64,000 nt of DNA, from positions 1 to 64,000 of the forward strand of contig NZ_JACFSZ010000012.1 in NCBI RefSeq assembly GCF_014805525.1. Reading direction: 5' to 3'. The stretch's first letter is position 1. The number at the start of each line of letters is the position of its first letter. The DNA is from Rhabdothermincola sediminis (GTDB lineage Bacteria > Actinomycetota > Acidimicrobiia > Acidimicrobiales > Acidimicrobilacustridaceae). This document shows positions 1-64,000 of this stretch, piece by piece. Under the pieces are notes generated by a model that was not told the DNA's origin, ran no database searches, and saw nothing but the letters and a program-made list of their open reading frames with translations. The position numbers and the translations under genes are program-made.

Positions 1-96
1 ACCCACCATCCGGCACGCCTCGGACACGTTACCGAGCTCCTCAGCCAGCTCGAGCACACGCCGGCGCCGCTGATAGATGATCTCTGTCGGGGTCAT
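1..96 (-). mobile_element. IS481-like transposase, 5' end only (runs off the left edge)
   Basis: Thirty-two codons read leftward from an ATG at 96-94 to the window edge. The peptide begins MTPTEIIYQRRRR and continues through a helix-turn-helix-like stretch (LAEELGNVSEACRMVG). That is the usual N-terminus of IS481/IS3-type integrase-transposases, where this helix recognises the element ends and a DDE catalytic domain follows. The DDE part lies outside the window. An AGGAG motif sits about 10 bases before the ATG, inside an inverted repeat. The family call rests on a short peptide; a stand-alone HTH protein is possible. Confidence 0.6.
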
Positions 97-144
97 GGTG
101 ATGGACTCCTCTGGGTCAGTGGAACGAGCCACGGGTCCATCACC
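97..144. repeat. Inverted repeat over the transposase ribosome binding site
   Basis: GGTGATGGAC (97-106) is repeated exactly in inverted orientation as GTCCATCACC (135-144), with a 28-base loop. The loop itself can form a small GTGG/CCAC hairpin. On the minus strand the left arm and its flank contain the transposase Shine-Dalgarno region, so an mRNA starting further out would fold it away. A protein-binding site or an element end is an alternative reading. Confidence 0.5.
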
Positions 145-146
145 AC

Positions 147-165
147 CCCCACACCAACGGTGGGG
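147..165. repeat. Short hairpin, CCCCAC/GTGGGG
   Basis: Six-base arms at 147-152 and 160-165 enclose a 7-base loop. The hairpin lies between the transposase leader and the ribosome binding site of the gene at 191. There is no T-run, so it is not a convincing intrinsic terminator; it may be a simple structural element. Confidence 0.35.
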
Positions 166-190
166 TAGCGGCGAGTAGGAGGTGGTGCGG

Positions 191-1294
191 ATGTTCGGCG
201 GAAGGCAACGGTGGTTCCGTGGGAGGCCCCCACGGGTCATGTGTCGCATCGGCGCGGCATCGGCGGCGATCACGATCGTCACGATCCTCCTGGTCCTCGC
301 TGCCTCGGCGGTGCAGGCCCAGGACATCCCGGCGGGTGGCACGCTCGTGAACCGATCCGAGTGGGCCCAGCAGCCTCCTGGCGGTGCGGTCACCCAGGAG
401 GTGGCCGGGGACGTGGTGAAGGTCTGGGGATGCGTGCGGTGGGAGCAGCTCACCCGGGCCGGTGCACCAGATCTCACCTGTGGCTACCTGTTCATCCCCC
501 ACGGCCCACCTGCCGGCCAGCAACCACCGCGGCCGGGTCAGGTCTGGCGATGCACGAAGGGGCCGAACGCGGTCGGCTACACGGTTCCGTTCAACGGGGT
601 GTGCGGGTGGTACGACAGCTCGCAGCTCCCCGCGGGGGCGTTCGAGCCCGACCCGGAGGTGACCGAGCGCTTGCAGCAGGAGTACCTCCGAGCCGCCGAG
701 GCGCTCCCGCCGCTGGAGCGCGAGCCGGACGTGCAGGTGCGGATCGAGAAGGGCCAGGCCGACGACGGACCCGGTGACATCAACCTGGCGGCCAAGTTGG
801 TCGCGCTGGCGCTGGTGTGGGGCGGTGCGGCCGGGCTGACCTACTTCCTGTTCAAGTGGCGGCTCAACCGGCGCCAGCGGCGGGCCGTCGAGTGGGCGAT
901 GCGCGAGGGTGATCGCCGCCGGCAGGCCGGCGAGAGCGGCGCCGAACCAGGATCGGTCGGTGGTGGCCTGGCCATCTCGGCCGACCAGGTCAAGGGTGCG
1001 GCGACGGGCTTCGCCGATTGGGCTGGTGCCGGTCCCATCGTCGAGCAGATGGGCAACCTCGAGGAGTTCCGCGACCGGGTGAACGACGTGGCGGACCGCA
1101 TGGAGCGCGACCGCGAGCGGGAGATCCAGAGGATCATGACCGAGCAGAACTGCGACCGCGAGATGGCGGAGTACTACTACGCGCACAGCTACCACATCGG
1201 CCGAGGTGGGGACTACGTGAAAGACGTGGGGCGTGCTGCGGCCCGCACCTGGATGCCCGATGAGGTGGAGCGGATGCTCCCGCCGGAGGAGTGA
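191..1294 (+). CDS. Unknown secreted, membrane-anchored protein
   Basis: This is a 367-residue protein that I do not recognise. The ATG at 191 is chosen because AGGAGG (177-182) lies 8 bases upstream; an in-frame GTG at 182 is inside that motif. Residues 1-46 look like a signal peptide: an Arg-rich start, a hydrophobic run and an AVQA|Q-type cleavage site. The exported part carries Cys residues in WGCVRW, DLTCGYL, WRCTKG and NGVCGW contexts that could form disulfides. A transmembrane helix follows near residues 196-216 (LAAKLVALALVWGGAAGLTY), then a basic stretch. The C-terminal tail is charged, probably coiled (residues 285-320), and Tyr-rich. Being next to a transposase, it could be accessory DNA. 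Confidence 0.75.
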   Translation: MFGGRQRWFRGRPPRVMCRIGAASAAITIVTILLVLAASAVQAQDIPAGGTLVNRSEWAQQPPGGAVTQEVAGDVVKVWGCVRWEQLTRAGAPDLTCGYLFIPHGPPAGQQPPRPGQVWRCTKGPNAVGYTVPFNGVCGWYDSSQLPAGAFEPDPEVTERLQQEYLRAAEALPPLEREPDVQVRIEKGQADDGPGDINLAAKLVALALVWGGAAGLTYFLFKWRLNRRQRRAVEWAMREGDRRRQAGESGAEPGSVGGGLAISADQVKGAATGFADWAGAGPIVEQMGNLEEFRDRVNDVADRMERDREREIQRIMTEQNCDREMAEYYYAHSYHIGRGGDYVKDVGRAAARTWMPDEVERMLPPEE

Positions 1295-1343
1295 GCGCTG
1301 GCGGGCCCTTCACCGGCCGGGCAGCCTGCACGCAGCCGGAGGA

Positions 1344-2927
1344 TCAGCCGAACAGCACCCGGTTCGCGTCGGCCTCGGCGATCAACTGGTCGGCGTCCGG
1401 GCGCAGCAGGAACCCCGCGGCCACCGCTCGGTCCGCCGAGGCCCGGAACGCCTCCACGTAGCGGTCCGCCGTCCCGTACCGCTCGACGAGCGTCGCCCGG
1501 TCGAAGGGGATCGTCTGCCCGAACAGCAGGCACACGCCACCCGACCCGCTGGCCAGGTCCGCCAGCGTCGCACCACCGGGTGGGTCACCGGTAAGGGTCG
1601 CCACCGGCACGTCGACCAGCGGGTTTCGCACCCCGCCGAGGGCGATCCCGTCGGCGGCCCGGGCGATCTGCTCGTCACCGGGGGCGAGCTCGATGCGCTC
1701 GGCGGCGGGGGGAGGTTCACCCCCGGCGACCCAGGCCACCAGGTGGTGCAGCGCGGCTTGGACCACCTCGTGCTGCGGGCCGGTGTTGATGAGCTGGGGG
1801 CAGCCGAGGAGAGAACCAACACCGGGATCTCGTGGCCCGCCGATGATCGAGCGCAGCACGTGGGCGTCCGCGTGCGCGGTGCCGGCCACCTCCCAGGTCC
1901 GGATCCGGTCGGTGTCGGGCTGGCGGGCCCGGGCATAGCCCAGCAGGGTGAGGTCGGTCTCCGTCTCGAAGAGGAAGACCGGCTCGTCCAGGTCGGTGCG
2001 CAGGCGGACCGCCTGTTGGAGCGCGGCTGACACGTCCTGGCCCGAGCGGGCACGTAGGAAGTCCCCGTCGAGAGGCGCGACGTTGGCCCCCCGGCTGTGG
2101 ATCAGGAACCCGTCGAACACCGGGTCGAGCGGGTGCAGCGCGTTGACCAGCGTGGACAGGAAGATCGCCGACTGTGACTCGCCGACCGCGAGCACCTGTG
2201 TGGGTTGGAGGTCACCGAGCAGGGCACCCGGCTCGGTCTGCAGGGCCCGGCCGACCTGGCTGAAGATGTCGAACGAAAAGGCATCACCGGGATGGGCGAG
2301 CGGGCCGTAGCGCTGTGGGTCGGTGCTCTTCAAGCCGCTGCTGGTCGGCGCGCCGCCCACCTCCTGCGCCGCCTGCTCATCGACCTGCACGTCGAGGATG
2401 GTCCGGCCACCTTCGACGCCCTGCGCTTGAGCGCTGACCCCGACGTAGGCGTGGCCCTCGCGGCCGATCTCCCCGGCTAGGTACCCCCAGTCGGGTGCGG
2501 CCTCGATGGCACTCACGTTGAACCACTCGACCACCACCGTGCCGCTGAAGCGCGCCGGGTCGGCCGGCCGTCGGGCGATCACCCGGGTTCGGTAGGGGGC
2601 CTCGCCGGCTGGCTCCACCGTCCAGGAGCCATCGTCGGGCGTGTCGAGCGCGGCGAAGCGGGTCGCGGTGCCGCCGACGAAGAACTCCTCCTGGAGGTAC
2701 CCCTCGGGCAGGGCCGTCGCAGGTTGCGGGAGCACCACGCCGTTGCCCTCGACCGCCGGGCGGGTGATCTCCTGCGGCGCTCGACCGGCGACGGTGCTCC
2801 TCGTCGTGGAACCCGTCCCACCAGCGACGTCGGAGTCTGCGCCTTCACCGGACGAGCAGCCTGCGGTCGCCGCGATGGCTACGACCGCGACCAGGAGTAA
2901 CGAACGCCCCCGACGTGTCCCGCGCAT
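1344..2927 (-). CDS. Alpha/beta-hydrolase domain lipoprotein
   Basis: This 527-residue exported hydrolase starts at an ATG preceded by AGGGGAGG. It begins with a basic n-region, a hydrophobic run and a Cys at about residue 23 (ATAGC-SS), a fair lipobox, so it is probably lipid-anchored outside the cell. The body matches the large alpha/beta-hydrolase family often annotated as alpha/beta hydrolase domain-containing protein (PF20091-like). The likely nucleophile is the first Ser of AVGESQSAIF, and a WEVAGTAHAD segment may hold the catalytic His. The substrate is unknown; family members include ester hydrolases. It diverges from the ribonucleotide reductase across a 190-base gap. Confidence 0.8.
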   Translation of the reverse strand: MRGTRRGRSLLLVAVVAIAATAGCSSGEGADSDVAGGTGSTTRSTVAGRAPQEITRPAVEGNGVVLPQPATALPEGYLQEEFFVGGTATRFAALDTPDDGSWTVEPAGEAPYRTRVIARRPADPARFSGTVVVEWFNVSAIEAAPDWGYLAGEIGREGHAYVGVSAQAQGVEGGRTILDVQVDEQAAQEVGGAPTSSGLKSTDPQRYGPLAHPGDAFSFDIFSQVGRALQTEPGALLGDLQPTQVLAVGESQSAIFLSTLVNALHPLDPVFDGFLIHSRGANVAPLDGDFLRARSGQDVSAALQQAVRLRTDLDEPVFLFETETDLTLLGYARARQPDTDRIRTWEVAGTAHADAHVLRSIIGGPRDPGVGSLLGCPQLINTGPQHEVVQAALHHLVAWVAGGEPPPAAERIELAPGDEQIARAADGIALGGVRNPLVDVPVATLTGDPPGGATLADLASGSGGVCLLFGQTIPFDRATLVERYGTADRYVEAFRASADRAVAAGFLLRPDADQLIAEADANRVLFG

Positions 2928-3119
2928 GATCGCCTCCCCTCGACGGCATGACCGTACTCGCCGCCACCACCAGGAAGCGGACTGGTCCCCGGGGTCATGC
3001 GACCCACCTCGCCGGGAACGTCGCCGTCGGCGAGCGCGGGGGTGATGTGGCGGGCCACCGTGCCCTGTTGTCCCCGCCAACCGAGCGGCTGATCGGCGGA
3101 GCTGCTTCGCTGGTCGGTG

Positions 3120-4898
3120 ATGGAAGAGGGGCTGCCGCTCAGCGTCGCGGCGCGCGAGGTGTTGGCTGAGCGCTACCTGCGCCGTGACCGCACCGGACAG
3201 GTGGTGGAGTCGCCGGGTGAGCTCTTCGCCCGGGTCGCGGCGGCGATCGCCTCGGTCGAGTCCCGCTACGGCCAGGATCCGACGTCGTGGGCGCTGCGCT
3301 TCGAGCAGCTGATGCGTGATCTCACGTTCCTGCCAAACTCGCCGACGTTGATGAACGCGGGAACCGAGATCGGGGTGCTCTCGGCCTGCTTCGTGCTGCC
3401 CATCGAGGACTCGCTGCGGTCGATCTTCGGCACCCTGGCCGACGCGGCGTTGATCCACCAGGCCGGTGGCGGCACGGGCTTCTCCTTCTCCCGCATCCGT
3501 CCCGCGGGTGATCTCGTCGGCACCACCGGCGGGCGGGCCAGTGGCCCCCTCTCGTTCCTGCGGCTCTACGACACCGCGGCCGACGTGATGCGCGAAGGTG
3601 GCCGGCGGCGGGCCGCCAACATGGCCGTACTGGAGGTCTCCCACCCCGACATCGAGGCCTTCGTGGCGGCCAAGCACGATCTCCAGGAGCTGCACACCTT
3701 CAACCTCTCGGTGGGCGCCACCGACCGGTTCATGCGGTCCGTGGTCGAGCGTGAGCGCTTCGAGTTGGTCAACCCGCGCACCCGGCGGTCCGCGGGCCAC
3801 ATCGACGCCCGCGAGCTGTTCGAGCAGATCTGTGAGGAAGCCTGGCGCAGCGGGGACCCCGGCCTCGTGTTCCTCGATCGCATCAACCGGGCGAACGTGC
3901 TGCGCAGCGTCGGCCGTATCGAGGCCACCAACCCCTGCGGGGAGGTGCCGCTGCTGCCCGGCGAATCCTGCAACCTGGGCTCGATCAACCTGGCCCGCCT
4001 CGTCGAGCGCGGCTGCCTCGACCGGCGGCGCCTGGGGGAGGTGGTCACGACCGCGGTGCGGTTCCTCGACGATGTCATCGACGCCGCCACCTATCCGACC
4101 CCCGAGACCGAAGCCGCCGCGCACGGCTCCCGCAAGATCGGGCTCGGCGTGATGGGGTTGGCCGAGCTGCTCGCGCTCCGAGGTGTCGCGTATGACAGCG
4201 AGCTGGGGATACGGACGGCCGCCAACGTCATCCGCACGATCGCCGGCCACGCGGTGCGAGCGAGCGAGCAACTCGCCGAGGAGCGCGGACCGTTCCCCCT
4301 CTGGGAAGTCAGCACGCTCGCTCGCCGTGGCCGCCGGCCGCGCCGCAACGCGCAGCTGCTGTCGATCGCACCGACCGGGACCATCTCGCTGCTGGCCGGC
4401 ACCACCGCCGGCATCGAGCCCGTCTTCGCCGTCGTGTACTCCCGGCAGCTGCTCGGCGCTGCCCACCTGGAGGTGAACCGAGCGTTCGAGACCGTCGTGC
4501 GCGAGGCCGGGCTGTGGTCCACCGACCTTCTCGACCAGCTCGCCGCCACCGGAAGCGTAAAGGACATCGACGGGCTCCCGCGCGCGATCAAGCGGGTGTT
4601 CCGCTCGGCGCTGGAGATGGCCCCCGCCTGGCACGTGCGGATGCAAGCCGCCGTGCAACGCCACGTCGATGCCGCGGTGTCCAAGACCGTCAACCTCCCG
4701 AACGACGCCACGCCCCGCGACATCGGGAACCTCTACCGGCTCGCCTGGCGGTCGGGGGTGAAGGGCATCACCGTCTACCGCGACGGCAGCCGGCCGGACC
4801 AGGTCCAGCGACGCCTCGCCCCGGCCGGCAGCGAGGCGGCGGTCGCCGTGGCCCCCACCTTCTCGGGGGGATGCTCCGCTCGCGAGTGCCACTACTGA
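3120..4898 (+). CDS. nrdJ: Adenosylcobalamin-dependent (class II) ribonucleotide reductase, short form
   Basis: This enzyme reduces ribonucleotides to deoxyribonucleotides using B12 radical chemistry, without oxygen or a separate radical subunit. It has 592 residues. Recognisable motifs are PNSPTLMNAG (residues 72-81), GGGTGFSFSRIRP (about 118), NPCGE (about 271; active-site Cys and Glu) and LSIAPTGTISLL (about 418). There is no N-terminal ATP-cone domain and no C-terminal zinc ribbon; the protein ends CSARECHY, where two Cys probably act as the thiol shuttle to the active site. The start is ATG 3120, with GTG 3117 as the alternative. Spacing to the nearest GGAG (about 3098) is long, so the start is uncertain. 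Confidence 0.9.
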   Translation: MEEGLPLSVAAREVLAERYLRRDRTGQVVESPGELFARVAAAIASVESRYGQDPTSWALRFEQLMRDLTFLPNSPTLMNAGTEIGVLSACFVLPIEDSLRSIFGTLADAALIHQAGGGTGFSFSRIRPAGDLVGTTGGRASGPLSFLRLYDTAADVMREGGRRRAANMAVLEVSHPDIEAFVAAKHDLQELHTFNLSVGATDRFMRSVVERERFELVNPRTRRSAGHIDARELFEQICEEAWRSGDPGLVFLDRINRANVLRSVGRIEATNPCGEVPLLPGESCNLGSINLARLVERGCLDRRRLGEVVTTAVRFLDDVIDAATYPTPETEAAAHGSRKIGLGVMGLAELLALRGVAYDSELGIRTAANVIRTIAGHAVRASEQLAEERGPFPLWEVSTLARRGRRPRRNAQLLSIAPTGTISLLAGTTAGIEPVFAVVYSRQLLGAAHLEVNRAFETVVREAGLWSTDLLDQLAATGSVKDIDGLPRAIKRVFRSALEMAPAWHVRMQAAVQRHVDAAVSKTVNLPNDATPRDIGNLYRLAWRSGVKGITVYRDGSRPDQVQRRLAPAGSEAAVAVAPTFSGGCSARECHY

Positions 4899-4944
4899 TC
4901 GCTGCCGGATGGCCTCGGGCCGCTCGATCGGCCACGCTGAGGGG

Positions 4945-5889
4945 ATGCCCACCGAGGAACTGGATGACCGCGAGGTACGAGCGCGATCCCCGCGCTCCGA
5001 GCCGGGCCGCGATCCTCGCGCGGAGCTGGCCGCCACCGCGGCGGTCGCCGGCGGGGCGGCACCTGCCGATCCGGTGGATCGCCTCCTGGAGCTGTTCGAC
5101 CTCGAGGCGCTGGGCGACGACCGGTTCGAGGTGCCCAACCCCGACCGGGGCTTCGGGGAGCGGGTGTTCGGTGGCCAGGTCGCGGCACAGGCCCTGCGGG
5201 CCGCGCAGCTCACGGCTCCTTCCGGGCACCAGGCACATTCGCTGCACGCGAACTTCCTGCTCGGCGGGCGCCCCGGCGAGCCCATCGTCTACGAGGTCGA
5301 CCGCCTCCGCGACGGCCGCTCCTTCAGCACCCGGCGAGTCGAGGCCCACCAGGGTGACGAGCGGATCTTCACCCTCGTCGCATCGTTCCACCGGGACGAG
5401 CCGGGTGCGGAGTACCAGAAACCGATGCCCGACGTGCCGGCGCCGGCCGACAGCCCGACCCGAATGCTGTTCATCCCCGAATCGGAGCGACCGCGGCTGC
5501 CGTTCGAGCTGCGGGAGATCGGCGGCACCGAGCCCGACGAGCACGGCTGGATCGCATCCACCCGGCGCGCGTGGATGCGCCTCACCCGCCGGATCGACGA
5601 CGACCCCGCAGTGCACCAGTGCGTGCTCACCTTCTTCTCCGACATGGGGGCGGTGTTCATGGCCTGGGCGCCGCTGCCCGATCAGCCCTTGGATCGCCTC
5701 ATGGGGGCCAGCCTCGATCATGCCGTGTGGTTCCACCGGCCGATCCGGGCCGACGACTGGTTCCTCTACGACGGTCACGCGGTGTCCAACGCCGGCAGCC
5801 GGGGCCTGATGCGGGGCACCATGCACGGCGAGGAGGGCGTGCTGGGTCTCTCCGTCGCCCAGGAAGCCCTGCTCCGGGTCGTGCGCTGA
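4945..5889 (+). CDS. tesB: Acyl-CoA thioesterase II (TesB-like)
   Basis: Hydrolyses acyl-CoA to free acid and CoA in the cytoplasm. The double-hotdog TesB signature is clear: GFGERVFGGQVAAQAL and HSLHANFLLGG in the first hotdog, and SLDHAVWFHRP with DDWFLYDGHA in the second. From ATG 4945 it has 314 residues; an ATG at 4909 would add 12 unconserved residues. The first 35-40 residues are low-complexity and charged, not part of the fold. It lies just downstream of nrdJ on the same strand. In this genome it probably releases acids or CoA from the many acyl-CoA pathways. Confidence 0.9.
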   Translation: MPTEELDDREVRARSPRSEPGRDPRAELAATAAVAGGAAPADPVDRLLELFDLEALGDDRFEVPNPDRGFGERVFGGQVAAQALRAAQLTAPSGHQAHSLHANFLLGGRPGEPIVYEVDRLRDGRSFSTRRVEAHQGDERIFTLVASFHRDEPGAEYQKPMPDVPAPADSPTRMLFIPESERPRLPFELREIGGTEPDEHGWIASTRRAWMRLTRRIDDDPAVHQCVLTFFSDMGAVFMAWAPLPDQPLDRLMGASLDHAVWFHRPIRADDWFLYDGHAVSNAGSRGLMRGTMHGEEGVLGLSVAQEALLRVVR

Positions 5890-6090
5890 GCGAGGACCTC
5901 CCGGATGGATCCCGACCGCTGCACCAGCGCCACGGCGACGATACAGCAGCACCGGCGTACCCCGTGCTCCGCGACCTCCACCACTTCGGTCGCACCGTCG
6001 AGCGTCAGGACGCGGCCACCGACCTGTCGTCGTCCGGCGGTCCCGGGGTCCGCGCCTGGGCACACAGGTCGCCTGCAGGCCACGATCGCG

Positions 6091-6607
6091 GTGGTGGACC
6101 ACGATCCCCGGCAGGACTGGCGCGACGACCGCACGCTCGTGGCCGTGCAGGAGCGGCTCGGTGGAGCCGAACCGGCGCCCTGGCAGCCCGAGTCGGGCCG
6201 CCCGCTCATCGCGGCGGGGTGCTTCGTGGCGTTCGCCAGGGGGGTGAGCAGGGGCCGGGCCACGTCGGCGATCACGCCTGGTGCGCGGCGGTACTGGTCG
6301 ATGAGCACGGTCGGCTGCGGTCGGGGGTTGTGGTCCCGGCGCTGGCTGAAGCGAGCTACGCCCCGGGCATGCTCGCCCGTCGCGAAGGCTCCATGCTGCT
6401 CGACGCCTTGGAGGCGCTCGATGGCCGGCCTGACGTGGTGCTGGTGGCCCACGCGGCCTGGCGGACCAGCACCGAGGTGGCGGTCGAGGTGGTGTTGCGC
6501 AGCACCGGCACTGCTCGGACCCCCAGCCGTTGCGGCGGGCCCGCTGCCTGGCCCGCGAGGCCCGCTCGGAGGGTGTCGACGACCTCATCGAACAGACGTT
6601 CGTCTAG
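6091..6607 (+). pseudogene. Endonuclease V-like gene remnant (two frameshifts and an internal deletion)
   Basis: Three pieces in three successive frames read like one actinobacterial endonuclease V-type protein. Piece 1 (from GTG 6091, frame of 6091) includes TLVAVQERLG and GCFVAFARG. Piece 2 (about 6240-6520, shifted by one) includes PGMLARREGSMLLDALEAL and GRPDVVLV, then jumps straight to AHAAWRTSTEVAVEVVL, a C-terminal segment in full-length relatives as I remember them. Piece 3 (6524-6607, shifted again) is QPLRRARCLAREARSEG and ends at TAG. The catalytic middle seems to be missing, so it is probably dead. The family call is from memory of motifs. Sequencing error could explain the frameshifts but not the deletion. 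Confidence 0.55.
6588..6603 (+). promoter_or_regulatory. LexA (SOS) box upstream of dinB
   Basis: TCGAACAGACGTTCGT matches the Gram-positive/actinobacterial LexA operator CGAAC-N4-GTTCG with perfect 5-base arms. It ends 14 bases before the dinB start codon and lies inside the last codons of the decayed upstream gene. LexA bound here would block dinB until DNA damage. Confidence 0.8.
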
Positions 6608-6617
6608 AGTGGCGGGT

Positions 6618-7862
6618 GTGGGCTCCGCTGAGCACGCGACGATCCTGCACGCCGACCTCGACGCGTTCTACGCGTCGGTCGAGCAGCTCCTCGACCCCCG
6701 CCTGCGCGGCAAGCCGATCGCCGTGGGAGGCGGGGTGGTGCTGGCGGCGTCCTACGAGGCGAAGGCGTTCGGGGTACAGGGCGGGATGGCGGCCTGGCGG
6801 GCCCGGCGGCTGTGCCCCCACCTGCAGTTCGTCGGTGGGCGGTTCCGCGAGTACCAGCACCTCGGCGACCGGGTCATGCGGGTCCTCGGGGACTTCACCC
6901 CGGCCGTCGAGCGAATCTCGATCGACGAGGCGTTCCTCGACGTGCGCGGCTCGACGCGCCTGTTCGGCGCGCCAGTGGAGATCGCTCGCCAGATCCGCGA
7001 CCGGGTCCGCACCGAGATCGGCCTGCCCGTCTCGATCGGGGTGGCGACCACGAAGCACCTGGCCAAGGTGGCCTCGCAGGTGGCCAAGCCGGACGGACTG
7101 GTGGTCGTTGAGCCGGGGCAGGAGCGGGCGTTCCTCGATCCGCTCCCCGTCGAGTTGCTCTGGGGTGTCGGGCGCGTGACCCGGGAGCGGCTGGCGAGGG
7201 CGGGCATCCGCACCGTAGGGGAGCTGGCCGCGATGTCGCCCGCGGCCCTCGAACGGCTGGCCGGTCTCGCCGCTGGCCGGAAGCTGTCATCGCTCGCAGC
7301 CAACGCCGACCCGCGACGGGTGGCGCCGGGTGGGCGGTCGCGATCGGTGGGCGCGCAGTCGGCGCTCGGTCGACGGGAGGCCACTGCCGACCTCCTGCAG
7401 GCGGTGCTCGGGCATCTCGCCGACCGGGTCGCCACCCGGCTGCGAGCCGCTCGGCGGGCCGGTCGGACCGTCACCGTGACCGTACGGTTCCCCGGCCTGC
7501 GCACCGTCAGCCGTTCGGCCACCCTCCCCGCGCCGGTCTCGACCACCCTGACCCTCACCGAGGTGGCGGTGGACCTGGCGCAGCTCGTGCTCGACGAGCA
7601 GCCGCTCGAGCGGGAGGTCACGTTGCTCGCCATCTCCGTCTCGAACCTGGTCGACGAGCTCGCGCTGCAGCTCGAGCTGCCGCTGGGGCTCGACGGAGGC
7701 CGCCGCCCGGGCACGCCCGGCGGGTCGGCCCGGTGGGCGATCGATCGAGCCGTGGACGGCGTGCGTGCGAAGTTCGGCCGCCGGGCGGTGGGCTACGCCG
7801 GCGTGGCGCTCGCGGACGTCGGCGGTGTGCCCGAGGAGTTCCGGGAGCTGGCCGAGGCCTAG
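6618..7862 (+). CDS. dinB: DNA polymerase IV (Y-family translesion polymerase)
   Basis: Error-prone polymerase that extends DNA past lesions. From GTG 6618 it has 414 residues. The palm motif ILHADLDAFYASVEQ (residues 9-23) supplies the first catalytic Asp, and RISIDEAFLDV (about residue 98) supplies the Asp-Glu pair. SIGVATTKHLAKVAS and LLWGVGRVTRERL (helix-hairpin-helix) are typical. The little-finger domain ends about residue 360. The C-terminus has no clear beta-clamp peptide, though LALQLELPLG near residue 355 could serve. An in-frame GTG at 6609 is an alternative start. The SOS box directly upstream implies damage induction. Confidence 0.93.
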   Translation: MGSAEHATILHADLDAFYASVEQLLDPRLRGKPIAVGGGVVLAASYEAKAFGVQGGMAAWRARRLCPHLQFVGGRFREYQHLGDRVMRVLGDFTPAVERISIDEAFLDVRGSTRLFGAPVEIARQIRDRVRTEIGLPVSIGVATTKHLAKVASQVAKPDGLVVVEPGQERAFLDPLPVELLWGVGRVTRERLARAGIRTVGELAAMSPAALERLAGLAAGRKLSSLAANADPRRVAPGGRSRSVGAQSALGRREATADLLQAVLGHLADRVATRLRAARRAGRTVTVTVRFPGLRTVSRSATLPAPVSTTLTLTEVAVDLAQLVLDEQPLEREVTLLAISVSNLVDELALQLELPLGLDGGRRPGTPGGSARWAIDRAVDGVRAKFGRRAVGYAGVALADVGGVPEEFRELAEA

Positions 7863-7927
7863 CGCCGGGAGCGGCGTGACGCTGGCCCTCGGGCGTCGCG
7901 GGTCTGAGCTGCTCGGACGTCGCCCAC

Positions 7928-8431
7928 TCACCGAGCCGGCTGGCTGAAACCCCGGGGGTGCGGGGCCGAGCTCCGCTCGGTGCCCGGTCCCGGACCTCCC
8001 GCCCGCCGGGCCAGGAACGGCACCACGGGAGCGTGGCCCGCTGCTTCCTCGCCGGCGAGGAAGCGCCGGAGCGCGGCGGCCATCTTCGCGGCCCGTTGCT
8101 TGGCGGTGGCGGCTCGCGGCCCCTCGAAGTGTGCGTCGACCGTCGCCGCGAACAGCTCCAGCCAACGCTCGAAGTGTGCGTCGGTGAACGGGAACCGCTG
8201 GTGGGCGGGCTCGTGGGCCCGCAGGGGGTTTCCCGTATAGCCACGCTCACCGAGCAGCTGCCACGACCAGAAGTCGGTCAGGGTGGCGATGTGTGCCGGC
8301 CAGTCCACGCCCATCCCCTCGAAGATGGGTCCGAGCAGGTCATCGGTCGCCACGTCCCGGTAGAAGGCGTGCACCAGCAGTTCGACGTGCTCCCGGATGT
8401 CGAGATCGCGGGGCGTGGGCTCGCTGGTCAT
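7928..8431 (-). CDS. Group III truncated haemoglobin
   Basis: This is a 167-residue small globin. HVELLVHAFYRDVATDDLLGPIF and DFWSWQLLGERGYTGNP, followed by HQRFPFTDAHFERWLELF, match group III (P-type) truncated globins; the proximal haem His is probably in the AHFERW helix region. Members bind O2 or NO and have been linked to NO handling. The last 45 residues are a low-complexity extension. Its ATG overlaps the stop of the RIC gene (ATGA), so the two are translationally coupled. It is the last gene of a likely NO-response operon. Confidence 0.85.
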   Translation of the reverse strand: MTSEPTPRDLDIREHVELLVHAFYRDVATDDLLGPIFEGMGVDWPAHIATLTDFWSWQLLGERGYTGNPLRAHEPAHQRFPFTDAHFERWLELFAATVDAHFEGPRAATAKQRAAKMAAALRRFLAGEEAAGHAPVVPFLARRAGGPGPGTERSSAPHPRGFSQPAR

Positions 8432-9126
8432 CTCCTCAGGTCTGACTCGAGGGCCAGGACCGCGGGGAACAGCACGTTGCTCTCCTTGTGCACGTGCAGG
8501 TGGACGTCGGCTTCGAGCGCCGCGAGACCTTCGTACAGCGCGGTGTAGCTGGCACAGGCATCCGCGGGCGGCGTGAAGCCGGCGGTCAGCGTCCGCAGCT
8601 GCGCGAGCAGCTCGCCCGTGCGGTCGTGCTCCGCCAGCATCACCCGGATCGGCGCCTGGAGCGTGCCGCAGTGCAAGGCCGGACGCGTCGTGGCTCCGGC
8701 GAGCTCGCGGATCATGGGGAACAGGACCTGTTCCTCTTTCGCCAGGTGCGGTTCGAGGTCGGCCCGCAACGCCTCGACCAGCTCCGCCACGTGCACCAGC
8801 TCCGGATGCCGGCCGCCATGGACACCGGCGACCTTGGTGGCCAGTGCTTGCAGGCGGGGCAGCTCGGCGTCGAGGGCCGCGTGGTGGGTGGCCACGATGT
8901 GATCGACCAGCTCCGCGGGGTCCATGGCTCCCCACTCCGGTGCCGGAACGGCCGGCTCGGCGGCGAGCTCGGCCACCACCTGGTCGGGATCGATGCCCCG
9001 AGCGGCGCAGGCGTCTCGAAGCCGTTGGGCTCCGCCGCAGCAGTAGTCCAAGCCGTGTCGCTCCAGCACCCTGGCGGCAGCAGGGTTGGCGGTCACGAGC
9101 GAGGCGAGCGTCGGATCCTCGGTCAT
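8428..9126 (-). CDS. ric: Iron-sulfur cluster repair di-iron protein (RIC/ScdA/YtfE)
   Basis: This 232-residue cytoplasmic protein repairs Fe-S clusters damaged by nitric oxide or oxidants. The ScdA_N domain (about residues 1-60) contains the diagnostic LDYCCGGAQ Cys pair. The hemerythrin-like four-helix domain follows, with di-iron ligands in VDHIVATHHAALDAELPRL, HLAKEEQVLFPMI, MLAEHDRTGELL and HVHKESNVLFP. It sits between the YwiC-like gene (16-base gap upstream) and the truncated globin (4-base overlap), in an operon headed by an Rrf2 regulator. Confidence 0.93.
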   Translation of the reverse strand: MTEDPTLASLVTANPAAARVLERHGLDYCCGGAQRLRDACAARGIDPDQVVAELAAEPAVPAPEWGAMDPAELVDHIVATHHAALDAELPRLQALATKVAGVHGGRHPELVHVAELVEALRADLEPHLAKEEQVLFPMIRELAGATTRPALHCGTLQAPIRVMLAEHDRTGELLAQLRTLTAGFTPPADACASYTALYEGLAALEADVHLHVHKESNVLFPAVLALESDLRR

Positions 9127-9142
9127 GGAAGTGCTCCTTCCT

Positions 9143-9949
9143 TCACGCGAGATGGAACCCGAGCGCCGTGGCGATGACGACCGAGAGGCCCATCACCGAC
9201 TGGCGGATGCCGAGCACCTTGGGGGCGACGCGCTGGTCGGCGGTGAAGCGCTGGACGGCGATCACCGCCACGACCGCGACCGCACCGGCGGCGAAGGCCC
9301 GATCAGCGACGGTGGCCGCGGCTGCCAGCACGACTGCCAGGAGGTCAGCGGCCACGAGCGTCCGGTCGGACGTCGGTCGCTCGTGGAGCCGGGCGATCTG
9401 TGCCCGGACGTGGGGGATCGCGGTGGTGACCCGCGCCCCGAGGATCAACCATGCTGCGGCCGCCTCGGTGGAGGCGTGGGCGCCCGCGATCATGATCATG
9501 GCCGCCGCTGCGCTGACGCCCACCGCCCCGGCGAGCTCCGGTGCGAGCCGGTGGCTGCGCGACCGCCTGTCGAACCACAGCTCCAGAGCCACGAGAGGGG
9601 TGGCGGCCAGCGCGGGCCACCAGAGGCGGGTGCCGGCGAGGAGGGTTGCGCCGGCGGCGAGGACGACGAGGATTGCGCCCTCGACCAGCACCACGGTGCG
9701 GGCGAGCTGGGTGCGGGCGAGGTCGCGACCCCGATGGTGGTCGACGAGCACCACCCGCAACGGTTGGCGCAGGAGGAAGGCACCCACGGCGGCCAAGCCG
9801 AGCAGCACACCGGCGATGCTCGGGGCGATGAGCAGCCCGAGGAGCACCGGCTCCCCGGTGAGGCCCCAGCCGCCGTGCTCGTTCGGCACCGCGACGGACC
9901 GCAGGGTCGACGGAGATCGGGGGGCGACGGCGACGCCTGGCTGCTTCAT
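9143..9949 (-). CDS. YwiC-like integral membrane protein
   Basis: This 268-residue polytopic membrane protein contains the YwiC family hallmark near its N-terminus (SVAVPNEHGGWGLTGEPVLLG). Hydrophobic segments follow through the whole length, separated by basic loops such as DRRSRSHR. The biochemical function is not established; in Bacillus, ywiC lies with anaerobic nitrate-respiration genes. Its ATG overlaps the stop of the Rrf2 regulator by 4 bases, and it precedes RIC, which suggests a role in nitrogen-oxide or respiratory stress. Confidence 0.85.
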   Translation of the reverse strand: MKQPGVAVAPRSPSTLRSVAVPNEHGGWGLTGEPVLLGLLIAPSIAGVLLGLAAVGAFLLRQPLRVVLVDHHRGRDLARTQLARTVVLVEGAILVVLAAGATLLAGTRLWWPALAATPLVALELWFDRRSRSHRLAPELAGAVGVSAAAAMIMIAGAHASTEAAAAWLILGARVTTAIPHVRAQIARLHERPTSDRTLVAADLLAVVLAAAATVADRAFAAGAVAVVAVIAVQRFTADQRVAPKVLGIRQSVMGLSVVIATALGFHLA

Positions 9950-10356
9950 CGCGAGCCCCGACCGGCGAGGCCTGCCAGCGTGGTGTCCGACAGGTCCTGC
10001 AGCAGGAGGGTGCGTGCCCGAGACCACGGTACGTGCAGCGCGCAGTATCCACCCCGGCTGCACGGGCGATCCTCCAGGACGCAACCCGCGGTGTCGGTGG
10101 GCCCTTCGACCGCCTCGATCACCTCGAGCACCGACAGCGCGTCGAGATCGGTCACGAGGGTGTAGCCCCCGGTGGGCCCGGGATCGGAGCGGACCCAACC
10201 CCGGCTCACCAGGGGCGTCATGGCTTGGGCCAGGAAGCCGGGCGAGGCGTCCACCCGTGCGGCCAGCTCCGCTGCTTTGAGCCGGCCTCGTGCCGCGCCG
10301 AGGGTCAGCAGGGCGCGGGTGGCGAGATCGGCCCGGCGGGTGATCTCTAGTCGCAT
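9946..10356 (-). CDS. Rrf2-family regulator with three-Cys sensor site (NsrR-like)
   Basis: This is a 136-residue winged-helix DNA-binding protein with recognition helix ASPGFLAQAMTPLVSRGWV and wing GPTGGYTL. The C-terminal loop has Cys92, Cys99 and Cys105 (spacing X6, X5), which would hold an Fe-S cluster as in NsrR/IscR. The partners (RIC, truncated globin) argue for NsrR-type sensing of NO. The gene starts at ATG 10356, only a few bases downstream of promoter-like sequence, and the mRNA may be leaderless. Expected behaviour is repression of its own operon until NO destroys the cluster. An IscR-like role is less likely, as no isc/suf genes are nearby. Confidence 0.87.
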   Translation of the reverse strand: MRLEITRRADLATRALLTLGAARGRLKAAELAARVDASPGFLAQAMTPLVSRGWVRSDPGPTGGYTLVTDLDALSVLEVIEAVEGPTDTAGCVLEDRPCSRGGYCALHVPWSRARTLLLQDLSDTTLAGLAGRGSR

Positions 10357-10368
10357 AGTAAAAGACTA
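10356..10368. promoter_or_regulatory. Possible operator at the Rrf2 start codon
   Basis: TAGT-AAAAG-ACTA is an inverted repeat with 4-base arms in an AT-rich island. It overlaps the start of the Rrf2 gene in the 87-base divergent region with the WS/DGAT gene. Rrf2 regulators often autoregulate at such sites. The arms are short, so support is weak. Confidence 0.35.
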
Positions 10369-10443
10369 CAGATTGCGCGGGCGATGGCATGACGTTCTGC
10401 CCTTCCCGCCGGGGTCCGGTTGTGCCTGGATGGAGAGGTGACC

Positions 10444-11832
10444 GTGGAGCGGTTGAGCATGCTCGACGCCGAGTTCCTCCACCTGGAGGACGGTGTCGCC
10501 CACATGCACATCGCCGGGATCTCGGTCTTCGAGGGGCCGAGCCCGACGATCGACGACCTGCTGCGCCTGCTCCGCTCGAAGATGCACCTCATTCCCCGGT
10601 ACCGCCAGCGGGTGCGAAGCGTGCCCTTCGAGTTGGGTCGACCCGTCTGGGTCGACGATCCGCACTTCAACCTCGAGTACCACGTGCGGGCCACGGCGTT
10701 GGCGCGTCCCGCCGACGACGAGGCGCTGTGCCGGCTCATGGGCCGGCTGATGTCCCAGCCGCTCGATCGCAGCCGGCCGCTGTGGGAGAGCTGGCTGGTG
10801 GAGGGGTTGTCCGGTGAGCGCTGGGCGCTGATCTCGAAGGTGCACCACTGCCTGGTGGACGGGATCTCCGGTGTCGACCTGCTCACGGTGCTCCTCGACA
10901 TCGAGCGCGACGCAAAGGTACCGGACCCGCAACCGTGGACCCCGCAGCCTGAACCGCCCGCCCCCGCGCTGGTGCTCGACGCGTGGGCCGGGCTGGCGCG
11001 GGACGCGGCGGGTCTGGCGCAGCGGGCGGTGGCCGCCATGCGGGACCCGCTGGCGGCCGCCCGCTCGCTCACCCGGACCGGTGCCGGTCTCGCCCAGTTC
11101 GGGCGGCACCTGGCGCCCACTCCACCGCTGTCGATCGAGGGAGCGATCGGACCCCACCGGGTGTGGGCGCATGCCGAGGCCTCGATGGACGACGTTCGCC
11201 GCATCCGTCAGGTGTTCGGAGGAACGCTGAACGACGTGGTGCTGTCGGCAGTGGCCAACGGCTACCGCGAGCTCCTGCTGGTGCGGGGTGACGATCCGGA
11301 CTCGGCGGTCGTGCGCAGCCTGATCCCCGTGTCGGTGCGGGGCGAGGACGCCCGCGGCATGCCCGACAACCGCGTCTCCGCGGTCCTCTGCGAGCTGCCC
11401 GTCCACCTCTCGGAGCCGCTGGAGCGGCTCGCCGCGGTCCGGGACCAGATGACCGCGCTCAAGCACTCGTACATGACCGAGGCCGGCGAGGCGGTGACCA
11501 CGGTCGGCGAGCTCGCACCGCCCATGGTGGTCGGCACGGTCAGCCGCTGGGCGATCAGACTGCTGCACGCGCTGCCCCAACGCTCCATCAACACCGTCAC
11601 CACCAACGTCCCCGGGCCGCAGTTCCCCCTGTACTGCCTCGGACGGGAGATGCTCGAGTACCGGCCGTTCGTCCCGCTCAGCCACGGTGTGCGGGTCGGC
11701 ACCGCGATCCTGTCCTACAACGGGCGGCTGTCGTTCGGGGTCACGGGTGACTTCGACACCGTTCCCGAGGTCGGGATCCTCGCCGCCGGCATCCCCTCGG
11801 CGATCGACGACCTCCTACGTGCTGCCGGCTGA
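10444..11832 (+). CDS. Wax ester synthase/diacylglycerol acyltransferase (WS/DGAT)
   Basis: Transfers acyl groups from acyl-CoA to diacylglycerol or fatty alcohol, making storage lipid at the membrane. From GTG 10444 (GGAGAGG about 5 bases upstream) it has 462 residues; GTG 10438 and 10420 are longer options. The catalytic motif is KVHHCLVDGISGVDLL (HHxxxDG, about residues 132-138). Further family blocks are SMLDAEFLHLED, GGTLNDVVLSAVANGYRELL, and the C-terminal TTNVPGP and GVRVGTAILSYNGRLSFGV. It lies divergent to the NO operon. Acyl-CoA supply genes are abundant in the window. Confidence 0.92.
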   Translation: MERLSMLDAEFLHLEDGVAHMHIAGISVFEGPSPTIDDLLRLLRSKMHLIPRYRQRVRSVPFELGRPVWVDDPHFNLEYHVRATALARPADDEALCRLMGRLMSQPLDRSRPLWESWLVEGLSGERWALISKVHHCLVDGISGVDLLTVLLDIERDAKVPDPQPWTPQPEPPAPALVLDAWAGLARDAAGLAQRAVAAMRDPLAAARSLTRTGAGLAQFGRHLAPTPPLSIEGAIGPHRVWAHAEASMDDVRRIRQVFGGTLNDVVLSAVANGYRELLLVRGDDPDSAVVRSLIPVSVRGEDARGMPDNRVSAVLCELPVHLSEPLERLAAVRDQMTALKHSYMTEAGEAVTTVGELAPPMVVGTVSRWAIRLLHALPQRSINTVTTNVPGPQFPLYCLGREMLEYRPFVPLSHGVRVGTAILSYNGRLSFGVTGDFDTVPEVGILAAGIPSAIDDLLRAAG

Positions 11833-11876
11833 TCGGCGCCCGGGCTCGCGATCGCCGATGCGGCGGCCTGGCCGGA

Positions 11877-12261
11877 TCACCGCCCCGGTGCCGGAGACGA
11901 CGTGTCGCCGCCACCGCTGCTCCGTTCGGGCATGGCGGGCGCGGCCGCCAGCTCCGCCAGGTGTGCCCCCCAGCTTCGGGCCCGCTCGTCTTCGCCCCCG
12001 AGCAGACGGTTCTCCTTGTCCACGAGGAAGCTCTCCGGGTCGGTGGCGAGCCGGTAACCGCCGGCTCGGGGCAGAGGTCATGCCGTGCGCGTGGGTGGGG
12101 CCCCCGACGACGAGCAGGTCGGCTCCGGCGACCGCTGGCGGGTCCGCACCCTCAACCGGGGTCACCGTGACCTCGAAGGCAGTGGCCAGGCCGGCGCCGA
12201 TGTGGTCAGCCACCACATGGGTGTTCCCGAACATCGACTCGTAGACCACCAGCGCCCGCAC
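11877..12261 (-). pseudogene. Flavodoxin-domain gene with internal deletion and frameshift
   Basis: A good start (AAGGAG six bases before GTG 12261) opens VRALVVYESMFGNTHVVADHI and runs to VVGGPTHAHGM, the FMN-phosphate loop and second FMN loop of a flavodoxin. After about residue 67 the frame changes. The alternative frame from about 12085 reads YRLATDPESFLVDKENRLL and GGEDERARSWGAHLAEL, then stops at 11877. That is the C-terminal end of the same long-chain flavodoxin type. Roughly 80-90 residues of the middle are absent, so the gene is broken. In the first frame it would read on to 11815 as arginine-rich nonsense. Confidence 0.6.
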
Positions 12262-12289
12262 CTCGGACTCCTTCCTCAACGGTTGACCC

Positions 12290-13645
12290 TCACCGGTTGA
12301 CCGTCCCGCCCGGGGCGGCGGTGGCGAGGTGGCTGGTGAACCAGTCCCTGGCCAGGGCCGCCGCCTGGTCGAGCGTTCCGGGCTCTTCGAACAGGTGCGT
12401 CGCCCCAGGCACCACCTCGAGGCGGTTCTCGCACCGGAGATGGCTCTGGGCGCGGCGATTCAACTCGAGCACGACGTCGTCGCGGCTTCCCACGATGAGC
12501 AGGGTCGGCGCCCGGACCTCGGCCAGACGCGAGAGCGCCAGGTCGGGTCGGCCCCCGCGCGAGACGATCGCCGCGACCCGGCTGTCCGGCTCGGCGGCAG
12601 CCCAGAGCGCGGCCGCGGCACCGGTGCTCGCCCCGAAGTACCCGATGGGAAGGCCCCGCGCCTGCGGCTGCGCACTCACCCATGCGGTCACGGAGCCCAG
12701 GCGCTGCGCGAGCAGGTCGATGTCGAAGACGTTGGTCCGGTCCGCCTCCTCGGCTGGCGTGAGCAGGTCGAACAGCAAGGTGCCGAGGCCGCCCCCGTTG
12801 AGCACCTGCGCCACGTACCGGTTCCGGGGACTGTGGCGACTGCTGCCGCTGCCGTGAACGAACACCACGAGACCGGCGGCCCCCGGGGGGAGGCAGAGGT
12901 GGCCACCGAGCTCGACCCCGCCGACGGGCACCGCCACCTCCTCGTCGACACCCGGATGGTTGCCCGGCACGGTGGCCGGGTCGCCCGGCGCGGTCGCGGC
13001 ACCGCTATGGGCTGCAGCCGCCGCGAGCAGGTCGGCGACCTCCTCGTCGGACGTCTGGGTGAAGTCCACGTAGAACTGGCCGACCGCCCAGAACTCCTTC
13101 GGCTGGTGGAGGCAGATCACCTCATCGGCATCACCGGCGAACCTGGCCTGACAGTCGGGAGGCGCGACCGGGGTGGCGACGACGACCCGGGTCGCGCCGT
13201 GGGCTCTGGCCACCTGGCATGCGGCCTTGGCGGTGGAACCGGTGGCGATGCCGTCGTCGACGATGATGACGGTCCTGCCCTCCACCGGCACCCGGGCCCG
13301 ACCGGAGCGGAACCGTTCGGCACGGCGCTCCAACTCGGCCCGCTCGGCCGCCTCGGTGGCTGCGATCTCGGCGTGGCTGACTTTCGCCAGCCGTACCACG
13401 TCGTCGTTGATCACCCGCACCCCGTCTTCGCCGATGGCCCCCATCGCCAGCTCCGGCTGGAACGGGACGCCGAGCTTGCGAACCACGATCACGTCCAGGG
13501 GCGCATCCAGAGCACGCGCCACTTCGAACGCGACCGGCACGCCCCCGCGAGGCAGCCCGAGCACGACGGCGTCGGTGCCCCGGAATCGAGGTTCGAGCAC
13601 GGCGGCGAGCTTCCGGCCCGCCTCGGTGCGGTCGGTGAAGCGCAT
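12290..13645 (-). CDS. Phosphoribosyltransferase-alpha/beta-hydrolase fusion protein
   Basis: This 451-residue protein has two domains. The N-terminal half (about 1-215) is a PRTase: VLGLPRGGVPVAFEVA and the PRPP loop TVIIVDDGIATGSTAKAAC. The C-terminal half (about 230-445) is a dienelactone hydrolase-like fold, with LVVFVHGSGSSRHSPRN, nucleophile elbow GYFGASTGAA, Asp in VGSRDDVV and His in GATHLFEE. Such fusions recur in bacteria, but their substrates are not known to me. It lies just upstream of the flavodoxin remnant on the same strand, with a 28-base gap. Role in stress or nucleobase salvage is conjecture. Confidence 0.85.
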   Translation of the reverse strand: MRFTDRTEAGRKLAAVLEPRFRGTDAVVLGLPRGGVPVAFEVARALDAPLDVIVVRKLGVPFQPELAMGAIGEDGVRVINDDVVRLAKVSHAEIAATEAAERAELERRAERFRSGRARVPVEGRTVIIVDDGIATGSTAKAACQVARAHGATRVVVATPVAPPDCQARFAGDADEVICLHQPKEFWAVGQFYVDFTQTSDEEVADLLAAAAAHSGAATAPGDPATVPGNHPGVDEEVAVPVGGVELGGHLCLPPGAAGLVVFVHGSGSSRHSPRNRYVAQVLNGGGLGTLLFDLLTPAEEADRTNVFDIDLLAQRLGSVTAWVSAQPQARGLPIGYFGASTGAAAALWAAAEPDSRVAAIVSRGGRPDLALSRLAEVRAPTLLIVGSRDDVVLELNRRAQSHLRCENRLEVVPGATHLFEEPGTLDQAAALARDWFTSHLATAAPGGTVNR

Positions 13646-13873
13646 TCGCCCTCCTCAGTGCCAGCAGGCTGATGCGAGCACGATGGCCACCTGCCGGGTG
13701 GCCGGTGCCTGCCGATCTTGCCAGCTCCTCGATACCCGCGGCTGATCCAGCCCCGAACCAGGTGCCCCCGAAGTGACCGGGAGACGACTCACCCACCGCC
13801 GGGTGGGGTAGTGGATGGTCGTCGGTGCACGGTCCGGCGCGGGCGCGCCGGTTGCGAGGTCAAGGACGTGGCG

Positions 13874-14086
13874 ATGAGGGCACAGGTCGGGGACAAGCTG
13901 GTGATCCGGGGGCACAAGGTGGGTGAGCACGAGCGGGTCGGCCGGATCGTCGAGGTTCGGGGCAGCGATGGGGGAGCGCCGTGGCTGGTCGAGTGGGACG
14001 ACGCGGAGGGCCAGCACCTCTTCTGGCCGGGCAGCGATGCGGAGGTCGTGCACCCTCGCCCGGCTCAGGAAGGGGGACCCCTCTAG
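13874..14086 (+). CDS. DUF1918 small protein
   Basis: This 70-residue protein begins MRAQVGDKLVIRGHKVGEHE, with AAGGA 7 bases upstream. The SH3-like pattern VGRIVEVRG, LVEWDDAEGQHLFWPGSDA matches DUF1918, an actinobacterial family of unknown function. The tail (HPRPAQEGG) is probably disordered. The gap before it (13646-13873) shows nothing I can support. Confidence 0.85.
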   Translation: MRAQVGDKLVIRGHKVGEHERVGRIVEVRGSDGGAPWLVEWDDAEGQHLFWPGSDAEVVHPRPAQEGGPL

Positions 14087-14280
14087 CAGGTCGCCGGGCG
14101 CGCGGCGGGCGCCGTTTAGGCACGGTGTACACCGGCAGCATCGGCACCGCTCCGCTTCGTGGCCGCAGCGCGTCAAGCTCGTGTCGTTTCCGCCACGGCC
14201 CTTTCGTTTGACGTTTCCCCGTCGTAGCGTGAGTCACGGCGCATTCGTGAGGGGCGGGGTTCGACCCTCGGGGGGTGGTC

Positions 14281-15009
14281 ATGGGCCTTGCAGAACGGGT
14301 GACGCCAGTGTTGGGGCGACATCGCAGCGGCAGCACCGTGGCGCGCTACCGGAGCGCCTCGGGCGAGGCCGGCCCGGGGGGTGACTGGTACGACGTGATC
14401 TCCTCGCGTCGCGGTCCGGTGCTCGTCGTCGGCGACATCGTCGGCCACGACGCCTCGGCCGCCGCGGCCATGTGGGAGATGCGGGCCAGGTTGCGCAGTG
14501 CGCTCTGGGACGGGAAGCCCCCGTGGAGCGCCCTGGCGCAGCTGAACACCTCCATGGTGCGCGGCGGCGTCTTCGGCACGTGCTGCTGCGTGCAGATCAG
14601 CGGGAACTGGGCCACGATCGTCTCGGCCGGCCACCTCCCCCCGATCGTCATGACCGGTACCCGCGCCACCGCGCTCAGGGTCCCGGTGGGCATCCCCATG
14701 GGCGTCGAGGAGGTCACCACGTACGCCGCAGCTGCGCTGCCGGTCCGGCAGGGCGCGCTCGTGGCCCTCTACACCGATGGTCTCATCGAGCGTCGTGGGG
14801 AGTCGATCACCGACGGCATCGATCGGTTGGCTCGCACGCTCGCTCGTGGCCCGCACGAGCTCGATGAGCTCGCCGACTTCCTCTTCGCGGACCTGGCGCC
14901 CGAGGAGCGATCGGGAACCGAGTCCGACGACACGACCTTGCTGCTGCACCGGGTAGAACCCGTCTCCGCGCCCCACCAGACACCCCTCGACCTGACCCTC
15001 GTGGACTGA
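14281..15009 (+). CDS. PP2C-type (SpoIIE-like) protein phosphatase
   Basis: This 242-residue single-domain Ser/Thr phosphatase has all metal-binding blocks: GGDWYDVI (about 35), VVGDIVGHDASAAAAM (about 50), IVSAGHLPPIVM (about 117), ALYTDGLIERRGE (about 163) and SDDTTLLLH (about 219). Such stand-alone domains usually dephosphorylate anti-sigma-factor antagonists of the STAS type in partner-switching circuits. A STAS protein occurs in the window at 37.7 kb, but no kinase (RsbW-like) is seen. ATG 14281 follows a G-rich GGGGGGTGG; GTG 14275 is an alternative. Confidence 0.88.
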   Translation: MGLAERVTPVLGRHRSGSTVARYRSASGEAGPGGDWYDVISSRRGPVLVVGDIVGHDASAAAAMWEMRARLRSALWDGKPPWSALAQLNTSMVRGGVFGTCCCVQISGNWATIVSAGHLPPIVMTGTRATALRVPVGIPMGVEEVTTYAAAALPVRQGALVALYTDGLIERRGESITDGIDRLARTLARGPHELDELADFLFADLAPEERSGTESDDTTLLLHRVEPVSAPHQTPLDLTLVD

Positions 15010-15152
15010 TCGGCTCGGCATCGGGTACGCACATCGTCCACCTGGCACCTCATCACGGGACGTTGGTCCCTAGGGGCCGAGGCGCTCGGCTCCGAACATG
15101 GTGAGGCGAGGGGCGCTGATCGTGCTCTCGACCCGATGCAGTGAGGGAGTCG

Positions 15153-15911
15153 ATGGCAGAGACGTCCACGTCGGGCTGGGGGACCGACGCCATGGCCTTC
15201 TTCGGTGGACGGTCGCCGAAGCCGAGGATCTCGGTGCTGGTCGTCGCCGACCGCCCGGTGCCCAGGCAGGGGGTCCGCGACGCGTTGTGGCACCAGGGGG
15301 TGGAGGTGGTGGCGATGGTGGCAGAAGAGGATGCCGCCAGCAGGGTGGGGGTCGTGGAGCCCCACGTCATCGTCATCGATCTGGCCGGGCACCCGAGCGC
15401 GACGCAGGAGGTGTGCAGGCGGATCCGGAAGGTGAGCCAGGTGCCGATCATCGTGACCTCGACCGTCGCCGAGACCCGGGCGGTGGTGGACACCCTAGAC
15501 GCCGGCGCTGACGACTACCTGGTCAAGCCGGTGAGCGTCGTCGAGCTCACCGCCCGCATCCGGGCTGTCCTCCGGCGGGCGGGTGCAGGGCGGACGCCCG
15601 CCGTGCTGCGGGTCGGAGGATTGGAGATCCGCATGGACGAGGGAGTCGTGTTGCTCGAGGGCCGCCCGGTCGCGCTCACCCGGACCGAGCTCCGCCTGCT
15701 CGGTGAGCTGGGAGCGAACCCCGGCCGGGTACTCAGCCGCCAGCAGCTCCTCGAGCGGGTCTGGGGCCACGGGTACCTGGGCGAGAGCCGGCTCATCGAC
15801 ACCCAGATCCGCCGGTTGCGGGCCAAGATCGAAGCCGACCCGTCACGGCCCCGGCGCATCGTGACCGTCCGAGGTCTGGGCTACAAGCTGGTGGCGGAGA
15901 ACCCCGGATGA
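15153..15911 (+). CDS. OmpR-family response regulator
   Basis: This 252-residue protein has a receiver domain (about 28-145) plus a winged-helix DNA-binding domain (about 155-250). The phosphoacceptor Asp is in HVIVIDLAG, the switch Thr/Ser in IIVTSTV, and the Lys in DDYLVKPVSV. Only one acidic residue (VVADRP) stands where most receivers have two, so phosphorylation may be altered. The C-terminal domain shows LTRTELRLLGELGANPGRVLSR and VDTQIRRLR-like IDTQIRRLRAKIE, ending RGLGYKL. No histidine kinase is adjacent. Archease follows 16 bases downstream and may be co-transcribed. Confidence 0.88.
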   Translation: MAETSTSGWGTDAMAFFGGRSPKPRISVLVVADRPVPRQGVRDALWHQGVEVVAMVAEEDAASRVGVVEPHVIVIDLAGHPSATQEVCRRIRKVSQVPIIVTSTVAETRAVVDTLDAGADDYLVKPVSVVELTARIRAVLRRAGAGRTPAVLRVGGLEIRMDEGVVLLEGRPVALTRTELRLLGELGANPGRVLSRQQLLERVWGHGYLGESRLIDTQIRRLRAKIEADPSRPRRIVTVRGLGYKLVAENPG

Positions 15912-15927
15912 CCAGGCGACGGCGATC

Positions 15928-16383
15928 ATGAACGGCAATGACCGCGGGCCCTCATCGCCCCCAGCGGGCCACCGAGTGGTGCCCCACACGGCTGATCTCA
16001 TCATCGAGGCCTGGGCCCCCACGAAAGGGCAGTGCCTGGAGCACGCGGTGCTCGCGCTGGTGGAGTCGTTCGTCGAACCGGAACCGGGTACCGAGCCCGA
16101 TGCCGTGGTGGCGATCCCGTTCACGATCGATGCTCGCACCGACGAGGACCAGGTGGTGGCGCTGCTCGAGGAGGTCATCTACGTAGTCGAGACCAAGGAG
16201 GTGGTGCCACTCGGTGTCCAGCTCACCGTGGACGCCGAGGGGGTGGCGGGCACCTTCGACACCGTGCCCGCCGAGTCGGTCGAGCTGATCGGGGCGGTGC
16301 CCAAAGGCGTCTCCCGCCACGGGCTGGAGTTCCGCCTCCGTGACCGGGACGGATGGTGGTGCCGGGCCCTGGTCGACGTGTAG
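15928..16383 (+). CDS. Archease (RtcB cofactor)
   Basis: This 151-residue protein speeds guanylylation and turnover of the RNA ligase RtcB. The fold is recognisable from HTADLIIEAWAPTKGQCLEHAVLALVESF at the N-terminus, the acidic DARTDEDQVVALLEEVIYVVE and the basic-hydrophobic GVSRHGLEFRLRDRDGWWCRALVDV end. Acidic residues in the N-terminal region and centre would bind metal. Unusually, rtcB lies convergent and only 8 bases away on the other strand rather than in the same operon. Confidence 0.87.
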   Translation: MNGNDRGPSSPPAGHRVVPHTADLIIEAWAPTKGQCLEHAVLALVESFVEPEPGTEPDAVVAIPFTIDARTDEDQVVALLEEVIYVVETKEVVPLGVQLTVDAEGVAGTFDTVPAESVELIGAVPKGVSRHGLEFRLRDRDGWWCRALVDV

Positions 16384-16391
16384 AGGCTGCT

Positions 16392-17819
16392 TCAGCCCTT
16401 GACCACGCCGATCGGGCGTAGGCGCGCGACCCGCCGTGCGAGCCCCGCTTCTTCACAGACCCGGGCGACCTCGTCGACGTCTTTGTAGGCCGCCGGCGCT
16501 TCCTCGACGAGCCCCCGGCTGGACGCGGCCCGGACCGCCACCCCCCTGGCTTCGAGGTCCTGCCGGAGGCGGTCGGCGCGGGTCTGGCGGGCCGCGGCAT
16601 GCCGGCTCATGACCCGCCCCGCGCCATGGGCAGCGGAGTGGAACGCTCCACCGGTCTCCGAGCCGACCAGCACGTAGGAGACGGTACCCATCGAACCCGG
16701 GATCAAGACGGGTTGGCCGACCTGGCGGAGACCCGCGGGTAGTGCCTCATGGCCGGGAGGTAACGCCCGGGTCGCGCCCTTCCTGTGGACGCACAGACGC
16801 CGGGGCACGCCATCGATCTCGTGGGTCTCGATCTTGGCCAGGTTGTGCGAGACGTCGTAGAGGAGCTCGAGGCGCTCCGTGCCGGCGACCAGGCCGAACA
16901 CCTGACGGCAGGCATGCGTGAGGAGTTGGCGGTTGGCGCGGCCGTAGTTCGCCGCGGCCGCCATCGCCCCCAGGTACGCCACTCCCTCCGGCGAGCGGAC
17001 GGGCGCGCATGCGAGCTGGGGATCGGGGATCTCGATCCCGTAGCGATCCATCGCCGGTCGCATCGCCTTCACGTGGTCCGAGCAGATCTGGTGACCGAGG
17101 CCCCGGCTTCCGCAGTGGATCATCACCACGACACGGCCCTGTTCCAGGCCGAACGCCGATCCGGTCGTCGCATCGAAGAGCTCGTCGACCACCTGGACCT
17201 CGAGGAAGTGGTTACCCGATCCCAGACTGCCGACCTGCTGGAGCCCCCGCTCGAGGGCTCGCTCGCTCACACCGGCGACCGCCGCCCCTTCCAGCGTGCC
17301 GTGGTCTTCGCACCATTCGAGGTCCTCGGGTGTGCCGTACCCGCTCGCCACCGCGTACTCGGCGCCCCGTTCGAGGATCCGGTCCAGCTCCCGGGCGCCG
17401 ACCAGATGCCAGACCGCGCCCCGCCCCAGCCCGCGCGGGATGCGCCGGGACAGCTCGTCCATCAGCTGCGGCATCTTCGGTGCCAGCTCGCCGACCGTCA
17501 GGGGCGAGACGAGGAGGCGGACACCGCAGGAGATGTCGAAGCCCACGCCGCCCGGGGAGACCACGCCGCCGGCATCGATGTCGGTGGCGGCCACGCCACC
17601 GATGGGGAAGCCGTACCCCCAGTGCACGTCGGGCATGGCGTAGGAAGCCTCGACGATGCCGGGAAGGGTGGCCACGTTCGCGACCTGCTCGAGCGACCGG
17701 TCGTCACCGGCCACCGCCAGCAGCGCCTCGGAGGCGAACACGACGCCGGGAACTCGCATCGGGCCGCTCCGCGGGAGCCGGAAGCGGCAGGGCCCATCGG
17801 GGACGAGCTGCGCCGTCAC
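16392..17819 (-). CDS. rtcB: RtcB-family RNA ligase
   Basis: Joins RNA 2',3'-cyclic-phosphate or 3'-phosphate ends to 5'-OH ends using GTP and Mn2+, in tRNA splicing or RNA repair. It has 475 residues from a GTG start. Metal-binding and guanylylation motifs are visible: [15 protein letters not shown] (about 62-76), [12 protein letters not shown] (Cys98), [34 protein letters not shown], and [14 protein letters not shown] (about 395), whose His becomes guanylylated. It follows the FBPase gene by 12 bases and probably shares its transcript. Confidence 0.95.
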
Positions 17820-17831
17820 GGCTCCCGCGGA

Positions 17832-18956
17832 TCAGCGCCGCATCACTCGTTGGTCGGCTGTCGGCGAGAGGATCGGTTGCCAACGATCGGCGAGGCGCTT
17901 CTCCAGCGCGGCCATCGTCGTGTACTCGAGCTCGTCGAGCGGCAGGCGATGGGGCTCGAAGGGGCCGTGCCGGCGGAACCAGTCCATCATGTCGTTCGCC
18001 TGTACCCGTGCCCGATCGAAGGCGGGGTCGTCGAAGAGGTCCCGCGGGCCCACGAGACGGCCGCCATGGACCTGGTAGCCGAGCGCCACCACCCGTGGGG
18101 GTCCGTCGAAGCGTGAGGGGTGCGCGTCGCTGGCTGCGACCGGCATCAGCGGTGCGTGGTGCGAGCCGCGCATGCAGCCGGCCACCCCGTACGCGAACGC
18201 GAACGGCTCGAGCACCTCGCCGACCGCGGGGAGGCCCGACTGGCAGCGCACGATCATGACCGGGTCGTCCTTGCCCACGTACTTGCCTGCGATGAGCGAC
18301 AGCCGTTGGGTGCTGGTCGCGGCGGCGGTCTCTCTGAGGGACTTCGAGATCACCCGGTGAACGACGTAGCGGGCAGGGGCGCCGATGAACATGAGCAGGT
18401 CGTACATCTCCGCCGGGCAGTCGAAGGTGAGCCGCTTGTCCTCGTACAGGTCGTACACCTCGAACAGGAAGCCCTCGTGCATCTTGGCGTCGATGACCAG
18501 CCCGGCAGAGTTGAACGGGTCGGCGAACATCTTGAACAGCGGGAGGTTCCACGCACCGGGCTCGGTCTTGTCGGCGAAGAAGCAGATCACCGGTTCGCTC
18601 GGCCGCTCCTCGAACTCGAGCTCCGCGTAGCCCGGTCCCATGCCCCGGAGGTTGCCGCTGAAGGCCTCCGAGAGCAGGTCCTGCCCCGCCCCGTAGAGGC
18701 CGAGGCGGGTGGCCACCGCCGTGGTCTGTGTGAAGACCTCCCACGCGAACTCGTGCACCGCGGGATCGTCGGCGGGACGGGCGTGCAGCATGACCAGCGC
18801 CAGATCGTCGCCGCAGGTGGCGACCTGACCGTCGAGCAGGAGGTCGCCGCGGGCCCCGTCGATCGCGCTCGCCGCCACCTCCACCATCTCGGGGTGGACG
18901 GCCGAGTGGCCGACGAACCCGCCCGTGTCCGCCTTGATGATGCTGAGCGTGGTCAT
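17832..18956 (-). CDS. fbp: Archaeal-type fructose-1,6-bisphosphate aldolase/phosphatase (class V)
   Basis: A bifunctional gluconeogenic enzyme making fructose 6-phosphate directly from triose phosphates; 374 residues, about the usual length. Markers are LSIIKADTGGFVGHSAVHPEM at the N-terminus, ATCGDDLALVM (metal ligands), GPGYAELEFEERPSEPVICFFADKTEPGAWNLP, and SLIAGKYVGKDDPVMIVR, where the Schiff-base Lys region lies. AGCMRGSHHAPLMPV near residue 285 is also characteristic. AGAGGAGG gives a strong start. The family is found in archaea and deep-branching, often thermophilic, bacteria, so its presence is informative about lineage. It is followed closely by rtcB. Confidence 0.92.
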   Translation of the reverse strand: MTTLSIIKADTGGFVGHSAVHPEMVEVAASAIDGARGDLLLDGQVATCGDDLALVMLHARPADDPAVHEFAWEVFTQTTAVATRLGLYGAGQDLLSEAFSGNLRGMGPGYAELEFEERPSEPVICFFADKTEPGAWNLPLFKMFADPFNSAGLVIDAKMHEGFLFEVYDLYEDKRLTFDCPAEMYDLLMFIGAPARYVVHRVISKSLRETAAATSTQRLSLIAGKYVGKDDPVMIVRCQSGLPAVGEVLEPFAFAYGVAGCMRGSHHAPLMPVAASDAHPSRFDGPPRVVALGYQVHGGRLVGPRDLFDDPAFDRARVQANDMMDWFRRHGPFEPHRLPLDELEYTTMAALEKRLADRWQPILSPTADQRVMRR

Positions 18957-19106
18957 GCCCTACCTCCTCTGCGCTTCGTACCCATGCTGGGGGGAGTCGT
19001 TCTCCCGGAACAAGGGGCGAAGGTCCCCGCCGAGCCGGGTGACCTCCGGATCGGCGCCACTGCCGGTCATGCCGCCCCGCCCGAACGGAGGCCGGTACGG
19101 CAGGGA

Positions 19107-20495
19107 TCAGTCGAGGCGGACCCACTCGAGCTGGCGCGGCGCGACGGCGGTCCAGCCGTGGTCGCCCGCCAGCCGGTCGGCGAGCGTGGCGCTCGCTCGG
19201 GGCTCCCCGTGCACGACGTAGGCCGTCTCGGGCGGGGGCGCGGCGGTGAGCCAGGTCACCAGCTCGTCGGCGTCCGCGTGCACGGAGAACGCGTCGACGA
19301 CGAGCACCTTTGCGCGCACCGGCACGTAGCGCCCCAGCATCTTGATCGCGGGCGCGCCGGCGGCGAGCCGCTCGCCTCGGGTGCCCGCGGCCTGGAAGCC
19401 GACGAGGATCACCGCGTTCCGTGGATCGGGCAGGCACCTCGCCAAGTGGTGCAGCACCCGCCCACCGGTGGCCATGCCCGAGGCGGAGATGATGATCGAG
19501 GGGTAGGTCAGCTCGTTCAGGGCGATGGACTCCTCCGGGGTGTGGGCCTCGTGCAGGTCGCCGGCGTCGAAGGGATCACCGTCGCCGAACCCGGGCCGGA
19601 GCTGGGGGTCCTCCGCCGCGACGGCCTTGCGGTACACGTCCAGGACGGCGAGGGCCATCGGGCTGTCGGCGTAGACCGGCAACCGGGGGATGCGGCCCTC
19701 GGCCAGGAGGCGTCGCAGCACCAACAGCACGACCTCCGTGCGGTCGACCGCGAACGCCGGGATGATCACCGTGCCCCCTCGCTCGGCGGTCCGGGTGATC
19801 ACCCGGGCCATCCGGTCCAGGCTCACCTGCTGGTCGTCGTGCCGGCGGTCGCCGTAGGTCGACTCGACCACGACGACATCGGTCGCCTCCCGGGGCGCGG
19901 GGCCACGCAGGAGCGGGTGGGAGTCCCGTCCGAGGTCACCGCTGAAGAGGATCGTGCGGTCGCGGTCGGTGAGGCTGAGCGTGACCGTGGCCGAGCCGAG
20001 GATGTGGCCGGCGGGTCGCATCCGCACCGTGGCACCGGGACCGGCAGAAGCGAGGGTGTGGAACTCGAGGGGGGTGAAGCGGGACAGGGCCTGCTCCGCG
20101 TCGTCGCTGGTGTACAGCGGCTGGGCAGGATGGTGCTTGGAGAAGCCCTTTCGGTTGGCGTAGGAGGCCTCCTCCTCCTGCAGGCGAGCCGCGTCGCGAA
20201 GGACGATGCCGGCGAGCTCGATCGTCGCGGGGGTGGCGAGGATCGGCCCCCGGAAGCCGTCGCGCACCAGTGCCGGGAGGTAGCCGAGGTGGTCGACATG
20301 GGCGTGGGTGATCGCCACCGCGTCGATGCTCGCCGGGTCGGCGGCGAAGGGCGCCCAGTTCAGGAGTCGGAGCCGCTTCAGGCCCTGGAAGAGCCCGCAG
20401 TCGACCAGCACCCGCCCGGGCTCGGTCTCGACCAGGAAGCGGCTGCCGGTGACGGTTCCTGCTCCGCCGAGGAAGCGGAGTCGGGGAGCGGCCAT
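19107..20495 (-). CDS. Metallo-beta-lactamase/beta-CASP RNA-processing nuclease
   Basis: This 462-residue, YsgA/CPSF73-like exonuclease or endonuclease acts on RNA. The zinc site is the HAHVDH motif (about residue 64) with GHILGSA, SGDLGR and the C-terminal FSVHADADEL; the beta-CASP insert holds VVVVESTYGDR, IIPAFAVDRT and SASGMATGGRVLHHL. It is the same kind of protein as bacterial RNA-specific beta-CASP enzymes in the MBL-fold family. Location beside fbp, rtcB and archease hints at an RNA maintenance cluster. The 150 bases between it and fbp show no clear signal. Confidence 0.9.
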   Translation of the reverse strand: MAAPRLRFLGGAGTVTGSRFLVETEPGRVLVDCGLFQGLKRLRLLNWAPFAADPASIDAVAITHAHVDHLGYLPALVRDGFRGPILATPATIELAGIVLRDAARLQEEEASYANRKGFSKHHPAQPLYTSDDAEQALSRFTPLEFHTLASAGPGATVRMRPAGHILGSATVTLSLTDRDRTILFSGDLGRDSHPLLRGPAPREATDVVVVESTYGDRRHDDQQVSLDRMARVITRTAERGGTVIIPAFAVDRTEVVLLVLRRLLAEGRIPRLPVYADSPMALAVLDVYRKAVAAEDPQLRPGFGDGDPFDAGDLHEAHTPEESIALNELTYPSIIISASGMATGGRVLHHLARCLPDPRNAVILVGFQAAGTRGERLAAGAPAIKMLGRYVPVRAKVLVVDAFSVHADADELVTWLTAAPPPETAYVVHGEPRASATLADRLAGDHGWTAVAPRQLEWVRLD

Positions 20496-20541
20496 CGCGG
20501 GATCGTAGGCCGGCCCGCCCGCGGGTACGGGACGCCACGGC

Positions 20542-21168
20542 TCAACCGGTGGCGCCCGGCTTGTAGAGGTCGCGGGTGATCTCCGAGACGAGCTCGGTGC
20601 GTGGGGTGGACTCGACGGTGCCGGCGCGGGCGATCTCCGCGACGGCGGGGACGGGCTCGGGGTCGGAGAAGAAGCGGGGGTCGGCGTGGTCCGCGGGGCG
20701 CCCGGTGGCGTCCAGGGTCCACCAGGAGGCTTCGAGCGCGATGCCGTTGGGGTCGGTGAAGTAGATCGACCGCATGATGCCGTGATCGATGACGTCGGTC
20801 ACCTCGCAGCCGTGGGCCTCGAGGCGGTCGCGCAAACGGTGCAGGGCGTCTTCGTCGGCCAGCCCCAGGGACAAGTGGTCGAACTGCGACGCCTGGGGGA
20901 ACGGCACCCCCGCGGGTTTGGCGTAGCGTTCCACGGGCTGGTCCCGGTACTCAAAGAACGCCACCGTCGACCCGGGGGCGACCTCGAAGAAGTAGTGGCG
21001 GAAGGCATCGGTCGCGAGGGTCACCACGAGCCGCGCACCCAGCACACCGTGCCAGAAGCGGGTGGTGGCGTCCATGTCGGTGGTGACCAGGGCGAGGTGG
21101 TGGATCCCACGCCAGATGGGCGTGGAGGAATCACGGGAGGTTGGGCCGGAGCCGGAGGAGCTGCTCAT
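20542..21168 (-). CDS. VOC-family (glyoxalase/dioxygenase-like) protein
   Basis: This 208-residue metalloprotein has two beta-alpha-beta modules. WRGIHHLALVTTDMDATTRFWHGVLGARLV gives the first metal His, FDHLSLGLADEDALHRL the second, and IYFTDPNGIALEASWWT the Glu ligand. The ring-cleaving dioxygenase or glyoxalase substrate cannot be told. The tail after residue 160 is extended. It precedes the beta-CASP gene by 46 bases on the same strand and diverges from the diguanylate cyclase. Confidence 0.83.
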   Translation of the reverse strand: MSSSSGSGPTSRDSSTPIWRGIHHLALVTTDMDATTRFWHGVLGARLVVTLATDAFRHYFFEVAPGSTVAFFEYRDQPVERYAKPAGVPFPQASQFDHLSLGLADEDALHRLRDRLEAHGCEVTDVIDHGIMRSIYFTDPNGIALEASWWTLDATGRPADHADPRFFSDPEPVPAVAEIARAGTVESTPRTELVSEITRDLYKPGATG

Positions 21169-21246
21169 GCTGCCAGCGTAGAGACAGCTCCCACCGATCG
21201 GCTCGGCCGGGGTTCACCGCGGTCCGGCGCGTGCCGATAGAGCGGT

Positions 21247-22452
21247 GTGGCGGATGGCGCGAAGCCAGAGGAAGGCGACCTCTCGGGCCTCGTCGCGGCG
21301 GTGCTGGTGCTCTACGTGGAGCGCGCGCTGGGCCCCGACGGCGTCAAGCAGGTGATGGATCGGGTCGGCGCCGAGCTGGTCCTGGAGGTGGTGGAGAACT
21401 GGGAGGAATGGGTCGAGGTAGAAGTGGTCTTGGCGATCGCCATCGCGGTGGCGGAGCTGTGCCACGAGCCCGACATCGGCCGACGGACGGGTGAGGAGCT
21501 GTTCCGGGTGCTCCAGGAGCGGGGGCTGCTCCTGGTGCCCAACCACGTGCCGCTGGCCGAGCTCATCGAGGCCGTGGTGGCCAGCGTGAACACCGCCAGT
21601 GACCTGCGGTCGGCCAACGTGATCGAGTGCGGTGAGCACGAGGCGAAGGTGCTGGTGATCACGACGGAGAAGGGCCGGACACGGTTCTTCTGCCGCCTGC
21701 TCAGCGGGGTCTACGCCCTGATCCCGAGCCTGCGGGGGATGTCGGGCACCGTGGTCGAGACCAGCTGCGTGAACCGTGGCGACGAGGCTTGTCTCTTCCA
21801 GCTGCGCTGGCGGTCGCGAGCGTTCCCGGGTACCGAGCTCGATCCCTGGCACGAGCGGGTCAAGCGCCTGCAGGAATGGGCCTGGGAGCTGGCGGCGGAG
21901 AGCCGGGATCACGCCCCGGTGGCGCTGGAGGCCGCGGCACTCCTGGAGGAGATCCAGCGCCAGACCCTCACTGATCCCCTCACGGGTGCGGGCAACCGGG
22001 CGGCGTTGGAGCGCCGGGTGCAGCTCGAGCAGGACCGCCGGGGGTGTCTCGACGGGCTCACCTTGCTGTTCGTCGACCTCGACGGGTTCAAGGCCATCAA
22101 CGACACCTGGGGCCACGCAGTCGGCGACCAGCTGCTCGTGCAGCTCACCGCCCGGCTCAAGGCGGCGGTGCGGGGCACGGACCTGGTCGTGCGGCTCGGT
22201 GGCGACGAGTTCGTCGTGCTGTTCCCGCACATCCCCCGCGGCGAGGTCGTCGATCGGCTGGTGCGCAAGGTCTTGGCGGTGTTCGAGGACCCGTACCTCG
22301 TCGGGGCCGAGCTGCTGTCGCTGAGCGGCAGCGTGGGCATCTCACGGGCTCCCGATCACGGGGCCTCGCTGCCGGCGTTGCTGCATCACGCGGACCACGC
22401 GATGTACCGGGTCAAGCGGGCACGCAAGGGCGCGGAGGGCCTCCGGAGCTGA
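21247..22452 (+). CDS. Diguanylate cyclase with N-terminal V4R/haem-NO-like sensor
   Basis: This 401-residue protein makes c-di-GMP. Residues about 15-180 resemble the fold shared by V4R and haem-NO-binding-associated domains, ending in the hallmark VVETSCVNRGDEACLFQL (C-X7-C). This may bind a small ligand or metal. A short helix follows, then the GGDEF domain (about 235-395): TDPLTGAGNRAAL, FVDLDGFKAINDTWGHAVGDQ and RLGGDEFVVLF. RGTD five residues before GGDEF is an RxxD inhibitory site. The cyclase is therefore predicted active with product feedback. The start is GTG 21247. Its last 111 bases overlap, convergently, the 3' end of the next gene. Confidence 0.87.
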   Translation: MADGAKPEEGDLSGLVAAVLVLYVERALGPDGVKQVMDRVGAELVLEVVENWEEWVEVEVVLAIAIAVAELCHEPDIGRRTGEELFRVLQERGLLLVPNHVPLAELIEAVVASVNTASDLRSANVIECGEHEAKVLVITTEKGRTRFFCRLLSGVYALIPSLRGMSGTVVETSCVNRGDEACLFQLRWRSRAFPGTELDPWHERVKRLQEWAWELAAESRDHAPVALEAAALLEEIQRQTLTDPLTGAGNRAALERRVQLEQDRRGCLDGLTLLFVDLDGFKAINDTWGHAVGDQLLVQLTARLKAAVRGTDLVVRLGGDEFVVLFPHIPRGEVVDRLVRKVLAVFEDPYLVGAELLSLSGSVGISRAPDHGASLPALLHHADHAMYRVKRARKGAEGLRS

Positions 22453-25008
22453 CAGCAGCCGGGTCCCCGCCCGCCAGGCGCGGGCGACGCCCCCTTCCAC
22501 CGCCCTCACGGCGAGCCACGCGGCCATACCGGCGAGCACGGTCAGCAACGTCACCGGCAGAGCCGGCAGGTGCCGGTCGAGCACGGGGTACACCTGCCAG
22601 TGCACGAGGTAGACGTACATCGACGAGGCGGCCAGCGCCGCGAGCAACCGGCCGGCCAGGCGAGGTACCCGCACCGAACCGACCCACAGCACGGCCAGGA
22701 TGCCGGCGGTCACGACGGCGTTGCGAGAGGGCTCGGCGAAGAACGTCGGGACCGCGAGCACGGCCAGCACGCTCACGAGTGCCTTCTGGTGGGCGGTCGT
22801 GGACCGGTGCACCAGCCATCCCAGCGCGAACAGCCACAGCACCGAGTGGGTCCGGTAGATGTCGTTCGCCGGATCGCCCATCGGGACGTGCCGGAGCGCG
22901 AGCGCTCCGAACAGCACCGCCAGGGCGAACCGGAACGGGTGACGGCGCTCGAGCCGCCGCACCCCCGGGACCGCGAACACCACCGCGACCAAGAGGAGGA
23001 CCTGGACCAGCACCTCCATGAACCAGTACCAGTACCGCCACACCCCGTCGGCCAGGTAGTTGTTGGCCAGCAGGACGTTCGCCACCGTGTAGCGGTCGGA
23101 GGCGAGGTGGAGCAGACCGACGTAGGCCATGGTGGGCACGGCGATCCGCCCGATCGTGGCGAACGCTCGACGGAGGTGGTGTCGCTGGTCGGCGGACGTC
23201 AACTGGAACCGGGCGAAGTTGAACCCCGCGATGGCCAGCAGGAGATGGGCCCCGCCGAGCAGGTCGAACAGGCCGACGTGGGTGCCGACCACGCCCACGA
23301 TGGCCAGCGCCCGCAGCGCGACGCTGGTCTCCATTTGCGAGCCTGCTGGCCGGCGGCGGGGTTCGAGGCGGTTCAGCTCGCCGATGGGCATCACGTGCCA
23401 GCCCTCGGGGAGGTACCCGAGGGCTTCTTCGATGCGGACGGACATCTCGACGTAAGAGAGCGAATCCCCGCCCAGATCCGCGAAGGTGTCGGCGTCGGTG
23501 GCGACCTCGCACCCGAGCACCCGGGCGAACTCGTCGTTCAGGGGCTTCGCTCGAGAGGCACAGGAGGGCAGGTCGCGGGGCGGGCCGGCTGGAAGCGGTC
23601 CGTCGGGGACTAGAGGGAACCAGGAGGCCACGGTGGCGTAGTCGGGCTTGCCGGTGGCCAGCCGGGGCAGCGCGCCGACCAGCCGCACCTGCACCGCGGC
23701 AGGGGGCAGGCCGAAGCAGCGGGCCACGAGCCGGCTGGCGGTCGCGCCGGCCCCGGGCTCGGAGCCGGCGACCGCCAGCAGCAGCCGCTGATCGTCACCG
23801 GTGCACAGGGCAGTGTGACCCTGCTCGGCGAGCACCTGCTCGACCCGGTCGAGATCGATCCGCAGGCCGAAGGGCTTCACGAAGCGTCGTGCCCGCCCGG
23901 TGATCTCGTAGAGCCCGTCCGCGTTGCGCCGGCCCAGATCGCCGGTGCGGAGCACCTCGACGGTACGGCCGAGCGCCAGGTCGCTCGGTGACCCGGCGTA
24001 GCCGAGCATCACGTTCGGCCCCCGGTAGACCAGCTCGCCCTCGCCGGCGGGTAGCCCGTCGACTGGCTCGATCTCCAGCGATCCACCCGGGACGGGCACG
24101 CCGATCGAGCCCGGATGGCTGGCCGCGAGGTGGGGTGGGAGGTAGGCGATGCGGGCCGTGGCCTCGGTCTGGCCGTACATGACGTAGAAGTCCCAGCCCC
24201 GGCGGCGACCGAGCTGCGCATACCGTCTCACCCGCTCGGGGGACAGGCGGCCGCCGGCCTGGGTGACGTAGCGCAGGTGCGGGAGATCCATCTCCTCGAA
24301 ACGGACCCGGTCAAGCAGATCGAAGGTGTGGGGCACCCCGGCGAAGCTCGTGGCCTGCTCCCGGCGGAACGCGTCCCAGAAGCAGGTGTCGACCACCGAG
24401 AGACCGGTCACGAGCAGGCTGGCTCCCTGGCTGAGGTGGCTGCTGATCACCGAGAGGCCGTAGCAGTAGGCCATCGGCAACGTCGTGGCCGCGCGGTCGC
24501 GCTCGGTCAGCCCCAGGTACTCGGCGATGGCCACGGCGTTGGACTGCAGGTTCGCCTGCGACAGGCGGACGAGCTTCGGCGAGCCGGTCGAGCCGGAGGT
24601 GCTGAGGATCACTGCGAGATCGGGGTGCAGATCGTGGCGGGTCCCCTCCCGGCGTTCGTCGACCCACCAGCCCTCCTGGCCCGCCGAGAGCACCACATCG
24701 GGGTCGTAGTGCGTGGTCAGGCGCGCGGTGAACGGCGAGCCAGCCGGGGTGACCAGCACCGGGTGGCCGGCGGCCAAGCAGGCGAGGTAGGCGACGATGG
24801 AGTCGAGGTCGTTGCCGGCTTCGAGTAGCACCAGCCGGCGCACGGGACCGAGGCGGTCGGCGAGCTCCTGGCTGCGGCGGCCCAGCTCGGCGTAGGTGAG
24901 GGTCCGGCCCTCCGGGGTGACCAGCGCGAGGCGACCGCCGTGGCGGCCCAGGTCCGCGGCGAAGGGTGTGGGCGTGGCCCGGTACCGTTCACGAGTGGCG
25001 ACCGTCAT
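22342..25008 (-). CDS. Adenylation-carrier-acyltransferase-3 fusion protein (Dlt-like, iron-box controlled)
   Basis: This 888-residue, three-part protein starts with an adenylation domain (1-460): P-loop STSGSTGSPK (136-145), YGQTE (278-282), RTGDLGRR (about 355) and catalytic Lys454 in ATGKPDY. A carrier domain (about 485-550) has the phosphopantetheine Ser516 in FADLGGDSLSY. From about 560 there is a polytopic membrane region of the acyltransferase-3 family with the R-X10-H signature, Arg566 and His577 (ALRALAIVGVVGTH). The logic is activation of an acyl or aminoacyl group, loading on the arm, then transfer to or across the membrane, which parallels DltA-DltC-DltB in one chain. The substrate is unknown; a siderophore or envelope-modifying role is inference. 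A downstream GGDEF gene overlaps its end. Confidence 0.85.
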   Translation of the reverse strand: MTVATRERYRATPTPFAADLGRHGGRLALVTPEGRTLTYAELGRRSQELADRLGPVRRLVLLEAGNDLDSIVAYLACLAAGHPVLVTPAGSPFTARLTTHYDPDVVLSAGQEGWWVDERREGTRHDLHPDLAVILSTSGSTGSPKLVRLSQANLQSNAVAIAEYLGLTERDRAATTLPMAYCYGLSVISSHLSQGASLLVTGLSVVDTCFWDAFRREQATSFAGVPHTFDLLDRVRFEEMDLPHLRYVTQAGGRLSPERVRRYAQLGRRRGWDFYVMYGQTEATARIAYLPPHLAASHPGSIGVPVPGGSLEIEPVDGLPAGEGELVYRGPNVMLGYAGSPSDLALGRTVEVLRTGDLGRRNADGLYEITGRARRFVKPFGLRIDLDRVEQVLAEQGHTALCTGDDQRLLLAVAGSEPGAGATASRLVARCFGLPPAAVQVRLVGALPRLATGKPDYATVASWFPLVPDGPLPAGPPRDLPSCASRAKPLNDEFARVLGCEVATDADTFADLGGDSLSYVEMSVRIEEALGYLPEGWHVMPIGELNRLEPRRRPAGSQMETSVALRALAIVGVVGTHVGLFDLLGGAHLLLAIAGFNFARFQLTSADQRHHLRRAFATIGRIAVPTMAYVGLLHLASDRYTVANVLLANNYLADGVWRYWYWFMEVLVQVLLLVAVVFAVPGVRRLERRHPFRFALAVLFGALALRHVPMGDPANDIYRTHSVLWLFALGWLVHRSTTAHQKALVSVLAVLAVPTFFAEPSRNAVVTAGILAVLWVGSVRVPRLAGRLLAALAASSMYVYLVHWQVYPVLDRHLPALPVTLLTVLAGMAAWLAVRAVEGGVARAWRAGTRLLSAPEALRALACPLDPVHRVVRVMQQRRQRGPVIGSP

Positions 25009-25009
25009 G

Positions 25010-25028
25010 TTAGGTCAGCCTAATACAA
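25010..25028 (-). promoter_or_regulatory. Iron box (DtxR/IdeR-type operator)
   Basis: TTAGGTCAGCCTAATACAA agrees with the IdeR 19-mer TWAGGTWAGSCTWACCTWA at 15 of 19 positions by my count. Its core is a perfect TTAGG-N4-CCTAA inverted repeat (25010-25023). It ends one base before the start codon of the adenylation-AT3 gene. Binding of iron-loaded repressor would shut that gene off when iron is sufficient. Confidence 0.78.
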
Positions 25029-25084
25029 GAGTAGAGGGTGCCCGAAATGTCGGGTCGGGACCTGCGGCCGGCCCGTCGTGGCCC

Positions 25085-25924
25085 TCAGACCATCGTCTGG
25101 CCCGCGCTGGTGTTGACGGCTTCACCGGTGATGGCCGCGGCCTCCTCCGAGAGCAGCCAGCAGATCGCGGTGGCGATCTCCTCCGCCGTCTGCAGCCTTC
25201 GGAGCGGGATCTCGCGTTCGAGGTAGGCCTCGAGCCCCGCAGGGCCGCCGAGCAGTGACTCGAACAGCCCACCGGGGTTGATGAGGTCCGTGTCGACGGT
25301 GCCGGGGCACACCGCGTTGACCGCGATCCCCGACGGACCGAGCTCGAGCGCCAGGCACTGGGTGAGAAGGATCACCCCGGCTTTCGCGGCGCAGTACGCA
25401 CCGAGCATTGGGAAGGCTCGCTTGCCCGCCTGGCTGGACACGTTGCAGATCCTGCCGTGCACTCCCGCGTCGATCATGCGGCTCGCGCAGGCCTTCGAGA
25501 CCAGCCACGTACCCACCAGGTTCACGTCGAGCACGCGCCGGAACTCGTGGTGGGGCAGGCTCACGAGGGGCCCGAGACCGAAGCCGGGCCCGCTCCCGCC
25601 GGCGACGTTGGCCACCGCGGTGATGGTGCCGAGGGCCTCCGTCGCCGCGGCGACCGCGGCCTCGACCTGCTCGGTGTCCGACACATCGGCGCGCACCGCG
25701 ACGGCCCGCCGGCCCAGCGCTTCGATCTCGCCCACGACCGCGTCGAGATCGTCCGCGGTGGCGGTGCCGTGCGCCGGCGCGTCCTCGTAGGGCCGGGCCA
25801 GGTCGAGGCACGCGACCGAGGCCCCCAGCTCGGCCAGGCGACGTGCCGTGGCCCTTCCGATGCCCCGGGGGCGGGCGGCGCCGGTGACCAGGGCGACGGT
25901 GCCGGCGAACGGTTGGTGGCTCAC
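25085..25924 (-). CDS. Short-chain dehydrogenase/reductase
   Basis: This 279-residue NAD(P)-dependent oxidoreductase starts at GTG with AAGGAG upstream. The cofactor loop is VTGAARPRGIGRATARR. The catalytic Ser is in CNVSSQAGKRAF, and Tyr-Lys is AYCAAKAG. About 20 extra residues (RPYEDAPAHGTATADDL) follow the second strand, an insertion typical of SDRs that keep a tightly bound NAD and pair with mycofactocin. No mycofactocin genes are in the window, so this is only suggestive. It is followed by the iron-box gene and preceded by the MOSC gene on the same strand. Confidence 0.87.
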   Translation of the reverse strand: MSHQPFAGTVALVTGAARPRGIGRATARRLAELGASVACLDLARPYEDAPAHGTATADDLDAVVGEIEALGRRAVAVRADVSDTEQVEAAVAAATEALGTITAVANVAGGSGPGFGLGPLVSLPHHEFRRVLDVNLVGTWLVSKACASRMIDAGVHGRICNVSSQAGKRAFPMLGAYCAAKAGVILLTQCLALELGPSGIAVNAVCPGTVDTDLINPGGLFESLLGGPAGLEAYLEREIPLRRLQTAEEIATAICWLLSEEAAAITGEAVNTSAGQTMV

Positions 25925-25996
25925 AAGGGTCTCCTTCGTTGAGCGGACCGGATCCTACGACGAAGGGCGCTCGATGGGCGGTGCCGTGCGCGCCGG

Positions 25997-26569
25997 TCAG
26001 GCCTTGGAGATGGTGTCGCCCCGGCGGATCGCGCCACCGCGCACGACGCGGGCGTTGACACCCCGCAGGCGGAGCGCGCAGCCGATCGGCGAGTTGACGA
26101 GCCGGACGGCGTCGGCGCCGAAGCGGCGGCTGAACTTCGCGCAGCCCCGATGTGGTTGGGCGGTGATCTCGATGAGGGTCTCACCGATGGCGAGCCTGCT
26201 GCCCGGAGGGAGGTTGGCCTCGCTCAGGTCGAGGTCCACGTAGAGCTGATCGCCTGCTTCGGGCCAGCGGTCCCGCGGGCCCGCCAGCAGCTCCATCACC
26301 CGGGCGCTCACCAGCGTCAACTGCCGGTCCGGGTCGGGGCCCTCGGGCCGGCGCGAGCTGCTGCGGGTCGACCACGAGTCGCCCACCAGCCCCGAGGCGA
26401 TGTCGAGCTGAGCCTCGTCGAGCACCTCACGCTGGTCGACCGCGGGACGGCGCACCACCAGCTCGACGATGCCGTGGTCGGCCGGTGCCTGGCGGATGCG
26501 CTCGAGGTGCACCCCGAGCAGATCCTCGCCGCCCGTGCCCTCGGGCCGATCGCCGCCTGCGGTGGTCAT
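25997..26569 (-). CDS. MOSC-domain protein
   Basis: This 190-residue protein carries the MOSC fold found in molybdenum-cofactor sulfurases and in YiiM-like reductases. The conserved Cys that carries sulfur or ligates Mo is in PHRGCAKFSRRFG (about residue 141). GDSWSTR and NLPPGSRLAIGETLIEIT are family blocks. It may act with Moco or simply bind sulfur compounds; no Moco enzyme is nearby. It lies in a minus-strand gene run between the OYE-type reductase and the SDR, each gap about 70 bases. Confidence 0.82.
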   Translation of the reverse strand: MTTAGGDRPEGTGGEDLLGVHLERIRQAPADHGIVELVVRRPAVDQREVLDEAQLDIASGLVGDSWSTRSSSRRPEGPDPDRQLTLVSARVMELLAGPRDRWPEAGDQLYVDLDLSEANLPPGSRLAIGETLIEITAQPHRGCAKFSRRFGADAVRLVNSPIGCALRLRGVNARVVRGGAIRRGDTISKA

Positions 26570-26640
26570 CCCGACGAGTGTGGTGGACGAGCCGGTCGGG
26601 ATCCAGCGCGATCACCGGCCGTGTCGTCGATGAGCGCAGG

Positions 26641-27828
26641 TCAGGTCGTCGCCCGCGGCGGTACGGGCACCAGCACGCAGCGGGTGCCGCGGTAGATGGT
26701 GGGCATGCACTTGTTGCAGTGGATGCACAGGCCGTCGTCGCTGGTGCCGTCCCGGAGCTGGTTGACGAGGTCCGGCTCGCGCAGCAGCGCCCTGCCCATG
26801 GCCACGAAGTCGAAGCCCTCCCGCATCGCGTGCTCGATGGTGTCGCGGCGGTTGATGCCGCCGAGCAGGATCAGCGGCATCGACAGCGCGGCCCGGAACT
26901 GGCGGGCATAGGGGAGCAGGTAGGCCTCCTCGTACGGGTAGGTGGGCAGGAACCGGCTCCCGAACAACTTGAAGCCGGTGCGGATCGGCTGGGGGAACAC
27001 CCGGGCCATCTCGTGGATGGGCGCCTCGCCGCGGAAGAGGTACATCGGGTTCTGCAACGAGCTGCCGGCCGTGAGCTCGAGCGCGTCGAGGCTCCCGTCG
27101 CTCTCCAGCAGGCGAGCGATCTCGATGCTCTCGTCGAGCCACAGGCCGCCGGGCACGCCGTCGGCCATGTTGAGCTTGGCGATGATGGCCAGACGATCGC
27201 CCACCGCCTCCCGAACCGCCGAAGCGACCTGGCGGGCGAAACGGCTGCGGTTCTCGAGGGAGCCGCCCCACTCGTCGGTGCGCTTGTTGAGCTTGGGGCT
27301 GAAGAACTCGCTGATCAGGTAGCCGTGCCCGAAGTGCAGCTCCACGGCGTCCGCGCCCGCGGTGGCGACGTGGCGGGCGGCGTCGGCGAAGTCATGGGTG
27401 ATGCGACGGATGTCGTCGGGGGTCACGGCCCGTGTGAACCGCATCGCCAGGGGACTGAAGATCCGCGACGGCGACAGCCCCCGGTGGCCGGTGGCCGCGG
27501 CCACCGCGCCCGCGTGGCCGATCTGCACCGAAACGGCCGCGCCCTCGCCGTGCATCTCCTCGACCAGGCGGGCCAGCCCCGGCACGGCCGCCTCGTCGAG
27601 GATGATCTCGTTGGGCGTGCCGCACCCTTCCGGTGACACCGCGCAGTAGGCGATCGTGGTCATGCCCACGCCGCCTCTCGCCACCGCCCGGTGGAACTCG
27701 ATCAGCCGGTCGCTGACCACGTGATCAGGGGTCGCTCCTTCGAACGTCGCCGCCTTGATCACCCGGTTCCGCAGGGAGACGGGGCCGAGCCGGGCGGGAG
27801 CGAAGGGGTCGGGGACCGTGGTCGTCAT
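26641..27828 (-). CDS. Old Yellow Enzyme-type NADH:flavin oxidoreductase
   Basis: This 395-residue FMN TIM barrel reduces activated C=C bonds such as enones or 2-enoyl-CoAs. Motifs are FAPARLGPVSLRNRVIKAATFEG at the start, VQIGHAGA, DAVELHFGHGYLISEFFSPKLNKRTDEWGG-type barrel residues split across 168-198, and the phosphate loop LILLGGINRRDTIEHAM. The C-terminal CIHCNKC ... C pattern could ligate a 4Fe-4S cluster as in 2,4-dienoyl-CoA reductase, though the usual flavodoxin/FAD half is missing. It is seven bases downstream of the PF10118 hydrolase gene. Confidence 0.88.
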   Translation of the reverse strand: MTTTVPDPFAPARLGPVSLRNRVIKAATFEGATPDHVVSDRLIEFHRAVARGGVGMTTIAYCAVSPEGCGTPNEIILDEAAVPGLARLVEEMHGEGAAVSVQIGHAGAVAAATGHRGLSPSRIFSPLAMRFTRAVTPDDIRRITHDFADAARHVATAGADAVELHFGHGYLISEFFSPKLNKRTDEWGGSLENRSRFARQVASAVREAVGDRLAIIAKLNMADGVPGGLWLDESIEIARLLESDGSLDALELTAGSSLQNPMYLFRGEAPIHEMARVFPQPIRTGFKLFGSRFLPTYPYEEAYLLPYARQFRAALSMPLILLGGINRRDTIEHAMREGFDFVAMGRALLREPDLVNQLRDGTSDDGLCIHCNKCMPTIYRGTRCVLVPVPPRATT

Positions 27829-27835
27829 GGTCTCA

Positions 27836-28705
27836 TCATGGCCCGGAGGTGAGCCCCCGACGAACGGCGGATGGTGCGCGCCAGAGAGGCATCGTCCCGG
27901 TCGCGGGGTCGTACTGCTTCAGCCACGTCGGCAGGAACACCGGGTCCGCGAAGTCGCGGGGATGGTGAGCCGGTAGCGCCGAGGCCGCCATCACCGGTAG
28001 CACCGCGAACGCCAGGCTCACCGACCAGCGCAGCAACCGGACGTAAGTCACCGGCTTGAGCGCCCGGCCCGAGCCGAGGACCATCAGGAGGGTACCGATG
28101 GTGGCGAACCACGCCAGCAGGGTGAAGGTGGTGAGCATGGCGAGCGAGTAGCGCACTCGTGACCCGTCGATCGCCTCGAACACGTCGTAGGCCACGTTCT
28201 TGTGCTCCACCTCCTCGGCGAGGTGCCAGAGGAACAGCGTGGTGGCGATCGAGTCGCCGTCGTCGAAGAACTCGTCGAGATGGGCTTCGGACCAGCGGGC
28301 GAGCGCGAAGGCGATCGTCTCGCTCGCCGCGGCGAACGCCACGTTGAACCGGACGCTGCGCGTGCGCCCCAGCCAGCCGTAGGACCACCCGATCCAGCGT
28401 TCGAGGCGGGCGATGCCGCGATAGCGGCTGGCGACGAGGTCGTTGAAGCGGCGGTGCTGGCGGTAGTGGCCCGACTCTTGGCGCAGGAACGACTCCACCT
28501 GGGGTCGGAGCCGCGGGTCGAGCTGGGGGAGCGCGGCGCGGATCGAGCGGATGAAGTAGGGCTCCGCGTAGGGCATGAGCAGCGAGACGCTGTTGGCCCC
28601 GAACGCGAACTCCGGCAGTCGTCGGTTCCAGGCGGGGTCGAGGTCGTCCGGGTACTCGAACCGGATCCGGCGAACGGGCAGCGCTGGCGCCGGGTCGGTG
28701 CTCAA
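27836..28705 (-). CDS. Predicted metal-dependent hydrolase (PF10118 family)
   Basis: This 289-residue protein starts at TTG 28705, which overlaps the ligase stop (TTGA). It has ESGHYRQHRRFN (E-X2-H-X3-H, about residue 100) and LWHLAEEVEHKNVAYDVF (EExEH, about residue 180). These recur in this family and look like a di-metal, ferritin-like site. A hydrophobic pair of segments follows near residues 205-240, so it may be membrane-associated. The function is unproven. A longer reading from 28822 would run inside the ligase C-terminus and is unlikely. Confidence 0.75.
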   Translation of the reverse strand: MSTDPAPALPVRRIRFEYPDDLDPAWNRRLPEFAFGANSVSLLMPYAEPYFIRSIRAALPQLDPRLRPQVESFLRQESGHYRQHRRFNDLVASRYRGIARLERWIGWSYGWLGRTRSVRFNVAFAAASETIAFALARWSEAHLDEFFDDGDSIATTLFLWHLAEEVEHKNVAYDVFEAIDGSRVRYSLAMLTTFTLLAWFATIGTLLMVLGSGRALKPVTYVRLLRWSVSLAFAVLPVMAASALPAHHPRDFADPVFLPTWLKQYDPATGTMPLWRAPSAVRRGLTSGP

Positions 28706-30300
28706 CCGGATCGGTCCCGCAGCTCGTACTTGAGGACCTTCCCGCTGGCGTTGAGCGGGAAGGCCTCCACCACCTCCACCGAGCGTGGGACCTTGAAGTT
28801 GGCCATGCGCTCCCGGCACCACCCGATCAGGGCGTCGGGGTCGATCTCGGCGCCCGGGCGCGGGATCACGAACGCCTTGCCGACCTCACCGAGGCGGTGG
28901 TCGGGCACGCCGACCACCGCCACCTGGGCGATCGAGGGATGCTCCATCATGATGTTCTCGATCTCGGCGGGATAGGCGTTGAACCCCCCGACGATGAACA
29001 TGTCCTTGAGTCGGTCGGTGATCCGCAGGTTGCCCCGCTCGTCGAGCACCCCGATGTCGCCGGTGTGCAGCCACCCGTCGGGGTCGATCGTGGCGGCGGT
29101 GGCCTCGGGGTCGTCGAGGTAGCCCTTCATGATGTTGTAGCCGCGCACCAGGACCTCGCCGGGTTCACCGGTGGGCACGGATCGGCCACGCTCGTCGACC
29201 AGCCTCACCTCGACGCCCGGGATCGGCCGCCCAGCGGTACGGGCGATGGTCTCGGGGTCGTCGTCGTGGCGACACATGGTGGCGATGCCGGTGGCTTCGG
29301 TCAGCCCGTAGCCGGTGACGATGGTGGTGAAGGTGAGCTCGTCGCGCATGCGCCGGATCATCTCCACGGGCACCGTCGCGGCGCCGGTCACCGCCAGGCG
29401 GAGGGTCGACAGGTCGTAGGAAGCGAGGTCCGGATGGTCGAGGATGGTCTGGTAGATCGCCGGCGGTCCCGGGAGCATGGTGACCCGCTCCTCCGCCACC
29501 CGGCGCATCACCGAGGGCACGTCGAACACCGGGTGGGGGATGATCGTCGCACCTTTGAGCAGACAGGCCAGGATGCCGGCCTTCAGCCCGAACGCGTGGA
29601 AGAACGGGTTGACGATCAGGTAGCGGTCGCCCTCGCGCAGCCCGACCACGCTGGCCCAGCTGTCGTAGGCCCGGATCGACGCCCCGTGGGTGAGCATGGC
29701 GCCCTTGGGTCGACCGGTCGTGCCGGAGGTGAACAGGATGTCGCACACGTCGTCGCTGCGGATGGCCCGGACCCGCTCGAGGACCTGCGACCGGTCGATG
29801 GCGTCCCCGCGATCGAGGAAGCCCTGCCAGCCGATGCACCCCCCCGGCACCGAGCCCCCCACCACAACGGTCTCGGCCAGTGCCGGCAGCTCCTGGCCTC
29901 GGAGCAGCTCGACGTAGTCGGTGTCGAGGAAGTCGGTCACGGTGAACAGCAGGCGTGCCCCCGAGCGCCGCAGGATGTAGGCGGCCTCGTGCCCTTTGAA
30001 CCGGGTGTTGAGGGGCACCACGACTCCGCCCGCCCGGTAGGTGCCGAGCGCGGCGATCGCCCACTCGGCTCGGTTCGGTGCCCAGATCGCCACCCGTTCG
30101 CCAGGCCGGATCCCCGAGGCCACGAGGGCCCGAGCCGCTCGGTCGGCCTGCTCCAGCAGGCCCTCGAAGCTCAGTCGCAGGTCACCGTCGACGAGTGCCT
30201 CGCGGCCGGCGAAGCGGGCCGCGGCCCGTTCGAGCACCAGCGGCACCGATGGCGGCAGGTCCGGCTGTTCCTCGCCCCGCTCGGCAGCACCGTCAGCCAC
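28702..30300 (-). CDS. Acyl-CoA ligase (FadD3-like AMP-binding enzyme)
   Basis: This 532-residue ligase activates a carboxylic acid to its CoA thioester with ATP. Core motifs are DILFTSGTTGRPKGAML (about 188), YGLTEATGIATM (about 335), GWLHTGDIGVLDERGNLRITDRLKDMF (about 410) and the catalytic Lys in LNASGKVLKYEL near the C-terminus. It resembles FadD3-type enzymes that act on partly degraded steroid rings, but substrate cannot be read. GTG 30300 is chosen for the AGGG 6 bases upstream. It is first in the minus-strand run and diverges from the beta-oxidation operon across a 214-base gap. Confidence 0.88.
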   Translation of the reverse strand: MADGAAERGEEQPDLPPSVPLVLERAAARFAGREALVDGDLRLSFEGLLEQADRAARALVASGIRPGERVAIWAPNRAEWAIAALGTYRAGGVVVPLNTRFKGHEAAYILRRSGARLLFTVTDFLDTDYVELLRGQELPALAETVVVGGSVPGGCIGWQGFLDRGDAIDRSQVLERVRAIRSDDVCDILFTSGTTGRPKGAMLTHGASIRAYDSWASVVGLREGDRYLIVNPFFHAFGLKAGILACLLKGATIIPHPVFDVPSVMRRVAEERVTMLPGPPAIYQTILDHPDLASYDLSTLRLAVTGAATVPVEMIRRMRDELTFTTIVTGYGLTEATGIATMCRHDDDPETIARTAGRPIPGVEVRLVDERGRSVPTGEPGEVLVRGYNIMKGYLDDPEATAATIDPDGWLHTGDIGVLDERGNLRITDRLKDMFIVGGFNAYPAEIENIMMEHPSIAQVAVVGVPDHRLGEVGKAFVIPRPGAEIDPDALIGWCRERMANFKVPRSVEVVEAFPLNASGKVLKYELRDRSG

Positions 30301-30477
30301 GTCGATCCCTCGCCTCCTGTCCCTGCCGTCCTGTCCTCGCCTGTCCTCGCCGGTGCGAGCGGCTGGTGGTGCACGGAGGTCTCGGAGGCGTCCCCGCACC
30401 CCGCGCACGCCGGACGGGCAGCGTTCGTCGCGGCGACAGTACCCAACTCGGGAGCCGCGAACGAGCGTCCTGTCGTT

Positions 30478-30491
30478 TGAACCACCGTTCA
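30478..30491. promoter_or_regulatory. Palindrome between divergent catabolic operons
   Basis: TGAAC-CACC-GTTCA, perfect 5-base arms with a 4-base spacer, 24 bases before the plus-strand operon start. The AAC-N4-GTT core is like TetR-family operators of steroid-type regulons. No -10/-35 pair is obvious. The regulator is not encoded next to it. Confidence 0.45.
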
Positions 30492-30514
30492 CATAGCGCG
30501 ATGCTGGCTCGCGC

Positions 30515-31786
30515 ATGACTGGGGAAGGCCGGGCCGCCACCGCGCCTGCGGGTGTGATCACCGACGAGGCGATCGAGCGGCTGCGGGCTCGCATCGGCGT
30601 GCCAGAGCCGCATCCGGTGTCCCCCCACTACCGCCGGCCGGGCGAGGACGCCTTCCGCCACGTGGCCGAGGCCTACGGCGACGACAACCCGCTCTACACC
30701 GACCCCGTCTATGCCGCCTCGACCCGGTGGGGTGGGCTGATCGCCACCCCGGTGCTGGTCGGTGGCGACACGCTCATCGGGGAGGACGAGGTCTCGGAGG
30801 TGCCGGCCGCCCAGCGCGAGCTGATGAGGGGCGACCCGCTGCGGGGGGTGCACGCGTTCTACGCCGCCAGCGTGCGCGAGTGGTGGGCGCCGCTGCGCCC
30901 CGACCGTCGGGTGTGGCGCCGCAACGCGCTGGTCGGGGTGCTCGACAAGCCGAGCGAGTTCGCGGGCCGGGCGGTGCACGAGTGGACCGCTCAGGCGTTC
31001 CGGGACGACGAAGGCACCCTGCTCGCCGGGCAGTACCGCCTGATGATCCGCACCGAGCGCCGCAAGGCCCGGGAGCGCAAGAAGTACGACGACGTGGCGC
31101 TGGCGCCCTACACCGACCAGCAGATCGCCCAGATCGAAGCCCAGTACGCGAAGGAGCGACCCCGAGGCGGTGAGCCTCGCTGGTGGGAGGACGTCGCCGA
31201 GGGCGACGAGCTCGGGCCGATGGTCAAGGGACCGTTGACGGTCACCGACATGATCTGCTGGCACGTGGGGATGGGCATGGGCCTCTACGGGATCAAGCCC
31301 TTTCGGTTGGGGGCGCGCAACCGGGCCCGGATCCCGCGCTTCTACCACCGCGACGAGCTGAACGTCCCCGACGTGATGCAACGGGTCCACTGGGATCCGG
31401 CGTTCGCCCAGCGGGCCGGCAACCCCACCACCTTCGACTACGGCCGGATGCGCGAGACCTGGCTCATCCACCTCTGCACCGACTGGATGGGCGACGACGC
31501 CTGGCTGGCCCGGCTGGAGTGTGAGTTCCGGCGCTTCAACTACGTGGGCGACACCCAGTGGCTGCGGGGGACCGTCACCCGTCGGTACCTCGCCGAGGGC
31601 GATCGGCCCGCGGTGGACGTCGAGCTTCGGGCCGAGAACCAGCGTGGTGAGCTGACCACCCCCGGGGCGGCCACGATCCTGCTGCCGAGCCGTGAGCACG
31701 GCCCGGTGCGCCTGCCCGACCCACCGGGGGGCTCGAATGACCTGGCCGGGGTCCTGGAGGCGATCGCCGCGAGGTTCGACCGGTGA
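30515..31786 (+). CDS. MaoC/FAS1-like double-hotdog dehydratase
   Basis: This 423-residue probable enoyl-CoA hydratase/dehydratase is made of two hotdog halves. The N-terminal half has HYRRPGEDAFRHVAEAYGDDNPLY followed by TRWGGLIATPVLV, as in FAS1-like dehydratase domains. The C-terminal half has WWEDVAEGDELGPMVKGPLTVTD and a long specific insert. Such fused proteins hydrate 2-enoyl-CoAs of bulky acids. It is the first gene of a seven-gene plus-strand operon whose members mostly overlap by a few bases. Its stop overlaps the next start (GTGA). Confidence 0.85.
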   Translation: MTGEGRAATAPAGVITDEAIERLRARIGVPEPHPVSPHYRRPGEDAFRHVAEAYGDDNPLYTDPVYAASTRWGGLIATPVLVGGDTLIGEDEVSEVPAAQRELMRGDPLRGVHAFYAASVREWWAPLRPDRRVWRRNALVGVLDKPSEFAGRAVHEWTAQAFRDDEGTLLAGQYRLMIRTERRKARERKKYDDVALAPYTDQQIAQIEAQYAKERPRGGEPRWWEDVAEGDELGPMVKGPLTVTDMICWHVGMGMGLYGIKPFRLGARNRARIPRFYHRDELNVPDVMQRVHWDPAFAQRAGNPTTFDYGRMRETWLIHLCTDWMGDDAWLARLECEFRRFNYVGDTQWLRGTVTRRYLAEGDRPAVDVELRAENQRGELTTPGAATILLPSREHGPVRLPDPPGGSNDLAGVLEAIAARFDR

Positions 31787-32592
31787 GTGGCTACCAGTCG
31801 GCCGAGGGGCTCCGGGTGTCGCTCGACGGCGCGGTCCTGCGGCTGGTGCTGGACCGGCCGGAGAAGCGCAACGCGATCGACGACGTGATGATGGCTGCGC
31901 TCGTCGAGACCATCGATCTCGCCGGGCGTGACGAGCAGGTGCGGGCGATCGTGCTGGCCGGGGAGGGCGAGCACTTCTGCGGCGGCGCCGACATCGTGGC
32001 CCGCAACGCCGAGGGCGAGGGCCGGCCTCGGGTGGGCAGCGTGCAGCGGCGGGTCCCCTCGCTCGCTCACCGGCTGATCCCGTTGATGCTCACCGTGCAG
32101 ACACCGATCGTGTGCGCGGTGCGAGGGTGGGCGGCCGGCATCGGCTTACAGCTCGCTCTGGCCGCCGACTTCACGATCGTGGCCGAGGACGCCACCCTGT
32201 GGGAGCCGTTCCTGACCCGTGGCTTCACCCCGGACAGCGGGGCCACCTGGCTGGTACCGAGGCTGGTGGGACTGGTGCGCGCCCGCGAGCTGCTGCTCCT
32301 CGGTCGCCGGCTCGACGGTCGCGAAGCCGTCGAGTGGGGGCTGGTGCACGCCGCGGTTCCCGATCCGCAGGTGCAGGACACGGCAGCCCGTCTCGCCGAC
32401 GAGCTCGCCGCCGGCCCCACGGTGGCCCTGGGGCTGACCAAGTGGCTCCTCCACGCGGGGTACGACGCGTCGCTGGAGCAGCAACTCCGAGCCGAGGCGT
32501 TCGGCCTGGAGCTCTCGTCGCGCTCTGAGGACTTCCGCGAGGGTCTGCAGGCGTTCCGGGAGAAGCGCCCACCCCGCTTCGGTGGGCGGTGA
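31783..32592 (+). CDS. Enoyl-CoA hydratase/isomerase (crotonase) 1
   Basis: This 269-residue crotonase-fold enzyme has the oxyanion-hole block VRAIVLAGEGEHFCGGADIVARN and the glycine-rich VRGWAAGIGLQLALAADFTI. The general acid/base positions around FLTRGFTPDSGATWLVPRLVG contain Asp/Ser rather than the usual Glu, so the exact reaction (hydration, isomerisation, C-C cleavage) is open. Starts at GTG overlapping the previous stop. It lies between the MaoC-like gene and the acyl-CoA dehydrogenase in the operon. Confidence 0.87.
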   Translation: MSGYQSAEGLRVSLDGAVLRLVLDRPEKRNAIDDVMMAALVETIDLAGRDEQVRAIVLAGEGEHFCGGADIVARNAEGEGRPRVGSVQRRVPSLAHRLIPLMLTVQTPIVCAVRGWAAGIGLQLALAADFTIVAEDATLWEPFLTRGFTPDSGATWLVPRLVGLVRARELLLLGRRLDGREAVEWGLVHAAVPDPQVQDTAARLADELAAGPTVALGLTKWLLHAGYDASLEQQLRAEAFGLELSSRSEDFREGLQAFREKRPPRFGGR

Positions 32593-32599
32593 GGTAGAA

Positions 32600-33886
32600 G
32601 TGATCGACGCGACCGGCCGGGTGCCGATCACCCCGGAGACCGAGGTCGACGAGGCGGCGGCGATCGTGCGGGCCTGGGTGGCCGAGCACGTGCCCGCCGC
32701 CTGGCGCGAGGCCGCTGCGGGAGGATCCGCCGCCATCCGTGAGGTGCGCCCGCGGGAGGCGTACGAGGCCTGGTATCCGGTATTCGGCGCGTCCGGCCTG
32801 GTGGTGCCCACCTGGCCGGTGCCCTACGGCGGGCTGGGTGTGGGACGGGAGGTGGCCCGGGCCATCGAGGCGGAGCTGGCGCCGTACAACCTGGGGCGCT
32901 TGAACCCGCTCGGTCTCAACCTGGCCGCCCCGGCGCTGTTCGCCCACGGCACCGAGGAGCAGCGGCTGCGCTTCCTGCCGCCCATCGTGCGCAACGAGGA
33001 GGTGTGGTGCCAGCTGTTCAGCGAGCCCGGTGCCGGCTCCGACCTGGCCTCGCTGGCCACCCGGGCGGTGCGAGACGGCGACGACTGGGTGGTGACCGGC
33101 CAGAAGGTGTGGACCACCTGGGCGCACCGGGCCGACTTCGCTGTGCTGCTGGCTCGCACCGATCCCGACGTCCCCAAGCGGGAGGGCATCACCTACTTCC
33201 TCCTCTCGCTCCACCAGCCAGGCGTGCAGGTCCGGCCCCTGCGGCACATCACCGGCGAGGTGGACTTCAACGAGGTGTTCCTCGACGGGGTCCGGGTACC
33301 CGACCACCAGCGGGTCGGTGCCGTGGGTGACGGTTGGCGGGTGGCTGGCGCGACGCTGTCCGGCGAGCGCCAGATGGTCGCCGGCCAAGGCTCCGGCGGG
33401 GTCGACCGCATCGGGGGCTCCGGCACCCGGCGGCTCATCGGGCTGGCTGCCGAGGGCACGGGACCCGCCGGTGGTCGGGCCATCGCCGACCCACTGGTGC
33501 GCGACCGCCTCATGCGGCTCTACAGCGAGGAGTGCATCCGGGGCTGGACCAACGAGCGGGTGCGGGCAGGCCTGGCGGCGGGACGCCCGCCCGGCCCCGA
33601 GAGCTCGATCGGCAAGGTCCACCAGGGGGATCTCAACCAGCGGACCCAGCTCCTGGCCACCGACCTGCTCGGGGCGCGGGCGATGGCCTGGGAGGCGCCG
33701 GCCGGGGCACCGTACGAGGACACGTTGTCCTACGAGGTGCGGGGCATGTTGCGCAGCCGGGCCAACACGATCGAAGGCGGCACGACCGAGGTCAACAAGA
33801 ACATTCTCGGGGAGCGGGTCCTGGGCCTGCCCCGGGAGCCGGATCCCTGGCGCGACGTGCCCTGGCGCGAGGTGCCCCGGAGCTGA
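32600..33886 (+). CDS. Acyl-CoA dehydrogenase
   Basis: This 428-residue FAD enzyme introduces the alpha,beta double bond. Domain order is typical: helical N-terminus; beta domain with QLFSEPGAGSDLASLATRA (about 140) and DDWVVTGQKVWTTWAH; and C-terminal helices ending ANTIEGGTTEVNKNILGERVLGLPREP. The segment after DTLSYEVRGMLRS lacks an obvious Glu catalytic base at the short-chain position, as in the alpha2beta2 steroid-type dehydrogenases. GTG 32600 follows TGAGGT; GTG 32582, overlapping the crotonase, is the alternative. No second dehydrogenase subunit is adjacent. Confidence 0.88.
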   Translation: MIDATGRVPITPETEVDEAAAIVRAWVAEHVPAAWREAAAGGSAAIREVRPREAYEAWYPVFGASGLVVPTWPVPYGGLGVGREVARAIEAELAPYNLGRLNPLGLNLAAPALFAHGTEEQRLRFLPPIVRNEEVWCQLFSEPGAGSDLASLATRAVRDGDDWVVTGQKVWTTWAHRADFAVLLARTDPDVPKREGITYFLLSLHQPGVQVRPLRHITGEVDFNEVFLDGVRVPDHQRVGAVGDGWRVAGATLSGERQMVAGQGSGGVDRIGGSGTRRLIGLAAEGTGPAGGRAIADPLVRDRLMRLYSEECIRGWTNERVRAGLAAGRPPGPESSIGKVHQGDLNQRTQLLATDLLGARAMAWEAPAGAPYEDTLSYEVRGMLRSRANTIEGGTTEVNKNILGERVLGLPREPDPWRDVPWREVPRS

Positions 33887-33887
33887 G

Positions 33888-34622
33888 ATGGCCATGGGGT
33901 ACGAGACGCTGATCGTCGAGCGGCGGGGGCCGGTGGGATGGTTGGTCTTCGACCGGCCCGACGCCGGCAACGCGATGGACGCGGTCATGCTCGGCGAACT
34001 CGAGCGAGCCTGGGGGGAGCTGGCTGCTGACGAGGCGGTGCGGGTGATCGTGAACACCGGAGCAGGGCCCGCCTTCTCGACCGGGCTGGACGTCGTGCAG
34101 CTGTCGCGGGACCCCGCCGCGCTCGCCGAGCAGTCCCGGCGCACCAGGCGGGCCGAGCTGCGCCTGACCGCATGGCACAACCAGGTCCACAAGCCCGTCA
34201 TCGCGGCGGTGAACGGGGTGTGCGCGGGGGGTGGACTGCACTTCGTGGCCGATGCGGACATCGTCATCGCCGCGTCGACCGCCTCGTTCGTCGATCCCCA
34301 CGTCTCCGTCGGGCAGGTGAGCGCCTTCGAGACCATCGCGCTGGTGCGCAAGTCCCCGATGGAGCCGATCGCCCGCATGGCCTTCACCGGTCGCCATGAA
34401 CGGATGAGCGCGGCCCGGGCCTACGAGCTGGGGGTGATCAGCGAGGTGGTCGATCCTCCCGAGCGCCTGCGGGACGCGGCGCAAGAGCTGGGGGAGAAGA
34501 TCGGCCGCAACTCGCCCGCGGCGATGGCGGCGACCAAACGGGCCCTGTGGGCCGCGCTGGAGACCGGGCTCACCGAGGCTCGCCGGATCGGGGCCTCGAT
34601 CCTCGTGGAGGAGAACCTGTGA
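33888..34622 (+). CDS. Crotonase 2 (tandem paralogue)
   Basis: This 244-residue crotonase starts one base after the dehydrogenase stop. The oxyanion-hole segments are VRVIVNTGAGPAFSTGLDVVQL and AVNGVCAGGGLHFVADADIVIA. The usual C-terminal ring-closing helices are shorter than in crotonase 3, because the reading ends after ARRIGASILVEENL. It is about as long as crotonase 3 minus its last 20 residues. Protein and DNA are closely related to crotonase 3, above all over 34458-34580. Function is probably hydration or isomerisation in the same pathway. Confidence 0.86.
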   Translation: MAMGYETLIVERRGPVGWLVFDRPDAGNAMDAVMLGELERAWGELAADEAVRVIVNTGAGPAFSTGLDVVQLSRDPAALAEQSRRTRRAELRLTAWHNQVHKPVIAAVNGVCAGGGLHFVADADIVIAASTASFVDPHVSVGQVSAFETIALVRKSPMEPIARMAFTGRHERMSAARAYELGVISEVVDPPERLRDAAQELGEKIGRNSPAAMAATKRALWAALETGLTEARRIGASILVEENL

Positions 34623-35422
34623 CGTACTCGTCGTTCGAGACCCTCATCGTGGAGCGCCGGGGACCGGTGGGGTGGTTGCTGTTCAACCGCCCCGACCAGC
34701 TCAACGCCATGAACGCGCTGATGCGCGACGAGCTGGCGGTGGCGTGGAAGGAGCTGGACGCGGACCCCGAGGTGCGGGTGATCGTCCACAGCGGGGAGGG
34801 CCGCTGCTTCCAGACCGGCGTCGATGTCACCGAGATCGCCTCGGACGGGATCGGGATGGAGCGCTACCGCCGTTCCCTCGAGGAGCTCGACCTGCACTTC
34901 ACCGCGTGGCACCAGCAGGTCTGGAAGCCGGTTATCACCGCCGTGAACGGGATCTGCGCGGGTGGCGGCTTCCACTGGGTCGCCGACGCCGACATCGTGA
35001 TCGCCGCCTCGGACGCTGAGTTCTTCGACCCCCATGTCTCCATCGGCCAGGTCGTCGCGCTGGAGGCGATCGGCCTGCTGCGCAAGATGCCGGTCGAGGC
35101 GGTGATGCGCATGGCGTTGGTGGGACGTCACGAGCGGATGAGCGCGGCCCGCGCGTACCAGCTCGGGATGATCAGCGAAGTCGTCGACCCCCCCGAGCGC
35201 CTGCGGGACGCGGCGCAGGAGCTGGGGGAGAAGATCGCTCGCAACTCGCCCGCGGCGATGGCGGCGACGAAGCGGGCCCTGTGGGGCGCGCTGGAGACCG
35301 GGCTCACCGAAGCCTGCCGCGCCGGGGCGAAGGAGCTGGTCAGCCTGTGGGGGCATCCCGACCAGGAAGAAGGGCCGCGGGCCTTCGCCGAGAAGCGGCC
35401 ACCGCGATGGCAGCGCCCGTGA
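34619..35422 (+). CDS. Crotonase 3 (tandem paralogue)
   Basis: This 267-residue crotonase has a GTG start overlapping the previous stop (GTGA). Oxyanion-hole blocks are VRVIVHSGEGRCFQTGVDVTEI and AVNGICAGGGFHWVADADIVIA; the catalytic-loop region is FFDPHVSIGQVVALEAIGLLRK, as in crotonase 2. The C-terminus is complete, with the DQEEGPRAFAEKRPPRW tail shared by many steroid-pathway crotonases. The duplicated pair may form a hetero-oligomer or split substrates. The next gene begins inside its last five codons. Confidence 0.87.
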   Translation: MTYSSFETLIVERRGPVGWLLFNRPDQLNAMNALMRDELAVAWKELDADPEVRVIVHSGEGRCFQTGVDVTEIASDGIGMERYRRSLEELDLHFTAWHQQVWKPVITAVNGICAGGGFHWVADADIVIAASDAEFFDPHVSIGQVVALEAIGLLRKMPVEAVMRMALVGRHERMSAARAYQLGMISEVVDPPERLRDAAQELGEKIARNSPAAMAATKRALWGALETGLTEACRAGAKELVSLWGHPDQEEGPRAFAEKRPPRWQRP

Positions 35423-36876
35423 CTCTCGGGGACCTGCTCCCCGACCCGCCAGAGCCACCGGATCGCCCGCTGGTCCACATCGGCGAGCGAACCTGGCGGG
35501 CGGCCGAGCTGAGCGCCGCGGCGGCAGCGCTCGCCGAGCAGCTGCGCGCGCAGGGCATCGGTGGCGGCGACCGGGTGGGGGTGAGCCTGCCGAACGGTGG
35601 CGAGCTGGTCGCCACCCTCTTCGGCGTGTGGCGGGCGGGCGCCACCTACGTCCCCCTCAACCCGCGAGCTCCCGTGGCCGAGCGGGAGCGGCAGGCCGAG
35701 GCGGCCGGGACGGTGGCCACCGTCTGCCTGCGCGACGGTGTGCCGACCGTCGAGCGCACCCCTCGCCCACGACAGGTGCCGCCGCGATCGGCGGAGATCG
35801 CCCTGGTGCAGTTCACCTCCGGCACCACCGGTCCACCGAAGCCGGTCCCGCTGCGCCACGACACCGTGCTCAGCCAGATCGACGGGGTCCTGGCCAAGCT
35901 GGGCGTGGTGGCCGGTGAGCGTCGCGACGAGGAACCCATGCCGAATTTGGTACCGGTCTCGCTGTCGCTGTGGGCCGGGCTGTACACGGTGCTGTTCGCC
36001 TTCCGCGTCGGGGCGCCGGTGGTGGTGATGGAGCAGTTCGAACCCTCGTCGTTCGCCGAGCTGGTGCGCCGCCACCAGATCCGCTCCACGGTCCTGCCGC
36101 CGGCTGCGCTCTGCGCGCTCGCGGACGACCCGGCGATCGGGGACCTCTCGCCGCTGCGGTTCGTGCGCAGCATCACGGCTCCACTCTCGCCGAGCGAGGC
36201 CCGCCGGTTCACGGACCGCTTCGGGGTGACCGTCCTCAACAGCTACGGGCAGACCGAGCTGGGTGGCGAGATCATCGGCTGGAACGCCGCGGATGCCCGC
36301 GCCCATGGGACGGACAAGCTGGGATCGATCGGTCGGCCCCATGACGGGGTGGAGGTCCGCATCGACGACGGCGAGCTGTGCGTGCGTACCGCGGCCATGC
36401 GCGCCGGCGGCGTGACCGTCGACCTGTCGGACCGCCTCACACCCGACGGGTGGCTCCGCACCGGGGATCTGGCCCACATCGACGACGACGGGTTCGTGTG
36501 GATCGACGGTCGGGTCTCGGATCTCATAAACCGGGGCGGGTTCAAGGTGTTCCCGGCCGACGTCGAGGAGGTCATCAGGAGCTCGGGAGCCGTTGCCGAC
36601 GTGGCGGTCGTGGGGGTGCCCGAGCGGCGGCTGGGGGAGGTGCCGGTGGCCTTCGTCGTCCCGAGGACCTGGCCACCACCGCCGGATCTCGCGGCGCTGC
36701 TCGTGGCCCACTGCCGGGACGAGCTCGTCGCCTACAAGGTTCCGGCGCGCGTCGTCCCCATCCGGGCCCTTCCCCGTAACGAGATCGGCAAGGTCCAGCG
36801 AGCGGAGCTCGTCTCCGCTGCGCTGGCGACGGCCGGAGCTGACCTGACCGCCATCCCATCCGAGGAGCGACCATGA
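35407..36876 (+). CDS. Acyl-CoA ligase (AMP-binding)
   Basis: This 489-residue ligase overlaps crotonase 3 by 16 bases. The P-loop is VQFTSGTTGPPKPVPL (about 138), followed by NSYGQTELGGEI (about 278), GWLRTGDLAHIDDDGFVWIDGR (about 350), and catalytic Lys in RNEIGKVQRAEL (about 460). It is shorter in the N-terminal region than most fatty acyl-CoA ligases. Within the operon it most likely activates the same acid the dehydrogenase and hydratases act on. Confidence 0.88.
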   Translation: MAAPVTLGDLLPDPPEPPDRPLVHIGERTWRAAELSAAAAALAEQLRAQGIGGGDRVGVSLPNGGELVATLFGVWRAGATYVPLNPRAPVAERERQAEAAGTVATVCLRDGVPTVERTPRPRQVPPRSAEIALVQFTSGTTGPPKPVPLRHDTVLSQIDGVLAKLGVVAGERRDEEPMPNLVPVSLSLWAGLYTVLFAFRVGAPVVVMEQFEPSSFAELVRRHQIRSTVLPPAALCALADDPAIGDLSPLRFVRSITAPLSPSEARRFTDRFGVTVLNSYGQTELGGEIIGWNAADARAHGTDKLGSIGRPHDGVEVRIDDGELCVRTAAMRAGGVTVDLSDRLTPDGWLRTGDLAHIDDDGFVWIDGRVSDLINRGGFKVFPADVEEVIRSSGAVADVAVVGVPERRLGEVPVAFVVPRTWPPPPDLAALLVAHCRDELVAYKVPARVVPIRALPRNEIGKVQRAELVSAALATAGADLTAIPSEERP

Positions 36877-37577
36877 CCACCAGCGAGCGTGACGACTACT
36901 CCGGCCCCTTCGATCCCGACTTCCGCTACGAGGACCTCTCCAAGGAAGCACTCGTGCGGCTCGTGCGCGAGTACGCGCTGATCGTGCAGCTCCTGGACCG
37001 GTCGGTCTTCACGGCCATCGGGATGCGCTACGGCCAGCAGGCGGTGCAGGAGATCGCGATCGACGAGTGGCGCGGTGCCAGCCCTATCTACGGCGAGCGC
37101 CTGCGCCGGATCCTCAACATCGAAGGCGACGACGTCGAGGCCATCTTCAAGGTGCTGCAGGTCGATCCCGGCTTCGCCCAGCACTACATGGACGTCCGAT
37201 ACGAGGTGGTCGACGAGCACCACGGCTTCTTCGAGCTGGCCTCGTGCGGGGCGCTGCTCGACGTGGAGCCGTACGGGCCGAAGGCAGTCACCAGCATGTG
37301 TCACCACATCGAGGACGGCACCTTCGACTACACGGCGCAGGCCGTGAACCCGAAGGCCCGGATCCGCCCCGTGCACCGCCCACCCCGGAAGCCCGCGGAC
37401 CGGGTGCCGCACTGCCGGTGGGAGGTGGTGATCGACGACACCACCGAGACCCTCCCGGAGCCCGACGTCACGGCGATCGTTCGGGCCACCACCGCGGCCA
37501 CCTACGAGTTCCCGCCGATGCGGGACGGCACGCCGCATCTTCCCGAGCGGGATGGTTCGGGCTCACTCCACGACTGA
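36873..37577 (+). CDS. Conserved protein of unknown function (DUF6125-like)
   Basis: This 234-residue soluble protein overlaps the ligase stop (ATGA). It shows FDPDFRYEDLSKEALVRLVREYALIVQLLDRSV, RYGQQAVQEIAIDEWRGASPIYGERLRRIL, and a Cys/His cluster (ELASCGALLDVEP, SMCHHIED) that could bind metal. It resembles hypothetical proteins that travel with acyl-CoA catabolic operons. I cannot assign a reaction. The last gene of the plus-strand operon, its 3' end converges on the STAS gene. Confidence 0.7.
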   Translation: MTTSERDDYSGPFDPDFRYEDLSKEALVRLVREYALIVQLLDRSVFTAIGMRYGQQAVQEIAIDEWRGASPIYGERLRRILNIEGDDVEAIFKVLQVDPGFAQHYMDVRYEVVDEHHGFFELASCGALLDVEPYGPKAVTSMCHHIEDGTFDYTAQAVNPKARIRPVHRPPRKPADRVPHCRWEVVIDDTTETLPEPDVTAIVRATTAATYEFPPMRDGTPHLPERDGSGSLHD

Positions 37578-37848
37578 CCCGTTGGCGAGGGCCAGGAGCG
37601 CCGTCGGTCCTCGCCGTCGGGCGCCGGGTGGGGAGGTGGCGGGCGGGGGACGCCGCGCCCTCTCGCCGCGCGGTCTCCATGAGCAGCAACCGCAGCCCCG
37701 ACGAGTCGATGAACTCGACGCCGGCCAGATCGACGTCGACGGCTGCGCCCTCGGGGATCTCTTCCAGTCGGCGCCCGAAGACGGGCACCGTCGAGGCGTC
37801 GAGGTTCTCGGGCGCGCGCACCACATGGACGACCGGGTCTCGCTCCAC
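37468..37848 (-). CDS. STAS-domain anti-sigma antagonist, C-terminus apparently frameshifted
   Basis: Residues 1-60 are a clear STAS beginning: VVHVVRAPENLDASTVPVFGRRLEEI and VDVDLAGVEFIDSSGLRLLLMETARR, with the phosphorylatable Ser pair in DSSG. After about residue 62 the frame turns into an Arg/Pro-rich sequence that runs 110 bases into the opposing gene. One frame over, the DNA gives PTALLALANGSVVE and stops at 37563, nearly abutting that gene, so a single-base shift probably damaged or mis-sequenced the end. Function would be partner switching with an RsbW-like kinase and a PP2C phosphatase; none is adjacent. Confidence 0.6.
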   Translation of the reverse strand: MERDPVVHVVRAPENLDASTVPVFGRRLEEIPEGAAVDVDLAGVEFIDSSGLRLLLMETARREGAASPARHLPTRRPTARTDGAPGPRQRVSRGVSPNHPAREDAACRPASAGTRRWPRWWPERSP

Positions 37849-37951
37849 ACGAGCTCCCTACCCGGGGGCGATGACGGGTCATGCCTGGTCGATCGTGCCG
37901 GGGGCGGGTCGCACGGGGTGAGCCCACGATACATCCCGTAGGGTGGGCCCG

Positions 37952-39469
37952 ATGACAGGTCGACGGGTCGAGAACAGCACCACGCCACGGGTCGCCATCC
38001 TGGGTGCGGGGGCCGGTGGACTGTGCATGGCCATCGCGCTCCGGCGGAGGGGGATCGATTCGTTCGTCATCTTCGAGAAGACCGACGGGGTCGGTGGCAC
38101 CTGGCGCGACAACACGTATCCGGGAGCCTGCTGCGACGCGAAGTCGCATCTGTACTCGTACTCGTTCGAGCTGTGGCCGGAGTGGTCGCAGCACTTCGCG
38201 GCTCAGCCCGAGATCCTCGAGTACTTCGAGCACTGTGCGGACGTTCACGGGTTGCGCGACCACCTGCGATGCAACACGGAGGTCACGGCGCTCACCTGGG
38301 AGGAGGAGACCGGGGAGTGGATCGTCGACACCCGGTCCGGTGAGCACTGGCGGTTCGATGTCGTGGTCTCGGGACTCGGCCAGCTCAACCGCCCCTACGT
38401 CCCCGACATCGAGGGCCTCGAGACCTTCCAGGGCACGACCTTTCACTCCGCCCGGTGGGACCACACCCACGATCTCACCGGTCGGCGGGTGGCCGTGATC
38501 GGCAATGCGGCCAGCGGCGTGCAGTTCATCCCCCAGATCGCGCCGAAGGTGGCGCGGCTCCACGTGTACCAGCGTTCTGCGAACTGGATCCTGCCCCGCA
38601 TCAACCCGCCGTACTCGGAGCGCACCAAGCGGTTGTTCCGGGAGGTCCCGGGTGTCATGCGGCTCTACCGCGCCTGGCTGTACGCGAGCTACGAGTCGCG
38701 CTTCGCGATGATGCGCCGCGACTCGCGGCTCGGGCGCCTGATCGAGCGGCTCGCCGAGCGATACCTGGAATCGGTCATCGACGACCCGGAGCTGCGTGAG
38801 GCGCTCACGCCGGACTTCCCTGCCGGGTGCAAGCGCCTACTCATCTCCAGCGACTACTACCCGGCGCTCACCCGCGACAACGTCGAGCTGGTGACCACCC
38901 CGATCGAGCGGATCGCTCCCGAGGGCATCGTCACCGCCGACGGCGTCCTGCGCGGCGTGGACACGATCATCTTCGGGACCGGCTTCGACACCACCCACTT
39001 CCTCGCCCCACTGGTGGTCAAGGGGCGCAACGGGCGCTCGTTGGAGGAGGTCTGGCGAGAGGGCGCGGAGGCATACCTGGGCATCGCGATCTCCGGCTTC
39101 CCGAACCTGTTCATGCTCTACGGGCCGAACACCAACCTCGGGCACAACTCGATCATCTTCATGATCGAGTGCCAGGTGCACTACGTCATGCGGCTGGTCG
39201 ACCGGATGCTCGAGGCGGGGCGCAGCAACCTCGACGTCCGGGCGGAGGTGATGGCCCGCTACAACCGCGAGCTGCAACGGGCCATGCACCAGATGGTGTG
39301 GGAGTCGGGCTGCAAGAGCTGGTACAAGAACGAGTTCGGCAAGGTCACCAACAACTGGCCCCACACCACGGTCCGCTACTGGGCACGGACGCGCCAGCCG
39401 GCGCGCGGTGCATTCGAGCTGCGGCGGGTCGCCCGGCCAGGCGATCCCGCCGGACGCGTTCAGGGGTAG
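37952..39469 (+). CDS. Flavin-containing (Baeyer-Villiger-type) monooxygenase
   Basis: This 505-residue FAD/NADPH enzyme oxygenates ketones or similar. The N-terminal FAD fold is RVAILGAGAGGLCMAIALRRRG and VGGTWRDNTYPGACCD. The BVMO fingerprint is FQGTTFHSARWDH (about residue 158), followed by the NADPH fold RVAVIGNAASGVQFIPQI. IIFGTGFDT and GPNTNLGHNSIIFMIE close the family pattern. Start ATG 37952 follows AGGGTGGG; GTG 37943 is in frame. The Rpf-like gene converges and overlaps its last ten bases. With P450, SDR and OYE genes it suggests terpenoid or steroid oxidation. Confidence 0.9.
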   Translation: MTGRRVENSTTPRVAILGAGAGGLCMAIALRRRGIDSFVIFEKTDGVGGTWRDNTYPGACCDAKSHLYSYSFELWPEWSQHFAAQPEILEYFEHCADVHGLRDHLRCNTEVTALTWEEETGEWIVDTRSGEHWRFDVVVSGLGQLNRPYVPDIEGLETFQGTTFHSARWDHTHDLTGRRVAVIGNAASGVQFIPQIAPKVARLHVYQRSANWILPRINPPYSERTKRLFREVPGVMRLYRAWLYASYESRFAMMRRDSRLGRLIERLAERYLESVIDDPELREALTPDFPAGCKRLLISSDYYPALTRDNVELVTTPIERIAPEGIVTADGVLRGVDTIIFGTGFDTTHFLAPLVVKGRNGRSLEEVWREGAEAYLGIAISGFPNLFMLYGPNTNLGHNSIIFMIECQVHYVMRLVDRMLEAGRSNLDVRAEVMARYNRELQRAMHQMVWESGCKSWYKNEFGKVTNNWPHTTVRYWARTRQPARGAFELRRVARPGDPAGRVQG

Positions 39470-40107
39470 CCGATCTTCCTGGTGCAGCCCCAGCCCGAGT
39501 ACCCCACCGGGGCGACGTAGCCCCGAGGACCGTGGTAGCCCTGCGTGGCGACCCGGTTGGCGACGATGATCTGCTGCTCTCTCGTGGCTTGGCCGGCGAG
39601 CGGCGCGAACTCGCGCCCGCCCCACGCATCCCAGGTGCCGTTGTAGAAACCGAGGCCGCCGCTGTAGCGCGAGCCGGTCATTCTCCAGTTGCCCCCGGTC
39701 TCGCAGTACGCCATCCGGTCCCAGTACTCATCCGGCGGGACGCCCACTTGTTCCTCGCGCAACTGGCGGGTGCTCGCTTCGGCTGCGGCGCGGGCCTCGG
39801 CCTCGGCCTGTGCCCGAGCAGCCGCGATCGCCTCCAGCGCGCTGCGCAGCTCCGCTCGGCGCTGCTCCTCGGCAGCCGCCTCGGCGGCCGCCCGGGCCTC
39901 GGCCTCGCGTTGTGCGTGGGCGAGGACCTGCTCGGCGTCGACCGGGCTGGCATCCGGGATTCCGGAGCCTGCCCGACCCTCGGCTCCCGTGGACAGGGTG
40001 CCGACCTCGGCGTCGCCGGACGGTGCAGGGAGGAGCGCGCCGGTGACGACGGCCATCACGGCGACGAAAGCGGCCACGAGCGCGCGCGGGGACAGGAAGA
40101 TGGACAT
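39460..40107 (-). CDS. Rpf-like secreted muralytic protein
   Basis: This 215-residue protein starts with a signal peptide/anchor (residues 1-28), an acidic low-complexity stretch, an Ala/Glu/Arg-rich coiled coil (about 60-115), and a C-terminal transglycosylase-like Rpf domain (about 125-215). The domain has YWDRMAYCETGGNW with catalytic Glu136, GGLGFYNGTWDAWGG and REQQIIVANRVATQGY. Cys135 and the Cys near the end (SGWGCTRK) can form a disulfide. Rpf proteins cleave peptidoglycan during growth or resuscitation. The long 5' leader (about 95 bases) carries no recognised riboswitch. Confidence 0.88.
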   Translation of the reverse strand: MSIFLSPRALVAAFVAVMAVVTGALLPAPSGDAEVGTLSTGAEGRAGSGIPDASPVDAEQVLAHAQREAEARAAAEAAAEEQRRAELRSALEAIAAARAQAEAEARAAAEASTRQLREEQVGVPPDEYWDRMAYCETGGNWRMTGSRYSGGLGFYNGTWDAWGGREFAPLAGQATREQQIIVANRVATQGYHGPRGYVAPVGYSGWGCTRKIGYP

Positions 40108-40206
40108 GGCGGGGCACCTCGGTGGGAGGGGAACGGAGGACTCGGGGGTCGAGAGGGGGCGACCACGCCCGAGCAGGAACCCACGTATGTTGCGGTTCGA
40201 TGACGG

Positions 40207-40237
40207 ACGTTACCGGGGGGTAACGCGACTCTGTCAA
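40207..40237 (-). promoter_or_regulatory. Promoter with internal palindrome for the Rpf-like gene
   Basis: On the minus strand TTGACA (40237-40232) and TAACGT (40212-40207) are 19 bases apart. The palindrome CGTTACC-GGGG-GGTAACG (40208-40225, perfect 7-base arms) occupies the spacer and overlaps the -10, so a bound dimer would block transcription. The spacer is longer than ideal. Confidence 0.5.
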
Positions 40238-40304
40238 AACGAGACGGGTGACATCGGCCACGCGGGTCGCAGGTGGCCGGCGTCGGAGGCGGGCCGGGAG
40301 CCGG

Positions 40305-41858
40305 TCAGAGGTGATCCGGTAGGACGGCCTCGATCAGCCGCGGGCCGGGCTCGGCGAACGCCACGGCGAGCTGGTCGGTGAGCTCCTCGGCGGTCTCGGC
40401 CCGGGTGGCGGGCACTCCGGCGCCACGAGCCAGGGAGACGAAGTCGAGCTCCGGCCCGGTCAGATCGAGCATGGCCTTGGCCCGGGGACCGGGCGGTTCG
40501 GCGCCGACCCGGTTCAGCTCCATGTTCAGCACCGCGTAGGAGCGATTGGCGAGCACCACCGTCACGACATCGAGGGCCTCGCGGGCCTGGGTCCACAAGG
40601 CTTGGAAGGTGTACATCGCGCTGCCGTCGGCCTCGAGCGCGAGGACCTTGCGCTCCGGGCACGCGATGGCGGCCCCGGTGGCCACCGGTAGGCCCTGACC
40701 GATCGCTCCGCCGGTGAGCGTCAACCAGTCGTGTGGTGGAGCGCCAGCGGTGAACCCGGCCACGAACAAGCCCATCGTCTGGCCCTCGTCGGAGACGATC
40801 GCTCCTTCCGGCAGGGTGGCCCCGATGGCCTGTCCCAGCGTCTCGGCGGTGAGCGGCCCGCTGGGGCGCGGCGGGCGCTGGGCCGGCTGGCGTGGCGGCT
40901 CCGGCGGTGCGCCGAGGCACTCGGCGAGCATGGCCAGCGCCCCCGCGTCGTCGTCGCCCGGCCCGGCGAGCACGTGCACCTCGCATCCCTCGGGCACGAG
41001 ATAGCTGGCCTTGCCCGGGTAGGCGAAGAACGACACCGGCGCGGCGGCGCCCACCAGCACCAGGTGACGAAGACCCGACAGTTGCAGTTCCGCGAACTCG
41101 GCCAGGTAGCCGAGTCGTTCGACCGCCGGGCAGCCGGCGCCTCGCGCCAGGCGCGGCGGAAACACCTCGGCGAGCAGCTTGGCGCCGGTGGCGGCCGCCA
41201 CCCTCGCCGCGGCCTCCACCGGCTGCTCGAGTGTGGCGGTCGAGCCCAGCAGCAGTGCCGCGGGTTCGCCGGAGCGGAGTGCCCCGGCGATGTGCTCCAC
41301 GGTCGAGGCGTCCACGGCTCGGGCGCGGGGGCGCTCGAGTGGCTCGGCGGGGCCGGGCGCGGGTGACCACGAGACGTCCGCGGGCAAGATCAGGGTGGCG
41401 ACCTGCCCGGGTGGGCCGTAGGACGCGGCGACGGCCTGGGCGGCGTCGAGCGCCACCTGGTCCGGGCTCTGCGAGGTCCGGATCCAACCCGAGACGTTTC
41501 GGGCCACCGTCTCGATGTCGGACTCGAGTGGCGCGTCGTACCGCTTGTGATAGGTGGCGTGGTCCCCAACGATGTTCACGATCGGCGACCGGGCCCGGCG
41601 TGCGTTGTGCAGGTTCGCGACCCCGTTGCCAAGGCCGGACCCCAGGTGCAGCAGGGTCGCTGCGGGGCGACCGGTCATGCGTGCGTAGCCGTCGGCAGCG
41701 CCGGTGACGACACCTTCGAACAGGCCGAGCACCCCGCGCATCTCCGGCACGGAGTCGAGCGCGGCCACGAAGTGCATCTCCGAGGTGCCGGGGTTCATGA
41801 AGCACACGTCGACACCAGCGTCGACGAGGGTGCGGATCAGGGCCTGCGCGCCGTTCAT
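40305..41858 (-). CDS. ThDP-dependent enzyme (acetolactate synthase large-subunit family)
   Basis: This 517-residue enzyme has the three ThDP-fold domains. The N-terminal Pyr domain has the catalytic Glu in LGLFEGVVTGAADGYARMTGRP. The middle domain is degenerate, and the PP domain has the diphosphate motif ALEADGSAMYTFQALWTQAREALDVVTVVLAN. The family includes decarboxylases and lyases of 2-oxo acids. No ilvN-like small subunit is present. ATG 41858 follows GAGGTGAGG; GTG 41870 is in frame. It is co-directional with, and 18 bases after, the FAD-linked oxidase. A 2-oxoacid decarboxylase role is therefore likelier than branched-chain amino-acid synthesis. Confidence 0.85.
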   Translation of the reverse strand: MNGAQALIRTLVDAGVDVCFMNPGTSEMHFVAALDSVPEMRGVLGLFEGVVTGAADGYARMTGRPAATLLHLGSGLGNGVANLHNARRARSPIVNIVGDHATYHKRYDAPLESDIETVARNVSGWIRTSQSPDQVALDAAQAVAASYGPPGQVATLILPADVSWSPAPGPAEPLERPRARAVDASTVEHIAGALRSGEPAALLLGSTATLEQPVEAAARVAAATGAKLLAEVFPPRLARGAGCPAVERLGYLAEFAELQLSGLRHLVLVGAAAPVSFFAYPGKASYLVPEGCEVHVLAGPGDDDAGALAMLAECLGAPPEPPRQPAQRPPRPSGPLTAETLGQAIGATLPEGAIVSDEGQTMGLFVAGFTAGAPPHDWLTLTGGAIGQGLPVATGAAIACPERKVLALEADGSAMYTFQALWTQAREALDVVTVVLANRSYAVLNMELNRVGAEPPGPRAKAMLDLTGPELDFVSLARGAGVPATRAETAEELTDQLAVAFAEPGPRLIEAVLPDHL

Positions 41859-41876
41859 CGCTCGGTCCACCTCACC

Positions 41877-43250
41877 TCAGTCGAAGAGCTTGCCGGGATT
41901 GAGGATGCCGGTGGGGTCGAACGCGGTCTTGATACGCCGCATGAGGTCGATCTTCACCGGGTCCTCCAGCTCGAGGAAGTAGCGCTTCTTCTCGGTGCCG
42001 ATGCCGTGCTCGCCGGAGATGGTGCCGCCCAGCTCGATCCCCACGGCGAACAAGGCGCGCATCAGGCGGTAGCGCACCTCCGGGTCGGGTTGGAACACGG
42101 CCAGATGCACGTTGCCGTCACCGGCGTGACCGCATCCGGCGATCCAAGCCTGGTGCTCGGCCGCGAGCTGGGAGACCCGGGACATGAACCGGGCGATGGC
42201 GGCACGGGGCACCACCAGGTCGACGATGTCGTCGGCGTTGTTCGCCTTGGCGAGCCAGAAGGCCTTCTCCCGGGCTTCGATGAGCTGGGTGGCAGCGTTC
42301 GGGGGAAGCACGTAGACGTCGACCGCGCCGAGCTGCGCGAGCTGCTCGCTGAGTGCGGCGACGTCCTCGTCGAGCCGGTCGGCGTGCGAGCTCTCCATCA
42401 TCACCACCAGGTAGGCGAGGGCGGTGTCCTTGATCTCCTGGGGGATCCCGAGCTCCAGGCCGTAGGTCGAGCAGGTGGCGCTCATCGTGAGCATGTCGAT
42501 GTACTCGAGGATCACCGGGCCGATGCCGCTGTCGACGATGCGGGGGACGGCGGCAGTGACCTCCTCCAGGGTGGTGAACGGTGCCAGGACGGTGGCTCGG
42601 TGCGCCGGCCGCGGATACAGCTTCAGGATGACCTCGGTGACGATCGCCAGGGTGCCTTCGGAGCCGATGATCAGCTGGGTGAGGTCGTAGCCGGTGGTGG
42701 CCTTCACGAACTTGCCGCCGGTACGGATCACCTCACCGGTGGGGAGCACCGCTTCGAGGCCGAGCACGTGATGGCGGGTGACGCCGTAGCGGACCGCTCG
42801 CATGCCACCGGCGTTGGTGGCCACGTTGCCGCCCAGGCTGGCGCTGTACTCGCCCGGGTAGACGGGGTACACCAGACCGTGCTGACGGGTGACCTCGTCG
42901 AGCTGCTCGAGCCGCACCCCCGGCTGGACGACCGCCACGTGGTTCTCGGTGTCGATGTCGATGATCGCGCTCATGCGGTCGAAGGCCAGCAGGATGCCCT
43001 CGGCGCGGGGGATCGCCGCTCCGGACAGCCCGGTGCCGCTGCCGCGGGCGGTGACCGGGATGCGGTGCTCGTTGGCGACCCGGAGTACGGCGGCGACCTC
43101 GTCGGTGGTCTCCGGGAACACCAGCGCCGCGGGGATGGTCGGGGTGCCGCCGAGGGCCTCGTCGTGGGTGAAGTCCTCCTTGATGGCGGTGCCGGTGAGC
43201 ACGTTGGCCGGCCCCACGATGCCGGTGAGCAGTGCCGCGATCTCGGTCAA
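41877..43250 (-). CDS. FAD-linked 2-hydroxyacid dehydrogenase (GlcD/D-lactate type)
   Basis: This 457-residue flavoprotein has the PCMH-type FAD domain (about 35-215): PVTARGSGTGLSGAAIP, GGNVATNAGGMRAVRYG, and GYDLTQLIIGSEGTLAIVTE. The C-terminal oxidase domain has metal/substrate His in GCGHAGDGNVHL and GGTISGEHGIGTEKK, ending AFDPTGILNPGK. It oxidises D-2-hydroxy acids to 2-oxo acids. The downstream ThDP gene could use that product. No separate GlcE/GlcF electron-transfer genes are adjacent. Confidence 0.92.
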   Translation of the reverse strand: MTEIAALLTGIVGPANVLTGTAIKEDFTHDEALGGTPTIPAALVFPETTDEVAAVLRVANEHRIPVTARGSGTGLSGAAIPRAEGILLAFDRMSAIIDIDTENHVAVVQPGVRLEQLDEVTRQHGLVYPVYPGEYSASLGGNVATNAGGMRAVRYGVTRHHVLGLEAVLPTGEVIRTGGKFVKATTGYDLTQLIIGSEGTLAIVTEVILKLYPRPAHRATVLAPFTTLEEVTAAVPRIVDSGIGPVILEYIDMLTMSATCSTYGLELGIPQEIKDTALAYLVVMMESSHADRLDEDVAALSEQLAQLGAVDVYVLPPNAATQLIEAREKAFWLAKANNADDIVDLVVPRAAIARFMSRVSQLAAEHQAWIAGCGHAGDGNVHLAVFQPDPEVRYRLMRALFAVGIELGGTISGEHGIGTEKKRYFLELEDPVKIDLMRRIKTAFDPTGILNPGKLFD

Positions 43251-43362
43251 CTCCGGTGCCCTCCGCTGTCCCGGTCGACGGCTCGTGCCGCCGGCGCCCC
43301 CGGTGCGTGCCTGCTTGTGTAGGTGGCCGCAGCGGGTCGGTCAAGCTCATGGGGATGACGGC

Positions 43363-43842
43363 TCACCACAGGCCGAGCTCGAGTCCCGCCGCGATCGTCT
43401 GGCCGAGCTCCGTCGCCTGCTGCAGGTGCTCGCCCTCCAGGTCCCCGATGACGATCAAGGGTGGCTGGACCTCCTTCCAGCCGAGACCGGTGGTGATGCG
43501 CCGCACGCTCCGGGTCGCTCCACTGCCGTCGTCGTGGCGGCCCTTCACGATCAGCGCGTAGGGGAGACCACGGGTCTCCTCCACCACCGCGTAGTAGCTG
43601 CGGTCGAAGAAGTCCTTGAGCCCGCCGCTCATGTACCCGAAGTTCTCGGGCGTCCCGAGGATCACCGCGTCCGCCCACCGCAGGTCGTCGGGCCCCGCGT
43701 CGAGCGCCGGTCGCCAGCGAACCTCGACCTGTTCGATCTCGTCGGCCCGCGCGCCGGCCACGGCGGCCTCGACCAGTCGCCGGGTGCCCCCGGTCTGCGA
43801 GTGGGAGACGACGAGGAGATGGCTGGTGTCGCTCTCAGCCAT
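43363..43842 (-). CDS. Flavodoxin-fold protein
   Basis: This 159-residue protein has FMN phosphate loop SHSQTGGTRRL (about 13-23) and aromatic FMN loop GTPENFGYMSGGLKDFFDRSYY (about 63-84). That arrangement matches NAD(P)H-dependent FMN reductase/WrbA-like flavodoxins rather than classical electron carriers. The partner is unknown. It overlaps the upstream nuclease gene by 8 bases and lies 112 bases upstream of the FAD-linked oxidase in the same direction. Confidence 0.82.
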   Translation of the reverse strand: MAESDTSHLLVVSHSQTGGTRRLVEAAVAGARADEIEQVEVRWRPALDAGPDDLRWADAVILGTPENFGYMSGGLKDFFDRSYYAVVEETRGLPYALIVKGRHDDGSGATRSVRRITTGLGWKEVQPPLIVIGDLEGEHLQQATELGQTIAAGLELGLW

Positions 43843-44362
43843 CGCGGCCCCCGGCGCACGCCTCCCCCCACAGGCCGCGGCCCGCGGATCGGGCCGATGC
43901 CACCGCCGCCCGGATCTCCTCCACGTAACGCACGTTGGGTGGGATGGTGAGCTGCTCGGCGAAGCCCTGCTCCGCCAGGTCCAGGTTCACGAACAGCCCG
44001 TCGGGCAACCGGCGGACGTAGGCGAGGGTGCGGCCATAGCGGTCGTGCTCCTCCACGTCGAGCTCCAGCCGGACGTTCGTGCCCGGCGGCAGCAGCGAGG
44101 CGGTGTACGCGGCGGCTTCCTTCCCGAGGCACTCCACGGGCCGCCGCGGGTCGACGCTCTCGGGGGTGTCGATGCCGATCAGCCGGACCCGGCGACCGTC
44201 GGTCAGCTTGATCGTGTCACCGTCGACCACCCGCTCGACGGTGGCTGTGCCCCCCGGATCCGGCTCGGCGTCAGACGCCCGCTCGGGCCGGGCGCAGGCG
44301 CCCGCGGCCAGCATCACGAGGACACCGCAGGCGAGGAGGTGCCGGAGCTTCGAGCTGGGCAC
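43835..44362 (-). CDS. Staphylococcal nuclease-like (thermonuclease) lipoprotein
   Basis: This 175-residue exported nuclease has a hydrophobic leader with LAAGAC lipobox-like Cys at about 23. It then has an SNase OB-fold: TVERVVDGDTIKL, RRVRLIGIDTPESVDP (catalytic Arg and Glu; Ca2+ Asp residues), LGKEAAAYTASLLPPG, and DRYGRTLAYV (second catalytic Arg). It would cleave DNA/RNA outside the cell. Divergent, 23 bases from the next flavodoxin gene. Confidence 0.88.
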   Translation of the reverse strand: MPSSKLRHLLACGVLVMLAAGACARPERASDAEPDPGGTATVERVVDGDTIKLTDGRRVRLIGIDTPESVDPRRPVECLGKEAAAYTASLLPPGTNVRLELDVEEHDRYGRTLAYVRRLPDGLFVNLDLAEQGFAEQLTIPPNVRYVEEIRAAVASARSAGRGLWGEACAGGRDG

Positions 44363-44385
44363 GGCCCGAGTGTAGGGTCCGTGGT

Positions 44386-44808
44386 GTGAAGGTCGTGATC
44401 GTCTACGAGAGCCTCACCGGAAACACCAAGCGGGCGGCCGAGTTGATGGGCGGGCTGCTCGCCGAACGGGGAGTGGACACGACCGTGTGCCCGATCACCG
44501 CCATCGACCACCAGGCCCTGGCCCTCGCCGATCTGGTCGTGGTGGGCGGATGGGTCGACGGCCTGTTCTTCGTCGGGCAGCGTCCCGGCCGGGCAGCGCG
44601 CCTCGAGTCTTTCCCGCCTATCGATGGCAAGCGCTGCCTCGTCTACTGCACCTACGCCATCGATCCGGGCAAGACCCTCGAGAAGCTCACCCGCATCATG
44701 GAGAGGCGAGGAGCCGAGGTGCTCGGAGGCATGACGATCAAGCGCAGCCGACTGGAACAGGGCGCCCGCGAGTTCGTCGACCGCCTCCTGCAGGCCGTCC
44801 CCGCCTGA
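44386..44808 (+). CDS. Flavodoxin-domain protein
   Basis: This 140-residue FMN protein starts at GTG 44386. The phosphate loop is YESLTGNTKRAAELM (about 7-21), and VVGGWVDGLFFVGQRPG stands at the aromatic loop. The C-terminal half RCLVYCTYAIDPGKTLEKL and GGMTIKRSRLEQGAREFVD is intact, in contrast to the flavodoxin remnant near 12 kb. An electron carrier or reductase role cannot be chosen from sequence. SDR and cupin genes follow 17 and 25 bases apart. Confidence 0.83.
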   Translation: MKVVIVYESLTGNTKRAAELMGGLLAERGVDTTVCPITAIDHQALALADLVVVGGWVDGLFFVGQRPGRAARLESFPPIDGKRCLVYCTYAIDPGKTLEKLTRIMERRGAEVLGGMTIKRSRLEQGAREFVDRLLQAVPA

Positions 44809-44825
44809 GGGGCGGAGCGGCCGGC

Positions 44826-45623
44826 ATGGAACGGCGATCCCGTGGCCTCGAGGGGAAGGTCGCGGTGGTCACAGGCGGTGGGTCGGGTATCGGGCTCGCC
44901 TCGGCCCGGGCGCTGGCGGTCGAGGGTGCGCGGGTCGTCGTCTCCGACATCGATGAGGAGCGTGGGCGAGCCGCGGTGGACACCCTGGCCGCCGAGGGTG
45001 GGGAGGCGGTGTTCGTCCGCACGGACGTGGCTGACAGTTCGCAGTGCGAGCAACTCGTCGAGGCGGCCGTCGAGCGTTTCGGCCGTCTCGACGTCCTGCA
45101 CAACAACGCTGGGGTGGCCTGGCCGTTCCGTGACGGGTTCACGCCCGAGGTGTCCCCGCAGGTGTGGGATCGGGTCATCGCCGTCAACCTCTCGGGTGTC
45201 TTCTACTGCTGCCATTTCGCCATCCCGGTGATGGCGCGCACCGGTGGTGGCTCGATCATCAACACCGCGTCGTCGATGGCGCACCTGCCTCTCGGCGGTC
45301 TCGATGGGTACGCAGCCTCGAAGGGAGGCGTCGCCCAGCTCACCCGCTCCCTGGCACCCGGCTGCGGGCGGCTGGGCATCCGAGTGAACGCGATCAGCCC
45401 GGGGTACGTCGATACGCCGATGAACGAGATGATCTGGGCGAGCCCGGCGCTCAAGGCCGGCTTCGAGCGTGGTCACGCGACGGGCTTGCAGACCCCGGAG
45501 GAGGTCGCGGACGTGGTGGTCTTCCTGGCGTCCGACGCGTCGCGCAGCCTCACGGGAGCCGTGATCACCTGCGACCGCGGCTGGACGGCCTTCAAGCAGC
45601 CGGAGATCCTGGGCGGCGGATGA
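44826..45623 (+). CDS. Short-chain dehydrogenase/reductase
   Basis: This 265-residue NAD(P)-dependent enzyme has the cofactor loop VTGGGSGIGLASARAL; the first Asp in VVSDIDEERGR favours NAD. The Ser of TASSMAHLPLGG and Tyr-Lys of GYAASKGGV complete the catalytic set. The C-terminal GLQTPEEVADVVVFLASDAS and LTGAVITCDRGWTAFK are standard. It is the middle gene of a flavodoxin-SDR-cupin set. Confidence 0.9.
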   Translation: MERRSRGLEGKVAVVTGGGSGIGLASARALAVEGARVVVSDIDEERGRAAVDTLAAEGGEAVFVRTDVADSSQCEQLVEAAVERFGRLDVLHNNAGVAWPFRDGFTPEVSPQVWDRVIAVNLSGVFYCCHFAIPVMARTGGGSIINTASSMAHLPLGGLDGYAASKGGVAQLTRSLAPGCGRLGIRVNAISPGYVDTPMNEMIWASPALKAGFERGHATGLQTPEEVADVVVFLASDASRSLTGAVITCDRGWTAFKQPEILGGG

Positions 45624-45648
45624 GCGCCCCGGCCGGGGACGTGCAACC

Positions 45649-46122
45649 ATGACGCTCATGACGATGGTTGACATCCCCCGCGCCCTGCACCGGGGCGAAG
45701 ACGAGCTGCCCTTCGTCGACATCGGTGATGGCAGCACGATGCAGCTCCTGCAGGTCGACATCGAGGCCGGCCTGTGGGTCGTTCGGACCCGGTTCAACCC
45801 CGGCTACGAGGTGCAGACCCACAAGCACACCGGCGAGGTCTATGCGTTCACGGTGTCGGGCCGCTGGAAGTACAAGGAGTACCCGGAGGTGAACCGGGCG
45901 GGCTCGTACCTGTTCGAGCCGGCCGGGTCCGTCCACACCCTGACCGTCCCGGAGGACAACACCGAGGTGACCGACGTGTTCTTCGCCATCCGGGGCGCGA
46001 ACCTCAACCTCGACGAGAACGGCAACGTGGTGAGCGTCTGGGACGCGCAGTTCGTCCGAGACGGCTACTTCATGCTCTGCGAGGCTGCGGGCTACGGCCG
46101 ACCGGACGTCATCGGCGCGTAG
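45649..46122 (+). CDS. Cupin-type dioxygenase (2,4'-dihydroxyacetophenone dioxygenase family)
   Basis: This 157-residue single-cupin protein has GYEVQTHKHTGEVYAFTVSG (metal His-X-His and Glu) and SYLFEPAGSVHTLTVP (third His). The pattern resembles bacterial 2,4'-dihydroxyacetophenone dioxygenases, non-haem iron enzymes that cleave a C-C bond between carbonyl and hydroxymethyl carbons. An adjacent SDR may make or use the ketol. Substrate assignment is by family only. Confidence 0.75.
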   Translation: MTLMTMVDIPRALHRGEDELPFVDIGDGSTMQLLQVDIEAGLWVVRTRFNPGYEVQTHKHTGEVYAFTVSGRWKYKEYPEVNRAGSYLFEPAGSVHTLTVPEDNTEVTDVFFAIRGANLNLDENGNVVSVWDAQFVRDGYFMLCEAAGYGRPDVIGA

Positions 46123-46173
46123 GCCACCTGCGATCGTCTGACCCGCCGGGGGTGCTGCCCGGGCCAGCGCGAT

Positions 46174-46830
46174 TCACGCCCCGCAGCGTTCGAGCGCGTC
46201 GCGGTAGAGGGACGCCAGCAGGGCGTTGCCGTCGTCGTTCGGGTGGATGGAATCGCTGGTGAGCGTCCGTCCCGGGTTCGCCTCCTCCCAGGCGGCCACC
46301 GCATCGGACCATTCGATGACGTCGATGCGGGGGTCCTGTGCCGCCAGGTCGCGCAGCGCCTGGTTGAACGCCAGGGCTCGCGGGCCGACCCCGGGCCCAT
46401 GACCTTCGATGCGTTCGTTGACGGTGACCAGGTGGATGCAGCGGACGCCGTCGAGGGTGTCGAGGAGGCCTCGCAGCGTGTCGACGGTGGAGGAGATGTC
46501 CTCGTCACTGTTGGTGACGTCGTTGGTGCCCAGGTTGATCACCACCTGGCGCTGGGGGAGGCGGCCGGCTCGGGCGGCTGCGGGGAGCTGTTGGCCGACC
46601 CGGTAGCCGATCTTGCCGTCGATCGTGAGGGCCCATTGGTCGCCCAGGACCTCCCGGAAGGTGTCGGTGGCGCCCCAGGTGATGGAGTCGCCGATCAACG
46701 CCACGGGGGGCCGCTCGCGCCCGAGAGGCACGGCCAAGGCCATCGCACCGAGCACGAGCGCCACGAGGATGACCCCGACCACGGCCGAGACCGGCGGTCG
46801 GGAGGCGCCTGGTAGCGGGAACGGCCTCAC
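46174..46830 (-). CDS. SGNH/GDSL-type esterase, membrane-anchored
   Basis: This 218-residue protein begins with an N-terminal membrane segment (about 13-35), so the catalytic domain is outside. Block I is VALIGDSITWG (nucleophile Ser about 48), block III is VINLGTNDVTNSD, and block V is SDSIHPNDDGNALL with the catalytic Asp-His. GTG 46830 is the start. Such enzymes deacylate sugars or lipids in the envelope. Confidence 0.85.
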   Translation of the reverse strand: MRPFPLPGASRPPVSAVVGVILVALVLGAMALAVPLGRERPPVALIGDSITWGATDTFREVLGDQWALTIDGKIGYRVGQQLPAAARAGRLPQRQVVINLGTNDVTNSDEDISSTVDTLRGLLDTLDGVRCIHLVTVNERIEGHGPGVGPRALAFNQALRDLAAQDPRIDVIEWSDAVAAWEEANPGRTLTSDSIHPNDDGNALLASLYRDALERCGA

Positions 46831-46879
46831 CGCTCCGACACGATACCGATGAGCTGACCTGGATGTCGCCGCAGCGACC

Positions 46880-47974
46880 TCAGGTCGTCGGCTGGCGGAA
46901 GTGGGGGATCACCCGCTCACCGAGGAGCTCGATCGAGCGCATGACCGACCGGTGCGGGATCGCGTACGGGTTGACCAGGCACAGCAGCAGGTCGCAGCCG
47001 GCAGCCCGGTAGCGCTCGGCCACCTCGAGGCAGCGCTCCGGGTCCCCGACGATGCACGAGCCACTCGACTCCAGGTAGTCGAAGGTCAGCAGCGACAGGT
47101 CGAGGTCCTTGAGGATCTCGGCGTAGTCGTAGGTGCCGAGTGGCTTGCCCTCGAGCCAGGAGGCCACGGTCCCGATGTGCCACAGCGCCGTGCGGACGTA
47201 CCACTCGAACGAGTCCCGGGCTTCCTCGAACGCCTTCTCGGTGGTGTCCGCGCAGTGGACCATGGTGAAGGTGGCGGCGCGGCCGTTGACGGACTTGCCG
47301 ACCGGGCGGGCACGGCCGAGCGCGTCACGGTAGAGGGCGATCCGGTTGGCGAGCTCCTCGGGCGGGACGCCGATGGTGAACGACAGCAGGCCCAGCCCGA
47401 GCTCACCGGCGAGCACGTGGCTCGGCTCGCTGCTCGACGCCGCCCACAGTGGTGGGTGGGGTTGCTGGAGGGGCTTGGGGTGCACCCGGCGAGCGGGCAT
47501 CTGCCAGAACTCGCCGTCCCACTCGAAGGGGTCCTCGGTCCACGCGCCGACGATCATGCGCAGAGCTTCCTCCCACTGGGCGCGGGTCAGGTTCGGATCC
47601 GCGCCGAACCCTTCCAGCTCGGCCCGGGTGGAGGAGCGGCCTGTGCCGAACTCGAGCCTGCCGTCGGTGACGAGGTCGACCACCGCCGCCGCCTCGGCGG
47701 CTCGAATCGGGTGGTTGTAGGGCTTCGGGAGCAGTCTGACCCCGTGACCGATCCGCAGGCGGGAGGTCTTGGCGGCGATCGCGCCGTAGAGGGCGTCAGG
47801 AGCGGAGCAGTGCGAGTACTCGTCGAGGAAGTGGTGCTCCACGGTCCAGAAGGAGGAGAAGCCGGCCTGCTCGCCCCACACGGCCTGCTCGATCGTGTTG
47901 CGGTAAGCATCGTGTTCGCTCGTGGGAGTCCACGGCTTGGGCACCGGGATCTCGTAGAAGAGGGCGAAATCCAT
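46880..47974 (-). CDS. LLM-class flavin-dependent (luciferase-like) monooxygenase
   Basis: This 364-residue TIM-barrel flavoprotein shows the family blocks FALFYEIPVPKPW, QAGFSSFWTVEHHFLDEYSHC, IGHGVRLLPKPYNHPIRAAEAAAVVDLV and GRLEFGTGRSSTRAELEGFG. The C-terminal PERCLEVAERYRAAGCDLLLCLVN ends the barrel. It probably uses FMN or F420. GGAGG lies 6 bases before the ATG. The TetR regulator gene is 14 bases upstream on the same strand, so the two form a unit. Confidence 0.88.
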   Translation of the reverse strand: MDFALFYEIPVPKPWTPTSEHDAYRNTIEQAVWGEQAGFSSFWTVEHHFLDEYSHCSAPDALYGAIAAKTSRLRIGHGVRLLPKPYNHPIRAAEAAAVVDLVTDGRLEFGTGRSSTRAELEGFGADPNLTRAQWEEALRMIVGAWTEDPFEWDGEFWQMPARRVHPKPLQQPHPPLWAASSSEPSHVLAGELGLGLLSFTIGVPPEELANRIALYRDALGRARPVGKSVNGRAATFTMVHCADTTEKAFEEARDSFEWYVRTALWHIGTVASWLEGKPLGTYDYAEILKDLDLSLLTFDYLESSGSCIVGDPERCLEVAERYRAAGCDLLLCLVNPYAIPHRSVMRSIELLGERVIPHFRQPTT

Positions 47975-47988
47975 GGCGAACCTCCGGT

Positions 47989-48570
47989 TCAGCGGCTCAG
48001 GCCGCGCACGATGTGGGACTGGACGAAGCGCCGGACGGCCTCGGGGTCATCGAGGTCGACGGCCACCGAGGGCATGAGGACCAGCGAGAGCAGGAGCCGC
48101 ACGATCCACTCGGCGGCAGCCTGGTGGTCGAGATCATCACGGATCTCCCCTCGGGCCGCCGCCCGGGCGAGGAAGGGTTGCCAGAAGTCCACCCATCGCT
48201 CCACGAGGGAGGAGCTGCGAGCGGTGAGGAGGATGGCGAGGATCGAGTCTTCTTCTCCGAGCGGCAGGGTGAGCTGCTCGTCGTCGACGTGTTCCCGGAT
48301 GAACACTGCGGCCTCAGCGACCTGCGCGGCCAGCGAGCGGCGCCGGGCAACTGCTGGTCGGGACCCGGCGACGAACCGCTCGGCGACTCGCTCGAGCACG
48401 GCGTCGATGAGCGCATCGCGATCGGCGAAGTAGCGGTAGACGGACCCGCGGGAGACGCCGGCCCGCCTCGCCACCTCCCCGACGGACAGATGCCGCAGGC
48501 CGAGGCGTTGCAGGCAGGCCTCCGCGGTGTCGAGGATCCGCTCGTCGGTGGGATGGTCGGAGCGCTGCAC
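47989..48570 (-). CDS. TetR-family regulator A
   Basis: This 193-residue repressor starts at GTG 48570. HTH region is RILDTAEACLQRLGLRHLSVGEVARRAGVSRGSVYRYFADRDALIDAVLER, split over residues 11-61. The C-terminal helices bind an unknown ligand. It is divergent to an SDR by only 28 bases, and upstream of the LLM gene on the same strand, which marks both as likely targets. Confidence 0.88.
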   Translation of the reverse strand: MQRSDHPTDERILDTAEACLQRLGLRHLSVGEVARRAGVSRGSVYRYFADRDALIDAVLERVAERFVAGSRPAVARRRSLAAQVAEAAVFIREHVDDEQLTLPLGEEDSILAILLTARSSSLVERWVDFWQPFLARAAARGEIRDDLDHQAAAEWIVRLLLSLVLMPSVAVDLDDPEAVRRFVQSHIVRGLSR

Positions 48571-48598
48571 AACTGGACATCTGATATACAAGTGTTCA
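48571..48598. promoter_or_regulatory. Divergent promoter region shared by TetR A and SDR genes
   Basis: These 28 bases, the AT-richest patch here, are all that separates two start codons. TATACA (48585-48590) on the plus strand and TATATC on the minus strand overlap as -10 elements. Transcripts would start within a few bases of the start codons, so both mRNAs look leaderless. An imperfect ACTTG/CCAGT dyad may be the operator. Confidence 0.5.
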
Positions 48599-49387
48599 AT
48601 GACCGGTGACAAGGGTCGGTTGGCCGGGAAGGTGGTCCTGGTCACGGGCGCGGCGTCGGGGATCGGCGCGGCGTGCGTCCATCGGTTCCACGGGGAAGGC
48701 GCGATCGTGGCAGGCCTCGACGTGGCGGAGGTCAGCGCATCGCCGGTCGACGTCATGCCGGTCGACGTCCGTGACGAGGAGGCCGTCCAGGACGCGATCG
48801 ACGAGCTCGCCGCTCGTCACGGGAGGCTCGACGGGGTGGTGAACGCGGCCGGTGTGGCCGGTGGTGGCGCGGCTCACACGCTGGATCGCCAGGAGTGGGA
48901 TCGGGTCCTGGATGTGAACCTCACGGGCACCTGGCTGGTGTGCAAGCACGCGATCGCGGCCATGCTCCGCCAGGAGCCCGTCGACGGGGAGCGGGGAGCG
49001 ATCGTCAACCTGGCGAGCGTCGAAGGTCTCGAAGGCACCGCTGGCGGCAGCGCCTACAACGCGTCCAAGGGCGGGGTGGTGATGCTCACCAAGAACCTCG
49101 CCATCGACTACGGCGGCCAGGGGGTACGAGCCAATGCGATCTGCCCCGGCTTCATCGAGACGCCGCTGACCGAGTCCGTCTACTCCTCGGCTGGCATGGA
49201 AGCGGTGCGTGAGCAGGTCCGGCGTGAGCACAAGCTCGGGCGCCTAGGCCGGCCCGAGGAGGTGGCTGCCGTGGCGCTGTTCCTGATCTCCGCGGACGCG
49301 TCGTTCGTGACCGGTCACGCACTGGTGGTGGACGGCGGATACACGGCCGGTCGCGATCACGGCGTCACGGAGCTGCTAGGCCTGTAG
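48599..49387 (+). CDS. Short-chain dehydrogenase/reductase
   Basis: This 262-residue SDR starts at ATG 48599. It has the cofactor loop VTGAASGIGAACVHRF, AGVAGGG, Ser in NLASVEGLEGTAGG, Tyr-Lys of AYNASKGG, and a C-terminus VTGHALVVDGGYTAGR. It is a regulated target of the divergent TetR by position. The next gene begins 3 bases after its stop. Confidence 0.9.
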   Translation: MTGDKGRLAGKVVLVTGAASGIGAACVHRFHGEGAIVAGLDVAEVSASPVDVMPVDVRDEEAVQDAIDELAARHGRLDGVVNAAGVAGGGAAHTLDRQEWDRVLDVNLTGTWLVCKHAIAAMLRQEPVDGERGAIVNLASVEGLEGTAGGSAYNASKGGVVMLTKNLAIDYGGQGVRANAICPGFIETPLTESVYSSAGMEAVREQVRREHKLGRLGRPEEVAAVALFLISADASFVTGHALVVDGGYTAGRDHGVTELLGL

Positions 49388-49390
49388 TCG

Positions 49391-49984
49391 GTGCGCCAGG
49401 AGATCCTCGACACCGCGCTGCGGCTCATGGCGCAACGTGGCTACACGGCGACGTCGATGCGGGCCCTGGCCGAGGCGTGCGGCTGCAACGTGGCCATCCT
49501 CTACCGCCATTTCCCGTCCAAGGAGGCGATTCTCGAAGCGATCGTCGAGCAGCGCCGTGAACGCGTGTTCCAGGGGCGGGCCCCGGTCCGGCGGGGACGA
49601 GACGACGAGGCGACCCTGACCCGGTTGCTGGTCGCCCTCCTCGATCGGGACGTCGAATACGAGTACATCTACCGGATCATGCTGGGTGAGGGCATGCGCT
49701 CGAATCCGGCTGCCGTCAAGGCCCGGGACGAGCTGTGGCGCTCGACCGAGCGGGCTTATCGGCGGTGGATCGTCGAGCTGTTCCCGCAGTTGACGGGCAG
49801 CTCCCGGGTGGGCCCGCTGGCACGGACGCTTCGTACCCTGGTGCAGGGCACCTACGGCGAGTTGGTGATGGTGCCACCCGAGGCTCGAGCACGTGCTCTG
49901 CGGCGCCGGTCCCGCGAGCTGGCCGGGGTGCTCGCGCCTGCGCTGGTGGTTGACCCTAGAGGTAGTACACGACGAGCTCGGTGA
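49391..49984 (+). CDS. TetR-family regulator B
   Basis: This 197-residue repressor starts at GTG. The N-terminal HTH is ILDTALRLMAQRGYTATSMRALAEACGCNVAILYRHFPSKEAILEAI, split across residues 4-50. It is co-transcribed with the SDR just before it. Its 3' end overlaps by 29 bases with the convergent NTF2-like gene. Which operator it uses is unclear; the palindrome at 51.56 kb is a candidate. Confidence 0.87.
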   Translation: MRQEILDTALRLMAQRGYTATSMRALAEACGCNVAILYRHFPSKEAILEAIVEQRRERVFQGRAPVRRGRDDEATLTRLLVALLDRDVEYEYIYRIMLGEGMRSNPAAVKARDELWRSTERAYRRWIVELFPQLTGSSRVGPLARTLRTLVQGTYGELVMVPPEARARALRRRSRELAGVLAPALVVDPRGSTRRAR

Positions 49985-50309
49985 TGGCCCCGTTGCCGTC
50001 CACGGTGAACACGTCCAGCGTGCGGAGGGGCGCGGCGTCGGCGTCGGCGAGCGGGCTGGTGGCGAAGAACTCGAGCATGGCGGTGCGGTCCTCGGCCACC
50101 AGCCGCCCGGGTCGTAGCCTCGCTCGTCCAGCGAAGACGATCTCCTCGTAGAAGCGGCGGATCGACGCGTGACCCTCGTAGCGCCCGGTCGGGTGCAGCA
50201 GGGTGGCGTGCTCGTCGAAGAGCGCGAGGAGGCGCTCGCCGTCGGCGTCGTTCACCGCGTCGACGTAGCGCTGGGCGGCCCGGCGAGCCAGGGCGTCGGG
50301 CCCGCTCAT
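49956..50309 (-). CDS. NTF2-like (SnoaL/ketosteroid-isomerase fold) protein
   Basis: This 117-residue cone-shaped alpha+beta protein has YVDAVNDADGERLLALFDEHATLLHP and HASIRRFYEEIVF, then beta strands ending ITELVVYYL. Members isomerise steroids, hydrate epoxides, or cyclise polyketides. Its ATG overlaps the P450 stop (ATGA), so both are coupled and may act on the same molecule. Confidence 0.83.
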   Translation of the reverse strand: MSGPDALARRAAQRYVDAVNDADGERLLALFDEHATLLHPTGRYEGHASIRRFYEEIVFAGRARLRPGRLVAEDRTAMLEFFATSPLADADAAPLRTLDVFTVDGNGAITELVVYYL

Positions 50310-51517
50310 CCGAGGAACCTCACGGGCATGTGCCGCACACCGGTGTGCTTGTTCGAGCGCGTCCATTCCACGGGTCCGGCCAGCTCGCAGGCCCGCACCC
50401 GGTCGAGCAGGGCCTCGAAGACCAACCGGATCTCGAGCCGGGCCAGATTCGCCCCGAGACAGAAGTGCCCGCCGTGGCCGAAGGCGAGATGGCGGTTCGG
50501 CTCCCGGGCCACGTCGAAGCGGAAGGGGTCGGGGAAGACCTCCTCGTCGCGGTTGGCCGATGCCCACCACAGCGTGACCTTGTCGCCAGCAGCGATGTCC
50601 TGATCGCGAACGGTCACGTCGCGGGTCGCGGTCCGGCGGTTGTAGGTGGTCGAGGAGGCCCACCGCAGGATCTCCTCCACCGCGGTGGGCATCAGCGATC
50701 GGTCGTTGCGCAGCGCCTCCCACTGATCCGGATGCTCGATGAGTGCCAGCATGCCGACCGCGATCGAGTTGCGGGTGGTCTCGCTCCCGGCCGCGATGAG
50801 CAGGTTGAAGAACATCTGCAGCTCGAGGTCGGTGAGGAAGCTCGCGTGAACGACTGCGGAGATGATGCCGTCGTCAGGAGTGGCGCGCTTTTGGTCGATG
50901 AGCCAGGTGCCGTACTCGAACATCGCGGCCGACGCGGCCGTCGCCCGGTCGTCCTGCTCGCCGAGCTCCCGCCCGTCGTAGTCGAGAGTCGCATTGGCCC
51001 ACTCGAAGAGCCGGTGGCGATCGTCCTGTGGCACCCCCATGAGGCGGGCCGCGGCCTGCAGCGGCAGCTCGGCCGCGACGTCGAGGAGGAAGTCACACGA
51101 TTCCGCTCCCACCGCGGCGTCGACGATCAACTCGGTGCGCGCCCGCAGCTCGGGCTCCATGGCCCGAAGCGCCCTGGGGGTCACCGCCGGGGTGACGACC
51201 TTGCGGATCTGCTGATGGCGGGGATCGTCCATCATGTTGAGGAGCACGCCCGCCGCGAAGCCGGAGGGGAGGTCTTCGATGAGGGTTCCTCCGCCTTCCC
51301 GCCCGCCGCCTGTGTGGGAGGAGAACGTATCGCCGTCGGACGCGATCGCGACGATGTCCGGGTGGCGGGAGACCACCCAGAATCCCTCGCCGTCGGGGGT
51401 GTGCTCGGTCGGGGGGTGCCACCAGACGGGCGCCTCGCGGCGGAGCTCGGTGAACACGTCGTGGGGGAAGCCCTGCGCGAACGAGTCGAGGTCGGTGAGG
51501 TCGATCGCCGGTCGCAT
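50306..51517 (-). CDS. Cytochrome P450
   Basis: This 403-residue haem monooxygenase has the I-helix oxygen-binding AAGSETTRNSI (about 240-250), the K-helix ExxR in EEILRW (about 285), and the haem loop FGHGGHFCLGANLAR with Cys near residue 352. It resembles the bacterial P450s that hydroxylate steroid side chains or terpenes. Redox partners are not adjacent. Start ATG has GAGAGGGGG upstream. It is the first gene of a P450-NTF2 pair, under the palindrome at 51557-51576. Confidence 0.93.
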   Translation of the reverse strand: MRPAIDLTDLDSFAQGFPHDVFTELRREAPVWWHPPTEHTPDGEGFWVVSRHPDIVAIASDGDTFSSHTGGGREGGGTLIEDLPSGFAAGVLLNMMDDPRHQQIRKVVTPAVTPRALRAMEPELRARTELIVDAAVGAESCDFLLDVAAELPLQAAARLMGVPQDDRHRLFEWANATLDYDGRELGEQDDRATAASAAMFEYGTWLIDQKRATPDDGIISAVVHASFLTDLELQMFFNLLIAAGSETTRNSIAVGMLALIEHPDQWEALRNDRSLMPTAVEEILRWASSTTYNRRTATRDVTVRDQDIAAGDKVTLWWASANRDEEVFPDPFRFDVAREPNRHLAFGHGGHFCLGANLARLEIRLVFEALLDRVRACELAGPVEWTRSNKHTGVRHMPVRFLG

Positions 51518-51556
51518 GCGGCCCCCTCTCCGGCTCCACCACGAGCCGGGATCACG

Positions 51557-51576
51557 GTGTAAACGAGCGTTTACAC
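51557..51576. promoter_or_regulatory. Perfect 9+9 palindrome, likely TetR operator
   Basis: GTGTAAACG-AG-CGTTTACAC, with no mismatch, lies in the 73-base gap between the divergent P450 and YibE/F genes, 39 bases from the first and 14 from the second. Size and symmetry are typical for TetR-family dimers. TetR B (49.4 kb) is the closest candidate regulator. Confidence 0.75.
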
Positions 51577-51590
51577 AGGATACTCCAGGG

Positions 51591-52805
51591 ATGACGACCG
51601 GTCACGACCATCACGGCGGCGTCCTCCTCGAGCTCCCCGAGCGGCGCTGGCAACTGAGTCACACCGTTCTCACGGCCGCCGTCGCCATCGGCGTGCTCGC
51701 GCTGGTGGGGCTGATGGTCTGGTGGCCGCGCGGGGAAGGCCCCGTGTTGAACCCTGGTGGCACCCCCCTCCGCTACGTCGACGCCATCGTCCAGTCGGTC
51801 ACGATCGAGGAGTGCCCCGGTCTCGAGGCGAGCGGGGCACTCACCGACTGCCAGCGGGTCACCGCCGCCACCGCCGACGGGGACACCGCCCGCTTCACGA
51901 TCTTCGCCACGGACTTCGACAAGCCGACCCTCGTGGCCGGGGATCGGGTGGTGCTCGCGCGCAACCCGTTCGCACCTTCCGAGTATCGCTACAGCTTCTC
52001 GGACTTCCAGCGCACGCAACCGCTGCTCCTGCTCGGCGTGCTGTTCGTCGTCGCGGTGGTGCTGTTCGGGCGGTGGCAGGGTGTGCGCGCCCTGGCCGGC
52101 ATCGTGGTGAGCTTCGTGGTCCTGCTCGCCTTCCTCCTCCCGTCGCTCCTCCGCGGGAATCCCGCCCTCCCCGTCGCCCTGGTGGCGACGGTGATCATCG
52201 CCTTCCTCGCCCTGTACCTGGCTCACGGCGTGCGCCTGACCACGACCGTCGCTCTGGTCGGAACGCTGGCCAGCCTCGCCGTGATCGCGGTGCTCGGGCA
52301 GGCCTTCGTCGGCTTCACCCGGTTGACCGGTCTCACCGGTGAGGAAGCGCAGATCCTGCGGATCACCGCCGAGGCGGTCGACCTACGTGGATTGCTGGTG
52401 GCCGGCATCGTCGTCGGAGCCCTCGGGGTGCTCGACGACGTGACCGTCACGCAGGTCTCCGCGGTGGTGCAGCTCCGGCGGGCGAACCCATCCATGTCGA
52501 GGGTGGAGCTCTACCGCTCGGCGTTGAAGATCGGCCGTGACCACATCGCATCCACCGTCAACACGCTCGTGCTGGCCTACGCCGGGGCGTCGCTGCCGAT
52601 CCTGCTGCTGTATGCGGAGGCCGGGCAGCCCTGGGCTCGGGTGACCGCGGGGGAGCTGGTGGCGATGGAGATCGTGAGGACCCTCGTGGGCTCCATCGGC
52701 TTGATCGTCGCGGTGCCGATCACCACCGCGCTCGCCGCGGTGCTCCTCTCACCACGACCCACCGCCACCACCGCCGCCGCCACCACCAGCGGAGCCACCA
52801 CTTGA
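51591..52805 (+). CDS. YibE/F-like membrane protein
   Basis: This 404-residue polytopic protein has a first helix (about 25-45), an extracytoplasmic beta-rich domain (about 55-135), then at least six more hydrophobic segments. QPLLLLGVLFVVAVVLFGRWQG, LALYLAHGVRL, and GALGVLDDVTVTQVSAVVQL are YibE/F family blocks. The family is predicted to be transport-related, but with no known substrate. ATG 51591 is used. The His-rich MTTGHDHHGG start may bind metal. It overlaps the next gene's end by 57 bases, where repeats give it a Thr/Ala-rich tail. Confidence 0.85.
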   Translation: MTTGHDHHGGVLLELPERRWQLSHTVLTAAVAIGVLALVGLMVWWPRGEGPVLNPGGTPLRYVDAIVQSVTIEECPGLEASGALTDCQRVTAATADGDTARFTIFATDFDKPTLVAGDRVVLARNPFAPSEYRYSFSDFQRTQPLLLLGVLFVVAVVLFGRWQGVRALAGIVVSFVVLLAFLLPSLLRGNPALPVALVATVIIAFLALYLAHGVRLTTTVALVGTLASLAVIAVLGQAFVGFTRLTGLTGEEAQILRITAEAVDLRGLLVAGIVVGALGVLDDVTVTQVSAVVQLRRANPSMSRVELYRSALKIGRDHIASTVNTLVLAYAGASLPILLLYAEAGQPWARVTAGELVAMEIVRTLVGSIGLIVAVPITTALAAVLLSPRPTATTAAATTSGATT

Positions 52806-54686
52806 GAACCCGCTGCCTCCACTCGAGGGCGGGGGTGTCGATGCCAGCGTCCGGCTCGCCGCGGTGGTGAACGAGGTGGTGACGACGTTGAGGCGCTCGA
52901 CGGTGAAGGGCTGGTTGCCGACGTACCAGGCGCTCGTCGCGGCCGTCGCCTCCACACCCAGGGAGGCGAAGGTGCGGGCCCACCGATCGGTGATCCCGAG
53001 CACCACCGCGTAGCCCAGGTAGTCGCTGAAGATGTTGCGTTGCTCGGCCCACCTCGCTCGTGGTGCCTCGGAGTCGACCATGAACTGCTCAAAGCCGCCG
53101 ATCCGGCGGCGCAGGCCCGTGCCGGCCGGGGTGCGTCTGGGGAACCTGCCGGCGAAGAGCACGATCGCCAACGACGCCACCAGCAACGGCACGGTCAGCA
53201 GTGCCAGCGTGGTGAAGGACGCGGCCGCGGCCAGCACCGTTGCGGAGACCACGGTGAGCAGGATCCCGAGCGCTCGCCACCGGACCCGCACCCGGTCGGG
53301 ACGAGCCGCGAACCAGCCTCGGGAGATCCCGTTGTCGTAGACCTGATCGATGACGTTCCCGAGGCGCTTCGCGAACCGGTTACGAAGATCGCTGAGCAGT
53401 ACGGTGTCCCGACGGGCGAAGAGGGCGTTCATCAGGGTGCGCTCGTAGCCGAGCCAGTCGAGATCGTCGTCGCGCAGGCGGACCAACCGGTAGTCGTTCC
53501 TGCGTCCCTCGCCGACCTGCTCGATGCGCAGCGCACCACGCACTGCCAGGTCGACGATGGTTGCCGAGATGTCGAGCGGCCGGACGCTCTCGTTGCGGAC
53601 CAGCGCGAGCTGCGCGGGGCGCACCCCGTCGGGAGGAACGAACTCGACCGGGGAGTCACCGCGCTCGAAGAGTGGGACGGGCACACCGTCCGCCCCCGCG
53701 GGTGCGAAGGCGATGTCGGTGGGCGAGCCGGCGAGGCGCCGGTCCCGCCCGACGGCGAAGGCGAGCGCCGCGACCCCCGCCAGGAGTGCGGCGAGCAGCG
53801 CCGCCGAGCCGCCGACGGTCAGCGGGGTCACGGAGAACGCGCGGGTGAGCGACCAGCGCCGTTCCAGGAGCAGGGGGGCGTCAGCAACAGCTCCGGCCGG
53901 CAGAGCCACAGCCACGGTGAGTCCTTCGCCTGGCATGAGCTGCTGCTGCTGGAAACCGGCTCGATCGCCGGCCAGCTCGCCCGCGTCGCAGGTGGCCGTC
54001 GACCCTCGCCGGCCCGCGTAGCACGCGAGGCGGAACGCCGGCGTGGGAGCATGGACGGCGACCGTCACGTCGTAGAGCGGCACGTCCCAGCCGTCGCCGG
54101 TGACGTTCCAGTAGAGCTCCTGGTGGCCGGGGAACGCGTTGACCACTCCCTGGAGGCGGTATCGCAAGCGGTAGGTGTGGCGGCCCCGCACGGTGCGGTC
54201 GGGGTCGCCGATGCGGATCTGGGTCGTGCCGTCCGGCCCGTCCTCCACCACCCAGTCGGCAGGAGTGCCGGTGGGGCTGGTCACGTCGAGGACGGACAAG
54301 GGGTACACGCGGTCCCACTCGTCGTTGCAGCGCTGGGTCAGGCGGAGCCGCCGGAAGATGCCATGGCGGTCGGTTCTCCCGTCGAAGTCGTAGTCGATGG
54401 TCTCGGTGAACACCGCGCTGCCATCCTCGCCCACCTGCACGTCGACGGCGAAGGCGCGGACCGCCTCACCGCGGGTCTGCACGAACGTCGGGAGCGATGG
54501 CACGGAGCCCGGCACGCCCTGCAGCCCACCGCCAGGGGACGGCTCGGGGGTCGTGGCTACGCGGGCGGCGCCTTCGCACAGGACGTCGTCGCGGCGCTCT
54601 GCGGCCCCGGCAGCATCGGGCCAGCTCGAGCTCACCAGCACGAGCAGCCAGAAGAGGGACACGGCGACCGCGACCTTCGTGCGCAC
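52749..54686 (-). CDS. DUF2207 predicted membrane protein
   Basis: This 645-residue protein is read from GTG 54686, with AAGGTGG upstream and a signal peptide (about 1-28). A large extracytoplasmic DUF2207 domain contains FAVDVQVGEDGSAVFTETIDYDF and GIFRRL, followed by a membrane helix (about 290-315), cytoplasmic segment, and a helix pair (about 465-510). The end is a Ser/Gly-rich tail, SGGSAGGGGGGGGGGSW, typical of such proteins. Function unknown, probably envelope-related. ATG 54719 would add 11 residues. Confidence 0.83.
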   Translation of the reverse strand: MRTKVAVAVSLFWLLVLVSSSWPDAAGAAERRDDVLCEGAARVATTPEPSPGGGLQGVPGSVPSLPTFVQTRGEAVRAFAVDVQVGEDGSAVFTETIDYDFDGRTDRHGIFRRLRLTQRCNDEWDRVYPLSVLDVTSPTGTPADWVVEDGPDGTTQIRIGDPDRTVRGRHTYRLRYRLQGVVNAFPGHQELYWNVTGDGWDVPLYDVTVAVHAPTPAFRLACYAGRRGSTATCDAGELAGDRAGFQQQQLMPGEGLTVAVALPAGAVADAPLLLERRWSLTRAFSVTPLTVGGSAALLAALLAGVAALAFAVGRDRRLAGSPTDIAFAPAGADGVPVPLFERGDSPVEFVPPDGVRPAQLALVRNESVRPLDISATIVDLAVRGALRIEQVGEGRRNDYRLVRLRDDDLDWLGYERTLMNALFARRDTVLLSDLRNRFAKRLGNVIDQVYDNGISRGWFAARPDRVRVRWRALGILLTVVSATVLAAAASFTTLALLTVPLLVASLAIVLFAGRFPRRTPAGTGLRRRIGGFEQFMVDSEAPRARWAEQRNIFSDYLGYAVVLGITDRWARTFASLGVEATAATSAWYVGNQPFTVERLNVVTTSFTTAASRTLASTPPPSSGGSGFSSGGSAGGGGGGGGGGSW

Positions 54687-54752
54687 CGCGCACCACCTTC
54701 GCGCGGCCGGCAGGGCCATGTGCCCGCTCTTCCAGCTCCGGGTGCGTCGCTC

Positions 54753-54767
54753 AGTGTGAGCTACACT
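54753..54767. promoter_or_regulatory. Short dyad and -10-like element before the His-rich gene
   Basis: AGTGT-GAGCT-ACACT forms 5-base arms, and TACACT (54762-54767) has -10 form. It lies between the divergent DUF2207 and His-rich genes. A metal-sensing repressor is conceivable from context only. Confidence 0.35.
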
Positions 54768-54795
54768 CAGGGCGTTCGGCGGAAGGGGGAAGCCG

Positions 54796-55899
54796 ATGGA
54801 AGCCCAGGGGAGCCTGGTCCATCGACGCGAGGTATCAGGTGGACCGCCGGTACGGCGGTGGTACCAGAGGGGATCGCTGGCCGTGCTGGGGTTCGCGGCC
54901 CTCTCGGTCGGTGTGCTGGGCGCGGGAGCCTCGACGGGCGGTGGCCCCGGGGTGGGCTCGCCTCCCGGTGAGCTCGCGCTGGCGGCCGAGGGTTCCTCCG
55001 ACGGCCACGACCACCCTCATGACGGCGACGCCCACGCACACGACACCTCGGGCAGCGACCATGCCCACGGGGACGGCGCCAGCCACGCAGCCGGCGCGCC
55101 CCACGCGCACGGACCGGACGGGGGGTCGGGATCGCACGGCCACGACGACCACCCGGACAGCTCCGGCGGCCATGACCATGCGGTGGGCGGCGCAACGGAC
55201 GATCACGGCGATCACCACCATCCCGGCGGCACCACGCCTGGCGCCGACGGTCACGACCACGCCGGCGGCAGCTCCGGCCCCGGGGGAGGGGACCACGATC
55301 ACGGCGGGGACGGCGGCGGGGGACTCCCTGGCCCCGGCGACCACGACCACGACCACGACGAAGGCACCGGTACCGGCGCCACGCCCGAGCAAGAGGCGCG
55401 AGCGGCGGCTCTCCTGGCGGCCACGGAGGCCTCGATCCCGAAGTGGGCGAGCACCCGGGCCGCTCACGCGGCTGGTTTCCGCAGCATCGGTGATGCGGTG
55501 ACCGGCTTCGAGCACTGGGTGAACTGGGAGTGGTTCCTCGACGATGTCGTGCTCGATCCCGAGCACCCCGAGTCGCTCGTGTACCGCGTCCTGTCGGACG
55601 GCACTCGGGTGCTGGAGTCCGCGATGTACATCCTCCCGCTGGGAGCGACCATGGCCGATGTGCCCGACGTGGGCGGCCCGCTCACGCCGTGGCACATCCA
55701 CGACAACCTCTGCTGGGACTTCAGCCGGCCCACTCCGATCGTGGTGGCCACGACGGTGAGCGGGGTGTGCCCCATCGGCACCTTGTTCGTGACCCCGCCG
55801 ATGCTGCACGTGTGGATCGTCGACACACCTTGCGGGCGATTCGCGGAGATCGAGGGCGTGCAGGGGACCGCGAGCTGCGACCACCACCACCAGGGCTGA
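54796..55899 (+). CDS. Exported histidine-rich protein of unknown function
   Basis: This 367-residue protein has a strong GGAAGGGGGA ribosome binding site. A basic N-terminus and a hydrophobic segment (about 26-50) suggest export. Residues about 68-195 consist of repeated His-Asp/Gly units (GHDHPHDGDAHAHD and similar), with dozens of His that could bind Zn, Cu or Ni. The remaining ~170 residues are folded, with PWHIHDNLCWDFSRP, SGVCPIGTLFVTPPMLHVWIVDTPCGRF and a terminal CDHHHQG. I cannot name this domain. A metal store or a delivery protein is a plausible inference. Confidence 0.78.
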   Translation: MEAQGSLVHRREVSGGPPVRRWYQRGSLAVLGFAALSVGVLGAGASTGGGPGVGSPPGELALAAEGSSDGHDHPHDGDAHAHDTSGSDHAHGDGASHAAGAPHAHGPDGGSGSHGHDDHPDSSGGHDHAVGGATDDHGDHHHPGGTTPGADGHDHAGGSSGPGGGDHDHGGDGGGGLPGPGDHDHDHDEGTGTGATPEQEARAAALLAATEASIPKWASTRAAHAAGFRSIGDAVTGFEHWVNWEWFLDDVVLDPEHPESLVYRVLSDGTRVLESAMYILPLGATMADVPDVGGPLTPWHIHDNLCWDFSRPTPIVVATTVSGVCPIGTLFVTPPMLHVWIVDTPCGRFAEIEGVQGTASCDHHHQG

Positions 55900-55928
55900 G
55901 CAGGCCGGGGTGGGCTGCCCTCCTCCGA

Positions 55929-57164
55929 TCAGTGGGCGTCCCTCCCCGGGATGGGCAGTGCCGGCGGCTCCGCGAACGCCGGGGGTCCGTCGAGGTCGAG
56001 GCAGTCGAGCAGGTTGCTCGCGTTCGCGTCGCGCCGGGTCAGCGCGCCGAGGTTCCACTTGGTGGCGATCAGTCGCAGCACCGAGGTGTGGTCGTGGATG
56101 ACGTGTGACACGTAGTCCCGGCGCGCGTAGGGCGAGACGACCACACACGGCACACGGAAGCCGAGGCGATCCCACCCGCCCGGCAGGTGCACGTCGGGCA
56201 CGAGTTTCGGCGGGATGTCATCGGGTGGCACGGCGGGAGGAGGGGGGACGTGGTCGTAGTAGCCGCCGTGCTCGTCGTAGGTCCAGATCAACAGGGTGCG
56301 GGGCCAGCAGGGCGACCCGAGGACAGCGTTGATGATGCGGGCCGAGAAGGCTTCGCCTTCCTGGATGTCCTGCGGGTTCTCCTCGGACAGGTCGGTGCGG
56401 GGGGTGACCAGGCTGAACGGGGGGAGCGTTCCCCGGCTAGCGTCCTCGACGAAGTCGTCGTAGGTGCGTCCACGGCCGGGGTTCGCGAACCACACGGGTG
56501 GGTAGAGGGCTGGTTCCGGCAGGTCGCCGAAGTAGTTGCGCCACTCGATCCCGAGATCGTCGAGACGATCGAAGATGGTGCCGTTCGGCGGCACCTCGTC
56601 GAGCGGCGGGATGTCGGTGGTGACCATGCCCATGGCGGTGCCGGACCACATGAACCGCCGGTTGGGGAACGTCTGGGTGAGGGCGGAGGCGAAGTAGCGG
56701 TCGCAGAGCGGGAAGGTTCTGGCGAGGCCCCAGTAGAAGGGGATGTCATCGCCGGTCCAATAACCCATGGCGGTACGACCGCTGCCGCTGCGCACGAAGC
56801 CGTCGAGTCGGCCCTCGTTCCATTGGATGTGGCAGGCGTTCCAATCCGGAGCCGGTTCGTCGGGGGGCTGCCGGGTGGTCTCGAAGTGGTAGGCCCGGAC
56901 CGGGTTGCCGTCAGTGTCGGGGTTGGCGTCGAGCGGGCGACCCTGGTCATCGAGGGTGAAGCCGTCCCCCCGGCCGAGCATCCCGAAGTAGTTGTCGAAA
57001 GAGTGGTTCTCCATCACCAGCACGACGATGTGCTCGATCTGGGGCAACAGGTCCGTGCCCTCGGGAAGGTCCGGGGCGGGGCGGCTCCCCGGCTCGTGCA
57101 CGGGGCCGGCAGGATCGAACCACGACGTGGTGAGGGATCCGAGCACGGGCGGCTTCAGCGTCAT
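55929..57164 (-). CDS. Phospholipase C/acid phosphatase-type phosphoesterase
   Basis: This 411-residue member of the bacterial non-haemolytic phospholipase C superfamily has the metal/nucleophile block IEHIVVLVMENHSFDNYFGML (about 43-63), with further ligands in TYDEHGGYYDHVPPPP (about 302) and RVPCVVVSPYARRDYVSHVIHDHTSVLRLI (about 345). No signal peptide is visible; most relatives are exported by Tat, so either the start is wrong or it is cytosolic. It hydrolyses phosphoester bonds in phospholipids or similar. Downstream of the CPBP gene by 6 bases, same strand. Confidence 0.87.
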   Translation of the reverse strand: MTLKPPVLGSLTTSWFDPAGPVHEPGSRPAPDLPEGTDLLPQIEHIVVLVMENHSFDNYFGMLGRGDGFTLDDQGRPLDANPDTDGNPVRAYHFETTRQPPDEPAPDWNACHIQWNEGRLDGFVRSGSGRTAMGYWTGDDIPFYWGLARTFPLCDRYFASALTQTFPNRRFMWSGTAMGMVTTDIPPLDEVPPNGTIFDRLDDLGIEWRNYFGDLPEPALYPPVWFANPGRGRTYDDFVEDASRGTLPPFSLVTPRTDLSEENPQDIQEGEAFSARIINAVLGSPCWPRTLLIWTYDEHGGYYDHVPPPPAVPPDDIPPKLVPDVHLPGGWDRLGFRVPCVVVSPYARRDYVSHVIHDHTSVLRLIATKWNLGALTRRDANASNLLDCLDLDGPPAFAEPPALPIPGRDAH

Positions 57165-57170
57165 GGGGGC

Positions 57171-57917
57171 TCACGCTACTTCCAGGACGATGCCGTCCCG
57201 GGCCCGCCGGGCGACCCCGGCGGCCACCGCGTAGGCGACCGCGTTCGTCGTCGCGTGGGTCAGCACCGGCGCCAGGACGCTACCGGTGCGCACCCGCTCG
57301 ACGCCGAACAGCACCCCCGCGAGGGTGGTGGCAGCCACGGCGCCGGCGACGACCGCCGCGGGATGAGCGGTGCGGGTGGCGGGGTGGTGCTCACGATCGG
57401 CCAGTGCCGGCAGGATGTGCCACAGCCCGAACAGCGCGGAGCTCACGGCGATCGCACCGGGTGGGCTGAAGCGCCGCATGGCCAGCCCCAGGATCACCCC
57501 ACGGAAGACGACCTCCTCGTAGACGGCGGTCCCGAACGGGATCTCCACCAACGAGGTGTACGCCACCTGGCCGGGTGAGACGTCGAGCACCCGGGCATCG
57601 GTGAACAGCGGCCGGGTGCGGGGGACCAGCGCGCCCGCTCCGACGATCGCGCCGATGACCAGCGAGCCGAGGACCCCGCGGCGCAACGCGGCGCGCAGGC
57701 GGGCGGGACCGAGGCCCAGTTCGTCGAGCGAGGCGCCTGCTGCTCTGGCCGCCGCGACCGCCGCCGCCGCCGACGCGAGGTGGGTCCCGAGGTGGAAGCG
57801 AACCGGCACCAGGCGATGGTCGACGACGTGGGCGGCCGCGATGCCACCCACGATCGCGGCCTCGGCGACGGGCCGTCCCGTCCCGGCCGGCTGGCGGGTG
57901 CCTCGGCGCCTGCGCAT
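57171..57917 (-). CDS. CPBP-family intramembrane metalloprotease
   Basis: This 248-residue, Abi/CAAX-protease-like membrane enzyme has motif EEVVFRG (EExxxR, about 138) and the later FGLWHILPAL (FxxxH, about 162) and THATTNA (HxxxN, about 226), all of which line the active site in this family. Several hydrophobic helices surround them. Substrate is unknown. It precedes the phosphoesterase and diverges from the alpha/beta-hydrolase membrane gene by 61 bases. Confidence 0.87.
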   Translation of the reverse strand: MRRRRGTRQPAGTGRPVAEAAIVGGIAAAHVVDHRLVPVRFHLGTHLASAAAAVAAARAAGASLDELGLGPARLRAALRRGVLGSLVIGAIVGAGALVPRTRPLFTDARVLDVSPGQVAYTSLVEIPFGTAVYEEVVFRGVILGLAMRRFSPPGAIAVSSALFGLWHILPALADREHHPATRTAHPAAVVAGAVAATTLAGVLFGVERVRTGSVLAPVLTHATTNAVAYAVAAGVARRARDGIVLEVA

Positions 57918-57978
57918 GGCTGGGGGAGCGTAGCGGGCACCGGAGCTACGCTCGCCGCCATCCCGGTCCGGGAGGCAT

Positions 57979-59925
57979 ATGGCTTTCGACCCTGCAGACG
58001 AATGGTTCCGGCGGCCGGACGTGTGGTCCGGTGTGGTGCTCGGTGCGTGGGTCGCCGCGGAGTCGTTCGGTCCGTCGCTCATGCCGCGCACCACGCTGGA
58101 CCAGGCACTGGTGTCGGGTGCCTCGGCGGCCACCGGGTTCGCGGTGGGGAACGCGACGTACGGGTTGATCGGTCGCGAGGTGGAGGTGCGTGACCAGCCC
58201 CTCGCATTCGGTGCTGCCCTTGCGGCGGCGTTGACCGCGAAGCTGGTGCTCGCTGACGCGGCGGCCCGCAGCCTCCCGGCGGCCACGCTTCGGGCCATGG
58301 CCGGCGGGCTCGCCGGTGGTTCGGCGGCGTGCGGCGCGGTGGCGCTGGTGCGCAACGCCGAGCGACCGGGCGTGACGGCGGGGGTGCTGGCTTCGATCGG
58401 CGCGGCTGCCGGGTCGGTGGTGCTGTTCCGATCCATCCGTGACCAGGTGGCACGCCGCGACGACATCGATCCACCGCCCCCCCGCCCGCTCCCTGCGGTG
58501 GCGCAGAGCGCGACGGTGGCGGCGCTGCTCGCCGCGGTGGTCAACGGCTACCGCAAGAGCGGCCAGGCGATGACCCGCGTGCTGCGCCGCCGGATCGGGC
58601 TCTCGCCCGGCATCAGCGAGGTCGGCGGGCGAACCGCGGCGACGATGGCGTGGGCCGCGGTCATCACCGCGTTCGCCGACACCTTCGTGCGGGGGATGGA
58701 GCTCTACGACCGGGTCATGGACCCTGGCTATGACACCCCACCCGACACGCCCGCGTGCTCGGCCGGCCCCGGCTCGGCGGTGAGCTTCTCCAGGACCGGT
58801 CGCCAAGGCCGGCGCTTCCTGCTCAACCGGCCCTCGGCCGACGACATCCACTCGGTCATGGGGACCCCGGCACGGGCCGAGCCCGTGCGGGTGTTCGTGG
58901 GCTATGACGCGGCGCGCACTCCCGAGGACCGGGTGGCGCTCGCGCTCCGGGAGCTCGAGCGGGCTGGCGCCTTCGACCGTTCGATCCTGGTGGTCGGCTG
59001 CCCGGCTGGCACGGGCTACGTCAACACCGTGCCGTTCGAGGCCGTCGACCACCTGGCTCTCGGCGATGCGGCCGGTGTCGCCGTGCAGTACGAGCGGCTC
59101 CCCTCCCTGCTGGCGCTGCACCGCACCGGCGTCGGTGGCGAGCACGTCCGGCTCCTGCTGGCCGGCATCCGTGACGCGCTCGCGGAGCGACCCCCCTCGT
59201 GCCGGCCCCGGGTCGTGCTGTACGGAGAGAGCCTGGGGGCTTGGGCCGGCCAGAACGCGTTCCTGCACCGCGGCCTCCGCGGGCTCGACGAACTCGGGGT
59301 GCAGCGGGCGCTGTTCGTCGGGACCCCGTACTACAGCGGTTGGCTCCATGAAGTGCTCGGGGGGAGGGACGTCACGCCGGGGAGCGTGTTGGAGGTCCCC
59401 TCAGCGCTGCCACTCCGGTCGCTGAGCCCCGCGCAGCGGGCCGCTCTGCGGGTCGTGCTGCTCACCCACCACAACGACCCCGTCCGCAAGATCAATCTGG
59501 GTTTGCTCGTGCAACGTCCGGATTGGCTCTCACATCAGCGGCCGCCGACGGTGCCGGCCCGGCAGCGATTCCGGCCGATGATCACCGGGTTCCAGACCAT
59601 CGTCGACACCGCCAATGCCACCCATCAGGTACCGGGGGTGTTCCGGGCGACCGGGCACGACTACCGGCTCGACGTGCCCGCAGTGGTGCGAGAGGTGTTC
59701 GAGCTCCCGTCGCCCACCCCTGGGCAGTGGGAGCGGTTGATGACCAAGCTCCAGGACGAGGAGGCGGCACGCGCTGCACGGTTCCAGCTCCCCCGGAAGG
59801 AAGACGGAGCGGACGTCGAGCGTCGGGTCAGCGGGACGCGAGACCCCGCAGGCTCGCCGAGCACAGCTCGACGAAGGTGGCGGTCACCTCGTCTCGGGGC
59901 AGGCCCCGGTCGAGCCAGGCGGTGA
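57979..59925 (+). CDS. Membrane-linked alpha/beta-hydrolase family protein (PF10081/PF15420)
   Basis: This 648-residue protein has several hydrophobic segments in its N-terminal ~200 residues, then a cytoplasmic or exported alpha/beta-hydrolase. The nucleophile is in VVLYGESLGAWAGQNAF (Ser about 417); LTHHNDPVRK may hold the Asp and TGHDYRLD the His. It is found in actinobacteria, with unknown substrate. The last ~35 residues are Arg/Pro-rich and run into the opposing TetR gene (98-base overlap). The original stop may have been lost by a small shift. Confidence 0.82.
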   Translation: MAFDPADEWFRRPDVWSGVVLGAWVAAESFGPSLMPRTTLDQALVSGASAATGFAVGNATYGLIGREVEVRDQPLAFGAALAAALTAKLVLADAAARSLPAATLRAMAGGLAGGSAACGAVALVRNAERPGVTAGVLASIGAAAGSVVLFRSIRDQVARRDDIDPPPPRPLPAVAQSATVAALLAAVVNGYRKSGQAMTRVLRRRIGLSPGISEVGGRTAATMAWAAVITAFADTFVRGMELYDRVMDPGYDTPPDTPACSAGPGSAVSFSRTGRQGRRFLLNRPSADDIHSVMGTPARAEPVRVFVGYDAARTPEDRVALALRELERAGAFDRSILVVGCPAGTGYVNTVPFEAVDHLALGDAAGVAVQYERLPSLLALHRTGVGGEHVRLLLAGIRDALAERPPSCRPRVVLYGESLGAWAGQNAFLHRGLRGLDELGVQRALFVGTPYYSGWLHEVLGGRDVTPGSVLEVPSALPLRSLSPAQRAALRVVLLTHHNDPVRKINLGLLVQRPDWLSHQRPPTVPARQRFRPMITGFQTIVDTANATHQVPGVFRATGHDYRLDVPAVVREVFELPSPTPGQWERLMTKLQDEEAARAARFQLPRKEDGADVERRVSGTRDPAGSPSTARRRWRSPRLGAGPGRARR

Positions 59926-60436
59926 TCAACCCCAGCGTGCCGGTGAGGAACACACTGGAGGCCACGAGCGCGGTCGGCACCGGGACGCCGAACTCCTCGT
60001 GGATGAGTGCCGCGAAGTAGTCCTCGACGTACCGGTTCCGCTCGCGGCGGCGTTGCTCGAAGGCGCCGCCACCGAGCCGAGCTTGCATGAGGATGGTCAG
60101 GACGTTGCCGCGCTCGGTCACGGTGTCGAGGTAGGTCTCGAGCATGGCGCGGATGCGATCGTCGAACGACGACAGACCGGAGGTCCGTTCGTCGATGCGC
60201 TGGTCGTAGCGGCGTGTCTCCCGTTCGAACAGCGCGGCGAGCAGGTCGTCGCGGTTGGTGAAGTAGCGGTAGCCGAGTGCCTTGCTGACCCCGGCCTCAG
60301 CGGCGAGGCCTTCCATCGTGAGCGCTTCCACGCCGTGCTCGACCACGATGCGGGCCGCGATGTCGAGGAACAGCTCACGTCGCTCGTCGCGGCTGAGCCG
60401 GGTGCGCCTCACGATGGTCGTGCCCGCCTTCGTCAC
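59828..60436 (-). CDS. TetR-family regulator C
   Basis: This 202-residue repressor starts at GTG. The HTH is in ELFLDIAARIVVEHGVEALTMEGLAAEAGVSKALGYRYFTNRDDLLAALFE, split across residues 20-70. The ligand domain is AlphaB-type. It diverges from crotonase 4 by 117 bases. It is a candidate for binding the palindrome at 61.45 kb. Confidence 0.88.
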   Translation of the reverse strand: MTKAGTTIVRRTRLSRDERRELFLDIAARIVVEHGVEALTMEGLAAEAGVSKALGYRYFTNRDDLLAALFERETRRYDQRIDERTSGLSSFDDRIRAMLETYLDTVTERGNVLTILMQARLGGGAFEQRRRERNRYVEDYFAALIHEEFGVPVPTALVASSVFLTGTLGLITAWLDRGLPRDEVTATFVELCSASLRGLASR

Positions 60437-60553
60437 CCGGCGGACCCTAGCTCACCAGCGAAGCGCCCACGGCAGACCCACGTCCGGTAGGGGAGGGAGG
60501 CGACGGGGGTCGGGACGGGCCGGTCGCGCCGAGCGAGGCGCGACACTGGCGCC

Positions 60554-61354
60554 ATGTCTCTGGTTCTGGTCGACGTTCCCCGCCCCCATGTGGGGCTGAT
60601 CACCCTCAACAAGCCCGAGCGGCTCAACTCGATGTCGTTCGGCTTGGTGCAGGCCCTCTACGAGACGATCGAGAAGGTGGCCGACGACAACGAGATCTGG
60701 GTCGTCGTGCTCACCGGCGCCGGGCGCGGGTTCTGTTCGGGCCTCGACCTGCACGATCGGGGAGTGCCCCCCAACGTGGAGGGCCTGGGCTTCGCACGCC
60801 TGGCGATGAAGTCGATGTCGTACATGGGCGGTGTGGTGCCCGCCATGCGTGCCATGCCCCAGCCGATCATCGCGGCCATCAACGGGGCCGCGATCGGGGG
60901 TGGGATGTGCCTCGCCCTGGGAGCGGACATCCGCTACGCGGGGGAGTCCGCCACGTTCGCCAACGCGGGTATCACCAACGGCCTGACGGGGAGCGAGCTC
61001 GGCATCACCTACCTCCTGCCCCGGGCAGTGGGACTGTCGAACGCGGCGGAGATCCTGCTCACCGGTCGCCGTTTCGACGCCCACCACGCGCTGCAGATCG
61101 GGCTGGTCTCGCGAGTGCTCCCCGACGACGAGTTGCTCGATCACGCCCTGGACACCGCGGCGCACATGTGCGAGCTGTCGACGTTCGGCGTGCAGATGAC
61201 CAAGCAGTGCCTCTGGGCGAACCTCGAGGTCGGCAGCTTGCAGGCCGCCATCGATCTCGAGAACCGCAACCAGCTCCTCGCTGGCTACACGGGAAACCTC
61301 GACGAGGCGATCGCCGCTTGGCGGGAGAAGCGCAAGCCGATCTACGAGGAGTGA
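60554..61354 (+). CDS. Enoyl-CoA hydratase/isomerase (crotonase) 4
   Basis: This 266-residue crotonase has WVVVLTGAGRGFCSGLDLHDRG and AAINGAAIGGGMCLALGADIRYA as oxyanion-hole blocks, and GLTGSELGITYLLPRAVG with the Glu position likely to be a catalytic residue. It clusters with EchA-type proteins of actinobacteria. It stands alone on the plus strand, ahead of the amidohydrolase by a 137-base gap with its own promoter. Confidence 0.88.
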   Translation: MSLVLVDVPRPHVGLITLNKPERLNSMSFGLVQALYETIEKVADDNEIWVVVLTGAGRGFCSGLDLHDRGVPPNVEGLGFARLAMKSMSYMGGVVPAMRAMPQPIIAAINGAAIGGGMCLALGADIRYAGESATFANAGITNGLTGSELGITYLLPRAVGLSNAAEILLTGRRFDAHHALQIGLVSRVLPDDELLDHALDTAAHMCELSTFGVQMTKQCLWANLEVGSLQAAIDLENRNQLLAGYTGNLDEAIAAWREKRKPIYEE

Positions 61355-61419
61355 ATGACCCCTCGCTCCCCGGCTCCTCGAGGGCGGAAGTCGTCGCTGG
61401 TACGCCCGCTGGGTGAACA

Positions 61420-61463
61420 TTGGGCACCGTCCACGCCAGGCACTAATCTGACGGGTCGTCAGA
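61420..61463 (+). promoter_or_regulatory. Promoter and TetR-type operator of the amidohydrolase gene
   Basis: TTGGGC (61420-61425), an 18-base spacer, and TAATCT (61444-61449) form a promoter. A perfect palindrome TCTGACG-GGT-CGTCAGA (61447-61463) overlaps the -10 and the start site, so a bound repressor would block transcription. The start codon is 28 bases further on. Confidence 0.65.
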
Positions 61464-61491
61464 ACTCATCGCCGGCTCCCGGAGGCCCCTC

Positions 61492-63210
61492 ATGCTCGAC
61501 TACCTCATCAAGGGCGGCACCGTCGTCGACGGCACCGGGTCACCGCCTCGGGTGGCCGACGTCGGCATCCGCGGCGGCCGCATCGTCGTCATCGGTAAGG
61601 TCGACGAGGGGGCATCCACCACGCTCGACGCCGGTGGCCTCGTCGTGTGTCCGGGCTTCATCGACCCGCACACCCACTACGACGCGCAGCTCCTCTGGGA
61701 CCCGGTCGCCTCCCCCTCGAACATCCACGGTGTCACCACGATCATCGCCGGCAACTGCGGGTTCACCCTCGCTCCGCTGAAGGCCCGGGACGCCGACTAC
61801 CTGCGGCGGATGATGGCCAAGGTGGAGGGCATGCCGCTCGCTGCCCTGGAGAACGGGGTCGACTGGAAGTGGGAGACCTTCGCGGACTACCTGAACCGCT
61901 TGGAGGGCAACCTCGGCGTCAATGCCGGGTTCCTCGTCGGACATTGCGCCCTGCGCCGTTACGTCATGGGTGAGGCCGCGGTGGGCGGCGAGGCCACGCC
62001 CGAGCAGGTCGACGCCATGGTCCAGCTGTTGCATGAGTGCATCGACGCCGGTGGTCTCGGCTTCTCGACGACCCTCTCGAAGACCCACTCCGACGGCGAC
62101 GGCCAGCCGGTGCCCTCTCGCTGGTCGAACCGCGACGAGCTCCTCGCGCTCTGCGCGGCGGTCGAGGCCCACGAGGGCACCACGCTCGAGGGCATCGTCG
62201 ACGGCTGCCTCGACCGCTTCACCGACGACGAGATCGACCTGTTCATCGCGATGTCGCTCGCCGCGAACCGGCCCATCAACTGGAACGTGCTCACCGTGGA
62301 CTCGCACGAGCCCGACCGCGTCCCACGCCAGCTGAGCGCGTCGACCAGGGCCCGGGAGGTGGGGGCACGGATCGTGGCCCTGACGATGCCGGTGCAGGTG
62401 CCCATGAACATGAGTTTCCTCAACTACTGCGCCCTCAACATGCTCCCTGACTGGGGCCCGATCCTGGGCTTGCCGGTGCCGGAGCGCATCGAGAAGCTCC
62501 GTGACCCGGCCACCCGGCGGTTCATGCTGGAGCGGGCGGGCAGCGAGGAGGCCGGCGTCTTCCGCCGCTTGGCCGACTTCGCGAACTACGTGATCGGCGA
62601 CACGTACTCCGCGGCCAACGAAGGTCTGAAGGGGCGGGTGGTGGCGGACATCGCTCGGGAACGAGGGCAGGAGCCCTTCGACACCCTGGTCGAGATCGTG
62701 ATCAACGACGACCTCCGCACCATCCTCTGGCCCATCCCGCCCGATGGTGATGACGCCTCCTGGGCGCTGCGCAAGCAGGTGTGGGACGACGACCGGGCCA
62801 TGCTCGGCGGCTCCGACGCTGGCGCGCACCTGGATCGGATGTGCGGCGCGCCCTACACCACCCGCTTCCTCGGCGACTGCCTGCGGGGCCGGCGGCTCGA
62901 GCCGCTCGAGCGAGCGGTGCAGATGCTCACCGACGAGCCGGCCAGGCTGTTCGGTCTGCGCGGCCGAGGACGCATCGCCGAGGGCTATGCCGCCGACGTG
63001 GTCGTCTTCGATCCGGAGACGGTGGGCGCGGAGCACGCGACGCTCGTCAACGACCTTCCCGGAGGAACGGCGCGGCTCACCGCGGCCGCGAACGGTGTCG
63101 TGCGGGTCCTCGTGAACGGGGTGGAGACGGTGGCCGACAACCAGGCGGTGGGCGCGCTGCCGGGGACGGTCCTGCGGTCCGGCCGCGACACCGAGACGGT
63201 CCTGCCCTAG
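61492..63210 (+). CDS. N-acyl-D-amino-acid deacylase-like amidohydrolase
   Basis: This 572-residue metal-dependent hydrolase has the beta-sandwich start LDYLIKGGTVVDGTGSPP, metal motif GFIDPHTHYDAQLLWDP (about 56-72), the family Cys in AGNCGFTLAPL (about 87), and the metal Asp in MLGGSDAGAHLDRM (about 440). The C-terminal GRIAEGYAADVVVFDPETVG is typical. GGAGG sits 7 bases before ATG. It lies alone downstream of a regulated promoter. Family members remove acyl groups from D-amino acids; other cyclic amides are possible. Confidence 0.88.
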   Translation: MLDYLIKGGTVVDGTGSPPRVADVGIRGGRIVVIGKVDEGASTTLDAGGLVVCPGFIDPHTHYDAQLLWDPVASPSNIHGVTTIIAGNCGFTLAPLKARDADYLRRMMAKVEGMPLAALENGVDWKWETFADYLNRLEGNLGVNAGFLVGHCALRRYVMGEAAVGGEATPEQVDAMVQLLHECIDAGGLGFSTTLSKTHSDGDGQPVPSRWSNRDELLALCAAVEAHEGTTLEGIVDGCLDRFTDDEIDLFIAMSLAANRPINWNVLTVDSHEPDRVPRQLSASTRAREVGARIVALTMPVQVPMNMSFLNYCALNMLPDWGPILGLPVPERIEKLRDPATRRFMLERAGSEEAGVFRRLADFANYVIGDTYSAANEGLKGRVVADIARERGQEPFDTLVEIVINDDLRTILWPIPPDGDDASWALRKQVWDDDRAMLGGSDAGAHLDRMCGAPYTTRFLGDCLRGRRLEPLERAVQMLTDEPARLFGLRGRGRIAEGYAADVVVFDPETVGAEHATLVNDLPGGTARLTAAANGVVRVLVNGVETVADNQAVGALPGTVLRSGRDTETVLP

Positions 63211-63255
63211 CCGATCCCGGGCCGTCGCTCGGCGACGACGGCCGCTGGGCGACGG

Positions 63256-64000
63256 CTACTCGAAGCGGGCGCCCATCTCCCGCAGCACATCGATCATGCG
63301 CTGGGGCGAATCGGGTGCCGGCTCGCCAGGTTCGTAGCGGACCGACTCGAGCACGCCGGTGAACGGGAACGGCCCGAAGCGCTCGTAGAGGTCCCACGCC
63401 ACGGGGGAGCGCCGGTCGATGCCGACGTCGATGCCCTCGAACGGTGCCATGCCGAACAGCATGGGCACGCCCTCCAGGGTGGAGGAGACCCGCCCATCGA
63501 CTCGCACCGTCACGTCCCAGCGGGTCCGGCCGGGCGCGTGCAGGTCGACCACGATCTCCCGCGCGCCAGCAGGGACCTCGCCAGCGGACAACCGGCGAAG
63601 ACGTCCTCTCCCGTCGTTGTGGACGAACACCGCCTCGTCGTCGAGGACGTAGAGCCCGTAGCCGGACCCCTGGTCGCCGTGGGCCACCAGGTAGCCCCGG
63701 TCACCCGGACGGAAGCCCCCGAGGCGAGCCGTGATCCGGCAGGAGCGGAACCAGATGAGCTGCACCGACCGCCAGCGCTCGAGCGTCGGCGTGCCGGGGC
63801 GGATCGTGACTGGCTCCGCGAAGGCATCCACCCATGGGGGGCGCACCAGGTACTTCACACTCGATCCCTCGTCCAAGGGGTAGACCTGGAACTGCCAGGC
63901 CGCCCGATCGAACGCGTCGGCGAGCTCGCGCAAGCGGTCCGGGTGCTCGGAGGCGAGGTCGTTGAGCTCCGTGGGGTCGGTCTCGAGGTGGTACAGCTCC
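63256..64000 (-). CDS. Sulfatase, C-terminal part (runs off the right edge)
   Basis: The readable 248 residues begin at the edge with ELYHLETDPTELNDLA, the block found near the end of the catalytic part of type I sulfatases. They continue with HPDRLRELADAFDRAAW and a beta-rich C-terminal domain (ITARLGGFRPGDRGYLVAHGD, GLYVLDDEAVFVHN, FTGVLESVRYEPG). This resembles large arylsulfatases that cleave organic sulfate esters with a formylglycine, but the CxPxR active site is outside the window. The stop is at 63256. Confidence 0.85.
   Translation of the reverse strand, partial: ELYHLETDPTELNDLASEHPDRLRELADAFDRAAWQFQVYPLDEGSSVKYLVRPPWVDAFAEPVTIRPGTPTLERWRSVQLIWFRSCRITARLGGFRPGDRGYLVAHGDQGSGYGLYVLDDEAVFVHNDGRGRLRRLSAGEVPAGAREIVVDLHAPGRTRWDVTVRVDGRVSSTLEGVPMLFGMAPFEGIDVGIDRRSPVAWDLYERFGPFPFTGVLESVRYEPGEPAPDSPQRMIDVLREMGARFE

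Follow-up and report, generated by a model that had tools for sequence, protein, structure and literature searches.

Local switches operated by TetR-type repressors are well known, and the one described here is not surprising in kind. In Bacillus megaterium, the TetR-type repressor BM3R1 and a 20-bp palindrome control the P450 CYP102, a system that differs from the present one in its P450 class, operator sequence, and gene order. KstR, also a TetR repressor, controls CYP125-type enzymes as part of the steroid regulon. The predicted repressor of the locus studied here, TetR-B, was tried as a KstR and rejected, with 38.8 bits against the NCBIfam equivalog cut-off of 280; unlike for KstR, its candidate site is single-copy.

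In two TetR surveys, some 60-67% of the TetR genes covered have a neighbouring gene in divergent orientation (PMC3511530, PMC4482099). TetR-B resembles the local repressors described there in combining one TetR with a short palindrome, a nearby enzyme target and a small regulon, but is unlike most of the surveyed TetRs in being convergent with its predicted target (PMC3511530, PMC4482099). In the second survey, the Rv1255c-CYP130 locus of M. tuberculosis likewise has a TetR gene beside a P450 gene, although regulator and P450 form one putative operon there, unlike the convergent TetR-B; Rv0775, from the same species, is a TetR protein listed with a predicted motif (PMC4482099). Three occurrences of "tetr" in PMC5270475 belong to words such as tetramer. 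Sequence-string literature searches did not recognise the operator sequence. Rv0775 presumably lies a few locus numbers from cyp126 (Rv0778).

Judging from sequence comparisons, it is very likely that the palindrome discussed below is the operator through which TetR-B represses a P450 gene, together with a SnoaL-like gene, until a substrate-like ligand binds. An uncharacterised P450 of CYP125/126-like type, from an actinobacterial lineage that has been little studied, thereby gains a candidate operator and regulator. Knowing which ligand TetR-B binds would give a clue to the P450 substrate, and the single-site pair could serve as a small biosensor part.

The palindrome and the P450 unit

The window, i.e., the whole 64,000-nt stretch of Rhabdothermincola sediminis DNA that was analysed, carries at 51557-51576 the palindrome GTGTAAACGAGCGTTTACAC, which reads GTGTAAACG-AG-CGTTTACAC from the + strand and is the unstranded operator candidate. 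Its arms, of 9 bp each, are exact complements, while the 2-nt AG spacer is asymmetric; the description as an exactly symmetric 20-base palindrome, given by an earlier sequence-only reading of this DNA, thus holds for 18 of the 20 bases and fails at the central AG. That reading rightly placed it in the 73-nt divergent gap, which lies between the P450 start at 51517 (- strand) and the YibE/F ATG at 51591 (+ strand). Positions 51559-51574, inside the palindrome, form the core GTAAAC-N4-GTTTAC that is common to two loci of relatives, L070 and L072 (see below).

The predicted target is the P450 gene at 50306-51517 (- strand). Its product matches the Pfam p450 family (PF00067, 96.4 bits) and contains in its translation FGHGGHFCLG, which we take to be the P450 haem-thiolate motif; its best PDB sequence matches are CYP125MRCA (435 bits), CYP126A1 (425 bits), and CYP125 / steroid C26-monooxygenase (280-285 bits). 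Such a CYP125/126-like P450 hints at a lipid or steroid-like molecule. The predicted second gene of the unit, encoding an NTF2/SnoaL-like protein (49956-50309, - strand; SnoaL_2, 54.1 bits, cut-off 27), has an ATG that overlaps the P450 stop codon (ATGA).

Two promoter positions in the gap were inferred by eye. A putative P450 promoter spans 51577-51605 (- strand), with the -10 TATCCT (51577-51582), a 17-nt spacer and the -35 GTGACC (51600-51605), and in this reading the operator begins directly after the -10. On the + strand, a putative leaderless YibE/F -10, GATACT (51579-51584), lies 6 nt before the ATG, overlaps the presumed P450 -10, and has the palindrome directly upstream. Among 17 relatives for which the YibE/F start was set by eye, 5 likewise have A(T/G)ACT 6-8 nt ahead of the start codon, which may point to leaderless YibE/F transcription. 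A promoter scan of 51400-51700 found nothing.

Recurrence of the core with P450 and TetR-B

The sequence-only reading had proposed to look for conservation of the palindrome in relatives, and such conservation was indeed found. Scanning the genome collection once yielded 425 confirmed relatives of the P450; the best 80 of them were analysed with flanks of up to 5 kb, and the core is kept at the P450 promoter in two of these 80 loci, L070 (site GTGTAAACAATCGTTTACAC) and L072 (site TGGTAAACGTTTGTTTACAT). Both have the core at 12/12 upstream of the P450, with L072 keeping just 14 of the window's 18 arm bases; over the 400 nt upstream of the P450, L070 reaches 17/18 arm bases, L072 14/18, and the other loci among the best 80 of 425 at most 12/18. 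The remaining 78 loci reach no more than 9/12 of the core anywhere in the locus. Among the same 80 loci, L070 and L072 are also the only ones with a match to TetR-B (tblastn of window proteins, E 1e-8), whose gene lies in both behind the P450 and convergent with it. For two independent sets, such agreement would arise by chance in 1 of 3160 cases, a figure that is uncorrected for kinship and weakened by it. Six of the 80 loci have less than 1.5 kb of downstream DNA and one (L133) has no upstream DNA, such that absence there means not seen. Another 29 P450 loci with 1.5-kb flanks (L041-L069), several of which duplicate the 80, contained neither the core nor a TetR-B match.

The only three carrier loci, that of the window included, belong to three genera of one taxonomic family. 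When they are compared with the palindrome as anchor, 14-18 of its 20 positions agree, whereas upstream only 16-18 of 60 do so and downstream 17-22 of 70. By this measure, the flanks are no more alike than expected by chance, and the palindrome therefore appears to be under its own constraint. In a P450 tree, the three carriers are not monophyletic, and L070 is sister (100/95) to four rows, representing two distinct proteins, that have neither the motif nor TetR-B; operator and regulator thus appear to come or go together. Of note, the loci with both motif and TetR-B show no clustering on this tree (3 changes; 500/500 shuffles as low), and several forks near the carriers are unresolved.

All window ORFs of at least 90 aa were compared with L070 and L072. 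Matches were obtained for the P450 and TetR-B, for the NTF2/SnoaL-like protein in L072 alone, and for two SDRs in L070 alone (35-37%), the further matches being frames antisense to the P450. By this comparison, the P450 and TetR-B are the only genes common to all three loci; the NTF2/SnoaL-like protein has a 47% identical frame in L072, between P450 and TetR-B, and none in L070. In the neighbourhood of the P450/TetR-B pair, both L070 and L072 carry genes for an adenosylhomocysteinase, a polysaccharide deacetylase, and an IF-2B-family protein, the last of which we take to be mtnA-like. None of these three has a match among the window ORFs, which indicates that either the pair moved or its surroundings were rearranged.

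In the window, the predicted repressor TetR-B is encoded at 49391-49984 (+ strand), convergent with the P450 unit and starting 3 nt behind an SDR stop codon. It carries a TetR_N helix-turn-helix domain (PF00440, 69.2 bits, cut-off 24), and its predicted structure, built from just 3 sequences, has nine helices (mean pLDDT 79, pTM 0.74) in an all-helical fold with a C-terminal ligand domain. The 36 PDB structures matching at E <=0.001 are all described as TetR-family, TetR-type, or putative transcriptional regulators, with a moderate fit (TM (query) 0.41-0.61, rmsd 4.8-7.9). The three TetR-B proteins do not differ over A-C-G-C-N-V-A-I-L-Y-R-H-F, the stretch that contains the predicted recognition helix. 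The L070 copy of TetR-B (L070:6273-6770) has an in-frame loss of about 35 residues in the ligand domain, while the operator is intact; this copy may be inactive or misassembled, the options being a mutation, a repressor blind to its ligand, or an error of assembly. In none of the three carrier loci was a second core found close to the TetR-B gene, and the motif hence gives no sign of autoregulation.

Close TetR-B proteins were found in 3 of 37 family genomes. At the level of the order (397 genomes, E 1e-25), six genomes have a match including the window's own, the others being 37-40% identical; the only match in 396 genomes of the phylum (E 1e-30) is its own. The 37 family genomes gave four, two of them in the L070 and L072 genomes (shared sequence) and one a 40% match, and 60 relatives of the L072 genome, G418, gave two, G418 itself and the L070 genome, G417. 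No fourth carrier was found across these searches, and six loci with distant TetR-B homologues (L151-L156) reach at most 9/12 of the core. One of these homologues (L156; G000:C12:103515-104066), 39% identical, is encoded on the contig of the window but beyond its limits; another TetR-like match lies close to it on the opposite strand.

Predicted control of the P450 unit and of YibE/F

By analogy with general TetR behaviour, a TetR-B dimer would occupy both GTAAAC half-sites, covering the transcription start just after the putative P450 -10, and transcription of the P450-SnoaL unit would thereby be blocked. A small molecule, probably related to the substrate or product of the P450, would then act on the C-terminal domain of TetR-B and cause its release. 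The gene on the other side of the site changes from carrier to carrier, namely YibE/F in the window, an SDR / short-chain dehydrogenase gene in L070, and a polysaccharide deacetylase gene in L072, while the P450 is the constant partner (the SnoaL-like gene is present in two of three). As a result, repression of the P450 appears to be the conserved function of the site, and any effect on YibE/F would be local.

The sequence-only reading had suggested that one TetR-type repressor controls both the P450 plus NTF2 unit and the membrane protein. Its P450 half is well supported by the co-occurrence described above, which also narrows the repressor to TetR-B, while its YibE/F half is weakly supported. 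Deliberate co-regulation of the P450 unit and the YibE/F-like gene (51591-52805, + strand; PF07907, 244 bits), by TetR-B or another TetR, would be consistent with a gap of just 73 nt and with the location of the site directly upstream of GATACT, where a dimer on the site would probably shut off both promoters. Another divergent YibE/F-P450 pair is present in a genome of the same family (G208; L014:1507-4001), with a different P450, 33% identical to that of the window, and without the core. Nonetheless, co-regulation is unlikely, as YibE/F is absent beside the P450 in both relatives that keep the operator and as none of the 27 YibE/F loci of relatives that were scanned whole has the core (best 9/12; in a few of them, the contig ends close to the gene). 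That survey found 28 YibE/F matches in 23 of 61 genomes, own included; for 23 of the matches, again with that of the window among them, the DNA upstream was read, in some cases from starts set by hand.

YibE/F is thus not a partner that is conserved with the operator. With the site immediately ahead of the putative YibE/F -10, YibE/F could still be repressed as a bystander in this genome, a possibility that we rate slightly below its converse. More tentatively, and with somewhat less confidence again, TetR-B and its operator could be viewed as a self-contained one-P450 cassette, with one site per genome, gained or lost with its regulator, without a motif at the regulator gene, and indifferent to the opposite gene; in this genome, the cassette would also have captured the promoter of an unrelated membrane protein.

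Copies of the motif and other candidate regulators

The sequence-only reading had proposed to scan the genome for further copies of the palindrome and had held that a lack of them, together with no binding by any of the local TetR proteins, would refute its view. The exact 20-mer is in fact single-copy in the 3.29-Mb genome. This is nevertheless a weak criterion, because the exact core is present once in each of the three genomes searched (the genome's own, G000, and those of L070 and L072), each time at a P450 promoter. The L070 genome (also listed as G206) is rated 71% complete, and the copy number there is hence a lower bound. With one mismatch allowed, the sole extra core match in the three genomes lies in the L072 genome, within a reading frame of 857 aa. 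The 20-mer, when up to 3 mismatches are allowed, has one place in the window, against 0 in 100 shuffles, and the whole genome contains besides the true site one (20-mer) and two (18-mer) weak places, all with 3 mismatches, one of them in a frame with what we take to be a ribosomal protein S12 signature.

An order-wide search for the 20-mer with up to 2 mismatches, in a 198-genome sample from which the L070 and L072 genomes are absent, gave places in 7 genomes, own included. Four of the six others lie within long reading frames, two of which presumably also carry the S12 signature, and one is outside all frames of at least 110 aa. The last, L011:1501-1520, is the palindrome GTGTAGACGAGCGTCTACAC, which overlaps mechanical frames, has a TetR-like match about 0.45 kb away, and is possibly a related operator. 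No link to TetR-B was found for any of the six.

LacI-type operators can contain TGTAAACG-like halves, which the half-site resembles, and the site could in principle be bound by a regulator encoded elsewhere, such as a LacI-type protein. This is very unlikely, since LacI-type operators usually have a central CG with abutting halves, whereas the spacing in the window is CG-NN-CG, and since each of the three genomes has just one exact core, which is linked to TetR-B. It is even less probable that the operator belongs to one of the two other local TetR proteins, TetR-A (47989-48756) or TetR-C (59828-60436), rather than to TetR-B. Neither has a match in L070 or L072; homologues of TetR-A occur in six other P450 loci (L073, L077, L079, L090, L099, L132), all without the core, and those of TetR-C in none of the 80. 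These comparisons disfavour both and leave TetR-B as the probable repressor among the three.

Palindromes of this size are not rare across the window but are rare inside a 73-nt gap. With arms of at least 9 and spacers of 0-8, 11 are present in the whole window, against a mean of 7.5 (range 3-11) in 15 Markov simulations, while simulated 73-nt gaps contained one in 143 of 60,000 cases with the gap's own composition and in 118 of 20,000 with that of the window. Recurrence at P450 promoters is stronger evidence for the palindrome than its symmetry. Although such arms are common window-wide, we give hardly any credence to a palindrome that arose by chance or acts in RNA structure with no protein to bind it, given its reappearance at this promoter in two further genera whose flanks are not conserved, the AT-rich arms in 71% GC DNA, and the lack of any terminator-like site found in the gap. 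Two longer-armed palindromes were also seen in the window, at 8043-8064 (11-bp arms, no spacer) and at 28893-28921 (12-bp arms, 5-nt spacer).
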